From Vibrio navarrensis (GTDB lineage: Bacteria; Pseudomonadota; Gammaproteobacteria; Enterobacterales; Vibrionaceae), in assembly GCF_015767675.1 (NCBI RefSeq), contig NZ_CP065217.1:372001-436000 (forward strand): 64,000 bases of DNA. The letters run 5' to 3'. The notes beneath the pieces were generated by a model that saw only the letters and a list, made by a program, of their open reading frames with translations, had not been told where the DNA came from and did not search any database. The stretch's first letter is position 1; each line of letters starts with the position of its first letter. Both the position numbers and the translations under genes were made by a program. Below, piece after piece: positions 1 to 64,000 of this stretch.

Positions 1-648
1 GTAATCCATCACATCGTCGATCAATTGAAACGCCGTGCCAAGGTATTTGCCGTAATTTTGCAGTGCTATTTCAACCTCGGTTGGTGCATTGGTCAGGATC
101 GCCCCGATCTGCGTTGCGGCTTCAAACAAGCGTGCGGTTTTCGAATAGATCACCTGCATGTAGCTTTCTTCGGTCGTTTCGGGGTCATTGCAGTTCATCA
201 ATTGCAAGACTTCGCCTTCGGCGATCACGTTAACAGTGTTACTCATCAACTTGAGGATCTTCATGGATCCTAGCTCTGTCATCATCTGAAATGAGCGAGT
301 GTAGATGAAATCACCAACCAACACGCTGGCGGCGTTACCAAACGCGGCGTTCGCTGTTGCTTTGCCACGGCGCATGTCCGACTCATCCACGACGTCGTCA
401 TGAAGTAAGGTTGCGGTGTGGATAAATTCAATAAAAGCAGCGGCTGTCGTGTGAGCATCACCTTGATAACCCAACGCACGCGCAGATAAGACCGCCAATA
501 AAGGGCGGAGACGTTTACCGCCACCACTGATGATATAAAAACCAAGTTGGTTGATTAAAGAAACATCAGAATTCAGTTGAGCTTGAATAGTTTCATTCAC
601 TTTTGCCATGTCATCGGCAGTAAGCGCTTGGATAGTTTTAAAATCCAT
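1..648 (-). CDS. ispB: Octaprenyl diphosphate synthase, C-terminus beyond the window
   Basis: Trans-prenyltransferase that extends farnesyl diphosphate with isopentenyl diphosphate to the C40 chain used for ubiquinone and menaquinone. The 216 codons present run from the ATG at 648 to the left window edge without a stop; the family is about 323 residues, so roughly the last third is missing. Both aspartate-rich Mg-binding motifs are visible: DDVVD at residues 85-89 and DDVMD at 211-215, the latter on the very edge. The GGGKRLRP substrate motif lies near residues 43-50. It diverges from rplU-rpmA-obgE, the usual gammaproteobacterial arrangement. Confidence 0.95.
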   Translation of the reverse strand, partial: MDFKTIQALTADDMAKVNETIQAQLNSDVSLINQLGFYIISGGGKRLRPLLAVLSARALGYQGDAHTTAAAFIEFIHTATLLHDDVVDESDMRRGKATANAAFGNAASVLVGDFIYTRSFQMMTELGSMKILKLMSNTVNVIAEGEVLQLMNCNDPETTEESYMQVIYSKTARLFEAATQIGAILTNAPTEVEIALQNYGKYLGTAFQLIDDVMDY

Positions 649-918
649 TGTATATCCGGCTGAAGTTAGACCCTGCAAGGCTTATAGGATTTGTATAATT
701 GTCGAATAATACACTAAAAAACGTTGATTAATACATTACTAAAAGGCATGATTGCGGCACTTTTCTTTGGCGATTAGCTTTTCGCCAATTTTTTCAAAAT
801 ATGGCTTGTCATAGGGGCATCCTTTCTGTAGAATCTGCGCCCTATTGATGATTAGTTTAGCGCACACCCTTATCGCACAAAATGTTGCATAGGCTGTGCG
901 GAAAGAGCGGAGTAAAAT
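649..918. promoter_or_regulatory. Divergent ispB / rplU intergenic region
   Basis: 270 bases between the divergent starts of ispB and rplU, so it must hold both promoters. A GGAG ribosome site sits about 8 bases before the rplU ATG. No confident small RNA or operator was found. A 77-codon frame on the minus strand here has no family resemblance and overlaps rplU, so it was not called. Confidence 0.45.
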
Positions 919-1230
919 ATGTACGCTGTTTTCCAATCTGGTGGTAAACAACACCGTGTAAGCGAAGGTCAAACTCTTCGTTTAGAGAAATTAGACGTTG
1001 AAACTGGTGCAACTGTTGAATTTGATAAAGTTCTACTTGTTGCTAACGGCGAAGACATCAAAGTTGGTGCTCCTCTACTTGAGGGCGGTAAAGTAGTTGC
1101 AGAAGTGGTACAACACGGTCGTGGCGATAAAGTTAAAATCGTTAAGTTCCGTCGTCGTAAGCACTCTCGTAAGCAACAAGGTCACCGTCAGTGGTTCACG
1201 GAAGTGAAGATCACTGGTATCAACGCGTAA
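919..1230 (+). CDS. rplU: 50S ribosomal protein L21
   Basis: Component of the large ribosomal subunit that binds 23S rRNA. At 103 residues it has the standard length. It starts [14 protein letters not shown] and has the basic C-terminal stretch with [10 protein letters not shown] near residues 76-85 that is typical of L21. It is followed after 20 bases by rpmA (L27), the near-universal partner, and both are probably cotranscribed. Codon use looks like that of a highly expressed gene. Confidence 0.98.
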
Positions 1231-1238
1231 TCTAATAG

Positions 1239-1508
<270 letters not shown>

Positions 1509-1529
1509 TTTAGGTTTCTAGATGAATAG

Positions 1530-1560
1530 AAAAACCCTGCCGTTACGGTGGGGTTTTTTA
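1530..1560 (+). terminator. Rho-independent terminator after rpmA
   Basis: AAAACCC pairs with GGGTTTT, with an inner CCG/CGG stem, and a run of T follows. It sits 22 bases after the rpmA stop. Confidence 0.85.
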
Positions 1561-1659
1561 TTGCAGTCGACATATTCAAAACACCTTTAATCGGTGTCTT
1601 CGATCTGTCATCTGCTAAAATGTAGTGAAATTGATTTACAGGCGAAGTAGTCGGAGTAA

Positions 1660-2829
<1,170 letters not shown>

Positions 2830-2849
2830 TCGCTCAGGGTAAAAATAGT

Positions 2850-2878
2850 AAGCCGCAATCATCAATTGCGGCTTTTTT
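2850..2878 (+). terminator. Rho-independent terminator after obgE
   Basis: A 10-base-pair stem AAGCCGCAAT/ATTGCGGCTT with a short loop is followed by six T residues. Confidence 0.9.
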
Positions 2879-3002
2879 GTATTTACATCATTTTTGGTCG
2901 CTTGCTTTTCGGGCAGAATATGACCTTTTGCAGTATGGCTGCACTTTGGTAAGTCAGATTAGCTGGCAAATCGCCAGTCATTAAAGGGAATTAGGGTATT
3001 TT

Positions 3003-3770
3003 ATGGCATCGAATCAGAGAGCGATTTCTCGATTGGTCGCTCAAGCGGGGCAGATGTTGTTAGCGCATGGTGCAGAAAGCACCTTGGTCGGTGATATCAT
3101 GCGCCGCATTGGCATGGCATCGGGCGTAAACGAAGTGGAAGTGGCGCTGTCAGCGAATGCGTTGGTGGTCACTACTGTTAAGAATGGTCACTGTATTACC
3201 ACGACACGCAGTTGTGCGGATCGTGGTATCAATATGAAGGCGATCACGGAGATTCAGCGCATCTGTATCATGATGGAAAAAGGCATTTTAGATTTTTCCA
3301 TGGCGCAGAAAAAACTCAATGCCATCAGCCCAGAGCGCTACAATCGTTGGCTGGTGGTGGCAATGATCGGCCTCTCTTGCGCCTCATTTGCTCGTCTTGC
3401 TGGTGGGGATTGGGCTGTGTTTTGGATGACGTTTTTAGCCTCGGCATGTGGCATGATCGTACGTCAAGAGATTGGTCACCGCCATTTCAATCCGCTGCTC
3501 AACTTCGCAGCGACGGCATTTGTCACCACCTTAATTTCCGCGCAAGCGGTTAATTTTTCGATTGGTAATCTCCCAACCGTTGTGATGGCATCCTCGGTCT
3601 TGATGCTAGTGCCAGGCTTTCCGCTCATTAACGCGGTAGCCGATATGTTAAAAGGGCATATCAACATGGGGATTGCGCGTTTTATGATGGCCAGTTTACT
3701 CACGTTGGCGACCAGCCTCGGTATTGTGGCTGCCATGGGGATTACTGGTATTTGGGGATGGATGAGCTAA
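3003..3770 (+). CDS. yjjP: ThrE-family exporter subunit, YjjP type
   Basis: Large half of a split threonine/serine-exporter-family membrane protein. An N-terminal soluble domain (about 1-115) precedes hydrophobic segments from about residue 117 to the C-terminus, including [16 protein letters not shown] and [18 protein letters not shown]. The 255-residue length matches the E. coli YjjP family, where YjjP and YjjB together have been linked to dicarboxylate (succinate) export; the ThrE family name comes from amino acid export. The substrate here is unknown. Its stop overlaps the start of the partner gene. Confidence 0.85.
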
Positions 3771-4243
3771 TGGATTTAGTACAACTTCTCGTTGGTCTGC
3801 TGAATGACATGTTTTTTGCTGCCATTCCTGCGGTGGGGTTTGCCTTGGTGTTTAACGTACCACCTCGAGCGTTGATCTACTGCGCGCTCGGCGGGGCGCT
3901 TGGTCACGGTAGCCGCTATTTGATGCTCAAGTTTGGTATTCCGATTGAGTGGGCAACGTTTTTCGCCGCAACATTAGTGGGTATGATTGGGGTGTACTGG
4001 TCGCGTAAATTGCTCGCGCATCCGAAGGTGTTTACCGTGGCGGCCTTGATTCCGATGGTCCCGGGAGTCTTTGCCTTTAAAGCCATGATCGCCATGGTGG
4101 AGATCAACCATATGGGCTACACCCCAGAATTGGTGGCGACGTGTCTGGAGAACTTCCTTAAAGCGATGTTTATCATTGCAGGCTTAGCCATTGGCCTTGC
4201 GGTGCCTGGGCTGTTATTCTACCGCCGTAGACCGATAGTGTAG
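3770..4243 (+). CDS. yjjB: ThrE-family exporter subunit, YjjB type
   Basis: Small, fully hydrophobic half of the split exporter, with about four membrane spans. Starting at the ATG at 3770 gives 157 residues, the length of E. coli YjjB, and makes a TAATG stop/start overlap with the preceding gene. An upstream in-frame TTG at 3752 would add six residues and is less likely. Conserved family stretches include [15 protein letters not shown] near the N-terminus and [18 protein letters not shown] in the middle. The overlap suggests translational coupling and a fixed subunit ratio. Confidence 0.87.
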
Positions 4244-4251
4244 GAAAAACG

Positions 4252-4740
4252 ATGTTGATTAGTATGATAGCGGCGATGGCCGAAAATAGAATCATCGGTA
4301 AAGAAAATCAGATGCCGTGGCATCTCCCCGCCGATTTTGCTTGGTTTAAAAGTTGTACTATGGGTAAACCCGTGGTGATGGGGCGTAAGACGTTTGAGTC
4401 GATTGGTCGGCCACTACCAGGGCGAAAAAATATCGTCATCAGTCGAGATACGGCGTTGTCTATTGAAGGTGTCAGCATAGTACATTCGATTGAAGCCGCG
4501 CTAACCGAAGCGGGTGACAGCGAGGAAGTGATGATCATCGGCGGAGGTTCGATTTACGCAGAATGCTTGCCAAAGGCGGATAGACTCTACCTCACCTTTA
4601 TTGATGCGAATGTAGATGGTGATACCCAATTTCCCGAGTGGGGAGAGGGCTGGTATGAAAGCCATCGCGAGCACTATTCAGCCGATGAGAAAAATCGCTT
4701 CGCGATGGATTTTGTTATTTTAGAAAGAGACAATTGCTAG
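4252..4740 (+). CDS. folA: Dihydrofolate reductase
   Basis: Reduces dihydrofolate to tetrahydrofolate with NADPH; the target of trimethoprim. The 162 residues show the chromosomal DHFR pattern: MPWHLPADFAWFK near 21-33 with the catalytic aspartate (D28), GRKTFESIGRPLPGR near 44-58, and the IIGGGSIY NADPH-binding loop near residue 100. It follows yjjB after 8 bases and may be cotranscribed with it. Its stop codon TAG is immediately followed by a tandem array of the unit TTTGCTAG, so the 3' end of the mRNA is repeat sequence. No terminator is seen between folA and the convergent apaH. Confidence 0.97.
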   Translation: MLISMIAAMAENRIIGKENQMPWHLPADFAWFKSCTMGKPVVMGRKTFESIGRPLPGRKNIVISRDTALSIEGVSIVHSIEAALTEAGDSEEVMIIGGGSIYAECLPKADRLYLTFIDANVDGDTQFPEWGEGWYESHREHYSADEKNRFAMDFVILERDNC

Positions 4741-4812
4741 TTTGCTAGTTTGCTAGTTTGCTAGTTTGCTAGTTTGCTAGTTTGCTAGTTTGCTAGTTTG
4801 CTAGTTTGCTAG
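4734..4812. repeat. Tandem array of 8-base unit TTTGCTAG
   Basis: Nine perfect copies of TTTGCTAG (4741-4812) are preceded by a 7-base partial copy that contains the folA stop codon. The other end of the array provides the last codons and the stop of apaH on the opposite strand. Because both genes terminate inside the array edges, gain or loss of internal units leaves both proteins unchanged. Such a perfect short array is expected to vary in length between strains. Confidence 0.97.
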
Positions 4813-5610
4813 TGCCTTCTGACTAAACACTTGTTTGTCTTCCCAACGGATCATCGTCAGGCTGCCATTCCATACGCAGCCTGTATCTAACCCAATCACC
4901 TCTCGACTAAAATAGCCCTGTAAAGCGGCCCAATGGCCAAACAGTACGGGCTTCTCTAGTGCAATACGCTGCGGCAGTTTGAACCAAGGTACCAGCAATG
5001 CCTCGTTCACTTCGTTGGGCGGAAGCTTGCAGTCCATGTCTAGGCGGCCGTCAAGAAAGCAAAAACGCATGCGAGTAAAACTGTTGATGGTGTAGCGATA
5101 GCGATCCAAGCCAGTTAGCGTCGGGCTCCAGAGATCCGGTGTATTACAGTACATGTTCTCAATCAGCCAAGGCATGTGCTCACTTTGCAGCACGGCTTCG
5201 ACTTCGCGTGCGCATTGGCGAGCGGTAACCAGATCCCATTGTGGTGAAATGCCCGCATGACACAGTACAAACTCATCATGTTCGAGCAACAGTGGCTGTT
5301 GTCGCAGCCAGTTGAGCAGTTCATCACGATCACTGGCCTCAAGAATCGCGGTCGTTTGATCTTTTTCTTTGTTTTTGCGCACACCTAAAGCGACAGCCAG
5401 AAGATGAAGATCGTGGTTGCCCAGCACAATCCGTGCACTATCACCCAGTGACTTGGCAAAGCGCAGGGTTTGTAACGATTTTGGCCCACGTGCGACTAAA
5501 TCACCCGCAAACCACAGTGTGTCTCGCTGCGCTGAAAACTGCACTTGCTCTAATAGTAGGGTTAATTCATCAAAACAGCCTTGAATATCACCCACGATGT
5601 AATTTGCCAA
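4801..5610 (-). CDS. apaH: Diadenosine tetraphosphatase (symmetrical)
   Basis: Hydrolyses Ap4A to two ADP; members also remove Np4 caps from RNA in E. coli. The 269 residues carry the PPP-type metallophosphatase signatures: GDIQG (7-11), GDLVARGP (36-43) and GNHDLHLL (64-71). GDIQG has Q where many phosphatases have H, a form found in many ApaH proteins. The last residues, ALAN and stop, are encoded by the edge of the TTTGCTAG array. It is the distal gene of lptD-surA-pdxA-rsmA-apaG-apaH; apaG is 14 bases upstream. Confidence 0.96.
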   Translation of the reverse strand: MANYIVGDIQGCFDELTLLLEQVQFSAQRDTLWFAGDLVARGPKSLQTLRFAKSLGDSARIVLGNHDLHLLAVALGVRKNKEKDQTTAILEASDRDELLNWLRQQPLLLEHDEFVLCHAGISPQWDLVTARQCAREVEAVLQSEHMPWLIENMYCNTPDLWSPTLTGLDRYRYTINSFTRMRFCFLDGRLDMDCKLPPNEVNEALLVPWFKLPQRIALEKPVLFGHWAALQGYFSREVIGLDTGCVWNGSLTMIRWEDKQVFSQKALAN

Positions 5611-5624
5611 AACGCCCCCAAAAA

Positions 5625-6005
5625 TCAGTTCAACAGGTTAGGTACCGCCAGACGAAATGGCTCAATTTCTACCACAAACTGATCGCCTTGCGAGTCGCGC
5701 ATCATGTATTGGCCCTGCATCGCACCGACTGGGGTATCAAGCCCTGTGCCACTGCTGTAGGTATATTCATCGCCGCCATCGATGTAAGGTTGCTGGCCAA
5801 CGACACCATCGCCTTCGACGGTGATCTGTTTCCCATTCGCATCGGTAATGAGCCAACGGCGGCTGATCAACTGAACCGTTTCTTGGCTGAGGTTTTTAAT
5901 CGTGATGATGTAGGCAAAGATGTAGCGCCCTAACTCTGGGTTAGATTGCGCTTCGATGTACTTAGTGTGCACCTGAATTTTGATGCAGGGTAGGGAGACA
6001 TCCAT
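5625..6005 (-). CDS. apaG: ApaG domain protein (former CorD)
   Basis: Small fibronectin-III-like protein of uncertain biochemical role, always found near apaH and rsmA and once linked to Co2+ resistance. The ATG at 6005 gives 126 residues and has AAGGAG five bases upstream; an in-frame GTG at 6011 overlaps that ribosome site and is unlikely. The conserved core [19 protein letters not shown] and the GDGVVGQQP and [14 protein letters not shown] segments identify the family. Confidence 0.95.
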
Positions 6006-6034
6006 GTTCACTCCTTCTCAGAGAGTCAAAATGA

Positions 6035-6057
6035 GATGCGAGCAGAGTGCTCGCATC
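6035..6057. other. Perfect hairpin between rsmA and apaG
   Basis: A 10-base-pair stem GATGCGAGCA/TGCTCGCATC with a 3-base loop lies in the 63-base gap between rsmA and apaG. Read along the operon (minus strand) it is followed only by a broken T run, so it may be a weak internal terminator or an mRNA stabiliser that lowers apaG-apaH expression relative to the upstream genes. Confidence 0.7.
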
Positions 6058-6068
6058 GTGTCATCGTA

Positions 6069-6875
6069 TTACTGATGGTTTGCATCCAACCAGTTTGCCA
6101 TCGCAACGAATTGTTGCAAGGTAAGATTTTCTGGGCGTAACCCGGGATTGATACCCAGTTCTTCCATCACCTCTTCGCCGAGAAGGCCTTTGTAGCAATT
6201 GCGGATGGTCTTGCGCCTTTGGTTAAAGCCCTCACGGCATACGCGCTCAAGCCATTCCAAGCTGGTTGCTGGATGTGGCAAGGTTTCGTAAGGCACCAAA
6301 CGCACGACCGCAGAATCCACTTTCGGTGGTGGAACAAACGCCGTTGGTGGTACTTCCAAAACAGGGACCACTTTACAGAAGTACTGCGCCATCACAGTCA
6401 AGCGGCCGTAAGCTTTGCTGCCTGGGCCTGCCGCCAAGCGGTTGACCACTTCTTTTTGCAGCATAAAGTGCATGTCTTGGATATCTTTATGAAATTCAAA
6501 AAGATGGAACATCAATGGTGTTGAGATGTTGTACGGCAAGTTGCCGAAAATGCGCAGCTTGTTATTTGGCTTCACCAATTGAGTGAAGTCGAAACGCATC
6601 GCATCGCCTTCGTGGATGGTGAGCTTATCAGCCAACTCAGGATGGTTGCGCAAACGCTCAGCCAAATCGCGGTCCAGTTCGATAACCGTGAACTTATCGA
6701 CTTCCCGGCCAACAGGCTCAGTGATCGCCCCAAGACCTGGGCCGATTTCCACCAGATTTTGCCCCGATTTCGGATTAATCGCTGAAACGATGCCATCAAT
6801 AATGTATGGATCGTTCAGGAAGTTTTGACCAAAACGTTTACGCGCTTTGTGTCCTAGATGGACATCATTTCTCAT
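6069..6875 (-). CDS. rsmA: 16S rRNA dimethyladenosine transferase
   Basis: KsgA methylates two adjacent adenosines near the 3' end of 16S rRNA with S-adenosylmethionine, a late check in 30S assembly. The 268 residues show FGQNFLND near the N-terminus, the SAM motif [11 protein letters not shown] near 44-54, and the catalytic NLPYNIS motif near 113-119. The start ATG overlaps the pdxA stop in an ATGA arrangement, so translation is probably coupled. Confidence 0.97.
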
Positions 6876-7861
6876 TGTTTCTTCTCTACCAGTTCTATCG
6901 CATGCGCGAGTGCTGTCTGAAAGCTCCCTGTATCGGCTTGGCCCGTTCCGGCCAGATCGAGTGCAGTACCGTGATCCACCGATGTTCTTATAAAGGGTAG
7001 ACCAAGAGTAATGTTCACTGAACGACCAAAGCCTTTGTATTTGAGCACAGGCAGCACTTGGTCGTGATACATGCCTAAGACAGCATCCGCATCGTCTAAA
7101 TATTTTTCATTAAAAATAGTATCGGCCGGCAATGGGCCGACCAAATGAATGCCTTTTTCACGACGAATTTTTTCCAGCGTCGGCGTGATGGTTTCGATCT
7201 CTTCTCGGCCAAGGCAGCCATCTTCACCAGCATGCGGATTGAGCCCGCAAACATAGATCTTTGGCTCTGCGATGGCAAATTTTTCCACCAAATCCCGATG
7301 AAGGATATCGATGATTTTTTCCAGGCGATCTTCCGTGACGGCTTTTGACACATAGGCCAGTGGAATGTGCGTGGTGACCAGCGCCACACGCAGCCCTTCG
7401 GTCGCCAACATCATGACAACTAACGGGGTGTTGGATTTTTCGGCGAAGAATTCAGTGTGGCCGCTAAAGGCGACGCCCGCACGATTAATCACCCCCTTGT
7501 GAACAGGGCCGGTGACAATAGCATCAAATTCGTCATTCATACAGCCCAAAGCGGCTCTTTCCAGTGTTTTTAACACATAATGGCCGTTACTTTCGTTTAA
7601 CTGTCCGGCGATACACGGCGCGTTCATGGCTATGTGATCGACCACCAGCGAACCCGCTTTTTGTGGCTGCGGCGTGCTCCCTGCTAGATAGTCGTGCAGT
7701 TCAACCTCGATGCCGAGCTGTTCGGCGCGCTGCGCAAGTAACGATTTATCCGCGCACACCACCAGTTGGTGATCCCAATCTTGCTTGGAAAGCGCCAGCA
7801 CCAGATCCGGGCCAATCCCCGCAGGCTCTCCGGCGGTGACGACGATACGTTTAACTGTCAT
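6872..7861 (-). CDS. pdxA: 4-hydroxythreonine-4-phosphate dehydrogenase
   Basis: NAD-dependent dehydrogenase of the deoxyxylulose-5-phosphate-dependent pyridoxal phosphate pathway; its product condenses with DXP in PdxJ. The ATG at 7861 (329 residues, [20 protein letters not shown]) matches family N-termini; an upstream in-frame start at 7894 would only add residues that overlap surA. Metal-binding histidines appear in [18 protein letters not shown] and [12 protein letters not shown]. It overlaps the end of surA by 11 bases and rsmA by 4. Confidence 0.96.
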
Positions 7862-9137
7862 GCTCTTCGTCCTTGACGATTTCAACAAAGGCACCTGCTC
7901 GCAGCTCTTGCATCCAAGCGCCCGCTTCTTCGTTAAATTTACGGTTAAACAAAATACGGTAAGCTTTGTTTTTCATCGCCGAATCGGTGCGATCCACTTC
8001 GCGGCGATCCAGCACTTCGACAATGTGCCAGCCGTGCACGGTTTGGAAAGGTTCGCTGATCTTGCCGACAGGAAGCGTTTCGACCTGATGCTTAAATTCA
8101 GGGACATACAGATCGGGCGTTTGATAGCCTAACTCGCCATTTTGCGCGGCTGAGCCCGGGTCTTGGCTGTATTGCTGCGCTAGCTCAGCAAAGCTGGCTT
8201 CACCGGCTTTGATGCGACGGATGAACTCGTTCAGTTCACGTTTCGCCCCTTCATCACTGAGGATAACGGTCGGTTTAAGCAGGATATGACGCGCATTCAC
8301 TTCGGTCACGGCGATGGTTTCTAACCCTTTGATATCTTCAATCTTCAGGATATGAAAACCGACACCGCTGCGAAATGGGCCAATGACGCTGCCTTTGTTT
8401 TGCATCTTAATTTGATCGGCGAAGATGGTTGGCATCTCTTCTTTACGCATCCAGCCCCAATCGCCGCCTTGCAACGCTTTCGGGCCTTTGGAGTAGGTGT
8501 AGGCCATGGTACTGAAATCCGCGCCGTTATTGAGTTTTTCAATGATCGCTTTTGCTTGTGCTTCGACGGCCGCTTTGTCTTGGTCATCGGAGAAACGCAG
8601 TTGGATGTGGCCAAGCTTGTATTGCACGGTGGCACTGGTTTCTTGCGCGAGCATCTCGGATAAGCTGTCGACTTCGGCAGGCAGAATGTTGATACGACGA
8701 CGCACTAGGGCGTTGCGAGCTTCAGAAGCCGCAATCTCTTTGCGGATCTGCTCGCGAAATTCCGCGTAGCTTAATCCTTCGCTGGTGATCGACGCGGACA
8801 GTTCGGCGACCGTCTGTTGGTTGTTGGCGGCAATCTCACTGATGGCTTGATTGAGTCGATTGTCGTCAATTCGTACGCCGATGCGGTCTGCTTCTTGGGT
8901 TTGTAGTGTGTCGAGGATCAGCTTTTCGACGATTTGCTCGTGCAGCACCTCGGCTGAAGGTAAGGCTTGGCCATTTTGCTTGGCGTTGGCCCGCAAGGTT
9001 TTCATCGCAGTGTCAATGTCGCTTTGCAAAATCACACCGTTATTGACAATGACGGCAACCTTATCAAGTTCTACAGGAGCGGCCAGTGCACTGCCTGACA
9101 GCAACAGAGCGAATAAGATTGTTTTCCAGCTTTTCAT
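7851..9137 (-). CDS. surA: Periplasmic chaperone and peptidyl-prolyl isomerase SurA
   Basis: Escorts unfolded outer-membrane proteins, including LptD, across the periplasm. A signal peptide is visible ([19 protein letters not shown], cut before APVELDKV), followed by an N-terminal chaperone domain and two parvulin domains, one starting near [12 protein letters not shown] and the second near [10 protein letters not shown]. At 428 residues it has the expected length. It lies 56 bases downstream of lptD, one of its main clients. Confidence 0.97.
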
Positions 9138-9193
9138 TTAATAATCCATTGTTGCATCGATTTAACGTCTGACTACTCAGACGTCGGAAATCA

Positions 9194-11524
9194 CTAATTG
9201 TTCAAGTAGAAAGGACGACCATAGACGATGGAATTATCGGCATCTTCCAGCTCTTTGGCGGCGGTATAACTTCTGTTTTTGGTGGCAAAGCCTTGAATAC
9301 CAAAGTTAACACTGATGTTGGTGTCGTAAACCGGGTCATTGTTGTCACCGCCGACCACGTTGTTTTTCCACTTCACTAATTGATTGGTGTAAGTAAAACC
9401 GATATACCAACAATCGGATTGATAACGCAGACTCGCCATCCATTCCAAGTCGATCTCTTCGGTCAAATCATAATAATATTGGCCACTGGCAGACCAGTTG
9501 CGGTTAATTTCATAGGCTGCGACCAGACCGGCTTGAGAGATCCCTTTACGAGTGATGGTGTCGAGATCTTCAAACGAAATGGTGTCTTCGATGTACTCTC
9601 GAGTAACGTAACGATAGTTACCTTGGACAAAACCATCTTTGAATTGATATTCCAAGGTACTGTTGGCCAATTGCATCGCATTAAGGTCGATGTCGTACTG
9701 AACCCCACCGTGATAAAACAGATAGTCGTCGTAGTTAAAATCGGTTTCAATTGCCCATGAAGAGTAGTTCGACGTTTCCTCTTTATCGCCCGTTAGCTTG
9801 GTGTTTTTGTCGATGTAGTAGATCTGACCAAAGGAGATGTTGAGTCGCTCCTTATACTCATCGTCAAAAAAGCGCGTACTGGCACCATAGCTGAGCTGAT
9901 TGGCAGGAGCAACTTTGTCGATGCTGCTGTATTTGCGGCTGCGAAATAGCCCATAGTAGTCAGTTTGCAGCAAGGTTGTGTCGTAATTATATATATTGTC
10001 TTGCTTTTCTTCCGGTACATAGAGGTACTGGACCTGTGGCTCTAGGCTTTGGGTGAAACCGTCAAAAACTTTGGCTTCACGTTGCAAAAAAATCCGTGCG
10101 TGGCTGCGAAATTCAGGGATAACCCGAGTCACCTGCTCGTCCAATTGTGCTTGCAGGCTTGGGTCTTCCAGTTTGCTCAGTTCTTGCTGGTAATAGGTAG
10201 CTAAGACGCGCGCTTCCGTGGTCCAAGTTGCCCAAGTGGTTGACAGTGGGATGGTCAAACCGGGTTCTATGTGCGCTCGAACGGCATTAGGTTTGGCTTT
10301 GTCGAGTGTATTGAAATGACTCAGTTGGCCTTTCACATCGAAGTTGATATAACGCCCCCAAAGTGGCGTGTAGTAGTTAAATTCCAACTGGGGCAGCAAA
10401 CGATACGGCTTATTGTTGTCTTCCAATAAGATCTGGAAGTCCCGCACCAGAACAGAGGCATCCCATGAGTTAGAACGGTAAGCTACCTTCCCCTCTTGCA
10501 CTAGCTGGCCATCTTCTCGGTTACCCAAATCGGATTTGAGATCGCGGAAATAATCGATGTCGCTGACTTTGGAGTAGTCAAGCTTCACCAGCCATTGCTG
10601 GTCGATAATGCCATCGTGTTTGTATTGATAGCCCCAACGATCCTCTTCCGCGTATTTTTCATCGCCCGGGAGATATTCGCCTTTGATTTCGCCGCCACCC
10701 CATTGACTGGTGAGATAACGGAAATCCGAGTCCAATTTTACTCCGCGCTGTTGCATGTACAGAGTGGTCAGTGTCAGATCATAGTTAGGTGCGATATTCC
10801 AGTAGAAAGGAATTTCCGCTTCGACACCATCGCTCGAACCATAAGAGACGGAGGGAAAAAGAAAGCCCGTTTTGCGTGTGTTGCCAATCGGCAGAGTTAA
10901 ATAAGGCACGTAGAAAATCGGCACATCCATCACTTCAAAGCGTGGATTGTAAAACGTCGCCGTTTCTTCATTTTGGTCAACGTCGATGCTTGATGCGACC
11001 AGGCGCCAAGCGTTGTCGTCTGCCGGGCAAGAGGTTATCGAGCCATCTTGCAACTGGTATACGGCTTGTCCGGTCTTGGCGATGTACGCGGCTTCACCGC
11101 GACCTTGTTGGCAAAGGAACTGGTATTGGGTGTTTTCCAGCGAGAAGGTTTCTTGTGCCATGTTGTTGGTGACGCGGCTAGAGCTGGCTTTCACCTCGCC
11201 ATCGTTAAACGTGACGTTGCCTTCGGCCACGACCACTTGTTCTTGTTGATGCAAAGTGACCGAATCGGCAGTGATTTTTTTCTTGCCTTGAATGACTTCC
11301 ACATCGCCCGAGTAGACGGCTTTATCGCCATTAATCGCTTGTAGACGGTCTGAGTGCACCACAATCGGCGCATTGGCATCATTTTCTTCTGCGCTGACCA
11401 AACATTGATCTATAGTGGGCATTTCCTGCACACTATCACCGAGTGTTGTTTGGGCTTGTGTGTAAGGGACAAACAGGGCGGTACTGATAGAGGCCGCTAA
11501 AAAAGTGCGGGAGAAATGTTGCAT
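9194..11524 (-). CDS. lptD: LPS-assembly protein LptD
   Basis: Outer-membrane beta-barrel that, with LptE, inserts lipopolysaccharide into the outer leaflet. A signal peptide (1-24) is followed by an N-terminal OstA/beta-jellyroll domain (about 50-160) and a large barrel ending in an aromatic-rich terminus. Four cysteines are seen: C41, C138, C166 and C705. E. coli LptD has a pair of adjacent cysteines near the C-terminus; here only one (SDCWYIG) is present. It is the first gene of lptD-surA-pdxA-rsmA-apaG-apaH and diverges from djlA. Confidence 0.96.
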
Positions 11525-11671
11525 TGAACGGAACTTTCCTATGTCACTACTGCTCGATGGCTATATGATGGCCAGACCGAAAAAATAATTTCCCTATCAT
11601 AAAGGAAATCGTGGCATCCAGCACTATATGACCGTCATTGACGGGAAAAATTCAGAGATAGAGAACACATA

Positions 11672-12535
11672 ATGCAGATTTTTGGCAAAATACTTGGCGC
11701 CTTTTTTGGTTTTTTATTTGGTGGTGTTTTTGGCGCTCTGTTTGGCCTGTTTCTCGGCCATCAGTTTGATAAGGCGCGTCGCTTAAACCAAGCGGGATTT
11801 AAAACCTCCGGCTTTGGACAAGGCCCGAGTCAGACCGAAAGACAGGAAGAATTTTTTAAAGCGGCCTTTGCGGTGATGGGACACGTGGCGAAAGCCAAAG
11901 GGCAGGTGACGCGTGAAGAGATTCAACTGGCGACGGCGATGATGGTTCGTATGAGCCTGCACGGCGAACAGCGTAAGGCAGCGCAAGAAGCCTTTCGTGA
12001 AGGTAAAGAGCGTGATTTCCCCTTAGAGCAAGTGCTAGAGCGAGTTCGCATCGCCACTGGCGGGCGTTTTGATTTGCTGCAATTCTTTTTGGAACTGCAG
12101 ATTTCCGCCGCGTTTGCCGATGGGGATGTCCATCCGAGCGAGCGAAACGTCCTGCATAAAATAGCGCGCGGCTTGGGCTTTTCCTCTGAGCAGCTTGAGC
12201 GCCGTTTACATATGCAAGAAGCGGCGTTTCGCTTTCAGCGTCAGGGCGGTTTTGGTCAGCAACAAGGGGGCTCGCAGCGCTCTTCGTCCAACGGTGGTTG
12301 GCAGCAAGCCTCACAAACTGATCAATTGGCTGACGCGTATAAAATTTTGGGTGTGGATGCCTCGGCCGATGGTAAAGAGGTGAAACGAGCGTATCGTAAA
12401 CTGATGAATGAACACCACCCAGATAAGCTGATGGCCAAAGGTCTTCCACCCGAAATGATGAATATGGCCAAAGAAAAGTCGCAAGAGATTCAAAGCGCCT
12501 ACGATTTGATCAAAAGAGAAAAAGGTTTTAAGTAG
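11672..12535 (+). CDS. djlA: Co-chaperone DjlA, membrane-anchored DnaJ-like protein
   Basis: Inner-membrane J-domain protein that stimulates DnaK and can induce capsule and stress responses in enterics. The 287 residues show a glycine/phenylalanine-rich transmembrane segment (about 5-30), a TerB-like central domain (about 60-170), a Q/S-rich linker and a C-terminal J domain with the HPD motif in MNEHHPDKL near residue 249. The last codons and the stop fall in the first unit of a 19-base tandem repeat. It is divergent from lptD, as in E. coli. Confidence 0.96.
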   Translation: MQIFGKILGAFFGFLFGGVFGALFGLFLGHQFDKARRLNQAGFKTSGFGQGPSQTERQEEFFKAAFAVMGHVAKAKGQVTREEIQLATAMMVRMSLHGEQRKAAQEAFREGKERDFPLEQVLERVRIATGGRFDLLQFFLELQISAAFADGDVHPSERNVLHKIARGLGFSSEQLERRLHMQEAAFRFQRQGGFGQQQGGSQRSSSNGGWQQASQTDQLADAYKILGVDASADGKEVKRAYRKLMNEHHPDKLMAKGLPPEMMNMAKEKSQEIQSAYDLIKREKGFK

Positions 12536-12605
12536 ACACTGATTTTAAGTAGCTATCGTCATTTTAAGTAACCACCGTCGTTTTAAGTAACTACCGTTGT
12601 TTCAG
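12526..12605. repeat. Imperfect 19-base tandem repeat at the djlA 3' end
   Basis: Units beginning TTTTAAGTA start at 12526, 12543, 12562 and 12581, followed by a degenerate TTTCAGTAA at 12600. The last three full units are 19 bases and differ at a few positions; the first is 17 bases and contains the djlA stop codon. The extra units lie downstream of the stop and so do not change the protein. Confidence 0.85.
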
Positions 12606-12615
12606 TAACAAACAT

Positions 12616-12637
12616 AAGGGCCGAATGCGGCCCTTTT
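12616..12637. terminator. Bidirectional terminator between djlA and the DUF547 gene
   Basis: An 8-base-pair stem AAGGGCCG/CGGCCCTT has T-rich sequence on the djlA side. It is placed to end both convergent genes. Confidence 0.75.
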
Positions 12638-12661
12638 GTTGACCATGCAAAATGGTTATCT

Positions 12662-13441
12662 TCAGTCTGCCTGATTCAAGTTCCAGTCATACTGGTATTC
12701 AACCTTGGCCGAAAAACCGCGATATTGAGGTGCGTAAGTGCCAATGTGTTCAAACACTTTTTCTTTGCCGCCAAAATCTTCCACAAACCAGTCATAAATC
12801 GAAGAGAGCCGTGCCTGATTGCCCTGTATGTCAACGCCTTTCGAGCTATTGATAAATTCTCTTGCCGCCTGTTCAAGTAAGGCGTCACGGTTGCTTGCGG
12901 TGAAGGCGTAAGGTTGTAAATTGGGGCAGCCTAAGCTGGCGCAGTTCACCGCATAATGGGTGCGAGGATCGTTCCAGATCGGACGCAAGATTCGATGCTC
13001 AATGTCGTTGAGCGTCAGCGCTTTGCCGTTAATGGTGCTTACTTTGTCATTCCACGGGCCAAAACTGAACAGCCCGCCCAGTTTGGTAATCGATTTGACG
13101 GGGTAGTGTTGCAAGATAAGGTCGACGGTGATGGCATTGTAAAGGTTCACCCAATAGGCGTACTGTTCGGCGCGTTTCAAGCGCAGTGGATCTTGGGTCG
13201 CCAAGTCAGCTAAATATTGCTTGAGGGCTTTTTTATCCGCATCAGAAACGGCAGCATAGCGAAACAGGGTATTTTCCCCTTGGCGCACCAGATAGCGATC
13301 GAGTAAGTTCTGCCAAGTTTGGTGGGATACTTCCAGAGTGCTCTGTTCATCGGATGTCTGCCAATAGGGCCAAAGTTCGGATTTAGGCGCCGCGTAGCTG
13401 GCAAAAGAAAAGAACAAAAGCAGTAGGATAAGTGGTCGCAT
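12662..13441 (-). CDS. Secreted DUF547 domain protein
   Basis: A signal peptide (about MRPLILLLLFFSFASYA) precedes a DUF547 domain of about 240 residues, recognised by the YWVNLYNAITVDLIL and HYAVNCASLGCPNLQPYAF stretches, the latter with two cysteines four residues apart. The biochemical role of the family is not established; some members show a thiol-protease-like arrangement of Cys and His, but I cannot assign catalysis. It stands alone between the djlA terminator and the leu operon terminator and is likely periplasmic. Confidence 0.8.
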   Translation of the reverse strand: MRPLILLLLFFSFASYAAPKSELWPYWQTSDEQSTLEVSHQTWQNLLDRYLVRQGENTLFRYAAVSDADKKALKQYLADLATQDPLRLKRAEQYAYWVNLYNAITVDLILQHYPVKSITKLGGLFSFGPWNDKVSTINGKALTLNDIEHRILRPIWNDPRTHYAVNCASLGCPNLQPYAFTASNRDALLEQAAREFINSSKGVDIQGNQARLSSIYDWFVEDFGGKEKVFEHIGTYAPQYRGFSAKVEYQYDWNLNQAD

Positions 13442-13529
13442 AGTCAGGCTCTTCGCTAGGTTATTTATCTAGGTCATTTATCGAGATAACGAATAAGACC
13501 GCAGTGCGCGTCCATCCCTTTCATCGGCT

Positions 13530-13564
13530 CGAAAACAAAATGGGAATAGCGCGCTATTCCCATT
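13530..13564 (-). terminator. Terminator of the leuABCD operon
   Basis: A perfect 26-base palindrome AATGGGAATAGCG/CGCTATTCCCATT is followed on the minus strand by a T-rich run (TTTTGTTTT), 25 bases beyond the leuD stop. Confidence 0.85.
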
Positions 13565-13589
13565 GATTTGAACCAAGACATTTTCACGC

Positions 13590-14192
13590 TTAGCGTAAAA
13601 ATGCCGGGATATTGGCTTCATAAGCCGCGATCTTCTGTTCATGTTGCAGAGTTAGGCCGATGTTGTCTAAACCGTTTAACAAGCAATGGCGACGAAAATC
13701 ATCGATTTCAAAGGCGTACTCTTTGCCGTTGGCTCGCACTTTGAGTGCCTCAAGGTCCACTTCGATTTGTGCACCTTCATTGGCCTCGACAAACTGGAAC
13801 AGCTCTTCGACTTCTTGTTCCGTCAGACGCACGGGCACCATCTGGTTATTGATCGAGTTGCCATAGAAAATATCCGCAAAGCTCGGCGCTATCATGGCTC
13901 GAATGCCGTAGTCCGCCAGTGCCCATGGCGCGTGTTCGCGTGATGAGCCACAGCCAAAGTTTTCGCGAGCAAGTAGAATGGATGACCCTTGGTAGCGCGG
14001 CGCATTCATCACAAAGTCAGGGTTGGGCTTCTCGCCCGCGTCATCCAGAAAACGCCAATCGTGGAACAGGTGTTTGCCAAAGCCTAAACGAGAGACTTTC
14101 TGCAGAAACTGTTTTGGAATAATGGCATCGGTATCGACGTTGGCCGCATCCAGAGGAACCACCAAACCGGTATGTTGTTTAAAACCTTGCAT
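13590..14192 (-). CDS. leuD: 3-isopropylmalate dehydratase small subunit
   Basis: Small subunit of isopropylmalate isomerase, which moves the hydroxyl of 2-isopropylmalate in leucine synthesis. The 200 residues match the family; conserved segments are [11 protein letters not shown], the [11 protein letters not shown] swivelling-domain signature near residues 77-87, and [12 protein letters not shown]. It is the last gene of leuA-B-C-D, 12 bases after leuC. Confidence 0.97.
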
Positions 14193-14204
14193 GTTTGCTT
14201 CCTC

Positions 14205-15605
14205 TTATTTCCAATCTCGAATATCAACAAAATGGCCGGCAATCGCTGCTGCTGCTGCCATGGCTGGGCTCACCAAGTGGGTACGACCATCACGTCCTTG
14301 TCGCCCTTCAAAGTTGCGGTTGGACGTGGACGCGCAGCGCTCTTGCGGTCCTAGACGATCGTTGTTCATCGCCAGACACATTGAGCACCCTGGCAACCGC
14401 CATTCAAAGCCTGCTTGTTTAAAAATAACATCCAAGCCTTCAGCTTCCGCTTGCGCTTTCACCTGTTCAGAGCCCGGAACGATCAGCGCTTGCACATGTG
14501 ACGCCACTTTGCGCCCTTTGGCGACACTGGCGGCAGCGCGCATATCTTCAATTCGCGAGTTGGTGCACGAGCCGACAAACACTTTGTCGACTTTATAGTC
14601 AGAAAGCGATTTGCCCGCTTCAAGGCCCATATAAGCCAGCGCTTTTTCTGCCGAGGCTTTCTCGACCGGGTCGCTGAAGCTTTCAGGTGCAGGAATCGGC
14701 TCGTCTACTGCGATCACTTGGCCCGGGTTGGTGCCCCAAGTCACTTGTGGTTTGATTTCTGCTGCGTCGAGTGTGACCACGGCGTCAAAGGCGGCATCTT
14801 CATCGGTTTTGAGTGTTTTCCAATACTCCACTGCCGCTTCAAAATCAGCACCTTGTGGTGAGAATTTACGACCTTTAATGTACTCGAAAGTGGTCTCATC
14901 TGGCGCAATTAAACCGGCTTTTGCGCCAAGTTCAATCGCCATGTTGCACACGGTCATGCGGCCTTCCATCGACAGGTCAGTAATCGCTTCACCACAGAAT
15001 TCGACCACATAACCCGTACCGCCAGCGGCGGTGGTTTTGCCGATGATGGCTAACACGATGTCTTTGGCGGTGATGCCTTCGGTCACTTTGCCTTTGACTT
15101 CGATTTTCATGGTTTTGGCGCGCGCCTGCTTGAGCGTTTGTGTGGCGAGCACGTGCTCCACTTCTGACGTGCCGATACCAAAGGCGAGCGAGCCAAACGC
15201 GCCATGAGTCGCGGTGTGTGAGTCCCCACACACAATCGTCATACCTGGTAACGTGATGCCCAACTCTGGCCCCATGACGTGTACAATGCCTTGATATTTA
15301 TGGTTTAAGTCATACAGAGTGACACCAAAGTCCAGACAGTTTTTGATCAGCGTTTCCATCTGAATGCGTGCCATCTCGCCGGACGCATTGATGTCTTTGG
15401 TGGTGGTAGAGACATTGTGATCCATAGTGGCGAAGGTTTTGCTCACCTGACGTACTTGACGTCCTTTTTCACGCAAACCATCAAAGGCTTGTGGGGAGGT
15501 CACTTCGTGAACCAAGTGGCGGTCAATGTACAGGATCGGGGTTTCCCCTGGCGCTGCAACGGCGACATGCGCATCGTAAACTTTTTCGTAGAGTGTTTTG
15601 CCCAT
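14205..15605 (-). CDS. leuC: 3-isopropylmalate dehydratase large subunit
   Basis: Aconitase-superfamily subunit carrying the [4Fe-4S] cluster of isopropylmalate isomerase. The three cluster cysteines are visible in [13 protein letters not shown] and in GCSMCLAMN. The 466 residues are the standard length and the N-terminus [13 protein letters not shown] is typical. It lies 19 bases downstream of leuB and forms the active enzyme with LeuD. Confidence 0.97.
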
Positions 15606-15624
15606 TGCTCGAACTTCCGTGTTT

Positions 15625-16731
<1,107 letters not shown>

Positions 16732-16801
16732 TTATTTAATCTTTTTTGAGTTGTGTTTGTCTCAATTCTTTATCTGTGCGCCTGATTGGGCGCAAAGGGC
16801 A

Positions 16802-18349
16802 TCAGACGGTGGCAATCTTTTTCTGCTTCAGCTCGGCGATGGTGTCGGCGCGATGAATGCTGTTGATCACGTGCAGCAGAGCTTGTCCAGACGCTTCGAC
16901 AATATCCGTGGAAACGCCGGTGCCGTGGTATTTTCTGCCTTTGTAGTTGGCGATAATATCCGCTTGGCCTAAACCATCTTCCCCTTCGCCTTTGGCGGTC
17001 AGATCAAACTTGTCCAGTACGATATCGTAGCCCGTCAAACGGTAGATACACTGGTATAACGCATCAACCGGGCCGTTGCCAACGGCGGCTTCGCATTTTT
17101 CTTCTTCGCCGCATTGCAATTTAATGCTGGTGGTCGCCATCACGCTGCCTGATTGAACGCTTAGATAACTCAATTTATAGAAATCGTCTTCTTCACGCAG
17201 GTTGGAAAAATGCATCAACGCTTCTAAATCGTAATCAAATACTTGACCTTTGCGATCGGCCAGTTTTAAGAAATCTTCGTACAAGGCATCCAAATTGTAC
17301 TCTTCGGCTTTGTAGCCCATTGAATCCATATGGCTTTTCACTGCGGCGCGGCCGCTGCGACTGGTTAGGTTCAGCGCTTGGTTTTTCAGGCCGATCGACT
17401 CGGGTGTCATGATTTCGTAGGTGTTTTTGTTCTTTAGCATGCCATCTTGGTGAATGCCGGATGAGTGGCTAAAGGCATTGGCGCCGACAATCGCTTTGTT
17501 GGCTTGGATCGGCATGTTGCAAAGCTGGCTGACCAATTTACTGGTGCGATGGATCTCTTCGTGTTTAATGCCAGTGCGCACGCCCAATAGCTCTTGACGT
17601 GTTTTGATGATCATGGCGACTTCTTCCAGCGAACAGTTACCTGCGCGCTCGCCGATGCCATTGATGGTGCCTTCCACTTGACGTGCGCCCGCTTGCACCG
17701 CGGCAATCGAGTTGGCGACCGACATGCCCAAGTCATCATGACAGTGGATTGAAATGATCGCTTTATCGATGTTCGGCACGCGATTGAACAGCGTTTGAAT
17801 GATGCCGCCAAACTCGCTTGGCACGGTGTAGCCAACGGTATCGGGAATGTTGATGGTGCGTGCGCCAGCGTTAATCGCCGCCTCGACCATACGGCAAAGG
17901 TTGTCAATTGGCGTGCGGCCCGCGTCTTCACAAGAAAACTCGACATCATCAGTGTAGTTGCGCGCATGTTTGACGGCATGCACCGCCATCTCAACCACAT
18001 CATCATAACTACGGCGCAGCTTGTCTTGAACGTGGATGGTGGATGTGGAAATAAAGGTGTGAATTCGAAACGCCTCAGCGACTTTTAGCGCTTGCGCAGC
18101 GGCGTCAATGTCTTTCTCAACGGCACGAGAAAGGGCACAAACCCGGCTGTTTTTAATATGTTTGGCGATGGTTTGCACCGATTCAAAATCACCCGGAGAG
18201 GAGACCGGGAAGCCTGCTTCAATCACATCAACGCCCAGCCTTTCCAGCGCGTAGGCAATTTGCAGTTTTTCTTTGACTGTCAAACTCGCTGACAACGCTT
18301 GTTCGCCATCACGCAATGTGGTGTCGAAAATTATCACCTGATCGTTCAT
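16802..18349 (-). CDS. leuA: 2-isopropylmalate synthase
   Basis: First committed step of leucine synthesis: condenses acetyl-CoA with 2-oxoisovalerate, inhibited by leucine. The ATG at 18349 (515 residues, [20 protein letters not shown]) fits the family; the open frame continues upstream to 18445 but reads through the attenuator hairpin. Metal ligands are the [10 protein letters not shown] aspartate and the [11 protein letters not shown] histidines. The C-terminal third is the LeuA regulatory domain. Expression is controlled by the leader peptide and terminator just upstream. Confidence 0.97.
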
Positions 18350-18408
18350 GTTCGCTTCCTTTTTTCGATAGTTAATCGATTTCTTCCGGTAGATGTTGTG
18401 TTTAGATA

Positions 18409-18437
18409 TAAAAAAACCCGCATCTGCGTGCGGGTTT
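18409..18437 (-). terminator. Attenuator terminator of the leu operon
   Basis: A stem AAACCCGCA/TGCGGGTTT with a 6-base loop, followed on the minus strand by at least six T residues, lies between the leader peptide and leuA. Its position 35 bases after the leader stop is that of a classical amino acid attenuator. Confidence 0.88.
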
Positions 18438-18472
18438 CTTGTCATTCTGTGTGGTTATTTTTCTTCCACAGC

Positions 18473-18532
18473 CTACCCGCGCGATCTGGTCACGATAAGG
18501 AGGAGGTTGAGGAGAGAAAAGTGTGCTGTCAT
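18473..18532 (-). CDS. leuL: leu operon leader peptide
   Basis: A 19-residue frame, MTAHFSLLNLLLIVTRSRG, reads from the ATG at 18532 to a TAG at 18473. Five of its residues are leucine, clustered as LL-N-LLL and written mainly with CTC. The combination of clustered leucine codons, a following terminator and leuA downstream identifies it as a ribosome-stalling leader: scarcity of charged tRNA-Leu should stall translation and prevent the terminator from forming. It is too short for ordinary gene callers. Confidence 0.88.
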   Translation of the reverse strand: MTAHFSLLNLLLIVTRSRG

Positions 18533-18676
18533 CTTGTTAAGCATTCCACAAAATTAAGTTAACAGATTAGTACCGCACTCGGTGGAGCGCGTCAACCCTA
18601 AAGTTGATTTTTTACTCATATCCGATCAGTTCCGCGCGCAAACAGTTTCGCTCGCAAAGAGCGGTGAGGTCTAAAA

Positions 18677-18699
18677 TTCATCGCTGATTAAGCGATGAA
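18677..18699. promoter_or_regulatory. Predicted operator upstream of the tetR-family gene
   Basis: Inverted repeat TTCATCGCT-N5-AGCGATGAA. Its outer half-sites TTCATCG and CGATGAA recur in a second palindrome nearer the gene, which suggests a binding site for the TetR-type regulator itself. This is inference from symmetry. Confidence 0.55.
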
Positions 18700-18737
18700 G
18701 AATAATTGCGATATCACTCTAATCACGACGGGATATA

Positions 18738-18754
18738 ATTCATCGACGATGAAT
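18738..18754. promoter_or_regulatory. Second predicted operator next to the tetR-family start
   Basis: Palindrome ATTCATCG-A-CGATGAAT, 17 bases before the start codon and overlapping a TATAAT-like box at about 18735-18740. Binding here would block transcription of the regulator gene. Confidence 0.6.
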
Positions 18755-18771
18755 ATGGGAGATAAAACGAG

Positions 18772-19422
18772 ATGGCGGAAAAACGCAGAGTAGGGCGACC
18801 AAGTAGTAACACCGATGCGCGTAAAAAGTTGATTGACCATGCGCGGGATCTGTTTGTGGTCATGGCGTATGACAAAGTCTCAACGCGGTTGATTGCGCAA
18901 AAAGCGGGGGTCAACAGCGCTTTAATTCGCTACTACTTTGGCAGCAAAGAAGGGCTGTTTGAAACCATGTTAAGAGAGACGTTAGCGCCGATGCAGAAGA
19001 AAATGCAGCAGTTGGTCATGGAGAGCACTGAGCGCAATCTGCTCGACATTATGAAAACCTACTATCGTGAAATGGTAAAAATGCCGCAATTTCCGCGTTT
19101 GATCGTTCAGGTGATGCACATGCCGCCCTCAGACATTCAACGTCGGCTGGTGGAAAAAGTCTTTTTGGATATCACCCAACCGATGCAAGAAATGTTGTTT
19201 GGCAAATTGGCCAGCAGTGGCGTGATAAACCCTGAAAGGGATCCGCAGCTCTGTCGTATTTCTTACATCAGCCTAATGGTCTTTCCGTTTATTGCGCCTC
19301 CGGCGTTGCTTGCAGTGCATGGCGTTGAAATTAATGAACCGTTTTTGGAGCGTTTGGTGGAACACAATATTCAAGTGATGAAAAGCGGCTTTTTACGGCC
19401 TGAACTGGCTACGGTTCTGTAG
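18772..19422 (+). CDS. TetR-family transcriptional regulator
   Basis: 216-residue repressor-type protein with an N-terminal TetR helix-turn-helix (about 14-60: ARDLFVVMAYDKVSTRLIA then VNSALIRYYFGSKEGLF) and a helical ligand or dimer domain. The ligand is unknown. It is not the LuxR/HapR quorum regulator. It precedes a PAP2 phosphatase and a glycosyltransferase on the same strand, with a 132-base gap. Two palindromes with shared half-sites sit upstream and suggest autoregulation. The neighbours hint at control of envelope lipid or glycan genes, but this is not shown. Confidence 0.85.
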   Translation: MAEKRRVGRPSSNTDARKKLIDHARDLFVVMAYDKVSTRLIAQKAGVNSALIRYYFGSKEGLFETMLRETLAPMQKKMQQLVMESTERNLLDIMKTYYREMVKMPQFPRLIVQVMHMPPSDIQRRLVEKVFLDITQPMQEMLFGKLASSGVINPERDPQLCRISYISLMVFPFIAPPALLAVHGVEINEPFLERLVEHNIQVMKSGFLRPELATVL

Positions 19423-19554
19423 CCGTCGTAACCTGCTTTCTGCTGCATAGTACGGCAGTGCTCTGTTCACCAAATAGCCAAATTGCCTTCATTGGATTGT
19501 CATTAACCTCTTCTAGCTTAACTTTTGTACCCCAAGGTTAATAGGAAGATACTT

Positions 19555-20103
19555 ATGAGGACTCTCGTTTCCCTGAGCCAGCCGATGGAGCGGATCGCGG
19601 CGTTGGATTTGGCTTTTTCAAGTCTCTGTCTCAGACACCGCTTTAGCCATCAAGTCGCGACCATCAGTAAAGCGGTGTCGCACAGTGGTGATGGGCACTT
19701 GTATCTGGCGCTAGGTTTAGCCGCTTGGTTGATGCAGCCCACTCACGGATGGATGTTCTTGTGCGCAGGATTGTTGGCTTTTGCTATCGAGCTGCCGATC
19801 TATTGGTTACTGAAAAATAGCTTTAAACGGCGTAGGCCCGAAGAGTACTGCGCTTATCTCCCCGCTTTTATTACTCCCTCCGACCGCTATAGCTTACCTT
19901 CTGGGCACACCGCTGCGGGTTTTGTCATGGCGACGTTAATTGCGCACTTTTATCCTGAGTTGGCTTGGTTTGCTTTCTGCTGGGCAAGTTTAATTGGCTT
20001 GGCACGCATCTTACTTGGGGTGCATTTTCTCACCGACGTGTTGATTGGTGCCGTGCTTGGGAGTGCATGCGCATCCTTTGCTTTGTCGCTGCTGTTGGGG
20101 TAA
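19555..20103 (+). CDS. PAP2-family membrane phosphatase
   Basis: Integral membrane phosphatase of the type-2 phosphatidic acid phosphatase family. All three signature motifs are present: KNSFKRRRP (87-95), PSGH (115-118) and R-x5-H-x3-D (R151, H157, D161). Hydrophobic segments lie near 48-80 and 119-180. The ATG at 19555 gives 182 residues; a TTG 30 bases upstream is open but lacks a ribosome site. Likely substrates are lipid phosphates such as undecaprenyl or phosphatidylglycerol phosphate; the adjacent glycosyltransferase, 3 bases after the stop, supports a glycolipid role. Confidence 0.85.
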   Translation: MRTLVSLSQPMERIAALDLAFSSLCLRHRFSHQVATISKAVSHSGDGHLYLALGLAAWLMQPTHGWMFLCAGLLAFAIELPIYWLLKNSFKRRRPEEYCAYLPAFITPSDRYSLPSGHTAAGFVMATLIAHFYPELAWFAFCWASLIGLARILLGVHFLTDVLIGAVLGSACASFALSLLLG

Positions 20104-20106
20104 AGC

Positions 20107-21153
20107 ATGAAAATATTGTATGGCGTGCAAGGGACGGGCAACGGTCATATTGCCAGAGCGAGGGCAATGGCCAATGCGCTCAAACAACGTGGCGTCGCGG
20201 TGGACTTTTTCTTTTCTGGGCGCGAAGCGGAACGCTATTTCTCGATGGAGGCATTTGGCGAGTTTCGAACCTGCCGTGGTCTGACTTTTGCCACGGAGAA
20301 AGGTCGAGTGAGCTATGTAAAAACGGCACTGAATAACAACCTGCTACAACTGAAGCGTGAAATCGACAGCCTCGATCTCTCTGCCTACGACTTGGTGATC
20401 AATGATTTTGAACCCGTGTCGGCGTGGGCGGCGAAAAAACAGCAGAAAACCTGTATTAGCATCAGCCACCAAAATGCTTTTCGCTATCCGGTTCCACTGA
20501 AAGGAGCAAGTTGGTTAGACAAGCAAGTGTTGCAGTACTTTGCCCCTGCGGATATCCACATCGGCTTGCACTGGTATCATTTTGATCAACCGATTCTGCC
20601 GCCGATCGTCAATACCGTGCAGCAGAGCTCGGCCCATCGAGATTTCATTTTGGTTTATCTGCCTTTTGAACAGGTAGAGGAGATTTGTGAGTTATTGTGG
20701 CGCTTTCAAGGGCAAAAGTTTCTCTGCTACCACCCCGACCTCTTACATACTGAAGTGCTGGAAAATGTCGAGCTTCGTGCCCTCAATCATCAGGCTTTTC
20801 AGGCCGATTTACATGCCTGTAGCGGTGTGATTGCCAACGGTGGGTTTGAACTGCCATCCGAGGCCCTCTCCCTAGGAAAAAAATTGTTGGTCAAGCCCCT
20901 GCAAGGGCAGTTTGAGCAGCAAAGCAATGTGGCAACACTCGAAACCTTGGGATTGGCGTCGGTGATGGATTCGCTCGATGCACCAGTGGTGCGTGCTTGG
21001 TTGGAGGAAGAGCATGCCGAAAGCGTCACTTATCCTGATGTGGCCGCTGCAATCTCAGACTGGCTTTTGCAAGGCGATTGGAGCTCACAGCAAGAGCTCT
21101 CCCGACTGCTTTGGGAACGAGTCGATTTCCCCACTTACGTGTCAAATTTATAA
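20107..21153 (+). CDS. MJ1255/VC2487-family glycosyltransferase
   Basis: 348-residue GT-B-fold protein of the family named after M. jannaschii MJ1255 and V. cholerae VC2487. The N-terminus MKILYGVQGTGNGHIARA has the glycine-rich GNGH loop of MurG-like transferases, and the C-terminal half contains the donor-site segment GVIANGGFELPSEALSLGKK followed by KPLQGQFEQ. It starts 3 bases after the PAP2 gene and probably shares its transcript. The sugar donor and acceptor are unknown. Confidence 0.85.
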   Translation: MKILYGVQGTGNGHIARARAMANALKQRGVAVDFFFSGREAERYFSMEAFGEFRTCRGLTFATEKGRVSYVKTALNNNLLQLKREIDSLDLSAYDLVINDFEPVSAWAAKKQQKTCISISHQNAFRYPVPLKGASWLDKQVLQYFAPADIHIGLHWYHFDQPILPPIVNTVQQSSAHRDFILVYLPFEQVEEICELLWRFQGQKFLCYHPDLLHTEVLENVELRALNHQAFQADLHACSGVIANGGFELPSEALSLGKKLLVKPLQGQFEQQSNVATLETLGLASVMDSLDAPVVRAWLEEEHAESVTYPDVAAAISDWLLQGDWSSQQELSRLLWERVDFPTYVSNL

Positions 21154-21502
21154 ATTATTCATTGACGGAATTTCTTGTATCTCATTGTGGTTATATGCCA
21201 AATGAATAAGTTCCGTCTTTGTTTTTGTCACGTATACACGAGCTAAATATTACTTATTGAAATGATATTCTTGATTTTTATACTTTTTTATATTTATCTC
21301 AACCAATTGAATTTGCTAGTTATTATTTTTTCTTACCTAAAATTTCGTGATTAGTTGTCAATCTGTTTGCCAACCATTAACGGATTCAATGATAGTAGTA
21401 GTGCCCTAGCTGACATAGGGGCGATATATATAACAATCCAGGTTATCTATTCCGATTACTACATTCATTTTTGTTGACCGTTAATAATAAGAGGCAAGTC
21501 AG
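21154..21502. promoter_or_regulatory. AT-rich leuO upstream region
   Basis: 349 bases, strongly AT-rich, without a credible gene. It contains an inverted repeat CCCTA-N7-TAGGG at 21404-21420 and an AT run GATATATATAAC just after it. AT-rich leader DNA is typical of leuO genes, which are silenced by H-NS in enterics; a similar mode here is inference. Confidence 0.5.
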
Positions 21503-22462
21503 ATGTTAGATAAAAAAGAAGCGATCAGCGCTATCGCTAGCTATCGGATGGAAAGTACCCTGAGAGGGGTCGATTTGAACCTGTTGACCGTGTTTGATGC
21601 CGTGATGCAGGAGCAAAATATTACTCGAGCGGCGCACAATCTAGGGATGTCACAACCTGCGGTGAGTAATGCCGTCGCGCGTTTAAAAGTGATGTTTAAT
21701 GATGAGCTGTTCATGCGTCAGGGGCGTGGTATTCAGCCAACTCAGCGTGCTCGTCAGTTGTTTGGCCCTATCCGTCAAGCGTTGCAACTGGTGCGCAATG
21801 AACTGCCAAGCTCCGTATTCCAGCCAGAATCTTCTACCCGCCTGTTTAAACTGGCGATTTGCAGCCCGTGTGATATGCGTTTCGCACCAAGAATCATGGC
21901 CGATATCCACGCCCAAGCACCAAGTGTGCAGTTGCATCTCGATGCGGAATTTGATCGCAAGTTGTCGGAGCGTATGCGTTATCAAGAGATCGACTTTGTG
22001 ATCGATTACGCGCGTTTTGATGAACAAGGTTTTTCAAGTACCGAGATCTTCAAAGATCAATTGGTGGTAGTGACGTCAAAAGGTCACTCTCGTATCCAAG
22101 GCGAGGTGACGGCGGAGCAATTGCTTAGTGAGCGCCACGCCAAGTTATCCAAGACCCATGGGCAGAGAAGTTTTTCTGAACAAGCGTATCGTGAGTTAGA
22201 GGTGGAAGCGTATTTTGAAGGCACCAGCTTGAGCAATGTGCTTTACGTGGTCGGTCAGTCCGAATTGGTGACGATTGCGCCGCGCTGGATTGTGGAAAAT
22301 GCCGCCAATCATGACCAATTGCAGATTTTGGATCTGCCGTTTGAAAATTGCGAGATCAGTGGTTACCTCAGCTGGCATGAATCGAGCGAAAAAGACAAAG
22401 GCCATATTTGGCTGCGCGATTTGTTGATGGTGACCTGTGGTGAAGTGGTTGCTGTGCAATAA
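21503..22462 (+). CDS. leuO: LysR-type transcriptional regulator LeuO
   Basis: Global regulator that antagonises H-NS in enterics and in Vibrio acts downstream of ToxR in acid and bile responses. The 319 residues have the LeuO N-terminal extension and then the LysR helix-turn-helix: LRGVDLNLLTVFDAVMQEQN, then ITRAAHNLGMSQPAVSNAVA (about 41-60), followed by a substrate-binding domain from about residue 115. It lies close to the leu operon and to ilvIH, the setting from which LeuO takes its name. Confidence 0.93.
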   Translation: MLDKKEAISAIASYRMESTLRGVDLNLLTVFDAVMQEQNITRAAHNLGMSQPAVSNAVARLKVMFNDELFMRQGRGIQPTQRARQLFGPIRQALQLVRNELPSSVFQPESSTRLFKLAICSPCDMRFAPRIMADIHAQAPSVQLHLDAEFDRKLSERMRYQEIDFVIDYARFDEQGFSSTEIFKDQLVVVTSKGHSRIQGEVTAEQLLSERHAKLSKTHGQRSFSEQAYRELEVEAYFEGTSLSNVLYVVGQSELVTIAPRWIVENAANHDQLQILDLPFENCEISGYLSWHESSEKDKGHIWLRDLLMVTCGEVVAVQ

Positions 22463-22485
22463 AAGAGACTTCAGCTTGATGAATT

Positions 22486-22520
22486 AAGCCCTTGACGCTT
22501 TAGGCGACAAGGGCTTTTTT
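22486..22520 (+). terminator. Rho-independent terminator after leuO
   Basis: AAGCCCTTG pairs with CAAGGGCTT across a 13-base loop and is followed by six T residues. Confidence 0.88.
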
Positions 22521-22662
22521 CTTGGTTGTGCTTTTTGACAAACTAAGTGATGACGCTCTCTAAAACAGGATAAGTTTGACCCGCATCAGTTGCGTTTTTC
22601 TCTTTCATGGCTACACTGTGCCCGCAAATAGAGCTTACAGGTGTAAGCCAAAGGTAGAAGAG

Positions 22663-24468
22663 ATGGCCAATTTAGATTTTCATATTGTAAAACGAGTTCG
22701 AGAGCAGATAGCTCAAAGGGCAGAGACGACCGCTTTGAAGCATAAAGTAGGTGACGCCTGGCAAGAGATCAGCTGGAAGCAGTTTGGCCAACAAGTTGAC
22801 AATCTTTCCCTAGCTTTGCTAACGCAGGGGCTCAATGTACAAGACAAAATTGGTATTTTCTCCAACAACATGCCGCAGTGGACCATTGCTGATTTTGCTG
22901 CGCTGCAAATACGTTGTGTCACGGTGCCTATCTATCCGACTAATACGGCCGCTCAGGCGGGATACATTCTGCAAGACGCCGATGTCAAAGTGCTGTTTGT
23001 CGGTGAGCAGGCACAGTTTGATGCAGCAGTGACTCTGTTTGCGCAGTGCCCACAGCTTGAATTGATCGTCGCCATGTCGGATGAGATTGAGCTTGGCGAT
23101 CACCCTAGAGCCAAACATTGGCAACGTTTTATCGCGCAGGCGAACCCAGAACAGCAAAGCGAACTTTTACTGCGCGTTGAACAGGCCAATTTTGCCGATC
23201 TTCTCACCTTAATCTACACCTCCGGAACGACGGGACAGCCAAAAGGGGTGATGCTGGATTACACCAACATCGCCGCGCAGCTCAAAGGGCACGACCAAGT
23301 ACTGAGCCTGAGTGAGAAAGACGTTTCCCTCTGTTTCCTGCCTCTTTCCCATGTATTTGAGCGAGCTTGGACCTTTTACGTGCTCTACAAAGGGGCGACC
23401 AACTGTTATCTGCAAGACACCATGCAAGTGCGTGCCGCGCTCGGTGAAATCCGCCCGACGGTGATGTGCGCCGTGCCCCGTTTTTACGAGAAGATCTTCT
23501 CTGCCATTCATGAAAAAGTCGCCAAGGCCCCTTTAGTGAGAAAAGTGCTGTTCACTTGGGCGGTGAATATGGGGGCCAAAATGGCGGCCTGCCATCAGCA
23601 AGGACGCAAGCCATCTTTATTATTGAAAAAATCGTATGCTTTAGCCGATAAAATCGTACTGTCTAAGTTGCGTGAGCTGCTCGGTGGACGGATCAACTTT
23701 ATGCCTTGTGGTGGCGCCAAGCTAGATGAAACCATTGGTCGCTTTTTCCATGCGATAGGCATTAACGTTAAACTGGGCTACGGCATGACGGAAACTACCG
23801 CCACGGTTTCCTGTTGGGGGGATAATGGGTTCAATCCCGATTCGATCGGTGTCTCGATGCCGGGCGCGCAAGTGAAAATTGGTGAGAACAACGAAATTCT
23901 GGTGCGCGGTCCGATGGTGATGCGTGGCTACTACAAAATGGCGGAAGAGACCGCCAAGAGTTTCGATGAACACGGTTTCTTGAAAACTGGCGATGCTGGG
24001 CATATTGATGAACATGGCAACCTGTTTATCACGGATCGCATCAAAGAGCTGATGAAAACTTCGGGCGGTAAATACATCGCGCCGCAGATGATTGAAGGGA
24101 CGATCGGTAAAGATCATTTTATCGAACAGATCGCGGTAGTTGCCGACACGCGTAAATTTGTTTCCGCTTTGATCGTGCCATGTTTTGACGCGTTGGAAGA
24201 GTACGCCAAAGAGTTGAATATCAAGTATCACGATCGCTTAGAGCTGATTAAGCATCACCAAGTGGTGGAGATGTTTGAAAAGCGGGTTAATGAGCTACAA
24301 AAAGAGCTGGCCAAATTTGAGCAAGTGAAAGCGTTCAAATTGCTGCCTAAAGCATTCTCAATGGACGATGGTGAGTTGACGCCAACGCAAAAATTGCGTC
24401 GTAAAGTGATTAACGATAAATATCAGGATGAGATTGAAGAAATGTATTCGGATAAAGGCAAAAAATAA
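22663..24468 (+). CDS. Long-chain acyl-CoA synthetase (AMP-forming)
   Basis: ANL-superfamily enzyme that activates fatty acids through an acyl-adenylate to acyl-CoA. From the ATG at 22663 (601 residues) the A3 motif [16 protein letters not shown] lies near 182-197, the A5-type [12 protein letters not shown] near 370, and the TGD plus [16 protein letters not shown]8/A10-type motifs near 444-470. It belongs to the FACL group (FadD15-like) and differs from canonical E. coli FadD, so its physiological substrate is open. Upstream in-frame codons from 22576 lack a ribosome site. Confidence 0.9.
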
Positions 24469-24894
24469 CGCCTTGTTACTCGTTTGATTGTTCAAAGCGC
24501 ATTGACCGTCTTGTTGGCCTTTCGGCAACCAAGGCGGTTTTTTATCTGAGCATTTTTGCCCATAGTTAACTCGTTATGAGTGCAAGCGTTGGATTATTCA
24601 TCCTTAATTGCTGGTATCTTGATGTTTTATTCCGCAGAGTGGCGAAGAAGTAACATCAATTTCTTATTAATCTCTAAAATTTAGCATCTTGTTTAAAATT
24701 CGATCCAAGTCGCATTAGATCTCCTGATAAGAAAAGGTTACATTTGTTGCGTTACCTTGCTCTTTGTTATGACAAAGGCGGGACATAGCTGAAATTGGAA
24801 ATATTTCGAATTAGGCTACAAATAAGCCCTAGACTATGTAAAACCAGCACAATTGATTGACCTTATTCGTTGCATGCTGGCAAGGAGAAACGAT
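24469..24894. promoter_or_regulatory. ilvI upstream region with a terminator
   Basis: 426 bases between the acyl-CoA synthetase gene and ilvI. The first part has a terminator (24504-24543: ACCG-rich stem with T6). The remainder is AT-rich leader DNA. A 20-codon frame at 24622 containing N-I-N-F-L-L-I was noted, but no terminator follows it, so attenuation is not supported. In enterics ilvIH is controlled by Lrp binding upstream; that may hold here. Confidence 0.5.
24504..24543 (+). terminator. Terminator after the acyl-CoA synthetase gene
   Basis: Imperfect long stem (ACCGTCTTGTTGGC against GGCAACCAAGGCGGT, with a bulge) is followed by six T residues. Confidence 0.8.
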
Positions 24895-26619
24895 ATGACA
24901 GCGATGTTGTCTGGCGCAGAGATGGTGGTGCAATCTCTGATCGAAGAAAAAGTAGAACAGATCTTCGGTTACCCCGGTGGTTCCGTACTGGATATCTACG
25001 ATGCACTGCATGCCAAAACCGAACAAATTCGTCACGTTTTAGTACGACACGAGCAAGCCGCAACGCATATGGCTGATGGCTATGCCAGAGCCACAGGCAA
25101 GCCGGGCGTGGTCTTGGTTTGTTCTGGACCCGGTGCGACTAACACAGTGACAGGAATCGCCACGGCCTACATGGATTCCATTCCGATGATCGTCATTTCC
25201 GGCAACGTGCCCAATAGCCTGATTGGTAACGACGCGTTTCAAGAGTGCGACATCGTCGGTGTATCACGCCCTATCGTTAAACACAGTTTTCTCGTCAAGC
25301 GTGCGCAAGATATTCCAGAAACGATCAAAAAAGCCTTCTTCATTGCCACCACTGGCCGACCTGGCCCGGTGGTGATCGATCTGCCTAAGGACGTAATGAA
25401 TCCGCTGGTGAAATTGCCGTACGAATACCCAAAAACCATCAGCATGCGTTCGTATAAGCCAACCACAGAGGGTCACAAAGGGCAGATCAAAAAAGCGCTC
25501 AAAGCGTTGCTCGAAGCCAAGAAGCCAGTGTTGTACATCGGTGGCGGCGCCATCATCTCTGGCGCGCACGAGCCAATTCTCAAACTGGCCGAGCATTTAA
25601 ATCTGCCTGTCGTGAGTACCTTGATGGGGTTGGGGGCTTTTCCTGGGACCCACAAAAACGCTTTGGGCATGCTCGGTATGCATGGCATGTATGAAGCCAA
25701 TATGGCAATGCATCACGCTGACCTGATCTTCGGGGTCGGGGTTCGTTTTGATGACCGTACTACCAATAATTTGGAAAAATACTGTCCGGACGCCAAGATC
25801 ATGCATATCGATATCGATCCATCGTCGATTTCGAAAAACGTCAAAGTTGATCTGCCGATCGTCGGCTCTGCTGAGAAAGTGCTCGAAACCATGGTTGGCC
25901 TGATGGAAGAGCAGGGAGCGAGCAACGATAGCGCCGCGTTAGACGCTTGGTGGCAAGAGATCCAAGTGTGGCAGGATCGCCAGTGTCTTGCTTATGATAC
26001 TTCCTCAGAGCGGATCAAACCGCAGCAAGTGATTGAAACCTTGCACAAACTGACCAATGGAGACGCGTACGTCGCATCGGATGTCGGTCAGCATCAAATG
26101 TTTGCCGCGCTCTACTATCAATTCAACAAGCCGCGTCGCTGGATCAATTCCGGTGGCCTTGGCACCATGGGTTTTGGTTTGCCGGCGGGTATGGGAGTGA
26201 AATTTGCCATGCCAGAAGAAGAAGTGGTGGTGGTGACGGGCGATGGCAGTATTCAGATGAATATTCAAGAGCTTTCCACGGCGATGCAATACGATATTCC
26301 AGTTAAAATCATTAACTTGAATAACCGTTTTCTTGGCATGGTTAAGCAGTGGCAAGACATTATCTATCAGGGACGTCACTCGAATTCATACATGAGTTCG
26401 GTGCCGAATTTTGTGGCTATCGCTGAAGCGTATGGGCATGTGGGTATCCGCATTGAAACGCCGGACCAACTGGAGTCCGGTCTTCGTAAAGCACTGGAGA
26501 TGAAAGATCGTTTGGTCTTTGTCGATATCAGTGTGGATGAAACGGAGCACGTATACCCAATGCAGATCAAAGGCGAAGGGATGGACAAAATGTGGCTAAG
26601 CAAAACGGAGAGAACCTGA
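24895..26619 (+). CDS. ilvI: Acetolactate synthase large subunit (isozyme III)
   Basis: Thiamine diphosphate and FAD enzyme that makes acetolactate or acetohydroxybutyrate for valine, leucine and isoleucine synthesis. The ATG at 24895 follows AAGGAG and gives 574 residues, the length of E. coli IlvI. Seen are the activating glutamate in [19 protein letters not shown], the FAD-binding central domain, and the ThDP motif beginning GDGSIQMN and ending in NN. It is followed after one base by ilvH. Confidence 0.96.
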
Positions 26620-26620
26620 T

Positions 26621-27115
26621 ATGAGACACATAATTTCACTGCTATTGGAAAACCAACCGGGTGCTTTGTCTCGTGTGGTTGGCCTGTTTTCTCAGCGTGG
26701 CTACAACATCGAATCGTTGACGGTTTCCCCCACCGATGACGAAACCCTATCGCGTCTTAACATCACCACGATGTCGGATGAGATGCAACTGGAGCAAATT
26801 CAAAAGCAACTGCACAAGTTAATTGATGTGCTCAAAGTGCAAGAGGTCACCGAGTTTGATCACATCGAGCGTGAGCTGATGATGGTTAAAGTCAAAGCCA
26901 GCGGTTTTGCTCGCGCGGAAGTCAAACGCACTGCGGATATTTTCCGTGGGCAGATCGTGGATGTCACCGCTTCGCAATACACCGTACAGTTGGCGGGCAA
27001 TAGTGAAAAACTCGATGCGTTTATTGATGCGATTTCCGAAGTCACTGAAGTGATTGAAGTCGCCCGAAGCGGCGTCGTGGGCATTGCACGTGGTGAGCGA
27101 GCGTTACGCGCTTAA
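26621..27115 (+). CDS. ilvH: Acetolactate synthase small regulatory subunit
   Basis: Valine-sensing ACT-domain subunit that activates IlvI and confers feedback inhibition. The 164 residues start MRHIISLLLENQPGALSRV, the ACT fold with the valine-binding loop, and the C-terminal domain resembles other IlvH/IlvN proteins. One base separates it from ilvI, which points to translational coupling. Confidence 0.97.
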   Translation: MRHIISLLLENQPGALSRVVGLFSQRGYNIESLTVSPTDDETLSRLNITTMSDEMQLEQIQKQLHKLIDVLKVQEVTEFDHIERELMMVKVKASGFARAEVKRTADIFRGQIVDVTASQYTVQLAGNSEKLDAFIDAISEVTEVIEVARSGVVGIARGERALRA

Positions 27116-27140
27116 CCTGCGTTGATTCTTTTTTCTTTCT

Positions 27141-27159
27141 GGGCCACATTATGTGGCCC
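27141..27159 (+). terminator. Possible terminator after ilvH
   Basis: GGGCCACAT/ATGTGGCCC 9-base-pair hairpin 26 bases after the stop. The following TAGTTATTT is only a weak T tract. Confidence 0.5.
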
Positions 27160-27283
27160 TAGTTATTTACAACGACTTCGTTTGCAACTACTTCATTTAC
27201 AAAGATTTGATGAGAGTTTGTAGGGGCAAATCTGATTTATGTTATACTTCGCTCTTCATTTAGCCAGGAAGGTGTAGCTCAGA

Positions 27284-29164
27284 GTGAAAGTCAGAAAACT
27301 GTTCGGCATTCTTCTTCTGATCAGCGTCTTTTTTGCAGCACTCATCGCCTTTTATTACCACGACAAATATCGCTCCCTGCTTGATGACAACCTGCAAAGC
27401 AGTGCCGAAGATGCGTTGAATCAGCTCGCTTACACTCAGCGCGAGTACACCAATCTCTACGGGCAGATGTTGTCGGTTCTCGATCTGCTCAAATATAACC
27501 AAACGCTGACAGACTTCATTCTCACTCCTGATCAAGAACACCAAGCGGCGTTAACCGATTTGTGGTCCTCAGTGCTACTCAATCAGAAGTGGTATACCCG
27601 CATTAGCTTACTGGATCTGTCGGGATATGAACGCTTTCGGGTGAACTACGATTTGAATGTGGGGGTTTTCCTCTCCCAAGCCCCAGCGCAAGATGTATCG
27701 AATGACCCGTTTTTTGCCAGTGCTCAAGCACTCAAAAATGATGAGACGGGCGTTTGGGGCGTCACGCTGGAAGAAGAACAAGGGCAACTCAAAGAACCTT
27801 ATACGCCAGTGATGCGCATCTTTGCTCCTGTCACTATCCGTAATCAGCGCGTGGGCTATCTGGTGATGAATCTTAACATTCGCTACATGGCGAGCCGTTT
27901 GCACTATTCGCCTGTGCAAGATTTTAACGTCGACATCATCAATCAACGCGGTTACTACGTGGTCAGCGATCAACCAGAGAAGCTGTTCGGGGATTATCTT
28001 CCCGAACGAGAAATTTACCGCTTTAGCAAACTCTATCCGCAGAGCTGGCAAAAGTTCTCCCAGCAACAAGCGGGTTATTTTTACGACAATAAGTGTTTGG
28101 TCGTTTTTAATACCTTAGTTCTGGGCAGTCATGGTGCGCTGCACTTAGTGATTGATATGAGTCAAGAGCAGTTGATGGCGCGCTCACAGCAGGCGGTCAA
28201 TGAGTTGATTCGTGAAGCCTTGATCGTTTTTTGTGTGGTGATGCTGTTTGTACTGCCCGTGACCACCGTCGCATTGCATTATCGCCGTCACAGTATCGAA
28301 AGTAAGTTAGCGCGCGCGGCACTCAATGGCATGACGGCCGTCATGATCTCCAATACCTCGCACCGGATCATTTTAGTTAACCGAGAATTTGAGCAGATGT
28401 TCGGTTACGACAATCAGCAGATCGAAGGCAAGCGAGCATACAACTTGATCTTTTTGAGTGATGATCTCGACATCGTGATGCAGGCTTGGAATGAGTTGCA
28501 AAAAAACGATGTGTGGGAAGGGGAGATCCGCTGCCAAACGTATTTCAATCAAGTTCTGACCGCTATCATGCATATCCAAGCCGTCAAGAACTCAGCGGGA
28601 AAAGTGAGCTACTACATCACCTCGCTGGTGGATATTACCGCGCGTAAACAGCTTGAAGAGCGGCTGCGCCATTTGAGCGAAAAAGACGAACTGACTCAGA
28701 TCTGGAACCGACGCAAGTTTGAAGAGCAATTGCAACACCACGCCAGTTTGTTGGAGCGATATCCTGCCACGCCAACAGCCTGTTTGGCCCTAGTCGACAT
28801 CGACCATTTCAAACGCATTAATGATGAGCAAGGGCATGATGAGGGCGATCGCGTCATCAAAGCCGTGGCGAGCCTGCTACTGCAAAGCCTGCGCAATACC
28901 GATTTTCTTGCGCGAGTCGGTGGGGAAGAGTTTGCCATCATCATGCCGCACACCACCATCTCAGCGGCGGAAGTAGTTCTCAACCGGCTACGTATTGCGA
29001 TTCAAGTTGCAAAAGATTTGGATGTGACAGTCAGCATCGGCTTTACCGACCTGACGGCTAACACAACCCGCAGTTACAAGTGTGCCGACATTGCCTTGTA
29101 CGATGCGAAAAGCTCCGGGCGAAATCGTGTTTCGCTTTGCTACAGTGATGACGACATCGCTTAA
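27284..29164 (+). CDS. Membrane diguanylate cyclase with periplasmic sensor and PAS domain
   Basis: Makes cyclic di-GMP from GTP. The 626 residues show a membrane span at 4-22, a periplasmic Cache-like region (about 25-300), a second span near 310-328 (ALIVFCVVMLFVLPVTTVAL), a PAS domain (about 345-455) and a C-terminal GGDEF domain. The active site reads GGEEF at 546-550, and RNTD five residues before it is an allosteric I-site, so the enzyme is probably active and product-inhibited. No EAL domain follows. The start is a GTG at 27284; AGGAAGG lies about 11 bases upstream. The sensed signal is unknown. Confidence 0.9.
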   Translation: MKVRKLFGILLLISVFFAALIAFYYHDKYRSLLDDNLQSSAEDALNQLAYTQREYTNLYGQMLSVLDLLKYNQTLTDFILTPDQEHQAALTDLWSSVLLNQKWYTRISLLDLSGYERFRVNYDLNVGVFLSQAPAQDVSNDPFFASAQALKNDETGVWGVTLEEEQGQLKEPYTPVMRIFAPVTIRNQRVGYLVMNLNIRYMASRLHYSPVQDFNVDIINQRGYYVVSDQPEKLFGDYLPEREIYRFSKLYPQSWQKFSQQQAGYFYDNKCLVVFNTLVLGSHGALHLVIDMSQEQLMARSQQAVNELIREALIVFCVVMLFVLPVTTVALHYRRHSIESKLARAALNGMTAVMISNTSHRIILVNREFEQMFGYDNQQIEGKRAYNLIFLSDDLDIVMQAWNELQKNDVWEGEIRCQTYFNQVLTAIMHIQAVKNSAGKVSYYITSLVDITARKQLEERLRHLSEKDELTQIWNRRKFEEQLQHHASLLERYPATPTACLALVDIDHFKRINDEQGHDEGDRVIKAVASLLLQSLRNTDFLARVGGEEFAIIMPHTTISAAEVVLNRLRIAIQVAKDLDVTVSIGFTDLTANTTRSYKCADIALYDAKSSGRNRVSLCYSDDDIA

Positions 29165-29459
29165 TTTCTCTGTGCGGCAAATTGTCACAAAATATGTACA
29201 GTTAGACTAAAGTCTAATATTTGAGCAAAATTGAACTAGACTGGTTATTAAGTAAACTGTCACTCCTTTTGTGGCTTGTTGTGATCTAAGGCGAATTTCG
29301 TCGAGGATTTCGTGCAACCCAGCGTGACACATTGTTCAGTTTGTCCTGTCTTGAACGGATTCAGCGCGCGTGGCGTGTTGGTAAGGAAATACGCAGTTCG
29401 GGCATCAGAGGCAGAGTATGGTAAACCATTTTCTAGTGAGACTAACCTTAGGCACTTTA
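29165..29459. other. Non-coding stretch after the diguanylate cyclase gene
   Basis: 295 bases without a supported gene. It contains the palindrome TTAGACT-AA-AGTCTAA at 29202-29217, with a related GACT-containing sequence nearby. No terminator is evident directly after the cyclase stop, so the transcript may run to the terminator at 29563. Confidence 0.4.
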
Positions 29460-29549
29460 TTGATTCTGGGGATTAAGTTGAGTGCCATCTATTTTCTATT
29501 GATGGTTGTGCTGCTTAATACCCATCACAAAGAGATCTTTGGTTGGTAA
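29460..29549 (+). CDS. Possible small membrane peptide
   Basis: A 29-codon frame from the ATG at 29460 encodes a hydrophobic segment (SAIYFLLMVVLL) with a charged tail HHKEIFGW. A partial AGG ribosome site lies six bases upstream, and a strong terminator follows 13 bases after the stop, which supports a short transcript ending here. No family is recognised. It could also be the non-coding end of the cyclase transcript. Confidence 0.3.
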   Translation: MILGIKLSAIYFLLMVVLLNTHHKEIFGW

Positions 29550-29562
29550 AGTCGTTATAAGC

Positions 29563-29592
29563 AAAAAATCGGGGTCAACCCGATTTTTTTTG
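29563..29592. terminator. Bidirectional terminator
   Basis: The stem ATCGGG/CCCGAT is flanked by six A residues on the left and eight T residues on the right, so it can act on both strands, ending the plus-strand transcript and the minus-strand gntR-type gene. Confidence 0.88.
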
Positions 29593-29606
29593 TCATAGAG
29601 TCAAGC

Positions 29607-30266
29607 TCAAGCCGCTTCGATGGCGGATTCAATCACCTTCATTGAACCCAGCAGGTGGCTATCGAGCAAACGAGTGGCCTCCTCGACATTTTTCGCCAGC
29701 ACCAGCTTCATGATCATCTCATGCTCTTCAATATTAAACAGCGCTTGGCGTTCGCTGTTTGACTGACACAGGGCAAAATAGCGATAACGTTTGATCTGAT
29801 TGATCAAATCTCGGAAAAACTCAAACATATTGAGCGATTCGGAGCCCGCGAGCAGCGTGGTATAAAATTGATGATGACGCTCTTCCCATTCTGGCCAATG
29901 CTCATCGCTCAGTTGTTGCACTTTGGACAGTTTGTGGAATGAGGTTAATACGCTCAGCTCCCAATTTTCATCACCGCAAGCGATTGCTTTTTTGAGCAAA
30001 ACAGAAGCGATGACGCGCAGGCTCTCATACAGGTCGTTGAGTTCAAATTTGCACATAGGGGCAACCCAACAGCCTTTTTGCGGTTCAAGTTTTACGTATT
30101 TGGTCCAAGAGAGTTGCACTAACGCTTCACGGATCGGAGAGGCACCAACGTCGTATTTTGCTTTTAGGTCAGCAACGACTAACTTTTGCCCCGGTTTCAA
30201 TGCGCCGCTTAGAATGTCGTCGCGGATCATTTTGGATACTTTGTCAGTAAGAGTAGGACTGGACAC
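29607..30266 (-). CDS. GntR/FadR-family transcriptional regulator with FCD domain
   Basis: 219-residue regulator: a winged helix-turn-helix (about 5-70: IRDDILSGALKPGQKLV, then VGASPIREALVQLSW) followed by a helical FCD ligand domain (about 80-210) with the conserved D/H-type metal site region, including WEERHHQFYTTLLAG. FCD regulators usually bind small organic acids. The closest resemblance I recognise is to the CsiR-like branch. No dedicated target operon is adjacent: pykF lies upstream on the same strand but has its own terminator. Confidence 0.87.
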   Translation of the reverse strand: MSSPTLTDKVSKMIRDDILSGALKPGQKLVVADLKAKYDVGASPIREALVQLSWTKYVKLEPQKGCWVAPMCKFELNDLYESLRVIASVLLKKAIACGDENWELSVLTSFHKLSKVQQLSDEHWPEWEERHHQFYTTLLAGSESLNMFEFFRDLINQIKRYRYFALCQSNSERQALFNIEEHEMIMKLVLAKNVEEATRLLDSHLLGSMKVIESAIEAA

Positions 30267-30383
30267 AACAAAACCTCATAGATAAAAAACGACGTATAAA
30301 TAAGAAGTTATCTTTATTTAACAGTACGAAATTCTGACGGTTTTGATGATATAGCGTACAATTTTTTATCGCAAGGCGTTTCA

Positions 30384-30408
30384 TAAAAAAAGAGGGCCGA
30401 AGCCCTCA
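30384..30408 (-). terminator. Terminator after pykF
   Basis: On the minus strand the stem GAGGGC-TTCG-GCCCTC, with a stable UUCG loop, is followed by seven T residues. Confidence 0.92.
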
Positions 30409-30433
30409 TTTCGTTTTATCTTTGTAAATTTAT

Positions 30434-31846
30434 TTACAGTACGTGTACTGATGCTGTGTTGGTTGTGCCTGACGCCACGAGAGCACCAGATACCATCACA
30501 ACGATGTCGCCTTTGCTGCCTAGGCCAGACTCAAGCGCAAGCTCTTTACCTGCTACGTAGAAAGCATCAGTGTTGTCGATTGATTCAACAACAACCGGTG
30601 TAACACCTTTAGTTAGGACAAGTTGAGCGGCTGTTTTCTTGTTGGTAGTCAGCGCAAGAATGTTTGCCGTTGGGAAGTACTTACGTACAGAACGTGCAGA
30701 TTTACCACCTTCTGTTGCAACGATGATCAGTGGCGCTGCAAGTTTCTCAGCCGTATCTACTGCACCTTTACATACCGCTTCAGTGATACGTAGGCGTGGG
30801 CTGTCTAGACGAGAGCCTAGCTCTGCTTTTAGTACAGAATCAGTACGGTTCGCGATTTGCGCCATGATAGTGACCGCTTCAACAGGGTATTTACCTTTTG
30901 CTGTTTCACCAGAAAGCATGACTGCGTCAGTACCGTCCATGATCGCGTTCGCAACGTCACCCGCTTCAGCACGAGTTGGACGTGGGTTCTTGATCATAGA
31001 ATCGAGCATTTGAGTTGCAGTGATAACCACTTTACGAGCACGGTTACATTTCTCGATCATCATCTTCTGCGCGAAGATAACTTCTTCTGCAGGGATTTCT
31101 ACACCTAGGTCACCACGAGCAACCATGATACCGTCAGAAAGCTCTAGGATTTCGTCGAAGTTGTCCACACCTTCTTGGTTTTCAATTTTAGAGATGATTT
31201 GGATGTTCTCGCCGCCGTTTGCAGCGAGAACTTCACGGATCTCTTTCACGTCAGACGCTTTACGGATGAATGAAGCGGCAACGAAGTCAACGCCTTGCTC
31301 ACAACCAAATTTCAGGTCGTTTTTGTCTTTTTCAGACAGTGCAGGCAGGTTTACTGAAACGCCAGGAAGGTTAACACCTTTGTTTTCGCCCAGAGCGCCG
31401 TTGTTCATTACTTTACACTTAACTTCAGTGGCTGTAGTTGCGATAACTTCCATCTCGATGAGGCCATCGTCAACAAGGATAGTGTTACCTACAGATAGGT
31501 CAGCAGCGAAACCTGGGTAAGTGACAGCAACAACATCTTTGTTACCTACAACAGATGTGTCAGTGGTGAAAGTGAACTCTTGACCAGCAACGAGATCAAC
31601 GTCGTCACCGTTTTCCAGTTTGATAGTACGGATTTCAGGACCTTTAGTGTCCAGAAGAATTGCCAATTGCTTACCAGTTACTTCCATTACTTTACGGAAG
31701 TTCGCGATACGAGTGCCGTGTTCAACATAGTCACCGTGAGAGAAGTTCAGGCGCATTACGTTCATGCCTGCGTTTACTAGCTCAGTTAGCTTCTCTACAG
31801 ATTCAGTTTTCGGGCCAATCGTACATACGATTTTGGTCTTTTTCAT
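30434..31846 (-). CDS. pykF: Pyruvate kinase I
   Basis: Last glycolytic step, phosphoenolpyruvate plus ADP to pyruvate plus ATP. The ATG at 31846, preceded by GGAGAG, gives 470 residues as in E. coli PykF. The start [16 protein letters not shown] and the active-site signature [16 protein letters not shown] are visible, and the C-terminal allosteric domain is complete. The frame stays open for 51 codons upstream, but that stretch has no homology to pyruvate kinases. Codon use suggests high expression. Confidence 0.97.
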
Positions 31847-32274
31847 GGAAGAGTCTCTCCGGTCAATATAGTTACAATTTGAAAGTCGGTTGTTGTGCTC
31901 GGGAGTGAAAAATATCGGCTTCTTGTTGTGTGCGAGCCGATCTTTTCGTGCAAGTTCACTGCCTTCCAGAGCTGTAAGTCTTTCATCAAGTTTAGTCATT
32001 TTATGACCAACTCAATGGGCAAATATTCAGGTTTTTTGTGACTTTCCCCACCTTATATGAAGAAAGTTGCAAAAAAATAACGGTCAATTCTGTAATTTTT
32101 TTTCTTTTCGGGGGCGAATTCTACCATTGAATGATAGCAATATCACTGCCTAAGAATTGTCTTAGGACAAGGTTTTATCGCTATTTATTAATTTTTTGGA
32201 TCAAAATAAATGGACGAAAAAGTTTCGTTTGGAATATAATAAATTTCATAACGAAACTTTTATTTCAATTAAAG
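31847..32274. promoter_or_regulatory. Divergent pykF / deoR-family intergenic region with operator-like repeats
   Basis: 428 bases. Near the regulator gene, 12-base arms AAAAGTTTCGTT (32218-32229) and AACGAAACTTTT (32250-32261) form a perfect inverted repeat with a 20-base spacer. The left arm also overlaps a smaller inverted repeat ACGAAA-N3-TTTCGT (32214-32228). Many DeoR-family repressors bind TTTCG-type half-sites, so this is a likely autoregulatory operator. The rest is AT-rich and presumably carries the pykF promoter. Confidence 0.6.
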
Positions 32275-33036
32275 ATGTCGAAACGAAATACGCAACTTAG
32301 AAGACACGCGATTTCTAATCTGGTAAACGAGAAAGGCGAAGTCAGTGTTGACGAACTTGCCCATAAGTTTGATACCTCAGAAGTCACTATCCGAAAGGAT
32401 CTCGCCTCTTTGGAGAAAAATGGCCAACTGCTTAGACGCTACGGTGGTGCTATCTCTATCCCAAAAGAAGTGATTCATGATGAACTCAGTAAACATGTTT
32501 CGAATCGAAAGATAAGACTGGCAGAACTGGCCGCGGAGCTGATCCGCGACCACAACCGCATTGTTATCGACAGTGGCAGTACCACAGGGGCACTGATTCA
32601 GCAGCTCAATGGTAAACGTGGTTTGGTGGTGATGACCAACTCCTTGCATGTTGCCAACGCGCTGAATGAGCTGGAAAGTGAGCCAACCTTGCTGATGACA
32701 GGTGGCACCTGGGATACCCATTCTGAATCCTTTCAGGGTCAAGTCGCCGAGTCTGTATTGCGCTCGTACGATTTTGATCAACTGTTTATCGGCGCCGACG
32801 GCGTTGACCTTGCACGTGGCACCACCACGTTTAATGAACTGGTTGGTTTGAGCCAAGTAATGGCGGAAGTCTCACGAGAAGTCATCGTGATGGTGGAGTC
32901 TGACAAGGTTGGTCGAAAAATCCCTAATCTGGAGCTTGCGTGGTCGATGATCGACATCTTGATCACCGACGAAGAGCTGTTGCCGGAGCACAAAGCAGAA
33001 ATTGAAGCAAACGGCGTTCGCGTCATTTGCGCCTAA
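32275..33036 (+). CDS. DeoR-family transcriptional regulator upstream of glmS
   Basis: 253-residue repressor-type protein. It has an N-terminal DeoR helix-turn-helix (about 5-60: [20 protein letters not shown], then [17 protein letters not shown]) and a C-terminal sugar-phosphate-binding fold with DSGSTTGAL and FIGADGVD. The family senses phosphorylated sugars; the position 73 bases before glmS suggests an amino-sugar effector, which is inference. The same pair occurs in V. cholerae (VC0486-glmS). The ATG at 32275 is chosen because the fold starts there; the 48 upstream in-frame codons lie in the operator region. Confidence 0.88.
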
Positions 33037-33109
33037 TCCTTATTCTTCGCCATTACTCTTGCTTGCCGAGGGCGAAGAAAACAAAAAATATCAATATGGA
33101 GAGATAACT

Positions 33110-34942
33110 ATGTGTGGAATCGTCGGTGCGGTAGCACAGCGAGATGTGGCTGAAATTTTGGTGGAAGGTCTGCGCCGTTTGGAATATCGCGGTTATGACT
33201 CGGCGGGTGTGGCGATTGTCGATGCCGAGCACAACCTAACGCGTATTCGTCGTTTGGGTAAAGTGCAAGAGCTAGCGGATGCGGTTAACCAAGCTGAAGT
33301 GACGGGTGGTACGGGTATTGCGCACACGCGTTGGGCGACACACGGCGAACCATCAGAAATCAATGCGCACCCACATAAATCGGGCGATATCACCGTGGTG
33401 CACAATGGCATCATCGAAAACCACGAAGAGTTGCGCGCGCTGCTGCGTGAGCGTGGTTATGTGTTTGAATCGCAAACTGATACCGAAGTGATTGCACACA
33501 TGGTTGAGTGGGAACTGCGCACTGCTTCTTCACTGGTGGAAGCGGTACAAAAAACGGCGAAGCAACTGGAAGGGGCTTACGGCACGGTGGCAATGGATCG
33601 CAACGATCCGTCACGCATTGTGGTTGCTCGCTCTGGTAGCCCAATCGTGATTGGCTTTGGTGTGGGTGAAAACTTCCTCGCGTCGGACCAACTGGCGCTG
33701 CTGAATGTCACGCGCCGCTTTATGTACCTGGAAGAGGGTGACGTTGCCGAGATCACCCGTCGCGAAGTGACGGTGTTTGATGCTTCAGGTGAACGTGTTG
33801 AGCGTGAAATCACCGAATCGAATGCTGAGCATGATGCTGGAGATAAAGGAAAATATCGCCATTTCATGCAAAAAGAGATCTACGAGCAACCAACGGCTCT
33901 GATCAACACCATGGAAGGGCGCATCTCTGGCGACTCTGTGGTGACGGAAGCGATTGGTGTTAACGCCGCTGAAATTTTGAGCAAGGTAGAGCACGTACAG
34001 ATCGTTGCCTGTGGCACATCTTACAACGCTGGTATGACGGCGCGTTACTGGTTTGAAGATCTGGCCGGCGTGAGCTGCGACGTGGAAATTGCCTCTGAAT
34101 TCCGCTACCGCAAATTTGTCACTCGCCCAAATAGCTTGCTGATCACCTTGTCTCAATCGGGCGAAACGGCGGACACGCTAGCGGCGCTGCGTTTGGCGAA
34201 AGAGAAAGGCTATATGGCCGCGATGACCATCTGTAACGTAGCGGGTTCATCTTTAGTTCGTGAATCGGATTTTGCTTTCATGACCCGCGCAGGGGTTGAG
34301 ATTGGTGTGGCGTCGACCAAAGCGTTTACCACTCAACTCGCGGCTCTGCTAATGCTGGTGACGGCGCTGGGCAAACAGCAGCAACGCATCAGCAAAGAGA
34401 AAGAGAAAGAGATCGTTCACGCGCTGCATCAACTGCCAAAACAGATCGACGCTGCTCTGTCGTTCGAAAAAGAGATTGAAGCCTTGGCTGAAGATTTTGC
34501 CGATAAGCACCACACGCTGTTCCTTGGTCGTGGCGAGTTCTATCCGATTGCGATGGAAGCGTCGCTGAAGCTCAAAGAGATCTCCTATATTCACGCCGAA
34601 GCCTATGCGGCGGGTGAATTGAAACATGGCCCGCTGGCGCTGATTGATGCCGATATGCCAGTGGTTGTGGTCGCGCCAAGCAATGAGCTACTAGAAAAGC
34701 TTAAGTCTAACATCGAAGAAGTACGTGCACGCGGCGGCCTGCTGTATGTGTTTGCCGATGCCAATGCGGGTTTTGAAGCGGATGCCACCATGAAGATCAT
34801 CACTATGCCGCACGTCAGTGAGATCACGGCGCCGATCTACTACACCATCCCAATGCAGTTGCTCTCTTACTATGTCGCACTGATCAAAGGCACGGACGTG
34901 GATCAACCACGTAACCTAGCGAAAGCGGTAACAGTAGAATAA
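33110..34942 (+). CDS. glmS: Glutamine-fructose-6-phosphate aminotransferase
   Basis: Makes glucosamine-6-phosphate, the entry to UDP-GlcNAc for peptidoglycan and LPS. The ATG at 33110 gives 610 residues and exposes Cys2 (MCGIVGAV) as the glutaminase nucleophile. The N-terminal class II amidotransferase domain spans about 2-240, with [13 protein letters not shown] visible; two SIS isomerase domains follow, with CGTSYNAG and [16 protein letters not shown] ribosome site precedes it. It is probably cotranscribed with the deoR-family gene. Confidence 0.97.
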
Positions 34943-34960
34943 ATAGCACACTAATTAAGA

Positions 34961-34988
34961 ACCGAGGCACTGGCCTCGGTTTTTTTTG
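34961..34988 (+). terminator. Rho-independent terminator after glmS
   Basis: ACCGAGGC/GCCTCGGT stem with a 4-base loop and at least seven T residues, 18 bases after the stop. Confidence 0.92.
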
Positions 34989-35105
34989 CCTGAGTGTTTG
35001 ACAAGCTCACGAACAAGGACGCGTGCAAAGGTTGGGCGGTGCTGAGACCGCGAATGGTTATTGCGCGAGTAGCTATTGAGAGAAGGTTGAGGCAAAAAGG
35101 TGGCG

Positions 35106-35636
35106 TTAGAATGGGCTGTCCTTGCCCAATTCATTGCAGATTTCAACGATGGCCAAAGAGAGACCTGAGCGGATCACTTGTTGCCGACGTTGCAGCTGTA
35201 ATTGATAAAAGCCAAGATCAATGTCGTCATCGGGTTCATCGACGCGCAGTTGCACCATTCCCATGCTTTTCACTAAATGCAGCTTTTGGATCGCTTCTAA
35301 AATGTATGGATCGGTGAATTCGTAATCGGTACTGTCGCTGTTAAGTTTATGTTTGAGCTTAATAATGTCTTCGATGTCGTGATAGCAGTGATCGCCTAGC
35401 ACCCCAAGGCCAAACAGCAGTTTGAGGCGCACGGAGAGATCGCCAAGCGGTCCTGAATCATGAAGTAACGGGCCAACCACCGACTGAACGGCGAAGTTGT
35501 CTTTGCGGAAAATACGTTGGATAAGACCGTCAATGGCTTCAGTAAAAATATCTACGCTTTCAACAAAAAAACCTCTGACCGAAGCGGCATTATTCAAGCG
35601 TTCTATTATCTCGGTTTCGTTTAGGTTCTCTGCCAT
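35106..35636 (-). CDS. mtlR: Mannitol operon regulator MtlR
   Basis: Repressor of mannitol use in enterics and Vibrio. The 176-residue helical protein has no recognisable DNA-binding motif, as is usual for MtlR; family stretches include GPLLHDSGPLGDLSVRLKLLFGLGV and DHCYHDIEDIIKLKHKLN (shown in part). It is the last gene of mtlA-mtlD-mtlR, 56 bases after mtlD with a hairpin in the gap. Confidence 0.92.
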   Translation of the reverse strand: MAENLNETEIIERLNNAASVRGFFVESVDIFTEAIDGLIQRIFRKDNFAVQSVVGPLLHDSGPLGDLSVRLKLLFGLGVLGDHCYHDIEDIIKLKHKLNSDSTDYEFTDPYILEAIQKLHLVKSMGMVQLRVDEPDDDIDLGFYQLQLQRRQQVIRSGLSLAIVEICNELGKDSPF

Positions 35637-35667
35637 ATGCTAGGTCAATATATCGTTATTATAGTAG

Positions 35668-35686
35668 CGGGGAGCTAAGCTCCCCG
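35668..35686. other. Intercistronic hairpin between mtlD and mtlR
   Basis: A 9-base-pair stem CGGGGAGCT/AGCTCCCCG with a single-base loop lies in the 56-base mtlD-mtlR gap. No T run follows on the minus strand, so it is more likely an mRNA processing or stability element than a terminator; it could lower the amount of repressor made. Confidence 0.6.
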
Positions 35687-35692
35687 AACAGA

Positions 35693-36841
35693 TTAAAGTT
35701 GTAGGAAAATGGCTTCGATTTGCGCCACTTCCGCACACTCTTCAGCGAGACCGGTGTAGTGACTTAAGGTCTTTTTCACCCCAAGCTCTCGCAGCGCGTT
35801 TTGCAACTCTTGCGCTTGCGGGTCGGTCTCATTTTGGTATTTGAGCGCAGCGGCAATCCCTTTCAGCAGGGTTTGGTTGTCGGTGCCGTACTCAATTGTA
35901 CCCAGTAGTGGTTTGATTAATCTATCATTTTCGCCAAGCTTGCGGATTGGCTGACGCCCAACGCGATCCACTTCATCCACCAAATAAGGGTTGGCAAAGC
36001 GGCCAAGAATTTTCTCGATGTAAGCATTGTGCATCTCGCGATCAAAGCCATAGCGGCGGATCAGCACTTCACCACTCTCTTGCATCGCCTGTTTGACGTC
36101 TGCGTAGATTTCTTCATCCTCAATCGCTTCACGGATGGTACGGTGGCCTTTTAAGCAGCCTAAGTACGCGGTGATGCAATGACCGGTGTTGAGGGTGAAC
36201 AGTTTTCGCTCGACAAAGGCCATCAGATTGTTGGTTTTCTCCATGCCGGCAATATCAGGGATCTCGCCTTTAAACTGCTGCTCATCGACAATCCACTCGC
36301 TAAAACTTTCCACGGTGACTTCCAGTGGGTCATCGTTGGCCGCTTCGGCAGGTGGCACGATGCGGTCAACCGCTGAATCGACAAAGCCAATCAGATCGTC
36401 GGCTTGAGCGTGAAGCTCGGGATTTAAATGTTTGTACACTTCGCCTTTCAAATGTGTGGTGCCGCGTACCATGTTTTCACACGCAATGATGTTTAGCGGC
36501 GCTTGGTTGCCAGCAGCAAAACGTTGTGCGATGCCTTTGGCAATCGTCTTAGCGATGATATCGAGCACGTTTGGCCCCACTGCGGTAGTGACCAAATCGG
36601 TTTTCACAATTTGCTCAATCACATCGTCACTAGCGGAGTTGACCGCAGTAACATGCGTCACGGTGTCGATTTGGCACTCACTGCCGACCACTTTCACTTT
36701 GTACTGTTGTTTGTGGCTGAGTTGATCGACCAAGGGAGCGTTGACGTCGGCAAAGGTGACTGCGACATCGGCATCAGCGAGCAGTTTGCCAATAAAACCA
36801 CGACCAATGTTACCTGCGCCAAAATGAACTGCATTTTTCAT
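35693..36841 (-). CDS. mtlD: Mannitol-1-phosphate 5-dehydrogenase
   Basis: NAD-dependent conversion of mannitol-1-phosphate to fructose-6-phosphate. The ATG at 36841 gives 382 residues, equal to E. coli MtlD, with the nucleotide-binding [18 protein letters not shown] at the N-terminus. The family segment with the catalytic lysine (N-T-G-H region followed by a GCLKGH stretch) is present around residue 210. It lies 111 bases downstream of mtlA. Confidence 0.96.
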
Positions 36842-36952
36842 ATTCTTACCTACCAAAATTAAATCAATGAACGAGACGAAGATGAGGTCAACCGCATAGG
36901 GGGTGACAGCTGACCTCGGTTTGCTCAGGAGCAAAAAGGTTGACTCAGAGGC

Positions 36953-38905
36953 TTACGCGGCTTGTTGACCGCTCAAAATGTTGAGGATTTCTTCAACATC
37001 CTGGGTGCTGGTCAGCCTTTCAATCGCTTCTGGCTCGTCAAGTGCGTTGGTAATGGTGGTAATTACCTGAATGTGTTCATCGTTTTTCGCCGCGATGCCA
37101 ATCACCAACTTAGCCACGTCGTCGGCATCATCGGTAAACTGGATGCCTGCTGGGTATTGGCAGATCACGATCCCAGTTTTCTTCACGCGATCTTTCGCTT
37201 CCACCGTGCCGTGCGGTACGGCGATTGATTCGCCCAGATAAGTTGGTACCAGTGCTTCGCGTGCAAACATCGCATCAACGTATTCTGGCTCGGCGTAACC
37301 CAATTCAACCAACTTGTTGCCCGCAAAACGGATCGCTTCTTCTTTGTTGGTCGCTTTCAATCCGAGGTGGATGTTTTCACGTTGGATTTGAAAAACCGAA
37401 GGTTTCTGAGGGTTGTAATTATCGTCGTTGGCCGCCACCAATGACACTTTCACCGCATTCTCATCGTTTGCCGCCGACGGCTTTTGCGCAGCGAGCAGTT
37501 TGGTCACCAGTTGGTTGTACATCTCGCCATCAAGGAAATTCACCAGTGAGATGTGGTAGGCGTTTGGTGCGTGCTTGCGTGCACGGTCAGTGAGATCTTT
37601 ATGAGTAATCACGATATCGGCACTCTCGGTTAGGCTGTTGATAGCAAGGTTAGTGACGTGGATTGTAAGTCCTGCCTCTTGTACTTTCTTGCGTAGCATA
37701 CTCGCGCCCATCGCGCTTGAGCCCATGCCCGCATCACAAGCGACGATAATGCTTTGTACTTTGGTCAGATCAACGTTGCCCTTGCTCTGATTGCTTGCAC
37801 TCACTGTGCCTTTTGACGCCGACTTCATGTTTTTCATTTGTGAGGTTGCTTTGGCCAACGCCGCTTCATCACCTTCTTCTTCGCTTGAGCTCTGGGTTTT
37901 CATCAGCAGTGAAGCCACCGCGAAAGAAACCGTTGCCGCCGACGCGATAGACGCAAGAACACCGACGATAGACGCTTTTTGTGTCATCAGCAGCACTGCG
38001 AAGATAGAACCAGGAGAGGCAGGAGAGACGATGCCTGCATCAAATACGGTAAGGACGAACACGCCAGTCATGCCACCTGCGATGGCTGCGAGGATCAAAC
38101 GTGGATTCATCAGAATGTATGGGAAATAGATCTCATGAATACCACCGAAGAAGTGGATGATGGATGCGCCGCCAGCGGTTTGACGCGCGGTGCCTTTACC
38201 AAACACCATGTACGCCAACAGAATGCCAAGACCTGGGCCTGGGTTTGCTTCAATCAAGAAGAAGATCGATTGACCCATTTCAGAGGCTTGCTGAATGCCC
38301 AGCGGTGAGAAAATACCGTGGTTGATTGCGTTGTTCAGGAAGAGAATTTTCGCAGGTTCAACAAAAATGGAGGTTAGAGGGAGCAGGTGTGCTGAAACTA
38401 GGAAGTTTACCCCCGCTGCCAAACCGCCAGAAAGGATTTTGACAAATGGGCCAATCAGGAAGAAAGCCAACATGGCACAAAGCATGCCGATGATGCCAGC
38501 GGAGAAGTTGTTGACCAACATCTCAAAGCCGCTTTTGATTTTTCCTTCGACTTTTTTATCAAAGGTTTTGATTGCCCAGCCGCCAAGTGGGCCGACCATC
38601 ATTGCCCCCATAAACATGGGGATATCGGTACCGACAATGACACCCATGGTGGTGATGGCACCGACGACAGCGCCGCGATCGCCACCGACCAGTTTACCGC
38701 CAGTGTAACCGATCAGCAGTGGCAGTAAGTAGGTAATCATAGGGCCAACCATGGACGCTAAGGTCTCGTTGGGTAGCCATCCGGTTGGAATGAAAAGTGC
38801 GGTAATAAAGCCCCAAGCGATGAATGCGCCTATGTTGGGCATGACCATGTTAGACAGAAAACGACCAAAATTTTGTATCTTGATCTTTGCATCTGGTGAT
38901 ATCAT
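36953..38905 (-). CDS. mtlA: PTS mannitol transporter EIICBA
   Basis: Phosphotransferase permease that imports mannitol as mannitol-1-phosphate. The 650 residues have the complete order IIC-IIB-IIA: a membrane domain (1-335) with the GGIHEIYFPYI motif near 254-264, a linker, IIB with phospho-cysteine C390 in ACDAGMGSSAMG, and IIA with phospho-histidine H565 in AVPHGT. The operon order mtlA-mtlD-mtlR is standard. Two CRP-like sites lie about 290-350 bases upstream. Confidence 0.97.
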   Translation of the reverse strand: MISPDAKIKIQNFGRFLSNMVMPNIGAFIAWGFITALFIPTGWLPNETLASMVGPMITYLLPLLIGYTGGKLVGGDRGAVVGAITTMGVIVGTDIPMFMGAMMVGPLGGWAIKTFDKKVEGKIKSGFEMLVNNFSAGIIGMLCAMLAFFLIGPFVKILSGGLAAGVNFLVSAHLLPLTSIFVEPAKILFLNNAINHGIFSPLGIQQASEMGQSIFFLIEANPGPGLGILLAYMVFGKGTARQTAGGASIIHFFGGIHEIYFPYILMNPRLILAAIAGGMTGVFVLTVFDAGIVSPASPGSIFAVLLMTQKASIVGVLASIASAATVSFAVASLLMKTQSSSEEEGDEAALAKATSQMKNMKSASKGTVSASNQSKGNVDLTKVQSIIVACDAGMGSSAMGASMLRKKVQEAGLTIHVTNLAINSLTESADIVITHKDLTDRARKHAPNAYHISLVNFLDGEMYNQLVTKLLAAQKPSAANDENAVKVSLVAANDDNYNPQKPSVFQIQRENIHLGLKATNKEEAIRFAGNKLVELGYAEPEYVDAMFAREALVPTYLGESIAVPHGTVEAKDRVKKTGIVICQYPAGIQFTDDADDVAKLVIGIAAKNDEHIQVITTITNALDEPEAIERLTSTQDVEEILNILSGQQAA

Positions 38906-39192
38906 ATCTGTTCCCCGTTTGATGTTCTGATGAATATTGTTGTAGTAAAACGGTTCGCCAAAACCGTCTGATTGCTTAATTCACAGTCAATTTACCACAC
39001 ATTCTCCAATTGGAACTGACAACGGGTTTTTCGTGATCAGTGCCAGATTTTCTCGCCCAAGCAAACGTTTTTTAAGTGATGGCGATCAATTAATTGATAT
39101 GTAACTTAATAACGAAAAGCCAATTCTTTATTTGTCAACAAAAATAGTAGTGACAAATGTCCCACTTAAGTAAATTGTAAATAAAAATATTT

Positions 39193-39208
39193 TGTGACGC
39201 ATATCACC
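39193..39208. promoter_or_regulatory. CRP-cAMP site upstream of mtlA
   Basis: TGTGACGCATATCACC matches the TGTGA-N6-TCACA consensus at nine of ten core positions. Confidence 0.75.
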
Positions 39209-39243
39209 CTTTATTTATTTCTATTCGTGAAATAAAATATTTA

Positions 39244-39259
39244 AGTGATGCGTGTCACC
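39244..39259. promoter_or_regulatory. Second CRP-like site upstream of mtlA
   Basis: AGTGATGCGTGTCACC keeps GTGA-N6-TCAC symmetry, 51 bases from the first site, close to five helical turns. Confidence 0.65.
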
Positions 39260-39403
39260 TTTTGTTTTTTGTAGATAAAATTTAAAATGTGATCTGCGTT
39301 CGTTTTTGCTATTTTTTGAAACTTTTTGACAAAAATTGAGCGTGTTTTAGGTGGGGGCGACACTGAAGAAAAACGCACAGTGCCGCCGATTTGTTGCTGT
39401 GAC

Positions 39404-40486
39404 TTATTGTGTGTTGCTTTGCAAATAGGCTTGGGTAGAGATGTTGGTCCAAGCGCGAACTTTCTTCAGATACTGCTCTTGTGAGTTGATGATCTCTTTT
39501 GCCAAAGGATCTTTGGCCGCTTCTTCTGCGAGCAACTCTTGGGTGGCGGTTCGCATCGCAGCGAGCACCTGCGGCGGAAAGTCGCGCACTTTAATGTCGG
39601 GATACTCGTTTTTCATCGTTGCCCAACTGCTGGCATTGGCATCCACCGCTTGGGTGTACATGTCAAACGCCGCGACTCGAAACGCCGTTTCCAAGATCAC
39701 TTGGAGATCCTTGGGTAATTTATCCCACGTCTTTTTATTGACTAAGAATTGGGTTTCTGAGCCCGGTTCATGCCAAGCGGTGTAATAGTAAGGGGCGATT
39801 TTTTGAAATCCCATGCGCAGATCAAACGCAGGTCCGACCCATTCCAGTGCATCTATGGTGCCGCGCTCAAGTGATGTATACAGCTCTCCGGGGGCAATAT
39901 TGGTTGGTTTGGCGCCGACACGGGCCAGCACTTCGCCAGCAAAGCCCGGAATACGCATTTTCAGCCCTTGCAAATCTTCCAGTGAGTTGATCTCTTTTTT
40001 AAACCAACCGCCCATTTGAATATCAGAATTGCCACCGGGAAAGGAGAGCAGGTTATGCGGCGCATACACTTTTTCCATCAGATCCATACCGCCGCCGTGA
40101 TAAAACCACGCGTACTGCTCCATGGTGACCATGCCAAACGGCATTGAAGAAAAATAGAGGGTATTCGGCACTTTGCCTTTCCAATAGTAAGAACTGGAAT
40201 GGCCCAAATCGTATTGACCTGATTTCACCATATCAAACACGCCAAGCGGCGCTTTGTGCTTGTTGGCGGAATCAATGCGGATCTGCAAACGCCCGTTGGA
40301 CATCTCTTGGGCCAGTTTGGCCATATTTTTCGACGCATCGCCTAAAATCGGCGTGTTTGGCCCCCAAGTTTCCGCGAGCTTGAGACGATAGACTTGGTCG
40401 GCGGCAAAGGCGGAAAAGGAGAGCAGGGCGACAGACGCAATCAGCGCGCGTTTTAGTAGGGATTGGCAGGGTTTGTTGGCTGGCAT
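39404..40486 (-). CDS. TRAP-transporter substrate-binding protein (DctP type), orphan
   Basis: 360-residue periplasmic binding protein with a signal peptide (about 1-28, ending SFSAFA). The DctP fold shows the ligand-arginine segment LQGLKMRIPG, followed by GELYTSLERGTIDALEWVGP. The YYWKGKVPNTLYF stretch resembles the branch that binds 2-oxo acids and related carboxylates, so the ligand is probably an organic acid. No DctQ or DctM membrane subunit gene lies nearby, so it must work with a transporter elsewhere or have another role. Confidence 0.88.
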   Translation of the reverse strand: MPANKPCQSLLKRALIASVALLSFSAFAADQVYRLKLAETWGPNTPILGDASKNMAKLAQEMSNGRLQIRIDSANKHKAPLGVFDMVKSGQYDLGHSSSYYWKGKVPNTLYFSSMPFGMVTMEQYAWFYHGGGMDLMEKVYAPHNLLSFPGGNSDIQMGGWFKKEINSLEDLQGLKMRIPGFAGEVLARVGAKPTNIAPGELYTSLERGTIDALEWVGPAFDLRMGFQKIAPYYYTAWHEPGSETQFLVNKKTWDKLPKDLQVILETAFRVAAFDMYTQAVDANASSWATMKNEYPDIKVRDFPPQVLAAMRTATQELLAEEAAKDPLAKEIINSQEQYLKKVRAWTNISTQAYLQSNTQ

Positions 40487-40772
40487 GACTTCCTCGTTAT
40501 CGATTGTTGTTTGCCAACAGAGTCAAAGCAGATCAATGTCTCGTCAACTGAGTTGCTAGTTAAAATGAGCGTATCGAATCGACTAAATGACTGCGTTTTG
40601 ATGTTTTATTAATCGTTTGTTGAAGGGTTCTGTGTGATAAGTGGTGCAAAATCGTGATGAATGCCTTATTAGCAAGAGTAAGATCTTGATTTTAAAACTG
40701 CCAAAGCAGTCACGGGCCAGTTACTCGCGACTGCTTTCGGTTGATGCTAGTTGAGCTGGTGATCTGGGCTGG

Positions 40773-42542
40773 TTATTTATCAAGGGCTTGATGGTGCTTC
40801 AGATACGCCTCGGCACCGCTTAGTGTCATGTATTTCGCCAGAGTCTTGTCGGGGACATCACGCAAGTCCACCACGATCAGACCATCCAGTGCGTTGTTAA
40901 ATGCAGGATCGACATTAAAGCACACCAGTTTGCCATTGAGCCCTAAATATTGCCGCAACAGCACAGGTACGCTTTTCCCTTCATCGAGACGGGCAATAAC
41001 GCGCGACAACAGTTGCAAATCGCCGAGCGCCGTCAACATACTGGTGTTCCAGCCCAAGTGTGCCTCGGGCAGCGGATTGAGTGGCTTTACATGCTCGGCA
41101 TTGGCCGTGTCATAGTGGTGCAGCGTCATCGATTGGGCCAGTAGCTGTCGCGCTGCTGGGCTGTAATCGTTACTGATGCTCACCGGACCAAACAGATGAG
41201 TGTATTGCGGATGCTGGTGGACAAAAGTGGCGATCCCTTTCCACAGCAGCAGCAGCGCGCTCATGCTGCGTTGGTATTTGGCGGTGATCACCGATCGCCC
41301 CATTTCAATCGACTGACCAAGCTGAGAAAGAAAACGCTGATCGTACTCAAACAGAGTGCGCGAGTAGAGGCCGTCAATTCCCAACTGCGCTTGCAGCTCA
41401 TCTACCAAACCAAGGCGATAAGCGCCCACTAAGCATTGCTGTTCATCGTCCCACACAAACAGATGATGGTAGTAGTGATCAAAATGGTCGATATCTATCG
41501 CGTTGCCCGTTCCTTCGCCGACCGCGCGAAAGTTAATTTCTCGCTGGCGGCCAATTTCATGCAGCAAAGAGGGGATTTGCGATGCTTTGGCACAATAGAC
41601 GCTGAACTCACCTTGTTTCAGTAACCTTGCATCGTGTGGCAGCATGGCCAACTCGCGCAGCAGCATTTTTTTGTCGAGCGGCTGCGCAATCGGTTCTTGA
41701 CTCACTGGGGGGCTGCTCGGCGTTGTTTGGCCGTCACCTCGATGCCCAAGTAAATAGGTGTTGAGGCGCAAATAACTGACCAATTGCTCGTCATTAAGCG
41801 TGGTCACTTCTTTGTATTTGATGGCTTGACCAATGGAGAGCTGGATGGGTTGGTTGTTTTTGTTCAGAAGCTCTCGCCCGAGCATCAGCGTGCGCAGCAA
41901 AGGGTGAATTTTGCCCGCCATATAAAAGTGCTGCGAATTTTGCCCATTAATAAACACGGGCACCGCGGTGGCTCTGTTCTTGCGGATCAACGCACTGACA
42001 GAGCGGCTCCAGTCTTTATCTTCCACTCGGCGCTGTTTGCGGTCGACCAGTTGCGACACCTCGCCCGCAGGGAAGACCAATAATAAGCCGCCCTGAGCAA
42101 GGTGTTTGTTGGCGTCGCGCAGTGCTTTCATATTGGATTTCATCGCATCTTTGCCTTCAAACACATCGACACCGATAAACAGCTTATCCAGCTCCGGCAC
42201 AGTTTTGAGGTATTGATTGGCTAAGATCTGCACATCGCTACGAATGGTGAGCAGTAGCTCCGCCAAAATAACTCCTTCGACACACCCAAGCGGATGGTTC
42301 GCCACCACTACCGTCGGGCCGATTTTCGGTACTGAGTCCAATGACCCGCGCGCGATATGATAGTCGATACCCAGCACTTGCAAGGTATAGCGCAGGAAAG
42401 CAGGGGTGTTGCAGCCCACTGGGCGCTGCACATAAAACTTATCCAGTTTACTCAAACCGGTCATCCACTCCGCGACATTTTCGCCGATGCCAAACGGGGT
42501 CTTACGTGGGAGACGGAAAGGACTGCTTGTTGCCATAGTCAC
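40773..42542 (-). CDS. olsF: Bifunctional ornithine lipid synthase OlsF
   Basis: 589-residue two-domain acyltransferase. The N-terminal half (about 60-270) is a PlsC/OlsA-like acyltransferase with NHPLG at 82-86 and FPAGEVS at 157-163. The C-terminal half (about 300-570) is a GNAT-like OlsB domain with LVGAYRLG near 371-378. OlsF proteins make the phosphorus-free ornithine lipids: the C-terminal domain adds a 3-hydroxyacyl chain to ornithine and the N-terminal domain adds the second. The V. cholerae counterpart (VC0489) has the same position. Two GTGACAG sites upstream suggest phosphate control. Confidence 0.87.
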   Translation of the reverse strand: MTMATSSPFRLPRKTPFGIGENVAEWMTGLSKLDKFYVQRPVGCNTPAFLRYTLQVLGIDYHIARGSLDSVPKIGPTVVVANHPLGCVEGVILAELLLTIRSDVQILANQYLKTVPELDKLFIGVDVFEGKDAMKSNMKALRDANKHLAQGGLLLVFPAGEVSQLVDRKQRRVEDKDWSRSVSALIRKNRATAVPVFINGQNSQHFYMAGKIHPLLRTLMLGRELLNKNNQPIQLSIGQAIKYKEVTTLNDEQLVSYLRLNTYLLGHRGDGQTTPSSPPVSQEPIAQPLDKKMLLRELAMLPHDARLLKQGEFSVYCAKASQIPSLLHEIGRQREINFRAVGEGTGNAIDIDHFDHYYHHLFVWDDEQQCLVGAYRLGLVDELQAQLGIDGLYSRTLFEYDQRFLSQLGQSIEMGRSVITAKYQRSMSALLLLWKGIATFVHQHPQYTHLFGPVSISNDYSPAARQLLAQSMTLHHYDTANAEHVKPLNPLPEAHLGWNTSMLTALGDLQLLSRVIARLDEGKSVPVLLRQYLGLNGKLVCFNVDPAFNNALDGLIVVDLRDVPDKTLAKYMTLSGAEAYLKHHQALDK

Positions 42543-42926
42543 CTCGAGACAGTATTGCTAAAGGCATGCTAAGGCGGCTTTGTGACAGCCAAGCTGCACA
42601 ATGATGAGGCTTTAATGACGCGCGCGTGACAGTTCAGTGAAGGGGGTAAGTTCAATGCAACAATGATTAATTTAATTGATATAAATAATCTGTTGCTCAC
42701 AAAATATACTAATTTTGCATCAAATCCTAAGTTTGGGTGTTAAGTTACAAACGCGGGATAAAAAAATAACGCATAAGTCAATAAACCTTTGTTTTGCTGC
42801 TCTGGAAAAACGGGAATCGATATCGGTTCCCGTTTCTTTTTCTTCTTCACGGCGTTTCTTAGCCTTGAAGCAATAAATACGCTATGTTTTAGCCAGTTAT
42901 CCACTTTCCCCATTAAGGACAGAATA
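42543..42926. promoter_or_regulatory. olsF / SIMPL-gene intergenic region
   Basis: 384 bases between divergent genes. Two copies of CTGTCAC (minus strand, 42582-42588 and 42626-42632) lie 44 bases apart upstream of olsF and resemble Pho-box half-sites. A TATACT box is at 42705-42710 on the plus strand. A plus-strand terminator lies at 42808-42845, before the SIMPL gene rather than after a gene. Confidence 0.5.
42808..42845 (+). terminator. Orphan plus-strand terminator upstream of the SIMPL gene
   Basis: AAACGGGAA/TTCCCGTTT, with the inner palindrome CGATATCG continuing the stem, is followed by CTTTTTCTTC. No plus-strand gene precedes it for more than 2.5 kb, because olsF is on the other strand. 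It therefore ends either a small RNA or an attenuated leader of the SIMPL gene. Confidence 0.75.
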
Positions 42927-43643
42927 ATGAAAGAGCTCAATAGTAGGGCCGCGCTGATTTTGGGTATTTCCCTGATGCTAGGCTTGGGATTGCTCGGTTA
43001 TTTTTTGCAGCAGACCGCGATTCAGTTTAAAGCGTATGAACGTGTGGTGACGGTCAAAGGCTTGTCGGAGCGAGAATATCCGGCAGATACCGTTATCTGG
43101 CCGATCCAATTTACCGTCGCCGACAACGATGTGCAGAAACTGTTTACTCGGGTTGAGAGCCAAACTGCCATCATTGAAACGTTCCTCAAAGAAGCGGGGA
43201 TTGATGAGAGCGTCACGCTCGCAGCGCCGGCAGTGATCGACAAAAAAGCGCAACAATATGGCGGTGAAATGGAGCCACAATATCGCTATCTGGCGACACA
43301 GACGATCACTGTGTTCAGCACCCAAGTGGATGCCGTGCGCCAAGCCATTAGCCAAATTGGCCGTTTGGGTAAGCAAGGCATCGTTTTCAACCAAGATCCT
43401 TACTACAACTCTGTGGTGTACAGCTTTACGAAACTTAATGATGTCAAACCCGACATGATTGAAGAAGCCACTAAAAACGCCCGTGAAGTGGCCGAAAAAT
43501 TTGCCAAAGATTCGCACAGTACCCTTGGCAAAATTCGCAATGCTTCCCAAGGTCAGTTCACGATTTATGAGCGCGATAGCAATACACCACATATTAAAAT
43601 CGTCCGAGTAGTTTCAACGGTGCAGTACTATTTGTCGGATTGA
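42927..43643 (+). CDS. SIMPL (DUF541) domain membrane-anchored protein
   Basis: 238 residues from the ATG at 42927, which follows AAGGA. One N-terminal membrane span (about 9-27, ILGISLMLGLGLLGYFL) anchors a periplasmic SIMPL domain (about 38-238), recognised by VKGLSEREYPADTVIWPI and the VSTVQYYLSD end. The family includes E. coli YggE, associated with lower oxidative stress, but its function is not settled. It is the first gene inside the variable slot next to the tRNA and has normal base composition for the chromosome. Confidence 0.82.
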   Translation: MKELNSRAALILGISLMLGLGLLGYFLQQTAIQFKAYERVVTVKGLSEREYPADTVIWPIQFTVADNDVQKLFTRVESQTAIIETFLKEAGIDESVTLAAPAVIDKKAQQYGGEMEPQYRYLATQTITVFSTQVDAVRQAISQIGRLGKQGIVFNQDPYYNSVVYSFTKLNDVKPDMIEEATKNAREVAEKFAKDSHSTLGKIRNASQGQFTIYERDSNTPHIKIVRVVSTVQYYLSD

Positions 43644-43689
43644 GCAACACAAAGGGGTAGAATCATTCTGTCCATTTGTTACCTATCGG

Positions 43690-44063
43690 TTACCCAATAC
43701 GCGGGTTAATCGCCGAACAACTATTCGCTGGCGCTGGCAATATCAACGACGATTTCAACAACCGAAGAACCCTTATATCTTTGCCGGAGATGCACCCGGT
43801 AGACCTATCGCCCATCCGAAGAAGGCATTTGCACGGATTAAGAAAGCTGCAGGGATTACTGACAACTTCCGAATTCATGATTTGAGGCATAGCTTCGCAT
43901 CGATCCTGATTAACTCAGGTAATGCCACGCTTTATGATGTTCAGCACTTATTGGGCATCAATCACCGCAGACCAGTACGAGATATGCTCATTTAGCTAGT
44001 TCAAGACTGAGGGAAGTTAGTGCGAATGTGGCGGAGTTGGTGGGGAATGTGAGCCACGGTTAG
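43690..44063 (+). pseudogene. Tyrosine recombinase (phage/island integrase) C-terminal remnant
   Basis: A frame from about 43711 to 43995 contains YIFAGDAPGRPIAHPKKAF and then FRIHDLRHSFASILINSG and VQHLLG, the box with the catalytic arginine and histidine residues of tyrosine recombinases. It then shifts frame: the catalytic-tyrosine segment TRYAHLASSRLREVSANVAE continues in another frame and stops at 44061-44063. There is no N-terminal half and no start codon of a full integrase. It is therefore a decayed fragment, probably of the enzyme that once inserted DNA at the nearby tRNA gene. Confidence 0.85.
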
Positions 44064-44209
44064 ATCTAAAAGCAGTGGGTATGTTGCTCGCTGTTTTTTT
44101 AGCATTAAGAGCATCAGGTTCATTATCACACTTGCTTGCTAGAAAGACTTTTACTTATATTGTCAATCAGATACCCTTATGACAGAAAGGTTCTCGGTGT
44201 CTGTTAGTG

Positions 44210-45148
44210 ATGAAAATACTATATAAATATGTAGAAAATCCAAATTTTATTTTGAAGGATGGGTACATCCGAGCTTCACAATTATGCGCGTTAAATGATC
44301 CTTTCGAAGGGAACTACTGTGAGGAAGGGCTAAGTAAACTTGCCGAAGAAATTAAGTTTGGTTATGGGATTGTTACAAATTTGCGTGAGTTTGTTGAAAA
44401 TAACAAACACAAAATTGGTATTGTTTGCCTTACCGAGTCTAAAGAAAACCTGTTAATGTGGTCACATTATGCCAAAGAACATAAAGGCTGTGTAATTGGA
44501 TTTATTGTTAGCTCTAAACATGAAACAGAGCCATTTCACTTATTTGATAACCTTTTTGAACATGATAATTTTGAGATAGTTCCATCACCATTCAATGGAG
44601 CATTTGAAGCAGTTAGTTACAGAAAGCAGCCAAGGTATCGCATAGATAGCTTTGATTGTGATTACTCGAACTTTCATGAAGAGCAAATTTTGTACGAGAT
44701 TTTTCAAAGAAAAAGCGATGAATGGATATATGAAAAAGAGCACAGAGCGATTTTAAGACTATCACAAGCGGATAAAGTCATTCTTACGGAAGAGGCATTA
44801 CTAACACACAGAGATCCTTCACACTTTCTAGAGATGGCGAACGATTTAAAATGCTACGAAAAAGTAAAAAATGAGCATCATTTCTTACTAGAAAAAATTT
44901 CAGATCGTTGTGAGCGGGGAGCTATGGCAGATGCATTGGAGAATTTTTCAAAACGTAGAGACGCATTATATTTGTTTAAGCTTAATAAATCATCAATTAG
45001 ATCAATAACGTATGGGTACAACTGTTCACTTATCGATAGCGCTTGTGAATTTAAAGAAATTTTCCCTACTAGATTTTTTGAACACTGGCAAACCTGTTTG
45101 AATAAGACTAGTTATACGCTTGATTTTAAAGAAATTGATTTTATTTAA
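44210..45148 (+). CDS. DUF2971 domain protein
   Basis: 312 residues, recognised as DUF2971 by the N-terminal YKYVENPNFILKDGYIRASQ, the NDPFEGN motif and the CLTESKENLLMWSHYAKEHK core (about 80-105). The family function is unknown; such genes are common on mobile elements and beside defence genes. The ATG at 44210 is preferred to an adjacent GTG; no strong ribosome site is seen. The sequence is much more AT-rich than the core genes around it, a sign of horizontal origin. It lies between the integrase remnant and the repeat patch. Confidence 0.75.
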   Translation: MKILYKYVENPNFILKDGYIRASQLCALNDPFEGNYCEEGLSKLAEEIKFGYGIVTNLREFVENNKHKIGIVCLTESKENLLMWSHYAKEHKGCVIGFIVSSKHETEPFHLFDNLFEHDNFEIVPSPFNGAFEAVSYRKQPRYRIDSFDCDYSNFHEEQILYEIFQRKSDEWIYEKEHRAILRLSQADKVILTEEALLTHRDPSHFLEMANDLKCYEKVKNEHHFLLEKISDRCERGAMADALENFSKRRDALYLFKLNKSSIRSITYGYNCSLIDSACEFKEIFPTRFFEHWQTCLNKTSYTLDFKEIDFI

Positions 45149-45410
45149 AATGTTACCCCGACTCGTCCCCATTAACACCCACAACAACAAATCCTAGATC
45201 GCTGGGTCGGTCACACCTTACTGGCCCTGTAATCTCTCTCTAAGATCCCGCCTAACTTCCTGCATGCTTTAGCTGTAATTATCGCGACGGTGCCGTCGAC
45301 GGTAATTACATCTGATTCCACTAACCCAACTCTACACCTTAACTCATAGCAGATTCGCGCTGTAATCCAGTGTGCCGTTAGTTTTTCCGGTTCCAGTATG
45401 AATCCTGTAA
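45149..45410. repeat. Repeat-bearing non-coding patch with CTGTAAT copies and a hairpin
   Basis: 262 bases without a gene. CTGTAATC/CTGTAATTA occurs in direct orientation at 45227, 45273, 45360 and 45405, in two pairs spaced 46 and 45 bases. The copy at 45273 also forms a hairpin with an inverted TAATTACA at 45303-45310: an 11-base-pair outer stem, one bulged A and a 6-base-pair CGACGG/CCGTCG inner stem. The last copy overlaps the premature end of the hipA-like gene, so this patch marks the junction of foreign DNA. Confidence 0.7.
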
Positions 45411-45632
45411 TTAGCTGCTGTTTCTGGGGTTGTGGTTGATGAGTGTGGTAATTTTCGATGCTACGTGGACCTGATCATCGAAAGGGATGTGTGGCGAAAT
45501 TGGGAAACCAGTGTGTTTCCATTCATCTTCATAGATGAATGAAAACTCTGTTTCTGTTCCGACAGGAAGAATCAAACGACCAATTTTGGTATTCGTACCG
45601 ATAAACACGTCTAACTGTTGTAACTTACTCAT
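45411..45632 (-). pseudogene. hipA: hipA-like toxin gene, truncated to the N-terminal domain
   Basis: 73 codons from the ATG at 45632, MSKLQQLDVFIGTNTKIGRL, then a HipA N-terminal-type segment ending FPISPHIPF. Full-length HipA kinases have about 400 residues or more; here the frame ends at a TAA that lies inside the CTGTAATTA repeat, and the kinase domain is absent. The start overlaps the end of the hipB-like gene by 8 bases, as in intact hipBA operons. It cannot have kinase activity. Confidence 0.78.
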
Positions 45633-45960
45633 ACCAACCGCCCTCACTGTTTCTCACGCTGTTTTCAGCTTGGGAGGTTATTTGGCTATGTGGACGAACA
45701 ACTAGTTTTAAGTCGATAAGGCGTAACGATAGCCCTAAAATATCCATGAGGACGAGTACATTGGCAAAGGTGACACTGGTATCGCCATTTTCTACCTTCA
45801 TGACTGTTCTACGAGATAAATTGGCTTTTGAAGCGAGATCATCAATACGCCAGCCTCTATCGGTGCGCTTTGAGCGAATGGCGCTCCCCAGCGTTTCCAT
45901 ACTGAACTCGGTATTCAAATCAGGCATAGGTTGTGCCTTTACCATCTTACCTTTTCTCAT
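45625..45960 (-). CDS. hipB: HipB-like antitoxin, XRE-family regulator
   Basis: 111 residues with a Cro/C1-type helix-turn-helix (about 25-80): IRSKRTDRGWRIDDLASKAN, then LSRRTVMKVENGDTSVTFAN. In hipBA modules the antitoxin binds its own promoter and neutralises HipA. The partner toxin here is cut short, so this gene is an orphan antitoxin or regulator. Direct repeats ACTTTTGTCAT upstream may be its operators. Confidence 0.8.
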   Translation of the reverse strand: MRKGKMVKAQPMPDLNTEFSMETLGSAIRSKRTDRGWRIDDLASKANLSRRTVMKVENGDTSVTFANVLVLMDILGLSLRLIDLKLVVRPHSQITSQAENSVRNSEGGWYE

Positions 45961-46117
45961 AAGTGTCTTTTAATGTACTTTTGTCATTATTGGGTCCATC
46001 TTAACATATAAGTTCACTATAACTCACTTTTGTCATGACTGTATAAGAAATTATCTATAAGTGCAATTTAAGTTACTTATGGTTGGTTTGCGAGTTTAAT
46101 CTCTCTCTTTTTTCTCT
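45961..46117. promoter_or_regulatory. Upstream region of the hipB-like gene with direct repeats
   Basis: AT-rich. ACTTTTGTCAT occurs at 45977-45987 and 46026-46036, in the same orientation 49 bases apart, and ATAAGT-N12-ACTTAT is an inverted repeat at 46057-46080. These are plausible binding sites for the HipB-like protein. Confidence 0.5.
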
Positions 46118-46264
46118 ATGAGAGATATTTATCAGCCAGAAGGACATATTTGGCAACAGCGTAGTATTCGGATTAGTATTGGAAGAAGACAGAGAAGAGT
46201 GCGTGATCGGGGCTTACCTGACCCATTACTTGACCCAAAATCGTCAGGTACAAAAAAAGGTTAG
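46118..46264 (+). CDS. Possible small basic protein next to the tRNA gene
   Basis: A 48-codon frame starts MRDIYQPEGHIWQQRSI and continues with an arginine-rich stretch (GRRQRRVRDRG) and LPDPLLDPKSSG. The biased, protein-like composition favours a real or recently lost gene, but there is no ribosome site and its end overlaps the tRNA terminator. The family is not recognised; it could be the end of a former island gene. Confidence 0.3.
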   Translation: MRDIYQPEGHIWQQRSIRISIGRRQRRVRDRGLPDPLLDPKSSGTKKG

Positions 46265-46287
46265 TAAACACTACGCTTACTAACCTT
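46251..46287 (-). terminator. Terminator of the tRNA-Ile gene
   Basis: On the minus strand, AAGGTTAGTAA pairs with TTACTAACCTT and is followed by a run of T, just after the tRNA 3' end. Confidence 0.85.
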
Positions 46288-46295
46288 CTAGAATT

Positions 46296-46371
46296 TGGTG
46301 GCCCCTATGTGACTTGAACACATGACCAATCGATTATGAGTCGACTGCTCTAACCACTGAGCTAAGGGGCC
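46296..46371 (-). tRNA. tRNA-Ile with CAT anticodon (tRNA-Ile2)
   Basis: A 76-base cloverleaf including encoded CCA. The acceptor stem is GGCCCCT/AGGGGCC, the D-arm is AGCTCAGTGGTTAGAGC, the anticodon loop is ACTCATAAT and the T-arm has GTTCAAGTC. It closely resembles E. coli ileX, whose CAU anticodon is converted to lysidine by TilS and then reads AUA; automated annotation often labels it tRNA-Met. The gene is the expected attachment site for islands at this position. Confidence 0.93.
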
Positions 46372-46468
46372 AAATAAGAGCCAAGATTATAGGAGAACTA
46401 GGGCAGGGTGTCTAGACGTTGTGACGGCTAATTGCGCTTAGTTTTTATTCACTTAGCACAATAAATAA

Positions 46469-46498
46469 CAAAAAAGGTGAGCCGAGGCTCACCTTTTG
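46469..46498 (-). terminator. Terminator after rpoD
   Basis: AAAGGTGAGC-CTCG-GCTCACCTTT stem followed on the minus strand by T residues, just after the rpoD stop. Confidence 0.9.
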
Positions 46499-46514
46499 TC
46501 TGAAACACGCTGTG

Positions 46515-48389
46515 TTATTCGTCTAAGAAGCTGCGCAGCGTTTCTGAGCGGCTTGGGTGACGCAGTTTACGCAGTGCTTTTGCTTCGATCTGACGGATAC
46601 GCTCACGCGTCACGTCGAACTGTTTGCCCACTTCTTCTAGAGTGTGGTCGGTGTTCATGTCGATACCAAAGCGCATGCGTAGTACTTTTGCTTCACGAGG
46701 TGTTAGGCCAGCAAGAACGTCTTTAGTCGCTGCTTTTAGGCTGGTGGCCGTTGCAGAGTCGAGAGGCAGTTCGAGCGTGGTATCCTCGATGAAATCGCCT
46801 AGATGAGAATCTTCGTCGTCACCGATAGGTGTCTCCATTGAGATTGGCTCTTTGGCAATTTTCAGTACTTTACGGATCTTGTCTTCTGGCATTTGCATGC
46901 GCTCAGCCAGCTCTTCCGGTAGTGGCTCACGGCCCATCTCTTGTAGCATTTGACGAGAGATGCGGTTGAGCTTGTTGATCGTTTCGATCATGTGTACCGG
47001 AATACGAATAGTACGTGCTTGGTCCGCGATAGAACGAGTGATCGCCTGACGAATCCACCATGTGGCGTACGTTGAGAACTTGTAACCACGGCGGTATTCA
47101 AATTTGTCTACCGCTTTCATCAGACCGATATTGCCTTCTTGAATGAGGTCGAGGAATTGCAGGCCACGGTTGGTGTACTTCTTCGCGATAGAAATAACCA
47201 GACGTAAGTTTGCTTCCACCATCTCTTTCTTCGCACGGCGTGCTTTCGCTTCACCGATAGACATGCGACGGCTGATGTCTTTGATGTTGTTAACAGACAA
47301 AGAAGTTTCTTCTTCAATCGCTTTCAATTTGGCGATTGAGCGACGAATGTCTTCTTCATGTTGGCGGATTTTTTCTGCGTATGGTTTGTCAGAGGCGAGG
47401 ATCTGATCTAGCCATGCCTCGTTAGATTCGTTGCCTGTAAACAGAGCAATGAACGATTTTTTCGGCATCTTGGCGATTTCGACCGCTGATTTCATGATCA
47501 AACGTTCTTGGGTACGAACGCGATCCATTGCCGTGCGAAGCTCGTTAACCAGATGATCAAACTGCTTTGGTGTGAGACGGAATTCTTTGAATACTTCCAG
47601 CATCACTTCATGCGCTTGAGCAACCTGAGCGCTGTCGTAGCCGTGCTCGTTGATAGCAAGCTGAACGTTCTGGTAGCTGTTACGCAGTTGTGAGAACTTC
47701 TCAAGCGCCACTTCAGGATCGATGCCGATCTCTTCATCAGAATCTGAGTTTGAATCGTCGCCGTCTTCATCCTCGTCTTCATCGTCGTCTATATCGTTGC
47801 TGTCTTCATCTTCCAGATCCGCTTTGGTCAGCTCAGAGCCGATGTGTGTTGCGGTTGGCGCTGCGGTTTCGTCAGCGTTAGGATCGACAAAGCCACTGAT
47901 AAGGTCGGTCAGACGAAGCTCTTCCGCCTGAACTTTATCAAATTGCTCAAGGATGTAAGGAATGGTACCTGGGTATTCGGCAACCGAAGATTGTACTTGG
48001 TTGATACCATCTTCAATGCGTTTAGCGATGTCAATTTCGCCTTCGCGTGTTAGTAGTTCTACCGTGCCCATTTCGCGCATGTACATACGCACGGGATCCG
48101 TGGTACGGCCAATTTCGCTTTCTACACTCGAAAGTGCAGCCGCTGCCGCTTCGGCTGCGTCTTCATCGGTAATGTTTGTTTCATCACTCAATGACAGGTC
48201 ATCAGCATCAGGAGCAGTTTCTACTACTTTGATGCCCATGTCGTTGATCATCTGAATGATATCTTCCACCTGCTCGGAATCGACGATCTCAGCAGGTAGG
48301 TGGTCATTTACTTCGGCGTAGGTCAGATAGCCTTGCTCTTTGCCACGAATGACAAGTAGTTTTAGCTGTGACTGCGGATTATGATCCAT
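46515..48389 (-). CDS. rpoD: RNA polymerase sigma-70 factor
   Basis: Primary sigma factor. The ATG at 48389 (624 residues, [20 protein letters not shown]) matches E. coli; 19 upstream open codons are not homologous. Region 1.1 is followed by a non-conserved insert with an aspartate-rich stretch near 210-225, then region 2 ([20 protein letters not shown]) and the region 4.2 helix-turn-helix ([20 protein letters not shown]). It is the last gene of rpsU-yqeY-dnaG-rpoD. Confidence 0.97.
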
Positions 48390-48488
48390 AGACGGTATCC
48401 AACTTCGTAATCTGGTGAAGGAATTAGTATGCGAAATGCAAACCACTAACTATAGCAAATAAAATCGTTGCTGACTAATTAAACAGGG

Positions 48489-50255
48489 TTACGCTTTTAA
48501 ATCTAGCATCAGCGCTAGCAGCTCCCTTCTTTCATCGGCTGATAAGCCGATACTTCTATCTTTTGCCTGCAGGTTTTCAATTTGCTTTTCGATGCACTGG
48601 GCAAGAATTTTATCCAGTGAATCCAAAAATATATCTTCTTCGTTATCTTCATCGAGTGGGATTTCCCAGCTCGCAAGACGAGACAGAAGGGTCTCATTCT
48701 GGCTACCACGCCAGCTTTCTAACAATTGGCCCGTAGTGATATTGGGACGTGTTTGACATTTTTCAAGCACTTCTATCAATAAACTTAAGCCGGGTATGGT
48801 TAAGTGAGCGACTGAGCTTAGGTCTGGCACTAATTGAGCAAAATCTGGGCGCTGGATTAACAAGGCGATGACTTCACGCATCGGAGTTCGCTTCAGCTCT
48901 CGGTGAGGCTGCGGCTTCTGTTCGCTTTGAGCTTGGCGCGCAATGAGTTGCTGCAATTGACGCTCATCAACCAAACCAAGCCGACGTCCCAACAATTCTC
49001 TCAAGTATAGACGTAAAGTTCCGCCTGGCACTTTATCAATTAATGGAACAGCGAGTGTACTGAGTTTTGCCATGCCCTCTTTGCTGCTCATGTCCACCTG
49101 TTGAGCAAGGGAGCTAAACATAAACTCGGACAATGGCGTGGCGCTGGCAACTTGTCGCTCGAACTCTGCTTTTCCAAATTGGCGGATGTAAGAATCCGGG
49201 TCTTCGCCATCCGGTAGAAACATGAACTTAAGTTGTCGCCCATCGGTAAGGTACGGCAGGGCGTTTTCCATTGCGCGCCAGGCCGCTTCTCTGCCTGCGC
49301 GGTCTCCATCATAGCAACACACCACTGTGCTGGTTTGTCTGAACAACACTTGCAGGTGATCGCCAGTGGTGGAGGTGCCAAGGGACGCGACGGAATAATC
49401 TACGCCATATTGCGCCAAGGCGACAACATCCATATAGCCTTCGACCACCAAAATTTGTGGTGGCTCGCGATAGGCTTGCAACACTTCATACAGGCCGTAG
49501 AGTTCTTTGCCTTTGTGGAAAATCGGTGTTTCAGGCGAGTTGAGGTATTTTGGCGTACCTTCGCCAATCACTCGCCCACCAAAACCAATGACTCGACCAC
49601 GGCGATCGCGGATGGGGAACATCACTCGGCCGCGAAAACGGTCGTATCGATTGCCTTTGTCGTTTTCGATCAACATGCCGCCTGAAACCAACATCTCTTG
49701 AGCTTCATTGTGTTGGCCGAAGTTTCTGCGCACCAAATCCCACTCATCGGCGATGTAACCGATGCCAAATTTCTGCACTATTTCGCCCGAGAGGCCACGA
49801 TTTTTCAGATAATCAATCGCTACTTTGCCTGTAGGCTGTTTGAGTTGGCCACGATAAAACTGTGCGATGCTCGCCATCAAGTCATACAAGCTGCGTTTTT
49901 CGCTGCTGCTGGCTTGAGGGGCTTGGCTAAAGCGTCCACTACCTTGAGCGCGCTGTTCTCTCGGGACATCTAAACCGAGATAAGAGGCGAGTTCTTCAAT
50001 GGCTTCAACAAACTCAAGTCGCTCGTATTCCATCATGAAGTCGATGGCGTTACCGTGCGCACCGCAGCCGAAACAGTGGTAAAACTGCTTTTCCTGACTG
50101 ACGCTGAACGAGGGGGTTTTCTCGTTGTGGAAAGGGCAGCAAGCCCCATAGTTCTTGCCTTTTTTCTTAAGTTTCACCCGTGCGTCGATGATGTCGACGA
50201 TATCAAGTCGAGCAAGAAGGTCATCGATAAAACTGCGTGGGATGTGTCCTGCCAT
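48489..50255 (-). CDS. dnaG: DNA primase
   Basis: Makes RNA primers at the replication fork. From the ATG at 50255 (588 residues) the CHC2 zinc finger has C40, H43, C61 and C64; the TOPRIM catalytic domain includes VEGYMDVVAL near residue 266 and the CYDGDRAGREA acidic motif; the C-terminal DnaB-binding domain follows. Upstream open codons to 50306 lack homology. The gap to rpoD is 99 bases. Confidence 0.97.
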   Translation of the reverse strand: MAGHIPRSFIDDLLARLDIVDIIDARVKLKKKGKNYGACCPFHNEKTPSFSVSQEKQFYHCFGCGAHGNAIDFMMEYERLEFVEAIEELASYLGLDVPREQRAQGSGRFSQAPQASSSEKRSLYDLMASIAQFYRGQLKQPTGKVAIDYLKNRGLSGEIVQKFGIGYIADEWDLVRRNFGQHNEAQEMLVSGGMLIENDKGNRYDRFRGRVMFPIRDRRGRVIGFGGRVIGEGTPKYLNSPETPIFHKGKELYGLYEVLQAYREPPQILVVEGYMDVVALAQYGVDYSVASLGTSTTGDHLQVLFRQTSTVVCCYDGDRAGREAAWRAMENALPYLTDGRQLKFMFLPDGEDPDSYIRQFGKAEFERQVASATPLSEFMFSSLAQQVDMSSKEGMAKLSTLAVPLIDKVPGGTLRLYLRELLGRRLGLVDERQLQQLIARQAQSEQKPQPHRELKRTPMREVIALLIQRPDFAQLVPDLSSVAHLTIPGLSLLIEVLEKCQTRPNITTGQLLESWRGSQNETLLSRLASWEIPLDEDNEEDIFLDSLDKILAQCIEKQIENLQAKDRSIGLSADERRELLALMLDLKA

Positions 50256-50341
50256 AAAACCTAATGAAAAAGAGAAGGGTAGATACAAACAAGCCGTGCG
50301 TTCCAAAGGATAGCACGGCTTGTTGCAAACAGGTGCGGGTT

Positions 50342-50785
50342 TTAAGCCAGTTTAGCGCGAACTAAACCGCTCACTTTACCCATATCTGCACGACCTTGAA
50401 TTTGCGGTTTTAGCACAGCCATCACTTTGCTCATGTCTTGCATGCCCGCAGCGCCAGATTCAATAACGGCAGCTTCAACAAGCGCGGTTACTTCGTCTTC
50501 GCTAAGCGGTTGTGGCATGAACTCTTCAAGCACAGTAATTTCGGCTTTCTCCGCATCGGCCAAGTCTTGACGACCTGCCGCTTCAAACTGCGATACAGAG
50601 TCGCGACGTTGTTTAACCATTTTGGTCAGCACGGCGAGAATGTCGTCATCGCTCAGAGTGATCTGATCGTCAACTTCACGTTGCTTAATGGCTGACAAGG
50701 CTAAACGGATTGTGCCAAGGCGCTGTTTGTCCTTGGCTTTCATCGCTAATTTTTGCTCTTCTTTGAGAGTGTCAATCAGAGCCAT
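50342..50785 (-). CDS. yqeY: GatB/YqeY domain protein
   Basis: 147-residue protein of the YqeY family, homologous to the tail domain of the amidotransferase subunit GatB that contacts tRNA. Conserved stretches are MALIDTLKEEQKLAMKAKDK and the C-terminal GRADMGKVSGLVRAKL. No catalytic role is established. It lies between rpsU and dnaG, a position kept in many gammaproteobacteria. Confidence 0.94.
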   Translation of the reverse strand: MALIDTLKEEQKLAMKAKDKQRLGTIRLALSAIKQREVDDQITLSDDDILAVLTKMVKQRRDSVSQFEAAGRQDLADAEKAEITVLEEFMPQPLSEDEVTALVEAAVIESGAAGMQDMSKVMAVLKPQIQGRADMGKVSGLVRAKLA

Positions 50786-50815
50786 AACTAAATTCCTTAA
50801 CCAGGAGCTCAGTTA

Positions 50816-51031
50816 TTAGTACAGGCGAACGCGACGAGCGTTTTCGCGAGCTAGCTTCTTAGCGTGACGCTTTTGAGCTGCTGCTTTAGCGCGTTTGCGA
50901 ACTGTAGTTGGTTTTTCGTAGTGCTCACGACGACGCACTTCAGAAAGGATACCTGCTTTTTCGCAAGAGCGCTTGAAACGACGTAGAGCAACGTCGAACG
51001 GTTCGTTTTCACGTACTTTAACTACTGGCAT
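50816..51031 (-). CDS. rpsU: 30S ribosomal protein S21
   Basis: 71-residue basic protein needed for initiation on natural mRNAs, with the standard sequence [20 protein letters not shown] and an arginine/lysine-rich C-terminus. It leads the macromolecular synthesis operon rpsU-yqeY-dnaG-rpoD, which couples translation, replication and transcription. The promoter must lie in the 227 bases before the divergent tsaD. Confidence 0.98.
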
Positions 51032-51258
51032 ATGCCTTTCACCTCAGGGGTTATTCGTTAGCGCTGGTAATAAACAGACAAATCACTAGCGATTGGTCTC
51101 TAACCAGCTTGATCAAAAATGGTGCGGAATTTTAATCCGATCACAATGGCTTTGTAAAGCCTTTTGTCGACTATTGTCTGTACAAAATTTGTTTGTCAGA
51201 GCCCAGCGAGGTAATATGTCGCCAATTTTCAATTAGCACTAAGCATACCGAGAACACC

Positions 51259-52278
51259 ATGCGCATTATCGGCATTGAAACCTCCTGTGACGAAACAGGC
51301 ATCGCCATTTATGACGACGAGAAAGGCTTGCTAGCCCACCAACTCTATAGCCAGATTAAACTGCACGCCGATTACGGTGGTGTGGTGCCTGAGCTGGCCT
51401 CCCGTGATCATGTAAAAAAAACCATTCCGCTGATCAAAGAAGCGCTCAAGGAAGCCAATCTGACCGCAAAAGAGATTGATGGTGTGGCGTACACCGCAGG
51501 CCCAGGTCTGGTTGGTGCGTTATTAGTTGGCGCGACGATTGGACGCAGCCTCGCTTACGCGTGGGGCGTGCCCGCCGTGCCCGTGCATCATATGGAAGGC
51601 CATTTGCTTGCGCCAATGTTGGAAGAGAACCCGCCGCCGTTTCCGTTTGTGGCGGTGTTGGTTTCTGGTGGTCATTCGATGATGGTGGAAGTTAAAGGCA
51701 TCGGTGAGTACAAAATCTTAGGCGAATCGATCGATGACGCAGCAGGTGAAGCATTCGATAAAACCGCCAAGCTGATGGGGCTGGACTATCCAGGGGGGCC
51801 GTTATTGTCCAAGTTGGCGGAAAAAGGCACTCCAGGTCGATTTAAATTTCCCCGTCCCATGACAGATCGCCCAGGGTTAGACATGAGTTTTTCAGGTCTT
51901 AAAACGTTCACCGCCAATACCATTGCGGCCAACGGGGATGATGAGCAGACTCGTGCCGACATCGCCTTGGCGTTTGAAGAGGCGGTGTGTGAAACCTTGG
52001 CGATAAAATGCAAACGTGCTCTTGAGCAAACGGGCATGAAGCGTATTGTGATTGCGGGCGGGGTGAGTGCCAACAAACGCTTGCGCGCTGAGTTAGCAAA
52101 ATTGGCTAAGAAAATAGGCGGTGAAGTCTATTATCCGCGCACCGAATTTTGCACCGACAACGGAGCGATGATCGCCTATGCCGGTATGCAACGTCTGAAA
52201 AACAATGAAGTGTCAGATTTAGCGGTTGAGGCGCGTCCGCGCTGGCCGATCGATACACTGACGGCAATTGAACAATAA
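51259..52278 (+). CDS. tsaD: tRNA threonylcarbamoyladenosine transferase TsaD
   Basis: Transfers threonylcarbamoyl to A37 of tRNAs that read ANN codons, working with TsaB and TsaE. The ATG at 51259 (339 residues, [20 protein letters not shown]) is the family start; 22 open codons upstream lack homology. The metal-binding HMEGH has H111 and H115. It diverges from rpsU, the same arrangement as in E. coli. Confidence 0.97.
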
Positions 52279-52285
52279 CAGAGAC

Positions 52286-52315
52286 AAACGGTCGCAAAGG
52301 CGGCCGTTTTTATCA
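52286..52315 (+). terminator. Terminator after tsaD
   Basis: AAACGGTCGC pairs with GCGGCCGTTT (one G-T pair), then T residues. Confidence 0.82.
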
Positions 52316-52331
52316 GTCAAAAGGGTAATAA

Positions 52332-53147
52332 ATGAAGACATTCGAGATTGATGGTCACCAGATGGCGTATCAGGATGTGGGCCAAGGTCCTGTTTTGCTG
52401 TTTGGTCATAGCTATTTATGGGACAGCGAAATGTGGGCACCACAAATTGAGTGGCTAAGCCAATCCTATCGCTGCATCGTGCCTGAACTGTGGGCGCACG
52501 GGCAATCACAGGCGGCGCCAGCGAACTGCCATTCATTGGGTGATTACGCGCGTCATGTGTTGGCCTTGATGGACCATTTAGCCATTGAGCAGTTTTCTGT
52601 TGTTGGCTTATCCGTCGGCGGCATGTGGGGGGCGGAGTTAGTCTCGCAGGCACCTGCGCGGGTCAAGTCTTTGGTACTGATGGATACCTTTATTGGTCTG
52701 GAACCTGAAGTGACGCATAAAAAATATTTCTCCATGTTAGACGCTATTAGCCAAAGCCAACTGGTGCCGCCACCAATAGTTGAAGCGGTGGTGCCGCTGT
52801 TTTTCGCCAACGATGCGAAAGAGAAAAATCCTCAGTTGGTTGATGATTTTACACAAAAACTTGCCTCTCTTTCCGGAGAACAAGCGGTGCAAGTAGCAAG
52901 AGTGGGACGCATGGTATTTGGTCGCAGAGATGTGATTGAAGATGCTGAGAACTTTGCCTTGCCGACGCTTATTGCTGTGGGTAGAGAAGATAAGCCGCGT
53001 CCGGTGTTCGAGTCCTATCTGATGAAAGATGTGATCACGGCTAGCCAATTAATCGAGATCCCCAATGCAGGCCACATTAGCAATCTGGAGCAGCCAGAGT
53101 TTGTTAACCGTATGCTGAGCGATTTTTTTGCGCAGGTTTATGCCTAA
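52332..53147 (+). CDS. Alpha/beta-fold hydrolase
   Basis: 271 residues of the alpha/beta hydrolase fold. The oxyanion segment is LLFGHSYLWDSEMW, the nucleophile is Ser94 in GLSVGG, and the general-base histidine is in NAGHISNLEQ near 248. The acid is probably the aspartate in VGREDKPRPVF. The substrate is not evident; esterase, thioesterase or dienelactone-type activity are all possible. It follows the tsaD terminator and stands alone. Confidence 0.8.
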   Translation: MKTFEIDGHQMAYQDVGQGPVLLFGHSYLWDSEMWAPQIEWLSQSYRCIVPELWAHGQSQAAPANCHSLGDYARHVLALMDHLAIEQFSVVGLSVGGMWGAELVSQAPARVKSLVLMDTFIGLEPEVTHKKYFSMLDAISQSQLVPPPIVEAVVPLFFANDAKEKNPQLVDDFTQKLASLSGEQAVQVARVGRMVFGRRDVIEDAENFALPTLIAVGREDKPRPVFESYLMKDVITASQLIEIPNAGHISNLEQPEFVNRMLSDFFAQVYA

Positions 53148-53211
53148 ATGTGTCAAAAGCAGCGGGCTGATGTTGAGGTCGCTGCTTTAAATCGTTGTTG
53201 AGCATCCGTGA

Positions 53212-53820
53212 TTACGGTTTGGGGAAAGGCAATTTTTTTTCGCCGATTTTCGGCTCTTCACCAGTAAAAAGGCGGCGGATATTTTGATGATGGCGCAGCA
53301 CAATCAAGCAGCACAGCATGCCGACAGGTAAGGTGTAATGAGGTTTGATCATCCACGTATAAAATGGTGCAAGCAGTACGGTGATGAGCGCGGCCAGTGA
53401 AGAATAGCGAAACAGCAATGCCACCGTCAGCCAAGTGACCATGATCATCGCAGTCAAATCAAGGCCGATGGGCGCGATCGCGCCAAGTGCGGTAGCCACA
53501 CCTTTACCACCTTGAAAATGAAAGAAAATTGGGTACATATGGCCTAAACAAGCCGCAATGGCAATCACGCCAAGTAAGATGGGGTCGATACCGAAGTAGT
53601 AACCGCTCCACACCGGAATGGTGCCTTTGAGCATGTCACAGAGCAAAACAGCGGCTGCGGCACCTTTTCCGCCAATGCGCAGCACATTGGTCGCGCCAGG
53701 GTTATTGGAACCCACACCTCGTGGATCAGGCAATCTTAGCAGACGACAAATCAGTACCGCACTGGAGACAGAGCCCAGTAGGTAGGCGATGATGGTCATT
53801 GTCACTGCCAGTGCGTCCAT
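53212..53820 (-). CDS. plsY: Acyl-phosphate:glycerol-3-phosphate acyltransferase
   Basis: Membrane enzyme that starts phospholipid synthesis by moving an acyl chain from acyl-phosphate to glycerol-3-phosphate. The 202 residues contain the three cytoplasmic-loop motifs: [12 protein letters not shown] near 37-48, [14 protein letters not shown] near 95-108 and [20 protein letters not shown] near the end. About five membrane spans are seen. It diverges from folB. Confidence 0.96.
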
Positions 53821-53944
53821 GTGAGTACCTAAATATTTGGAAATTAATGCTCATTTTTCGCGTAGTTGCTATCATAGCGCGATTGCGAAAATAATACGAT
53901 GAATTTACCCCAAACGGGTATCCGACCTCTAATAAGGACAGAAC

Positions 53945-54304
53945 ATGGCGCTGGACAAAGTGTTTATTGAACAGTTGGAAGTGATCACCACCATAGGTGT
54001 GTACGACTGGGAGCAGGAGATCAAACAGAAGCTGGTGCTGGATATTGAGATGGCTCACGACAATCGCCCTGCTGGCAAAAGCGACGATGTGTGTGACGCG
54101 CTCGATTACGCCAAAGTGAGCGAGGCCGTGCTGACACATATCGAAGGTGGTCGTTTTCTGTTGGTCGAACGTGTCGCCGAAGAAGTGGCTGAGTTGATCA
54201 TGAGCCGTTTTAACGTCCCTTGGATTCGTATCCGTCTGGCCAAGCCCGGAGCCGTGCCACAGGCACGCGCGGTGGGCGTTATCATTGAACGAGGTCAGGC
54301 ATGA
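53945..54304 (+). CDS. folB: Dihydroneopterin aldolase
   Basis: Cleaves dihydroneopterin to 6-hydroxymethyl-dihydropterin in folate synthesis. The 119 residues show the FolB pattern: DKVFIEQLEVITTIGVYDWE, with the conserved YDWE, and KVSEAVLTHIEG. The stop overlaps folK by 4 bases, so product and next enzyme are made together. Confidence 0.95.
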   Translation: MALDKVFIEQLEVITTIGVYDWEQEIKQKLVLDIEMAHDNRPAGKSDDVCDALDYAKVSEAVLTHIEGGRFLLVERVAEEVAELIMSRFNVPWIRIRLAKPGAVPQARAVGVIIERGQA

Positions 54305-54783
54305 ACACCGCGTATATCGGCGTGGGTAGCAATCTAGAGCGAGAGAAACACGCCAGCGCAGCTTGGCAAGAGTTGGCGGCATTGGGCAGTGATTTACGCG
54401 TTTCGCCGATATACGAATGTGCTGCGGTCGGTTTTGATAGCCATCCTTTTTTTAACTTTGTTATTCAGCTCAATACTGACCTCGCACTGCCGGAGTTTGT
54501 CGCACGTTTGCGCGCGATCGAACATAAGTGGGGTCGAGATACGAATGCGCAAAAATTTCAAGATCGCACCTTAGATCTCGATATTGTGTTGTTTGGCGAC
54601 TGCATTTGCGCGCAAAATCCGCAGTTGCCTCGCAGCGATATTTTTAAATATCCTTTTGTCATTCAACCTTTGTATGATTTGCAACCGGAGTTGACCATTC
54701 CGGGTGATGGCCGAACCGTCGAGCAAATTTGGCGCAGTGCAAAGGATCTCGACTCTTTGCAAAAAATTGATTTTTCATTATAA
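54301..54783 (+). CDS. folK: HPPK, 6-hydroxymethyl-dihydropterin pyrophosphokinase
   Basis: Pyrophosphorylates the FolB product for dihydropteroate synthase. The 160 residues have MNTAYIGVGSNLEREKH at the start, VSPIYECAAVG and the signature DRTLDLDIVLFGD. It starts at an ATGA overlap with folB. Many bacteria carry a second folK elsewhere; this copy is the folB-linked one. Confidence 0.93.
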   Translation: MNTAYIGVGSNLEREKHASAAWQELAALGSDLRVSPIYECAAVGFDSHPFFNFVIQLNTDLALPEFVARLRAIEHKWGRDTNAQKFQDRTLDLDIVLFGDCICAQNPQLPRSDIFKYPFVIQPLYDLQPELTIPGDGRTVEQIWRSAKDLDSLQKIDFSL

Positions 54784-54798
54784 AAAACCGAGTAAACC

Positions 54799-55602
54799 AT
54801 GAGTTATTTTGAAGCGTTTGTGTTGGCTTTGATCCAAGGCCTAACGGAGTTTTTGCCGATTTCCAGTTCGGCGCATTTAATTTTGCCCTCGGCGATTTTT
54901 GGCTGGGCAGATCAAGGATTGGCTTTCGATGTCGCTGTGCATGTAGGGACGTTGGCCGCAGTGGTCATCTACTTCCGCCATGAAGTGATCACGCTGTTTT
55001 CGGCTTTGTTCGCCTCCATTTTCAAAGGGGATCGCAGCAAAGAAGCGAAGTTGGCGTGGATGATCGTGCTGGCAACCATTCCTGCCTGTATTTTTGGCTT
55101 ATTGATGAAAGATGTGGTTGAAGTTTACTTACGCAGCGCTTATGTGATCGCAACCACGACCATCATATTCGGCTTGTTGCTGTGGTGGGTTGATAAGAAT
55201 GCCACGCTGCTCAATGATGAGTATCAAGCGGGTTGGAAAAAAGCGCTCTTTATCGGCCTTGCTCAAGCAGTGGCCATTATACCTGGCACTTCTCGCTCAG
55301 GAGCCACCATTACCGCAGCGCTTTATCTTGGTTTTACCCGTGAGGCGGCGGCGCGTTTCTCTTTCTTAATGTCGATCCCGATTATTACCTTGGCGGGTTC
55401 TTACCTTGGTTTGAAACTCGTCACTAGCGGTGAGCCTGTGCATGTTGGTTTCTTACTGACCGGGATTATCACCTCATTTTTCAGTGCTTATCTGTGTATC
55501 CATCTGTTTTTGAAGATGATCTCACGCATGGGTATGATGCCATTTGTGATTTATCGTTTGATTCTGGGCGTCGGTTTGTTTGCCTACCTGCTCAGCGCTT
55601 AA
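54799..55602 (+). CDS. uppP: Undecaprenyl-diphosphatase UppP (BacA)
   Basis: Recycles undecaprenyl diphosphate to the monophosphate lipid carrier; overproduction gives bacitracin resistance. The 267-residue, multi-span protein has both signatures, [10 protein letters not shown] (17-26) and [18 protein letters not shown] (about 158-175). It follows folK after 15 bases and probably shares the transcript. Confidence 0.96.
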
Positions 55603-55630
55603 GTGTTTAGTTAGCTCAAGCTCAATGTAA

Positions 55631-55665
55631 AAGGCCCGCGGATTGCGATCCGCGGGCCTTTTTCT
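55631..55665. terminator. Strong terminator between uppP and cca
   Basis: A 13-base-pair stem AAGGCCCGCGGAT/ATCCGCGGGCCTT followed by TTTCTT on the plus strand, with a T run on the minus strand as well. It probably serves both convergent genes. Confidence 0.93.
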
Positions 55666-55691
55666 TGCACTCTATGGTCTGCTTTATGACA

Positions 55692-56912
55692 CTAGCGGCC
55701 AAGCGCGTTAGCCACCGCTGCAATGCGCCGTTTTTCCAGTTCATCGCGAATCGCAGAACCTTTGAAACCCGCGTCGATCACCGTTTGCACCTCAACGGAT
55801 AACGCGGCTTGGTATGCACGCATCATGAGTTCTGACTGCGGATAAGGTTCGTTCTCCAGCCCTTTTCTACCGGCATGATCCGCCTCGCAGCACAATAGGA
55901 TTTCCTTTAATCGCTCCGCCTTGCGCCACACATCAAAACCATTGAGGATCTTGATGATGGTTGCTGGTTTAAGTTCAGCGGCGCGGTGAATGTTAGAGTG
56001 TTGCTGACAGACTAACAGCGCCAAATCGCGAAACTCATTGGGAATGCGCACTCTTTCACAAAGGCGTTGGATCAGTTTTTGTCCGGTGTGGCAGTGCAGC
56101 TTATGGCTTGGCCACTCCTCTTTGGGAGTCACGCCTTTGCCTAAATCGTGCACTTGCGCGGCGAAACGGACCACAGGCGATGGGCTGCGCCTGGCGGCTT
56201 GCTCAGCGACCAGTAAGGTATGAATGCCCGTATCAATTTCCGGGTGCCACTTTTCTGGCTGAGGCACGCCAAACAGAGCGTCGATTTCTGGCAGCACGAC
56301 CGCCAAGGCGCCGCACTCTCGCAGTACTTGCAGAAAAACTTGCGGCGCGTCGCTATTGAGCGACTTGAACCACTCCTGCCAAACTCGTTCGGCAGTTAAG
56401 GCTTGCAGCTCACCGGATTCTACGATGTTTTTCATGAGCGCCATCGTCTCCTCGGCGACACGAAAACCCTGCGGCGCGAGTTTGGCGGCAAAGCGTGCCA
56501 CGCGCAGAACGCGCAGCGGATCTTCGGTAAATGCGCTGGAGACATGCCTTAATAGTTTATCGGCGAGATCTTGCTGTCCGCCATAAGGGTCGATGATCTG
56601 GCCTTGCGCATCCATCGCCATAGCATTGATCGTCAGGTCACGACGCAGGAGATCTTCTTCCAAGGTCACCTCTGGCGAGAAAAAGCACTCAAAGCCTTTA
56701 TAACCGGCCGAGGTTTTTCGTTCAGTACGCGCGAGGGCATATTCCTGTTTGGTTTTGGGGTGCAGAAATACCGGAAAATCGCTGCCAACGGCGGTGTAAC
56801 CGGCACTGAGCATCGCTTCGGCGGTTGCGCCGACCACGACCCAATCGTTATCGTAAACCGGGATTTGCAGTAATTGGTCTCGGACTGCGCCACCGACTAA
56901 GTAAACTTCCAC
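55692..56912 (-). CDS. cca: CCA-adding enzyme (tRNA nucleotidyltransferase) with HD domain
   Basis: Adds or repairs the CCA end of tRNA. The GTG at 56912 gives 406 residues and starts VEVYLVGGAVRDQLL, aligned with the family N-terminus; a GAGGTC site precedes it. The in-frame ATG at 56948 is an alternative but lacks homology. The GGAVRD motif and the catalytic D21-x-D23 pair (YDNDW) are seen, and the C-terminal HD domain (VHDLGKG) is present, as in gammaproteobacterial class II enzymes with phosphatase activity. It diverges from the gspAB gene. Confidence 0.94.
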   Translation of the reverse strand: MEVYLVGGAVRDQLLQIPVYDNDWVVVGATAEAMLSAGYTAVGSDFPVFLHPKTKQEYALARTERKTSAGYKGFECFFSPEVTLEEDLLRRDLTINAMAMDAQGQIIDPYGGQQDLADKLLRHVSSAFTEDPLRVLRVARFAAKLAPQGFRVAEETMALMKNIVESGELQALTAERVWQEWFKSLNSDAPQVFLQVLRECGALAVVLPEIDALFGVPQPEKWHPEIDTGIHTLLVAEQAARRSPSPVVRFAAQVHDLGKGVTPKEEWPSHKLHCHTGQKLIQRLCERVRIPNEFRDLALLVCQQHSNIHRAAELKPATIIKILNGFDVWRKAERLKEILLCCEADHAGRKGLENEPYPQSELMMRAYQAALSVEVQTVIDAGFKGSAIRDELEKRRIAAVANALGR

Positions 56913-57008
56913 GTGTGACCTCGAATAATTGCTGATCTGACTGGACATTGTAGCAAGCAATGGTACTTTGCTCCCTATTGAAATGAGCCCGTTGCGTTTG
57001 GATTGTGT

Positions 57009-59135
57009 ATGTATAAGGACTTTTTTGGCTTTTCCGAGTTGCCATTTTCGATTGTGCCGAACTCGCGTTATCTCTATTTGAGTCAACGTCATCGTGAAGC
57101 CATCACCCATTTACAGGCAGGACTGGGCGACGGTGGTGGTTTTGCCATGCTGACTGGCGAAGTGGGGACAGGCAAAACCACCGTGGCCAAATCGATGTTG
57201 GCGAACTTAGGTGAAAATAAATGCGCCGCGCTGCTACTCAATCCGACCTTCTCCAGCTTGGAACTGCTCGAAGCGATTTGTGATGAGTTCAATCTCAGCT
57301 ACCCGCAGCAGGCGAGCCTCAAGCAACTCCATCAGATCATCCATCAGTTTTTATTGCGAAACCACCAGATGGGAAGGCAAACACTACTGGTGATCGATGA
57401 AGCGCAACACCTCGCGGTGGAGGTATTGGAACAACTGCGCCTGCTCACCAACTTAGAAACCGAGAGCAGTAAATTGCTCAAAGTGTTGCTGGTCGGACAG
57501 CCTGAGCTACAAAAGCTGCTGCAAACTACCCAACTGCGTCAATTAGCCCAACGCATTACGGGCCGCTACCATTTGTTACCCTTGGATGAGCGAGAGACGG
57601 CCGACTACATCGCTTTTCGTCTGCATACCGCCGGAGGTGACAAGCAACTGTTTGACCGCAGTTCGACCACGTTGATTGCCAAATACAGTCACGGTATTCC
57701 GCGTTTGATTAACTTGATTTGCGATAAAGCGCTGCAATTGAGTTTCTACCAAAGTACGCTGCTGGTGTCCAAAACCAATGTGCATAAAGCGTGTGAAGAG
57801 GTGATGCAGTTTCAGGCGCAAATCTATCAGCAGCCACAAATAGGCCGCTCCACAACAAGATGGGCAAAAAGTGCCGTGGCGCTGAGCGTCATCGCGCTGC
57901 TGGCAAGCGGTGGTTACTGGTACACCACGCAGCTAAGCCCAAATCAAGCCGCAGTGGCTAGCGATGTTGAGCCCGATGCACCAAGCAGCGCTCTCGTGAT
58001 TGAACAAGCGCCGTCAGAGGATATCGTCGATTTGCTAATGGTTCGGCAAGATCCGCAGCAGGCGCTAAGTGAGCTGTATCAAGTGTGGGGATATCAGGCG
58101 AGTGAGCAAGACAGCTTGTGTCTTAATGCACCATTGTCGGTATTTCGTTGTGCTCGCTTGCAGAGTAATTGGCAGGAGATAGTGCAGGCCAACCGTCCAG
58201 TGGTGTTAACGCTACAGCAGCAGAATCAGCGTGGGTATGTGGTGCTTTGGCGCGTGCAGCATGAGTGGGCTGAGGTGCTCAATGGCGATGCGCGCCTGCG
58301 AGTACCAGTGAGCGAACTGCTCACTTTGTGGCGCGGAGAAACGATGGCTATTTGGCGTGCGCCGCTGCGTGACACCTTAAAGCTCAACATGAGCGGCGAA
58401 GCGATTGCGCAATTGGACCAGCTACTGGCGAAAGCGCTCAATGATGATCCGCTAGGCGGTGAGCACTTTGATAGCGCGCTGCAACGCCGTGTGGAATGGT
58501 TCCAACAGTGGCAGGGGATTGGTGTCGATGGCATCGCCGGGCCGAATACCTTGTCGCGTTTGCAGCAGTTAGTTCAATTGAGCGCGCCGAGTTTACAGCA
58601 AGGGGCTGAGTTAGACGAACAAGAGAAGGTGGCGCAACGCGTGAGCTATCCGCCGTTCGGTTATCTATCACCGTTACCCAGAACTTTTCCGCAGGCGTCG
58701 CTGGTAGAAGCCAAACCTACGCCTATACTGCTCACGCAAAATGCCTCTTCACCCGCGCAACCGAGCGTGGATAAGGCGCAAGACTTACTCGATAACTTAG
58801 ATCTCTCAGGTTTTTCACCAGAATTGGCGATGAAAGTGGAAAGTGCGTTGGCATCGCCATCACCCGAACTCAGCCAGACAACACAAGGGGAAGTGCATTC
58901 GCTGGAAATGGAAGCGGCACGCTGGCGCGGGCGTTTACCGGCGCTGAATCTGCAATCGCATATTTACTCCAATGACAGCCAACGACGCTGGTTGAAGATC
59001 AATGGTACAGAGTATCGCCAAGGCGATTGGATTGAGCAGCAAGTCAAGCTGGTCGAAATTTTACCTCAGTCGATTGTGGTGGAGTTTGACGGTGAGAAGA
59101 TCGCCATTCCGGCTCTGTATGAGTGGAAGGGATGA
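57009..59135 (+). CDS. GspA-GspB fusion protein (type II secretion assembly)
   Basis: 708 residues from the ATG at 57009. Domains in order: ExeA-type AAA ATPase with Walker A GEVGTGKTT (50-58) and Walker B LLVIDEA (126-132); one membrane span (about 288-306); a cysteine-peptidase-like region; a peptidoglycan-binding domain (about 490-520, WQGIGVDGIAGPNTLSRLQQ); a Pro/Ser-rich linker; and a C-terminal GspB/ExeB domain (about 640-708, LPALNLQSHIYSNDSQRRW). In Aeromonas separate ExeA and ExeB proteins help the secretin pass the cell wall. Here the two are one chain. No other gsp gene is adjacent. Confidence 0.88.
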   Translation: MYKDFFGFSELPFSIVPNSRYLYLSQRHREAITHLQAGLGDGGGFAMLTGEVGTGKTTVAKSMLANLGENKCAALLLNPTFSSLELLEAICDEFNLSYPQQASLKQLHQIIHQFLLRNHQMGRQTLLVIDEAQHLAVEVLEQLRLLTNLETESSKLLKVLLVGQPELQKLLQTTQLRQLAQRITGRYHLLPLDERETADYIAFRLHTAGGDKQLFDRSSTTLIAKYSHGIPRLINLICDKALQLSFYQSTLLVSKTNVHKACEEVMQFQAQIYQQPQIGRSTTRWAKSAVALSVIALLASGGYWYTTQLSPNQAAVASDVEPDAPSSALVIEQAPSEDIVDLLMVRQDPQQALSELYQVWGYQASEQDSLCLNAPLSVFRCARLQSNWQEIVQANRPVVLTLQQQNQRGYVVLWRVQHEWAEVLNGDARLRVPVSELLTLWRGETMAIWRAPLRDTLKLNMSGEAIAQLDQLLAKALNDDPLGGEHFDSALQRRVEWFQQWQGIGVDGIAGPNTLSRLQQLVQLSAPSLQQGAELDEQEKVAQRVSYPPFGYLSPLPRTFPQASLVEAKPTPILLTQNASSPAQPSVDKAQDLLDNLDLSGFSPELAMKVESALASPSPELSQTTQGEVHSLEMEAARWRGRLPALNLQSHIYSNDSQRRWLKINGTEYRQGDWIEQQVKLVEILPQSIVVEFDGEKIAIPALYEWKG

Positions 59136-59150
59136 GCGTAGAGAAAGATA

Positions 59151-59177
59151 AAAATCAGGCCGCAATCGCGGCCTGAA
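59151..59177 (-). terminator. Terminator after the SH3-domain gene
   Basis: CAGGCCGC/GCGGCCTG stem with a T run on the minus strand; the same hairpin lies 16 bases after the gspAB stop and may serve both. Confidence 0.82.
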
Positions 59178-59186
59178 CGTTTCGCA

Positions 59187-59798
59187 TTATGTCCAGCCTG
59201 ACGGGGACTTCTTACGGCGTGGGATCAAGTGAGGCAAGATCAAGCCAAATAACAAACCACCACCCGCGACACCGCCGCCATACATAAAGTATTTCAATAG
59301 CAGATCGTCTTTCTGGGTATCCAGTTTGGCGCGCAGTTGGCGATTTTCCGTTTGAACAGCGGTGAGCTGCTCGCTGATTTCGCCATACTTCATCTCCAGT
59401 TCGGAAATTTGTTGATTACGGTTTTCCAGTGAATCGACCAAGCCCGCTTTCTCGGTGTCGGCACTTTGGCGCGCGTTGGCCAGTTGTGCTTTCACATCTT
59501 TAAGCTCTTTTTCCAGACGCGGAAGGCGAATCGCCATGCTTTCTTGGCGAGTGATAAATTTCGTTTGAACCCAGCCTTTACGGCCGCGTTCATCAACCAC
59601 TTCGCTGTAGCCTGTCTCGCTGTTGCTTTGCAGCAGTTGTACTTTACTGCCTGCATCAATACTTCCGATGATGCGGAAAGTGTTGTTTGGTCCTGAGTGC
59701 ATATAGGTAAACAGTTCATCTGCAATGTAGCGGTCTTGTGCGAAAAGTGACGGCACAGAAAAGACAGTCAGCAAAACCGTAACGATGAGTTTTTTCAC
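59187..59798 (-). CDS. ygiM: SH3-domain membrane protein, YgiM type (TIGR04211)
   Basis: 203 residues: a signal peptide (about 1-20), a bacterial SH3 domain (about 22-85, RYIADELFTYMHSGPNNTFR), a coiled coil (about 90-165) and a C-terminal membrane span (about 170-192) with a basic tail RRKKSPSGWT. The family is found beside cca and ygiF in enterics, as here. Its role is undefined; cell wall or envelope sensing is a fair guess from the SH3 domain. Confidence 0.88.
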   Translation of the reverse strand: MKKLIVTVLLTVFSVPSLFAQDRYIADELFTYMHSGPNNTFRIIGSIDAGSKVQLLQSNSETGYSEVVDERGRKGWVQTKFITRQESMAIRLPRLEKELKDVKAQLANARQSADTEKAGLVDSLENRNQQISELEMKYGEISEQLTAVQTENRQLRAKLDTQKDDLLLKYFMYGGGVAGGGLLFGLILPHLIPRRKKSPSGWT

Positions 59799-59886
59799 AA
59801 TAAATCCCTTAACGATTTCTTTAGAGTCGGCGATAAATGCCCCGATGGACGAATAGTAAAAAGTTTCCCAAACTCATGCAACAAAG

Positions 59887-59907
59887 AAGGGAGGCAAAGC
59901 CTCCCTT
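59887..59907 (-). terminator. Terminator after the phosphate transporter gene
   Basis: AAGGGAGGC-N3-GCCTCCCTT stem with T-rich sequence (TTCTTTG) following on the minus strand. Confidence 0.75.
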
Positions 59908-59982
59908 AATGTGCGTTTGAGTCAAATATGACAAGGTGCTTACAAAATCTGTCCTTGCTTTACATATTTCTGACGCTTTGTG

Positions 59983-61242
59983 TTAGCTAAAAGCCGCTTG
60001 CATCACATAGAAGAAGACGACCGCCAACAGGGCGCCCGCAGGCAGTGTGACCACCCAAGAAGCGACGATATTGCGTACAACGCCAAGGTTAAGTGCAGCG
60101 ATACCACGTGCGAAACCGACACCTAGTACAGCACCGACAAGGGTTTGAGTGGTTGAAATTGGCAAGCCAGTGCCTGATGCCAGTACAACGGTTGATGCGG
60201 TTGCTAGCTGCGCGGCAAAACCACGACTTGGCGTGAGCTCAGTAATTCCTGTTCCGACAGTAGCCATTACTTTGTGACCAAGGGTTGCCAAGCCGACCAC
60301 GATACCAAAACCGCCGAGAGGTAGGATCCACCAAGCAATCTGGCTTTTCGCCGTGATTTGACCCATGTGCTCAACGGTAGACACGACCGCAGAAAGAGGA
60401 CCAATCGCGTTGGCTACATCGTTTGAGCCGTGAGCAAACGCCATGGCACAGGCGGTAATCACCATCAAGACGCTGAAAATGCTCTCTACGCCAGCAAAGC
60501 TGTGGTCATCTTCACGGTTGGCAAATTTCTTCTGGATATAAAGGTAACCGCAGACCATCACGAGGGCAGAAACGGCGACCGAGGCCATCCACGCTTCAGA
60601 GCTGCTAAGGTGCAAACCCACGTGCTTGAGGCCTTTTTTGATGGTTACCAGCGCGATCACCATGGTGGTGATGAACATGTAAACCGGAACGAAGCGCTTC
60701 GCGTTTAGCAGAGGTTTTTCGGTATCGAAGATCAGACGCTGCGCGCTGACGAAGATAAGATAAGCAAAAAAGCCTGAGATAAGCGGAGTGATGATCCAAC
60801 TGCCGACAATGCCTTTGACACTGCTCCAGTCAACCGCTTCGGTGCCTACAGAAACACAGGCAAAACCAATGATGGCACCAATAATCGAGTGGGTGGTAGA
60901 AACAGGCCAACCCATGTAAGACGCCAGCAACAGCCAGCTACCCGCCGCCAAAAGAGCGGACATCATGCCAAAAACCAGAATGTCGGGCTTGTCGGCAAAA
61001 AGAGACGTTTCGATTACACCTTTACGGATAGTGTCGGTTACTTCACCGCCTGCAAGGTATGCGCCCGCAAATTCAAATATCATCGCAATGATGATGGCTT
61101 GTTTTACGGTAAGTGCTTTCGAGCCGACTGAGGTGCCCATGGCGTTGGCAACGTCATTTGCACCAATACCAATCGCCATCATAAATCCGAAAGCCGCTGC
61201 AACAAGAATCAGGACCGTGCCGTAGTTCGCAAGGATATCCAT
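59983..61242 (-). CDS. Inorganic phosphate transporter, PiT family
   Basis: Low-affinity, proton-coupled (or metal-phosphate) phosphate transporter. The 419 residues from the ATG at 61242 contain both halves of the internal duplication: GANDVANAMGTSVGS near the N-terminus and GSNDVANAIGPLSAV in the C-terminal half, with about ten membrane spans. Upstream open codons to 61287 lack homology. It is downstream of the DUF47 gene and likely cotranscribed. Confidence 0.93.
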   Translation of the reverse strand: MDILANYGTVLILVAAAFGFMMAIGIGANDVANAMGTSVGSKALTVKQAIIIAMIFEFAGAYLAGGEVTDTIRKGVIETSLFADKPDILVFGMMSALLAAGSWLLLASYMGWPVSTTHSIIGAIIGFACVSVGTEAVDWSSVKGIVGSWIITPLISGFFAYLIFVSAQRLIFDTEKPLLNAKRFVPVYMFITTMVIALVTIKKGLKHVGLHLSSSEAWMASVAVSALVMVCGYLYIQKKFANREDDHSFAGVESIFSVLMVITACAMAFAHGSNDVANAIGPLSAVVSTVEHMGQITAKSQIAWWILPLGGFGIVVGLATLGHKVMATVGTGITELTPSRGFAAQLATASTVVLASGTGLPISTTQTLVGAVLGVGFARGIAALNLGVVRNIVASWVVTLPAGALLAVVFFYVMQAAFS

Positions 61243-61371
61243 CGTAATACCTAGTTGATTTATAACAAGCGGAGCAAAATCAAACATGCGTTTGTCCTGT
61301 TTCGGCCTTTTGCTGTGATGACCAAAACAGGTTTGACTATGCTCTTTGTTATTTTTCGTTTACTTAATGTT

Positions 61372-62052
61372 TTAAGATCGAGATAGCATCAATTCCAGAC
61401 GTGCGCCTACGCGCTGAGCCTGGTCTGCAATACCGCCAACCCATTCGAAAATCTTGTATAGGAACATGACATCGATAGGGTTCATCTCCGATTCAATGGC
61501 CATCAGCTGCTGACGTAGAGTGATTTGCATCGCGTCGGTATCGTCTTCGATAACATCCAGCTGATGGATCATCTCAGCGACCAGAGTCACTTCACGGCCT
61601 TTAAATCCGGTTTCGAGGAGTTCATCAAGCTCGTTGATGACGTTTTGAGCCTGGTTAGCGGCATCAAGACAACGTTGAACGTAAGCGATGAAATTGGATT
61701 GGAGTGCTTCAGGAATCACCAGTTTGCGACCATAGGCGCGACCTGCGATGTCCTTTGCCAGATTGGCCAGTTTGTCTTGCTGAGTGAGGAGCTCCAGCAT
61801 GTCGGTACGATCGACCGGTAAGAACAAACCGCGAGGAAGTTTGAGACGAATTTCTCGTTTCAGGACGTCCGCTTCTTTCTCAAGATGAGAGATTTGTGCG
61901 CGAATTTCCGCTGCTTTTTCCCAATCGCCCTCTGAACAGACTTCAAAGAACTTGATTAGGTGTGAGCAACACTCGTTGACACAAACCACGTGACGCTGCA
62001 AAGGCTTTATAGGGGACTTTGCAAATAACCCCATAATTGTATTTACTGGCAT
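61372..62052 (-). CDS. DUF47/TIGR00153 family protein (PhoU-like Pit accessory)
   Basis: 226-residue helical protein of the PhoU-related DUF47 family. Family stretches are MPVNTIMGLFAKSPIKPLQR and LKLPRGLFLPVDRTDMLELL (about 70-95). Members are almost always paired with a PiT transporter and are thought to regulate it. The ATG at 62052 is the family start; an ATG two codons upstream (62058) is also possible. The gene pair may respond to phosphate. Confidence 0.9.
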   Translation of the reverse strand: MPVNTIMGLFAKSPIKPLQRHVVCVNECCSHLIKFFEVCSEGDWEKAAEIRAQISHLEKEADVLKREIRLKLPRGLFLPVDRTDMLELLTQQDKLANLAKDIAGRAYGRKLVIPEALQSNFIAYVQRCLDAANQAQNVINELDELLETGFKGREVTLVAEMIHQLDVIEDDTDAMQITLRQQLMAIESEMNPIDVMFLYKIFEWVGGIADQAQRVGARLELMLSRS

Positions 62053-62257
62053 GGTCATTCAACCTAATAACTATAACCTTAAAAGAACATACACCATTTC
62101 ATGGTGAAATGTTGAGCGATGGCTATAAAGGCGCGCATGTTAACGCATTCAATCCAGCATTAAAACTGTTTTAGATCATCTCTAGTGCGATATTTCTTTC
62201 TTGCCCCATAAGAATTTAGGCAATATCCTGTTCCAGTCTGCTTTGAAAGGTATAACT

Positions 62258-63775
62258 ATGGAAACCGAGATAGAACTGAAGTTTTTTGTTTCTCCTGAAT
62301 TTTCAGAAACTTTGCGAGAAAAAATCGCCGAAACCAAAGTGCTTCAGCACAGTTGTCGAGATCTGGGTAACACCTACTTTGACACCCCAGACAACTGGCT
62401 TCGTCAACACGATACAGGCTTAAGGATACGCCGTTTCGATGACGTTTTTGTTCAGACTGTCAAAACAGCCGGACGCGTCGTTGCAGGCTTACACCAACGT
62501 CCCGAATACAACGCAGAACATAACTGCAATATCCCCGACCTCTCACTGCATCCACTTGATATCTGGCCGCAAGGCAAAGAGATTGAAACCTTGCAAGCCG
62601 AATTGATGCCGCTTTTTTCCACCAACTTTAGCCGTGAACAGTGGCTAATTGGTATGCCGGATGGTAGCCAAATCGAAGTGGCGTTTGACCAAGGGTTGGT
62701 CAACGCACAGGACAAAGAAGACACGATTTGTGAAGTGGAACTGGAGCTCAAATCTGGTCAGACCGACGCACTGTTTACCTTGGCTCGTTTGCTGTCTGAA
62801 TCGGGTGGTATGCGTCTTGGTAACTTAAGTAAAGCAGCCAAAGGCTATCGCCTCGCGCAAGGTTATCAAGGCGATGAGGTGAAATCGCTCAGTTTGGTCG
62901 ATACAGGCAAGCTCGATAACGTTGAGTATTGTCTGATCAATTCACTGGAGCATGCGCTGTCGCACTGGCACTACCACGAACAGATTTACGTTGAGCGCGA
63001 ATCAGTGGAGGCTCTGCGCGAAATCAATCATGCCATCAGCTTTATTCGGCAAACGTTAACCATTTTTGGCGGGGTTGTGCCGCGCCGCGCCAGCGCCATT
63101 TTGCGCCAAGAGCTGAAATGGTTGGAAGAAGAGCTGGCGTGGTTGGGCGAGCATGCGCATTTAACCGAACTTCTGGAAGACAAAGGTCATGTGCTGCGCA
63201 AGCTGGACGCACGTAAATTTCTCGTCGCTGAGCTCACTCAGCAACTTGACAACCTGCCGGATCGTGAAGAGATGCTGCGTCTATTAACCAGTGCGCGTTA
63301 CACCGGCTTGTTGCTTGATTTGAGCCGCTGGATTCTAACTCGTGGCTGGCAGCCGTTTTTGGATGACAAAGCGCGTGAGCAGATGGCAAGTTCGGTCAAA
63401 GAGTTTTCCGTAACGCAGTTGGACAGAACTTGGGCCGAGTTGATGGAAGCGTTTCCCGCCGAGCAAGAGATGCCGGCGCAGGCGTATATTGATCAACGCT
63501 ATCGCTTAGCGCGCAATCTTTACACTGGGGTTGGCTTTGCCAGCCTTTACGATGCCGAAGAGCGTAACGGTTTTCGTATGCCTTGGGCCGATCTGATCCA
63601 CGGTATTGATGATCTCCTCATGCTGCGCCACTTGCATCCTTTGTGTGAGAAGCTGGAAGCGGAAGAGCGCGAGCAATTAGAGCGCTGGTTGCTGCGTCAG
63701 GAACGCTCCATCTTGCACGCGATGGATCAAACGCGCGCCATCGGCATTGAAGCAGAACCTTACTGGCGACGCTAA
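62258..63775 (+). CDS. ygiF: Inorganic triphosphatase with CYTH and CHAD domains
   Basis: Hydrolyses inorganic triphosphate in E. coli YgiF. The 505 residues start METEIELKF, giving the ExExK triphosphate-binding motif of the CYTH tunnel (about 1-200). A helical, histidine-rich CHAD domain (about 220-500), which binds polyphosphate in related proteins, follows. The 19 open codons before the ATG at 62258 lack homology. It diverges from the phosphate-transport pair; in E. coli the gene is followed by glnE. Confidence 0.92.
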   Translation: METEIELKFFVSPEFSETLREKIAETKVLQHSCRDLGNTYFDTPDNWLRQHDTGLRIRRFDDVFVQTVKTAGRVVAGLHQRPEYNAEHNCNIPDLSLHPLDIWPQGKEIETLQAELMPLFSTNFSREQWLIGMPDGSQIEVAFDQGLVNAQDKEDTICEVELELKSGQTDALFTLARLLSESGGMRLGNLSKAAKGYRLAQGYQGDEVKSLSLVDTGKLDNVEYCLINSLEHALSHWHYHEQIYVERESVEALREINHAISFIRQTLTIFGGVVPRRASAILRQELKWLEEELAWLGEHAHLTELLEDKGHVLRKLDARKFLVAELTQQLDNLPDREEMLRLLTSARYTGLLLDLSRWILTRGWQPFLDDKAREQMASSVKEFSVTQLDRTWAELMEAFPAEQEMPAQAYIDQRYRLARNLYTGVGFASLYDAEERNGFRMPWADLIHGIDDLLMLRHLHPLCEKLEAEEREQLERWLLRQERSILHAMDQTRAIGIEAEPYWRR

Positions 63776-63788
63776 CTGGGTTGTTTAA

Positions 63789-63816
63789 GAAAATAGGGCA
63801 TTTGCCCTATTTTTTT
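63789..63816. terminator. Bidirectional terminator after the CYTH-CHAD gene
   Basis: A 10-base-pair stem AAATAGGGCA/TGCCCTATTT with a 2-base loop and at least six T residues on the plus strand. It lies between convergent genes. Confidence 0.88.
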
Positions 63817-63998
63817 ATCTGCTGTTCCAGACGCTCAAGCCGATTGAGGATCTCTTCTTGGCGCTGCAACATCGTCTCTAGCATCTTCTCTTTATTTATA
63901 GAGCGGGAAGTTTGCTGGTGGGTCGGGCTGGTGAGTAGCGAGGTGATAAGGCCGGAGATCATGCCAAACAGCCCTACACCGCAGAGGATTACAATCAC
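63807..63998 (-). CDS. Small membrane protein with coiled coil, possibly cut by the window edge
   Basis: 63 codons read from a GTG at 63998: a hydrophobic segment (VILCGVGLFGMISGLITSLL) followed by a polar part and a short coiled coil (ETMLQRQEEILNRLERLEQQ). The frame has no stop before the right edge, so the real start may lie outside the window. The C-terminus is complete, overlapping the terminator. The family is not recognised. Confidence 0.6.
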   Translation of the reverse strand: MIVILCGVGLFGMISGLITSLLTSPTHQQTSRSINKEKMLETMLQRQEEILNRLERLEQQIKK

Positions 63999-64000
63999 TG

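Follow-up and report, generated by a model that had tools for sequence, protein, structure and literature searches.

The locus and its contents

The window, a stretch of 64,000 nucleotides of the Vibrio navarrensis genome, contains a slot between two core flanks in which broken and intact genes precede a tRNA gene. The features are listed by coordinates, strand and basis; "A-side arm" refers to a long repeat of intact relatives described in the next section.

40773..42542, minus strand: olsF-like acyltransferase, left core flank (Pfam and NCBIfam)
42927..43643, plus strand: SIMPL (DUF541) gene, PF04402, lineage core outside the island (Pfam)
43670..43741, no strand: left junction DNA common to the window and G098 (alignment)
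43742..44041, plus strand: recombinase relic, 3' quarter of a P0001-family gene, frame broken (PF00589)
44207..45148, plus strand: DUF2971 cargo gene, PF11185, reading frame intact (ORF, Pfam)
45175..45439, plus strand: A-side arm remnant, middle missing (arm alignment)
45411..45647, minus strand: HipA N-terminal fragment, 78 aa, cut by a fusion at about 45440 (Couple_hipA)
45625..45960, minus strand: HipB antitoxin, intact (HTH_3; couple_hipB under its cutoff)
46118..46264, plus strand: 48-aa ORF of doubtful coding status and hipBA-module DNA adjoining the tRNA
46296..46371, minus strand: tRNA-Ile(CAU), intact (ARAGORN; Rfam, 72.3 bits; E. coli annotation)
46296..46340, minus strand: attachment core, the tRNA 3' half up to the anticodon loop (pattern hits)
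46307-46311 / 46319-46323, minus strand: rare T-stem in the attachment core (pattern hits)
46515..48446, minus strand: rpoD, right core flank (ORF)

The original prediction placed olsF on the left and a tRNA-Ile(CAU) gene beside rpoD on the right, and Pfam, NCBIfam, ARAGORN and E. coli tRNA matches agree with these flanks. The top NCBIfam model for the left flank is OlsF (413.6 bits, under the cutoff of 620). The tRNA is labelled Met(CAU) by ARAGORN, and its top E. coli matches are annotated as tRNA-Ile. The slot is the 3' half of this tRNA gene, the attB for tyrosine recombinases, and sequence comparison places the crossover edge at the anticodon loop. The absence of attL, also claimed earlier, holds: there is no second tRNA 3' end in the olsF–tRNA interval, and the 45-bp pattern of the tRNA 3' half has one match in the whole genome.

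All the genes first listed for the slot were found (SIMPL, a broken tyrosine recombinase, DUF2971, a repeat patch and a truncated hipBA pair), but SIMPL does not belong to the island. Of 60 relatives in which the olsF–tRNA interval was read, 9 carry it there, among them G038, an empty site where its stop codon is about 112 bp from the tRNA. Because SIMPL is lineage core, found also at this empty site, the foreign stretch is only about 2.6 kb. With the exception of SIMPL, the gene set is not core DNA common to all relatives. The predicted decay is evident in the broken recombinase frame, the truncated hipA and the loss of the middle of the arm. The same hipA gene encodes 473 aa in six relatives, and HipB is 89–94% identical to its counterparts in six relatives. 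The 48-aa ORF has no Pfam match, and its best matches in seven relatives are at 68–96%.

The window retains one cargo gene, apparently intact, which is an anti-phage candidate by its PADLOC match to PDC-S31 (E 1.6e-21). It is plausible, although we lean somewhat against it, that DUF2971 and hipB now form a domesticated pair under selection, whose mobile history is irrelevant to their function. The intact HipB is consistent with this, as is the cargo reading frame, intact amid decay both here and in three further relics (G166, G057 and G071). However, neither G098 nor G141, the two nearest relatives, has DUF2971, and its retention may therefore be short-lived.

The relic and its intact relatives

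The site-specific tyrosine recombinase in the window is a broken remnant (PF00589) covering about nt 887–1187 of a 1200-nt gene. It has 88% nucleotide identity to the gene of G092 and, in its C-terminal part only, 95% amino acid identity to P0001 over 77 aa. The repeat patch of the original prediction is indeed a non-coding patch, at about 45175–45439, but it is what is left of one long arm, which forms an inverted repeat in intact elements. It is 83–86% identical to positions 11–140 and 351–492 of the G092 arm, and it also matches arms of G080, G057 and G166. Inspection of the repeats led us to reject a tandem array, and an Rfam RNA was rejected after a negative Rfam search.

We assign to one family, here called twin-att, elements with a P0001-type recombinase (identity of at least 84%). 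The window has the C-terminal part of such a recombinase together with a partial A-side arm. An inverted att pair and a B segment with PolA are absent from the window, and the relic represents the right part of segment A only. By these alignments, the stretch is what a copy of a Vibrionaceae element left on its right side after collapse: the end of the recombinase gene, a single cargo gene and a portion of the right arm. The relic is fused, at about 45440, to a separately mobile hipBA module adjoining the tRNA. On its left, the junction DNA at 43670–43741 could not be aligned to the intact recombinase or to other relics.

Four relics (the window together with G098, G166, G057 and G071) all begin within nt 835–887 of the recombinase gene. 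A promoter in the recombinase tail that serves the cargo may account for this common start; this idea is weakened for G057, since its cargo reading frame is on the other strand. Alternatively, there may be a breakage hotspot near a 25–27 bp stretch common to the recombinase tail and the arm.

The plan of the element is seen in six complete copies from five genomes (G170, G219, G109, G092 and G072, the last with two in tandem), all with att order +,-,+. Carriers of an intact element include Vibrio sp. 05-20-BW147 and V. splendidus. The integrated layout in these intact relatives is att (direct) – B – att (inverted) – A – tRNA att (direct). Each att of the inverted pair lies within matched arms, and the pair splits the element into segments A and B. 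Segment A encodes a 129-aa protein, the recombinase and variable cargo, often anti-phage. Segment B encodes a P-loop protein and, as a rule, a WYL regulator, besides a DNA polymerase that Pfam assigned to family A (PF00476) in each of the three copies examined. The P-loop protein is tentatively an ATPase or helicase, the helicase call coming from weak P-loop hits. No capsid or packaging gene was recognised among the 11 of 48 B ORFs tested.

The longest repeats are those of the A side, which reach 1,015 bp when the core is counted; the B-side arms span 173–194 bp. With gaps left out, within-element identity in five of six copies is 97.8–100% on the A side (600 bp) and 100% on the B side (150 bp), whereas between elements it is at most 96% and 93.5%, respectively. 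The exception is G219, with 95.7% (A side) and 92.8% (B side) within the element.

It could be argued that A alone is mobile, as a transposon-like unit with terminal inverted repeats of about 1 kb ending in tRNA halves, and that B is unrelated DNA caught between copies. The length of the A arms fits such a unit, as do two draft contigs (L153 and L155) that hold A and end inside its arms. We nevertheless consider it improbable: the B-side arms are pairwise 100% identical in five of six copies, and the left att has the direct orientation that the end of a joint A-plus-B unit should have. Moreover, a marker gene common to B lies close to the left att and points the same way in all seven copies with the left end read, and a 290-aa WYL-type gene is present in six of them; the broken B of G080 is the only departure from this marker placement.

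Att copies in both orientations on one contig occur in 8 of 16 genomes with the family, compared with 0 of 211 without it. The set of 16 was obtained from 18 genomes with a recombinase hit by leaving out two at 37% identity, and it includes the relics G057 and G071 and the broken genes of G173 and G169. Ten genomes have att in both orientations, but G094 and G145 have the copies on different contigs, hence the count of eight. Of the 11 copies that share a contig with the tRNA, 8 have the recombinase directed at the tRNA and 3 have it directed away; copies lacking a tRNA on the same contig were left out. Segment A occurs in both orientations.

A related species, G094, carries the twin-att element in exactly the slot of the window. 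One of its contigs reads SIMPL – 113 bp – att – B and another A – tRNA, and its tRNA–rpoD region is 90% identical to that of the window. It holds a displaced tRNA 3' end, an exact attL, and the empty site of G038 is collinear.

The hotspot across Vibrio

The claim that the slot is a recurrent integration site beyond V. cholerae is supported by interval lengths, recombinase classes and copies of the tRNA 3' half. Across 61 genomes the olsF–tRNA interval measures between 177 bp and 51.7 kb. These are the usable ones of 80 paired genomes, after dropping 14 with markers on different contigs, 4 with wrong order or strand and 1 at 218 kb. One olsF hit was taken per genome, and genomes with only a 55–58% paralogue (one 42%) elsewhere were left out. 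At least three recombinase classes occupy the interval, and the tRNA 3'-half pattern is present in more than one copy in 36 of 227 genus genomes, where second copies may include whole tRNA genes. The olsF–tRNA distance was rejected as a measure of island size: a core block from ispB to djlA lies inside it in 14 of the 61 genomes, so interval length alone would overstate the island count.

The T-stem type of the window, an unusual one that can be recognised only by comparison between genomes, is found in 8 of 329 family genomes. In the carrier G078 this T-stem is present in the tRNA and in the inner inverted att but not in the outer att, whose type differs; this would be expected of a T-stem that arrived with the element. 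However, in the window it adjoins the hipBA module and not the arm of the element, and in G166 the same T-stem occurs in a tRNA whose island has a broken recombinase of another class. The rare T-stem is thus no proof of the twin-att family. A rough tree of T-stem types has 13 changes, with 5 of 61 genomes left unlabelled.

Kinship with VSP-II, the island of seventh-pandemic V. cholerae, was not confirmed. A 413-aa recombinase class, which we take to be VC0516-like, abuts the tRNA in four genomes; the relic recombinase matches P0001 and has no blastp match to this class at E<=1. What remains of the suggested link is the common address, the tRNA beside rpoD, where PMC1464126 (2006), in its available part, places VSP-II as well as VVI-I and VPaI-1, naming the gene tRNA-Met. 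The hotspot common to V. cholerae, V. vulnificus and V. parahaemolyticus has accordingly been in print since 2006. In the available parts of PMC12409362 and PMC1464126, VSP-II excision is driven by its integrase; the genes mentioned there for VSP-II do not include those of the relic, and the gene classes mentioned for it are not seen in the window. The islands VPaI-1 (V. parahaemolyticus) and VVI-I (V. vulnificus) resemble the twin-att element in using the same tRNA and carrying variable cargo, and for VPaI-1 also in a 45-bp direct repeat. They differ by description: the available part of PMC1464126 does not mention inverted att copies.

It is very unlikely that the window holds an ordinary eroded VSP-II-type island with a direct att pair and that the inverted arms of relatives arose by accidental stacking: the address is that of VSP-II, and stacks with direct att copies do occur at the slot (e.g., G080, G045 and G166), but the arms at the inverted att best match the partner in their own element in five of six copies, the tandem copies of G072 each keep their own matched B-side arm type, and the recombinase is unlike the tRNA-adjacent class.

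Proposed mechanism and significance

We propose that the twin-att element, when free, would be a circle that replicates and bears an inverted pair of attP sites. The recombinase would integrate the circle via one attP and invert A via the other, such that the circle could invert or exchange segment A. Segment B would replicate the element, and hosts may keep the defence cargo after the remainder decays. What the sequences themselves establish is the parts of the element, the matched inverted arms, the occurrence of A in either orientation, the exact attL of the related species and the membership of the relic. Taken as a whole, the account that joins the slot, the relic, the twin-att plan and the putative two-attP circle is probably the best explanation.

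Several observations count against it. Two equal attP sites used freely would not predict the fixed placement of the B marker gene in seven of seven copies, and the arms of G219 break the matching rule. The circle is also disfavoured by searches for a free form, which found none in phages (INPHARED, E<=1e-40) or viral contigs (IMG/VR) and, among plasmids (PLSDB, E<=1e-60), only a 37% relative on one plasmid.

The yeast 2-micron circle has two unique segments parted by long inverted repeats that hold the site of a tyrosine recombinase. The twin-att element resembles it in these repeats and in its tyrosine recombinase, the likeness extending here to anatomy and the two orientations of A, and differs in being bacterial, in integrating into a tRNA gene and in carrying a polymerase and defence cargo. 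It is conceivable, though doubtful, that it is a bacterial counterpart: a circle that encodes a family-A polymerase and has its inverted attP pair embedded in long co-evolving repeats, and whose tyrosine recombinase would park it in a tRNA gene and flip or swap the defence segment via inversion, cassette exchange or recombination-driven amplification.

Pipolins target tRNA genes and use tyrosine recombinases. They are likewise integrative with their own DNA polymerase (PMC7385651, available part), but it is PolB, in contrast to the family-A polymerase here, and the two inverted att sites are a further difference. PICMI and other Vibrio phage satellites are also small Vibrionaceae integrative elements (PMC10803314, available part), from which the twin-att element differs in the lack of a recognised capsid or packaging gene among the B ORFs tested. 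Inverted attP pairs or PolA elements in Vibrio were not matched in titles or abstract openings of the open-licence literature, nor are they described in the available part of PMC8138268.

The hotspot is usually read as a site of ordinary islands with direct repeats. Swapped T-stems suggest that repeated integration rewrites the tRNA 3' half across the genus, and a T-stem scar can hint at past integration once attL is gone. Two mirror-image integration sites combined with a DNA polymerase and anti-phage genes are an unusual design for a bacterial genomic island. If true, a recurrent family with two inverted, closely matched att regions and replication genes of its own would alter both the depiction of integrative elements and the search for them, since tools expecting one attL and one attR would mis-map it, and defence cargo could be exchanged as a cassette while the element is retained.

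Gene content and layering of the slot

The slot is delimited by two genes of the window:

40773-42542, olsF, left flank
46296-46371, tRNA-Ile(CAU), adjoining rpoD, right end

Between them, the window genome (G000; 5.1 Mb, three contigs) carries a SIMPL gene, a broken tyrosine recombinase gene, a DUF2971 gene, a non-coding patch, a 78-aa N-terminal piece of HipA and an intact HipB, as the original prediction had listed them. The tRNA is intact, scoring 72.3 bits in Rfam, and the E. coli tRNAs that match it best are annotated as tRNA-Ile. The MtlS small RNA is found at 38911-39033 (RF02268, 117.5 bits).

The slot had been regarded as an island throughout, which is correct for its foreign part and incorrect for SIMPL. 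Of the 60 relatives read, 9 have this gene in the same position between olsF and the tRNA. One of them is genome G038, an empty site in which SIMPL and about 112 bp alone fill the interval. Therefore, the foreign DNA of the window extends from about 43670 to 46295.

This stretch consists of two layers. The right layer, hipBA with a 48-aa ORF, is 91.6% identical to that of G051 over 1,252 bp, compared with 70.9% for the olsF-SIMPL flanks of these two genomes. In G045, it sits within a larger stack, adjoining an internal copy of the tRNA 3' end. The higher identity and the stacked position make it probable that the hipBA layer moves independently. Neither G141 nor G051 has the left layer, which comprises the recombinase relic, DUF2971 and the patch. 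G098 shares the relic and the left junction with the window but has a full-length hipA and lacks DUF2971. HipA has 473 aa in G098, G141, G051, G099, G055 and G045; in the window, hipA is joined to the patch at about 45440.

Architecture of the intact elements

The intact recombinase closest to the window relic is P0001 from G092 (95% identity over 77 aa), and the relic belongs to the P0001 element family; kinship with VSP-II is not supported. Near intact recombinases, a 45-bp core sequence (att) from the 3' half of the tRNA repeats in opposite orientations, direct (+) and inverted (-). Six complete copies occur in five genomes: G170, G109, G092, V. splendidus 10N.286.49.F1 (G219) and G072, with two in tandem. 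All six follow the plan att(+) - B - att(-) - A - att(+), where A holds the recombinase and cargo and B a polymerase, with a first-to-last att span of 13.5 to 20.5 kb. The last att(+) is the tRNA or, in the left G072 copy, the left att of its neighbor. Crossing over has its edge at the anticodon loop: att copies agree up to GATTATGAG, past which they run into the tRNA 5' half, an arm (the inverted repeats around each att) or other DNA. Assembly error is unlikely, since four of these five genomes are assembled into 2-5 contigs. Both att orientations occur on one contig in 8 of the 16 genomes with a P0001-family recombinase (G109, G072, G170, G080, G219, G092, G078 and G113) and in none of the 211 without. 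On contigs carrying the tRNA, the recombinase faces it in 8 copies and faces away in 3. B has one direction in 7/7 copies; the broken B of G080 has its marker gene at the opposite end. The two-att plan of the intact members is unusual, and no match to it was found in titles and abstract beginnings of the open-licence literature on inverted attP pairs and Vibrio PolA elements.

In five copies, the inverted arms bounding A measure 637-966 bp (98.5-100% identity) and those bounding B 173-194 bp (100%); the G219 arms measure 609 bp at 95% and 193 bp at 88%, respectively. When compared at fixed length, A-side arms within an element are 97.8-100% identical and B-side arms 100% identical in five of six copies, and 95.7% and 92.8% in G219, against best matches between elements of 96% and 93.5%. 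These matched arms argue for ongoing exchange between the two sites. G219 also carries an additional copy of att, and its A is reversed; both features would be consistent with the exchange of a single segment. An arm stretch of 25-27 bp (e.g., G080 interval 10119-10143 and 15131-15157) is 96% identical to the recombinase gene at about nt 783-808, just upstream of the relic cut points. A run of short CTGTC-like repeats in the G092 arm (interval 19025-19516), absent from the window patch, looks like protein-binding sites.

The anatomy, the matching of the inverted arms, the two orientations of A and the site specificity can be read directly from the sequences. We propose that excision would restore a circular form carrying a pair of attP sites in inverted orientation, one used for integration and the other remaining as the inner inverted att. 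Recombination between the inverted sites would flip A, and B would replicate the circle. The purpose may be switching, cassette exchange or amplification.

The presence of such an element in this very slot in a related species is illustrated by Vibrio sp. 05-20-BW147 (G094), whose tRNA-rpoD DNA is 90% identical to the window. One of its contigs reads olsF - SIMPL - 113 bp - att - B and another A - tRNA - rpoD, with the 113 bp collinear to the empty G038 site. The G094 att shows where the attL sought earlier in the window would have been; that stretch of the window is gone.

The tRNA as a shared integration site

The tRNA-rpoD segment was found in 148/148 genus genomes, and the tRNA pattern matched in 215 of 227, with more than one copy in 36. 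Across the 61 intervals where olsF could be paired, the olsF-tRNA distance ranges from 177 bp to 51.7 kb, which overstates the islands because 14 intervals (e.g., loci L062-L065) contain a core block, ispB to djlA. Gene order here differs among Vibrio lineages; we take the block to be ispB, rplU, rpmA, obgE, folA, apaH, ksgA, pdxA, surA, lptD and djlA. Of the 61 intervals, 13 contain recombinase ORFs related to three seed proteins, which fall into at least three classes; nine intervals contain additional partial tRNA copies. The predicted recurrent hotspot stands, though it was already known: a 2006 paper reports the site as a shared hotspot (PMC1464126), and VSP-II itself is reviewed in PMC12409362.

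At the rpoD site of G048, ARAGORN finds no tRNA; only 5'- and 3'-half fragments are present (interval about 27466-27965), as if the gene had been split. In G085, G132, G068 and G111, the tRNA in this position is a CAU tRNA of clearly different sequence, with about 82% identity across 71 bases, which suggests whole-gene replacement. In G101 (C7:2267000-2271310), about 3.7 kb separate the rpoD end from the tRNA, so DNA has been inserted between rpoD and the 5' side of the tRNA.

The window tRNA differs from its nearest relatives at eight positions, all within the T-stem (ATGTG/CACAT). This type, present in 8/329 family genomes, occurs in the tRNAs of G000, G047, G166 and G239, in the G173 tRNA beside a P0001-family element, in internal att copies of G092 and G169, and in both kinds of location in G078. 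There, the tRNA and the inner inverted att have the rare T-stem and the outer att has the common type, CCCAG; it looks as though the element imported the former and displaced the latter, older one. G166 has the same pattern at an island whose recombinase is of another type and broken. Therefore, the T-stem travels with islands, not with the P0001-type family alone; in the window, its neighbor is the hipBA module. A rough tree built from 660 bp of core DNA gives a minimum of 13 changes of T-stem type among 56 labelled genomes.

Cargo, decay and spread

Segment A encodes a 129-aa protein with no Pfam match, the recombinase and variable cargo. PADLOC was run on 9 of the 22 A cargo ORFs listed and on the window DUF2971. 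Three of the nine had no match and six did: retron RT, PtuA and PtuB in G170, a SIR2/ThsA-like protein in G109, and PDC-S31 with a weaker PDC-M43B in G072. The window DUF2971 also matches PDC-S31. Segment B has a 154-160 aa protein close to its left end in all seven copies read, a 290-aa protein in six of them (WYL domain in the one scanned), P-loop proteins with weak helicase-like matches, and polymerases that are family A in the three scanned (PF00476: 5.2e-44, 1.2e-12, 1.6e-18). Both the 129-aa protein and the 160-aa one have matches in PHROGs, to two families of unknown function.

Four relics (the window's, counted with G098, and those of G166, G057 and G071) lack everything left of recombinase nt 835-887. 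An apparently intact cargo ORF follows the truncated recombinase in the window, G166, G057 and G071, and none does in G098; our guess from this is that useful cargo is kept after mobility is lost.

P0001, with arm-binding, central and catalytic integrase domains, has relatives at ≥84% identity in 16/227 genus genomes, leaving out two further matches at 37%, and in 11/247 family genomes at E ≤ 1e-100. Relatives at 89-95% in Salinivibrio siamensis and two Photobacterium species suggest that the family may have moved between genera.
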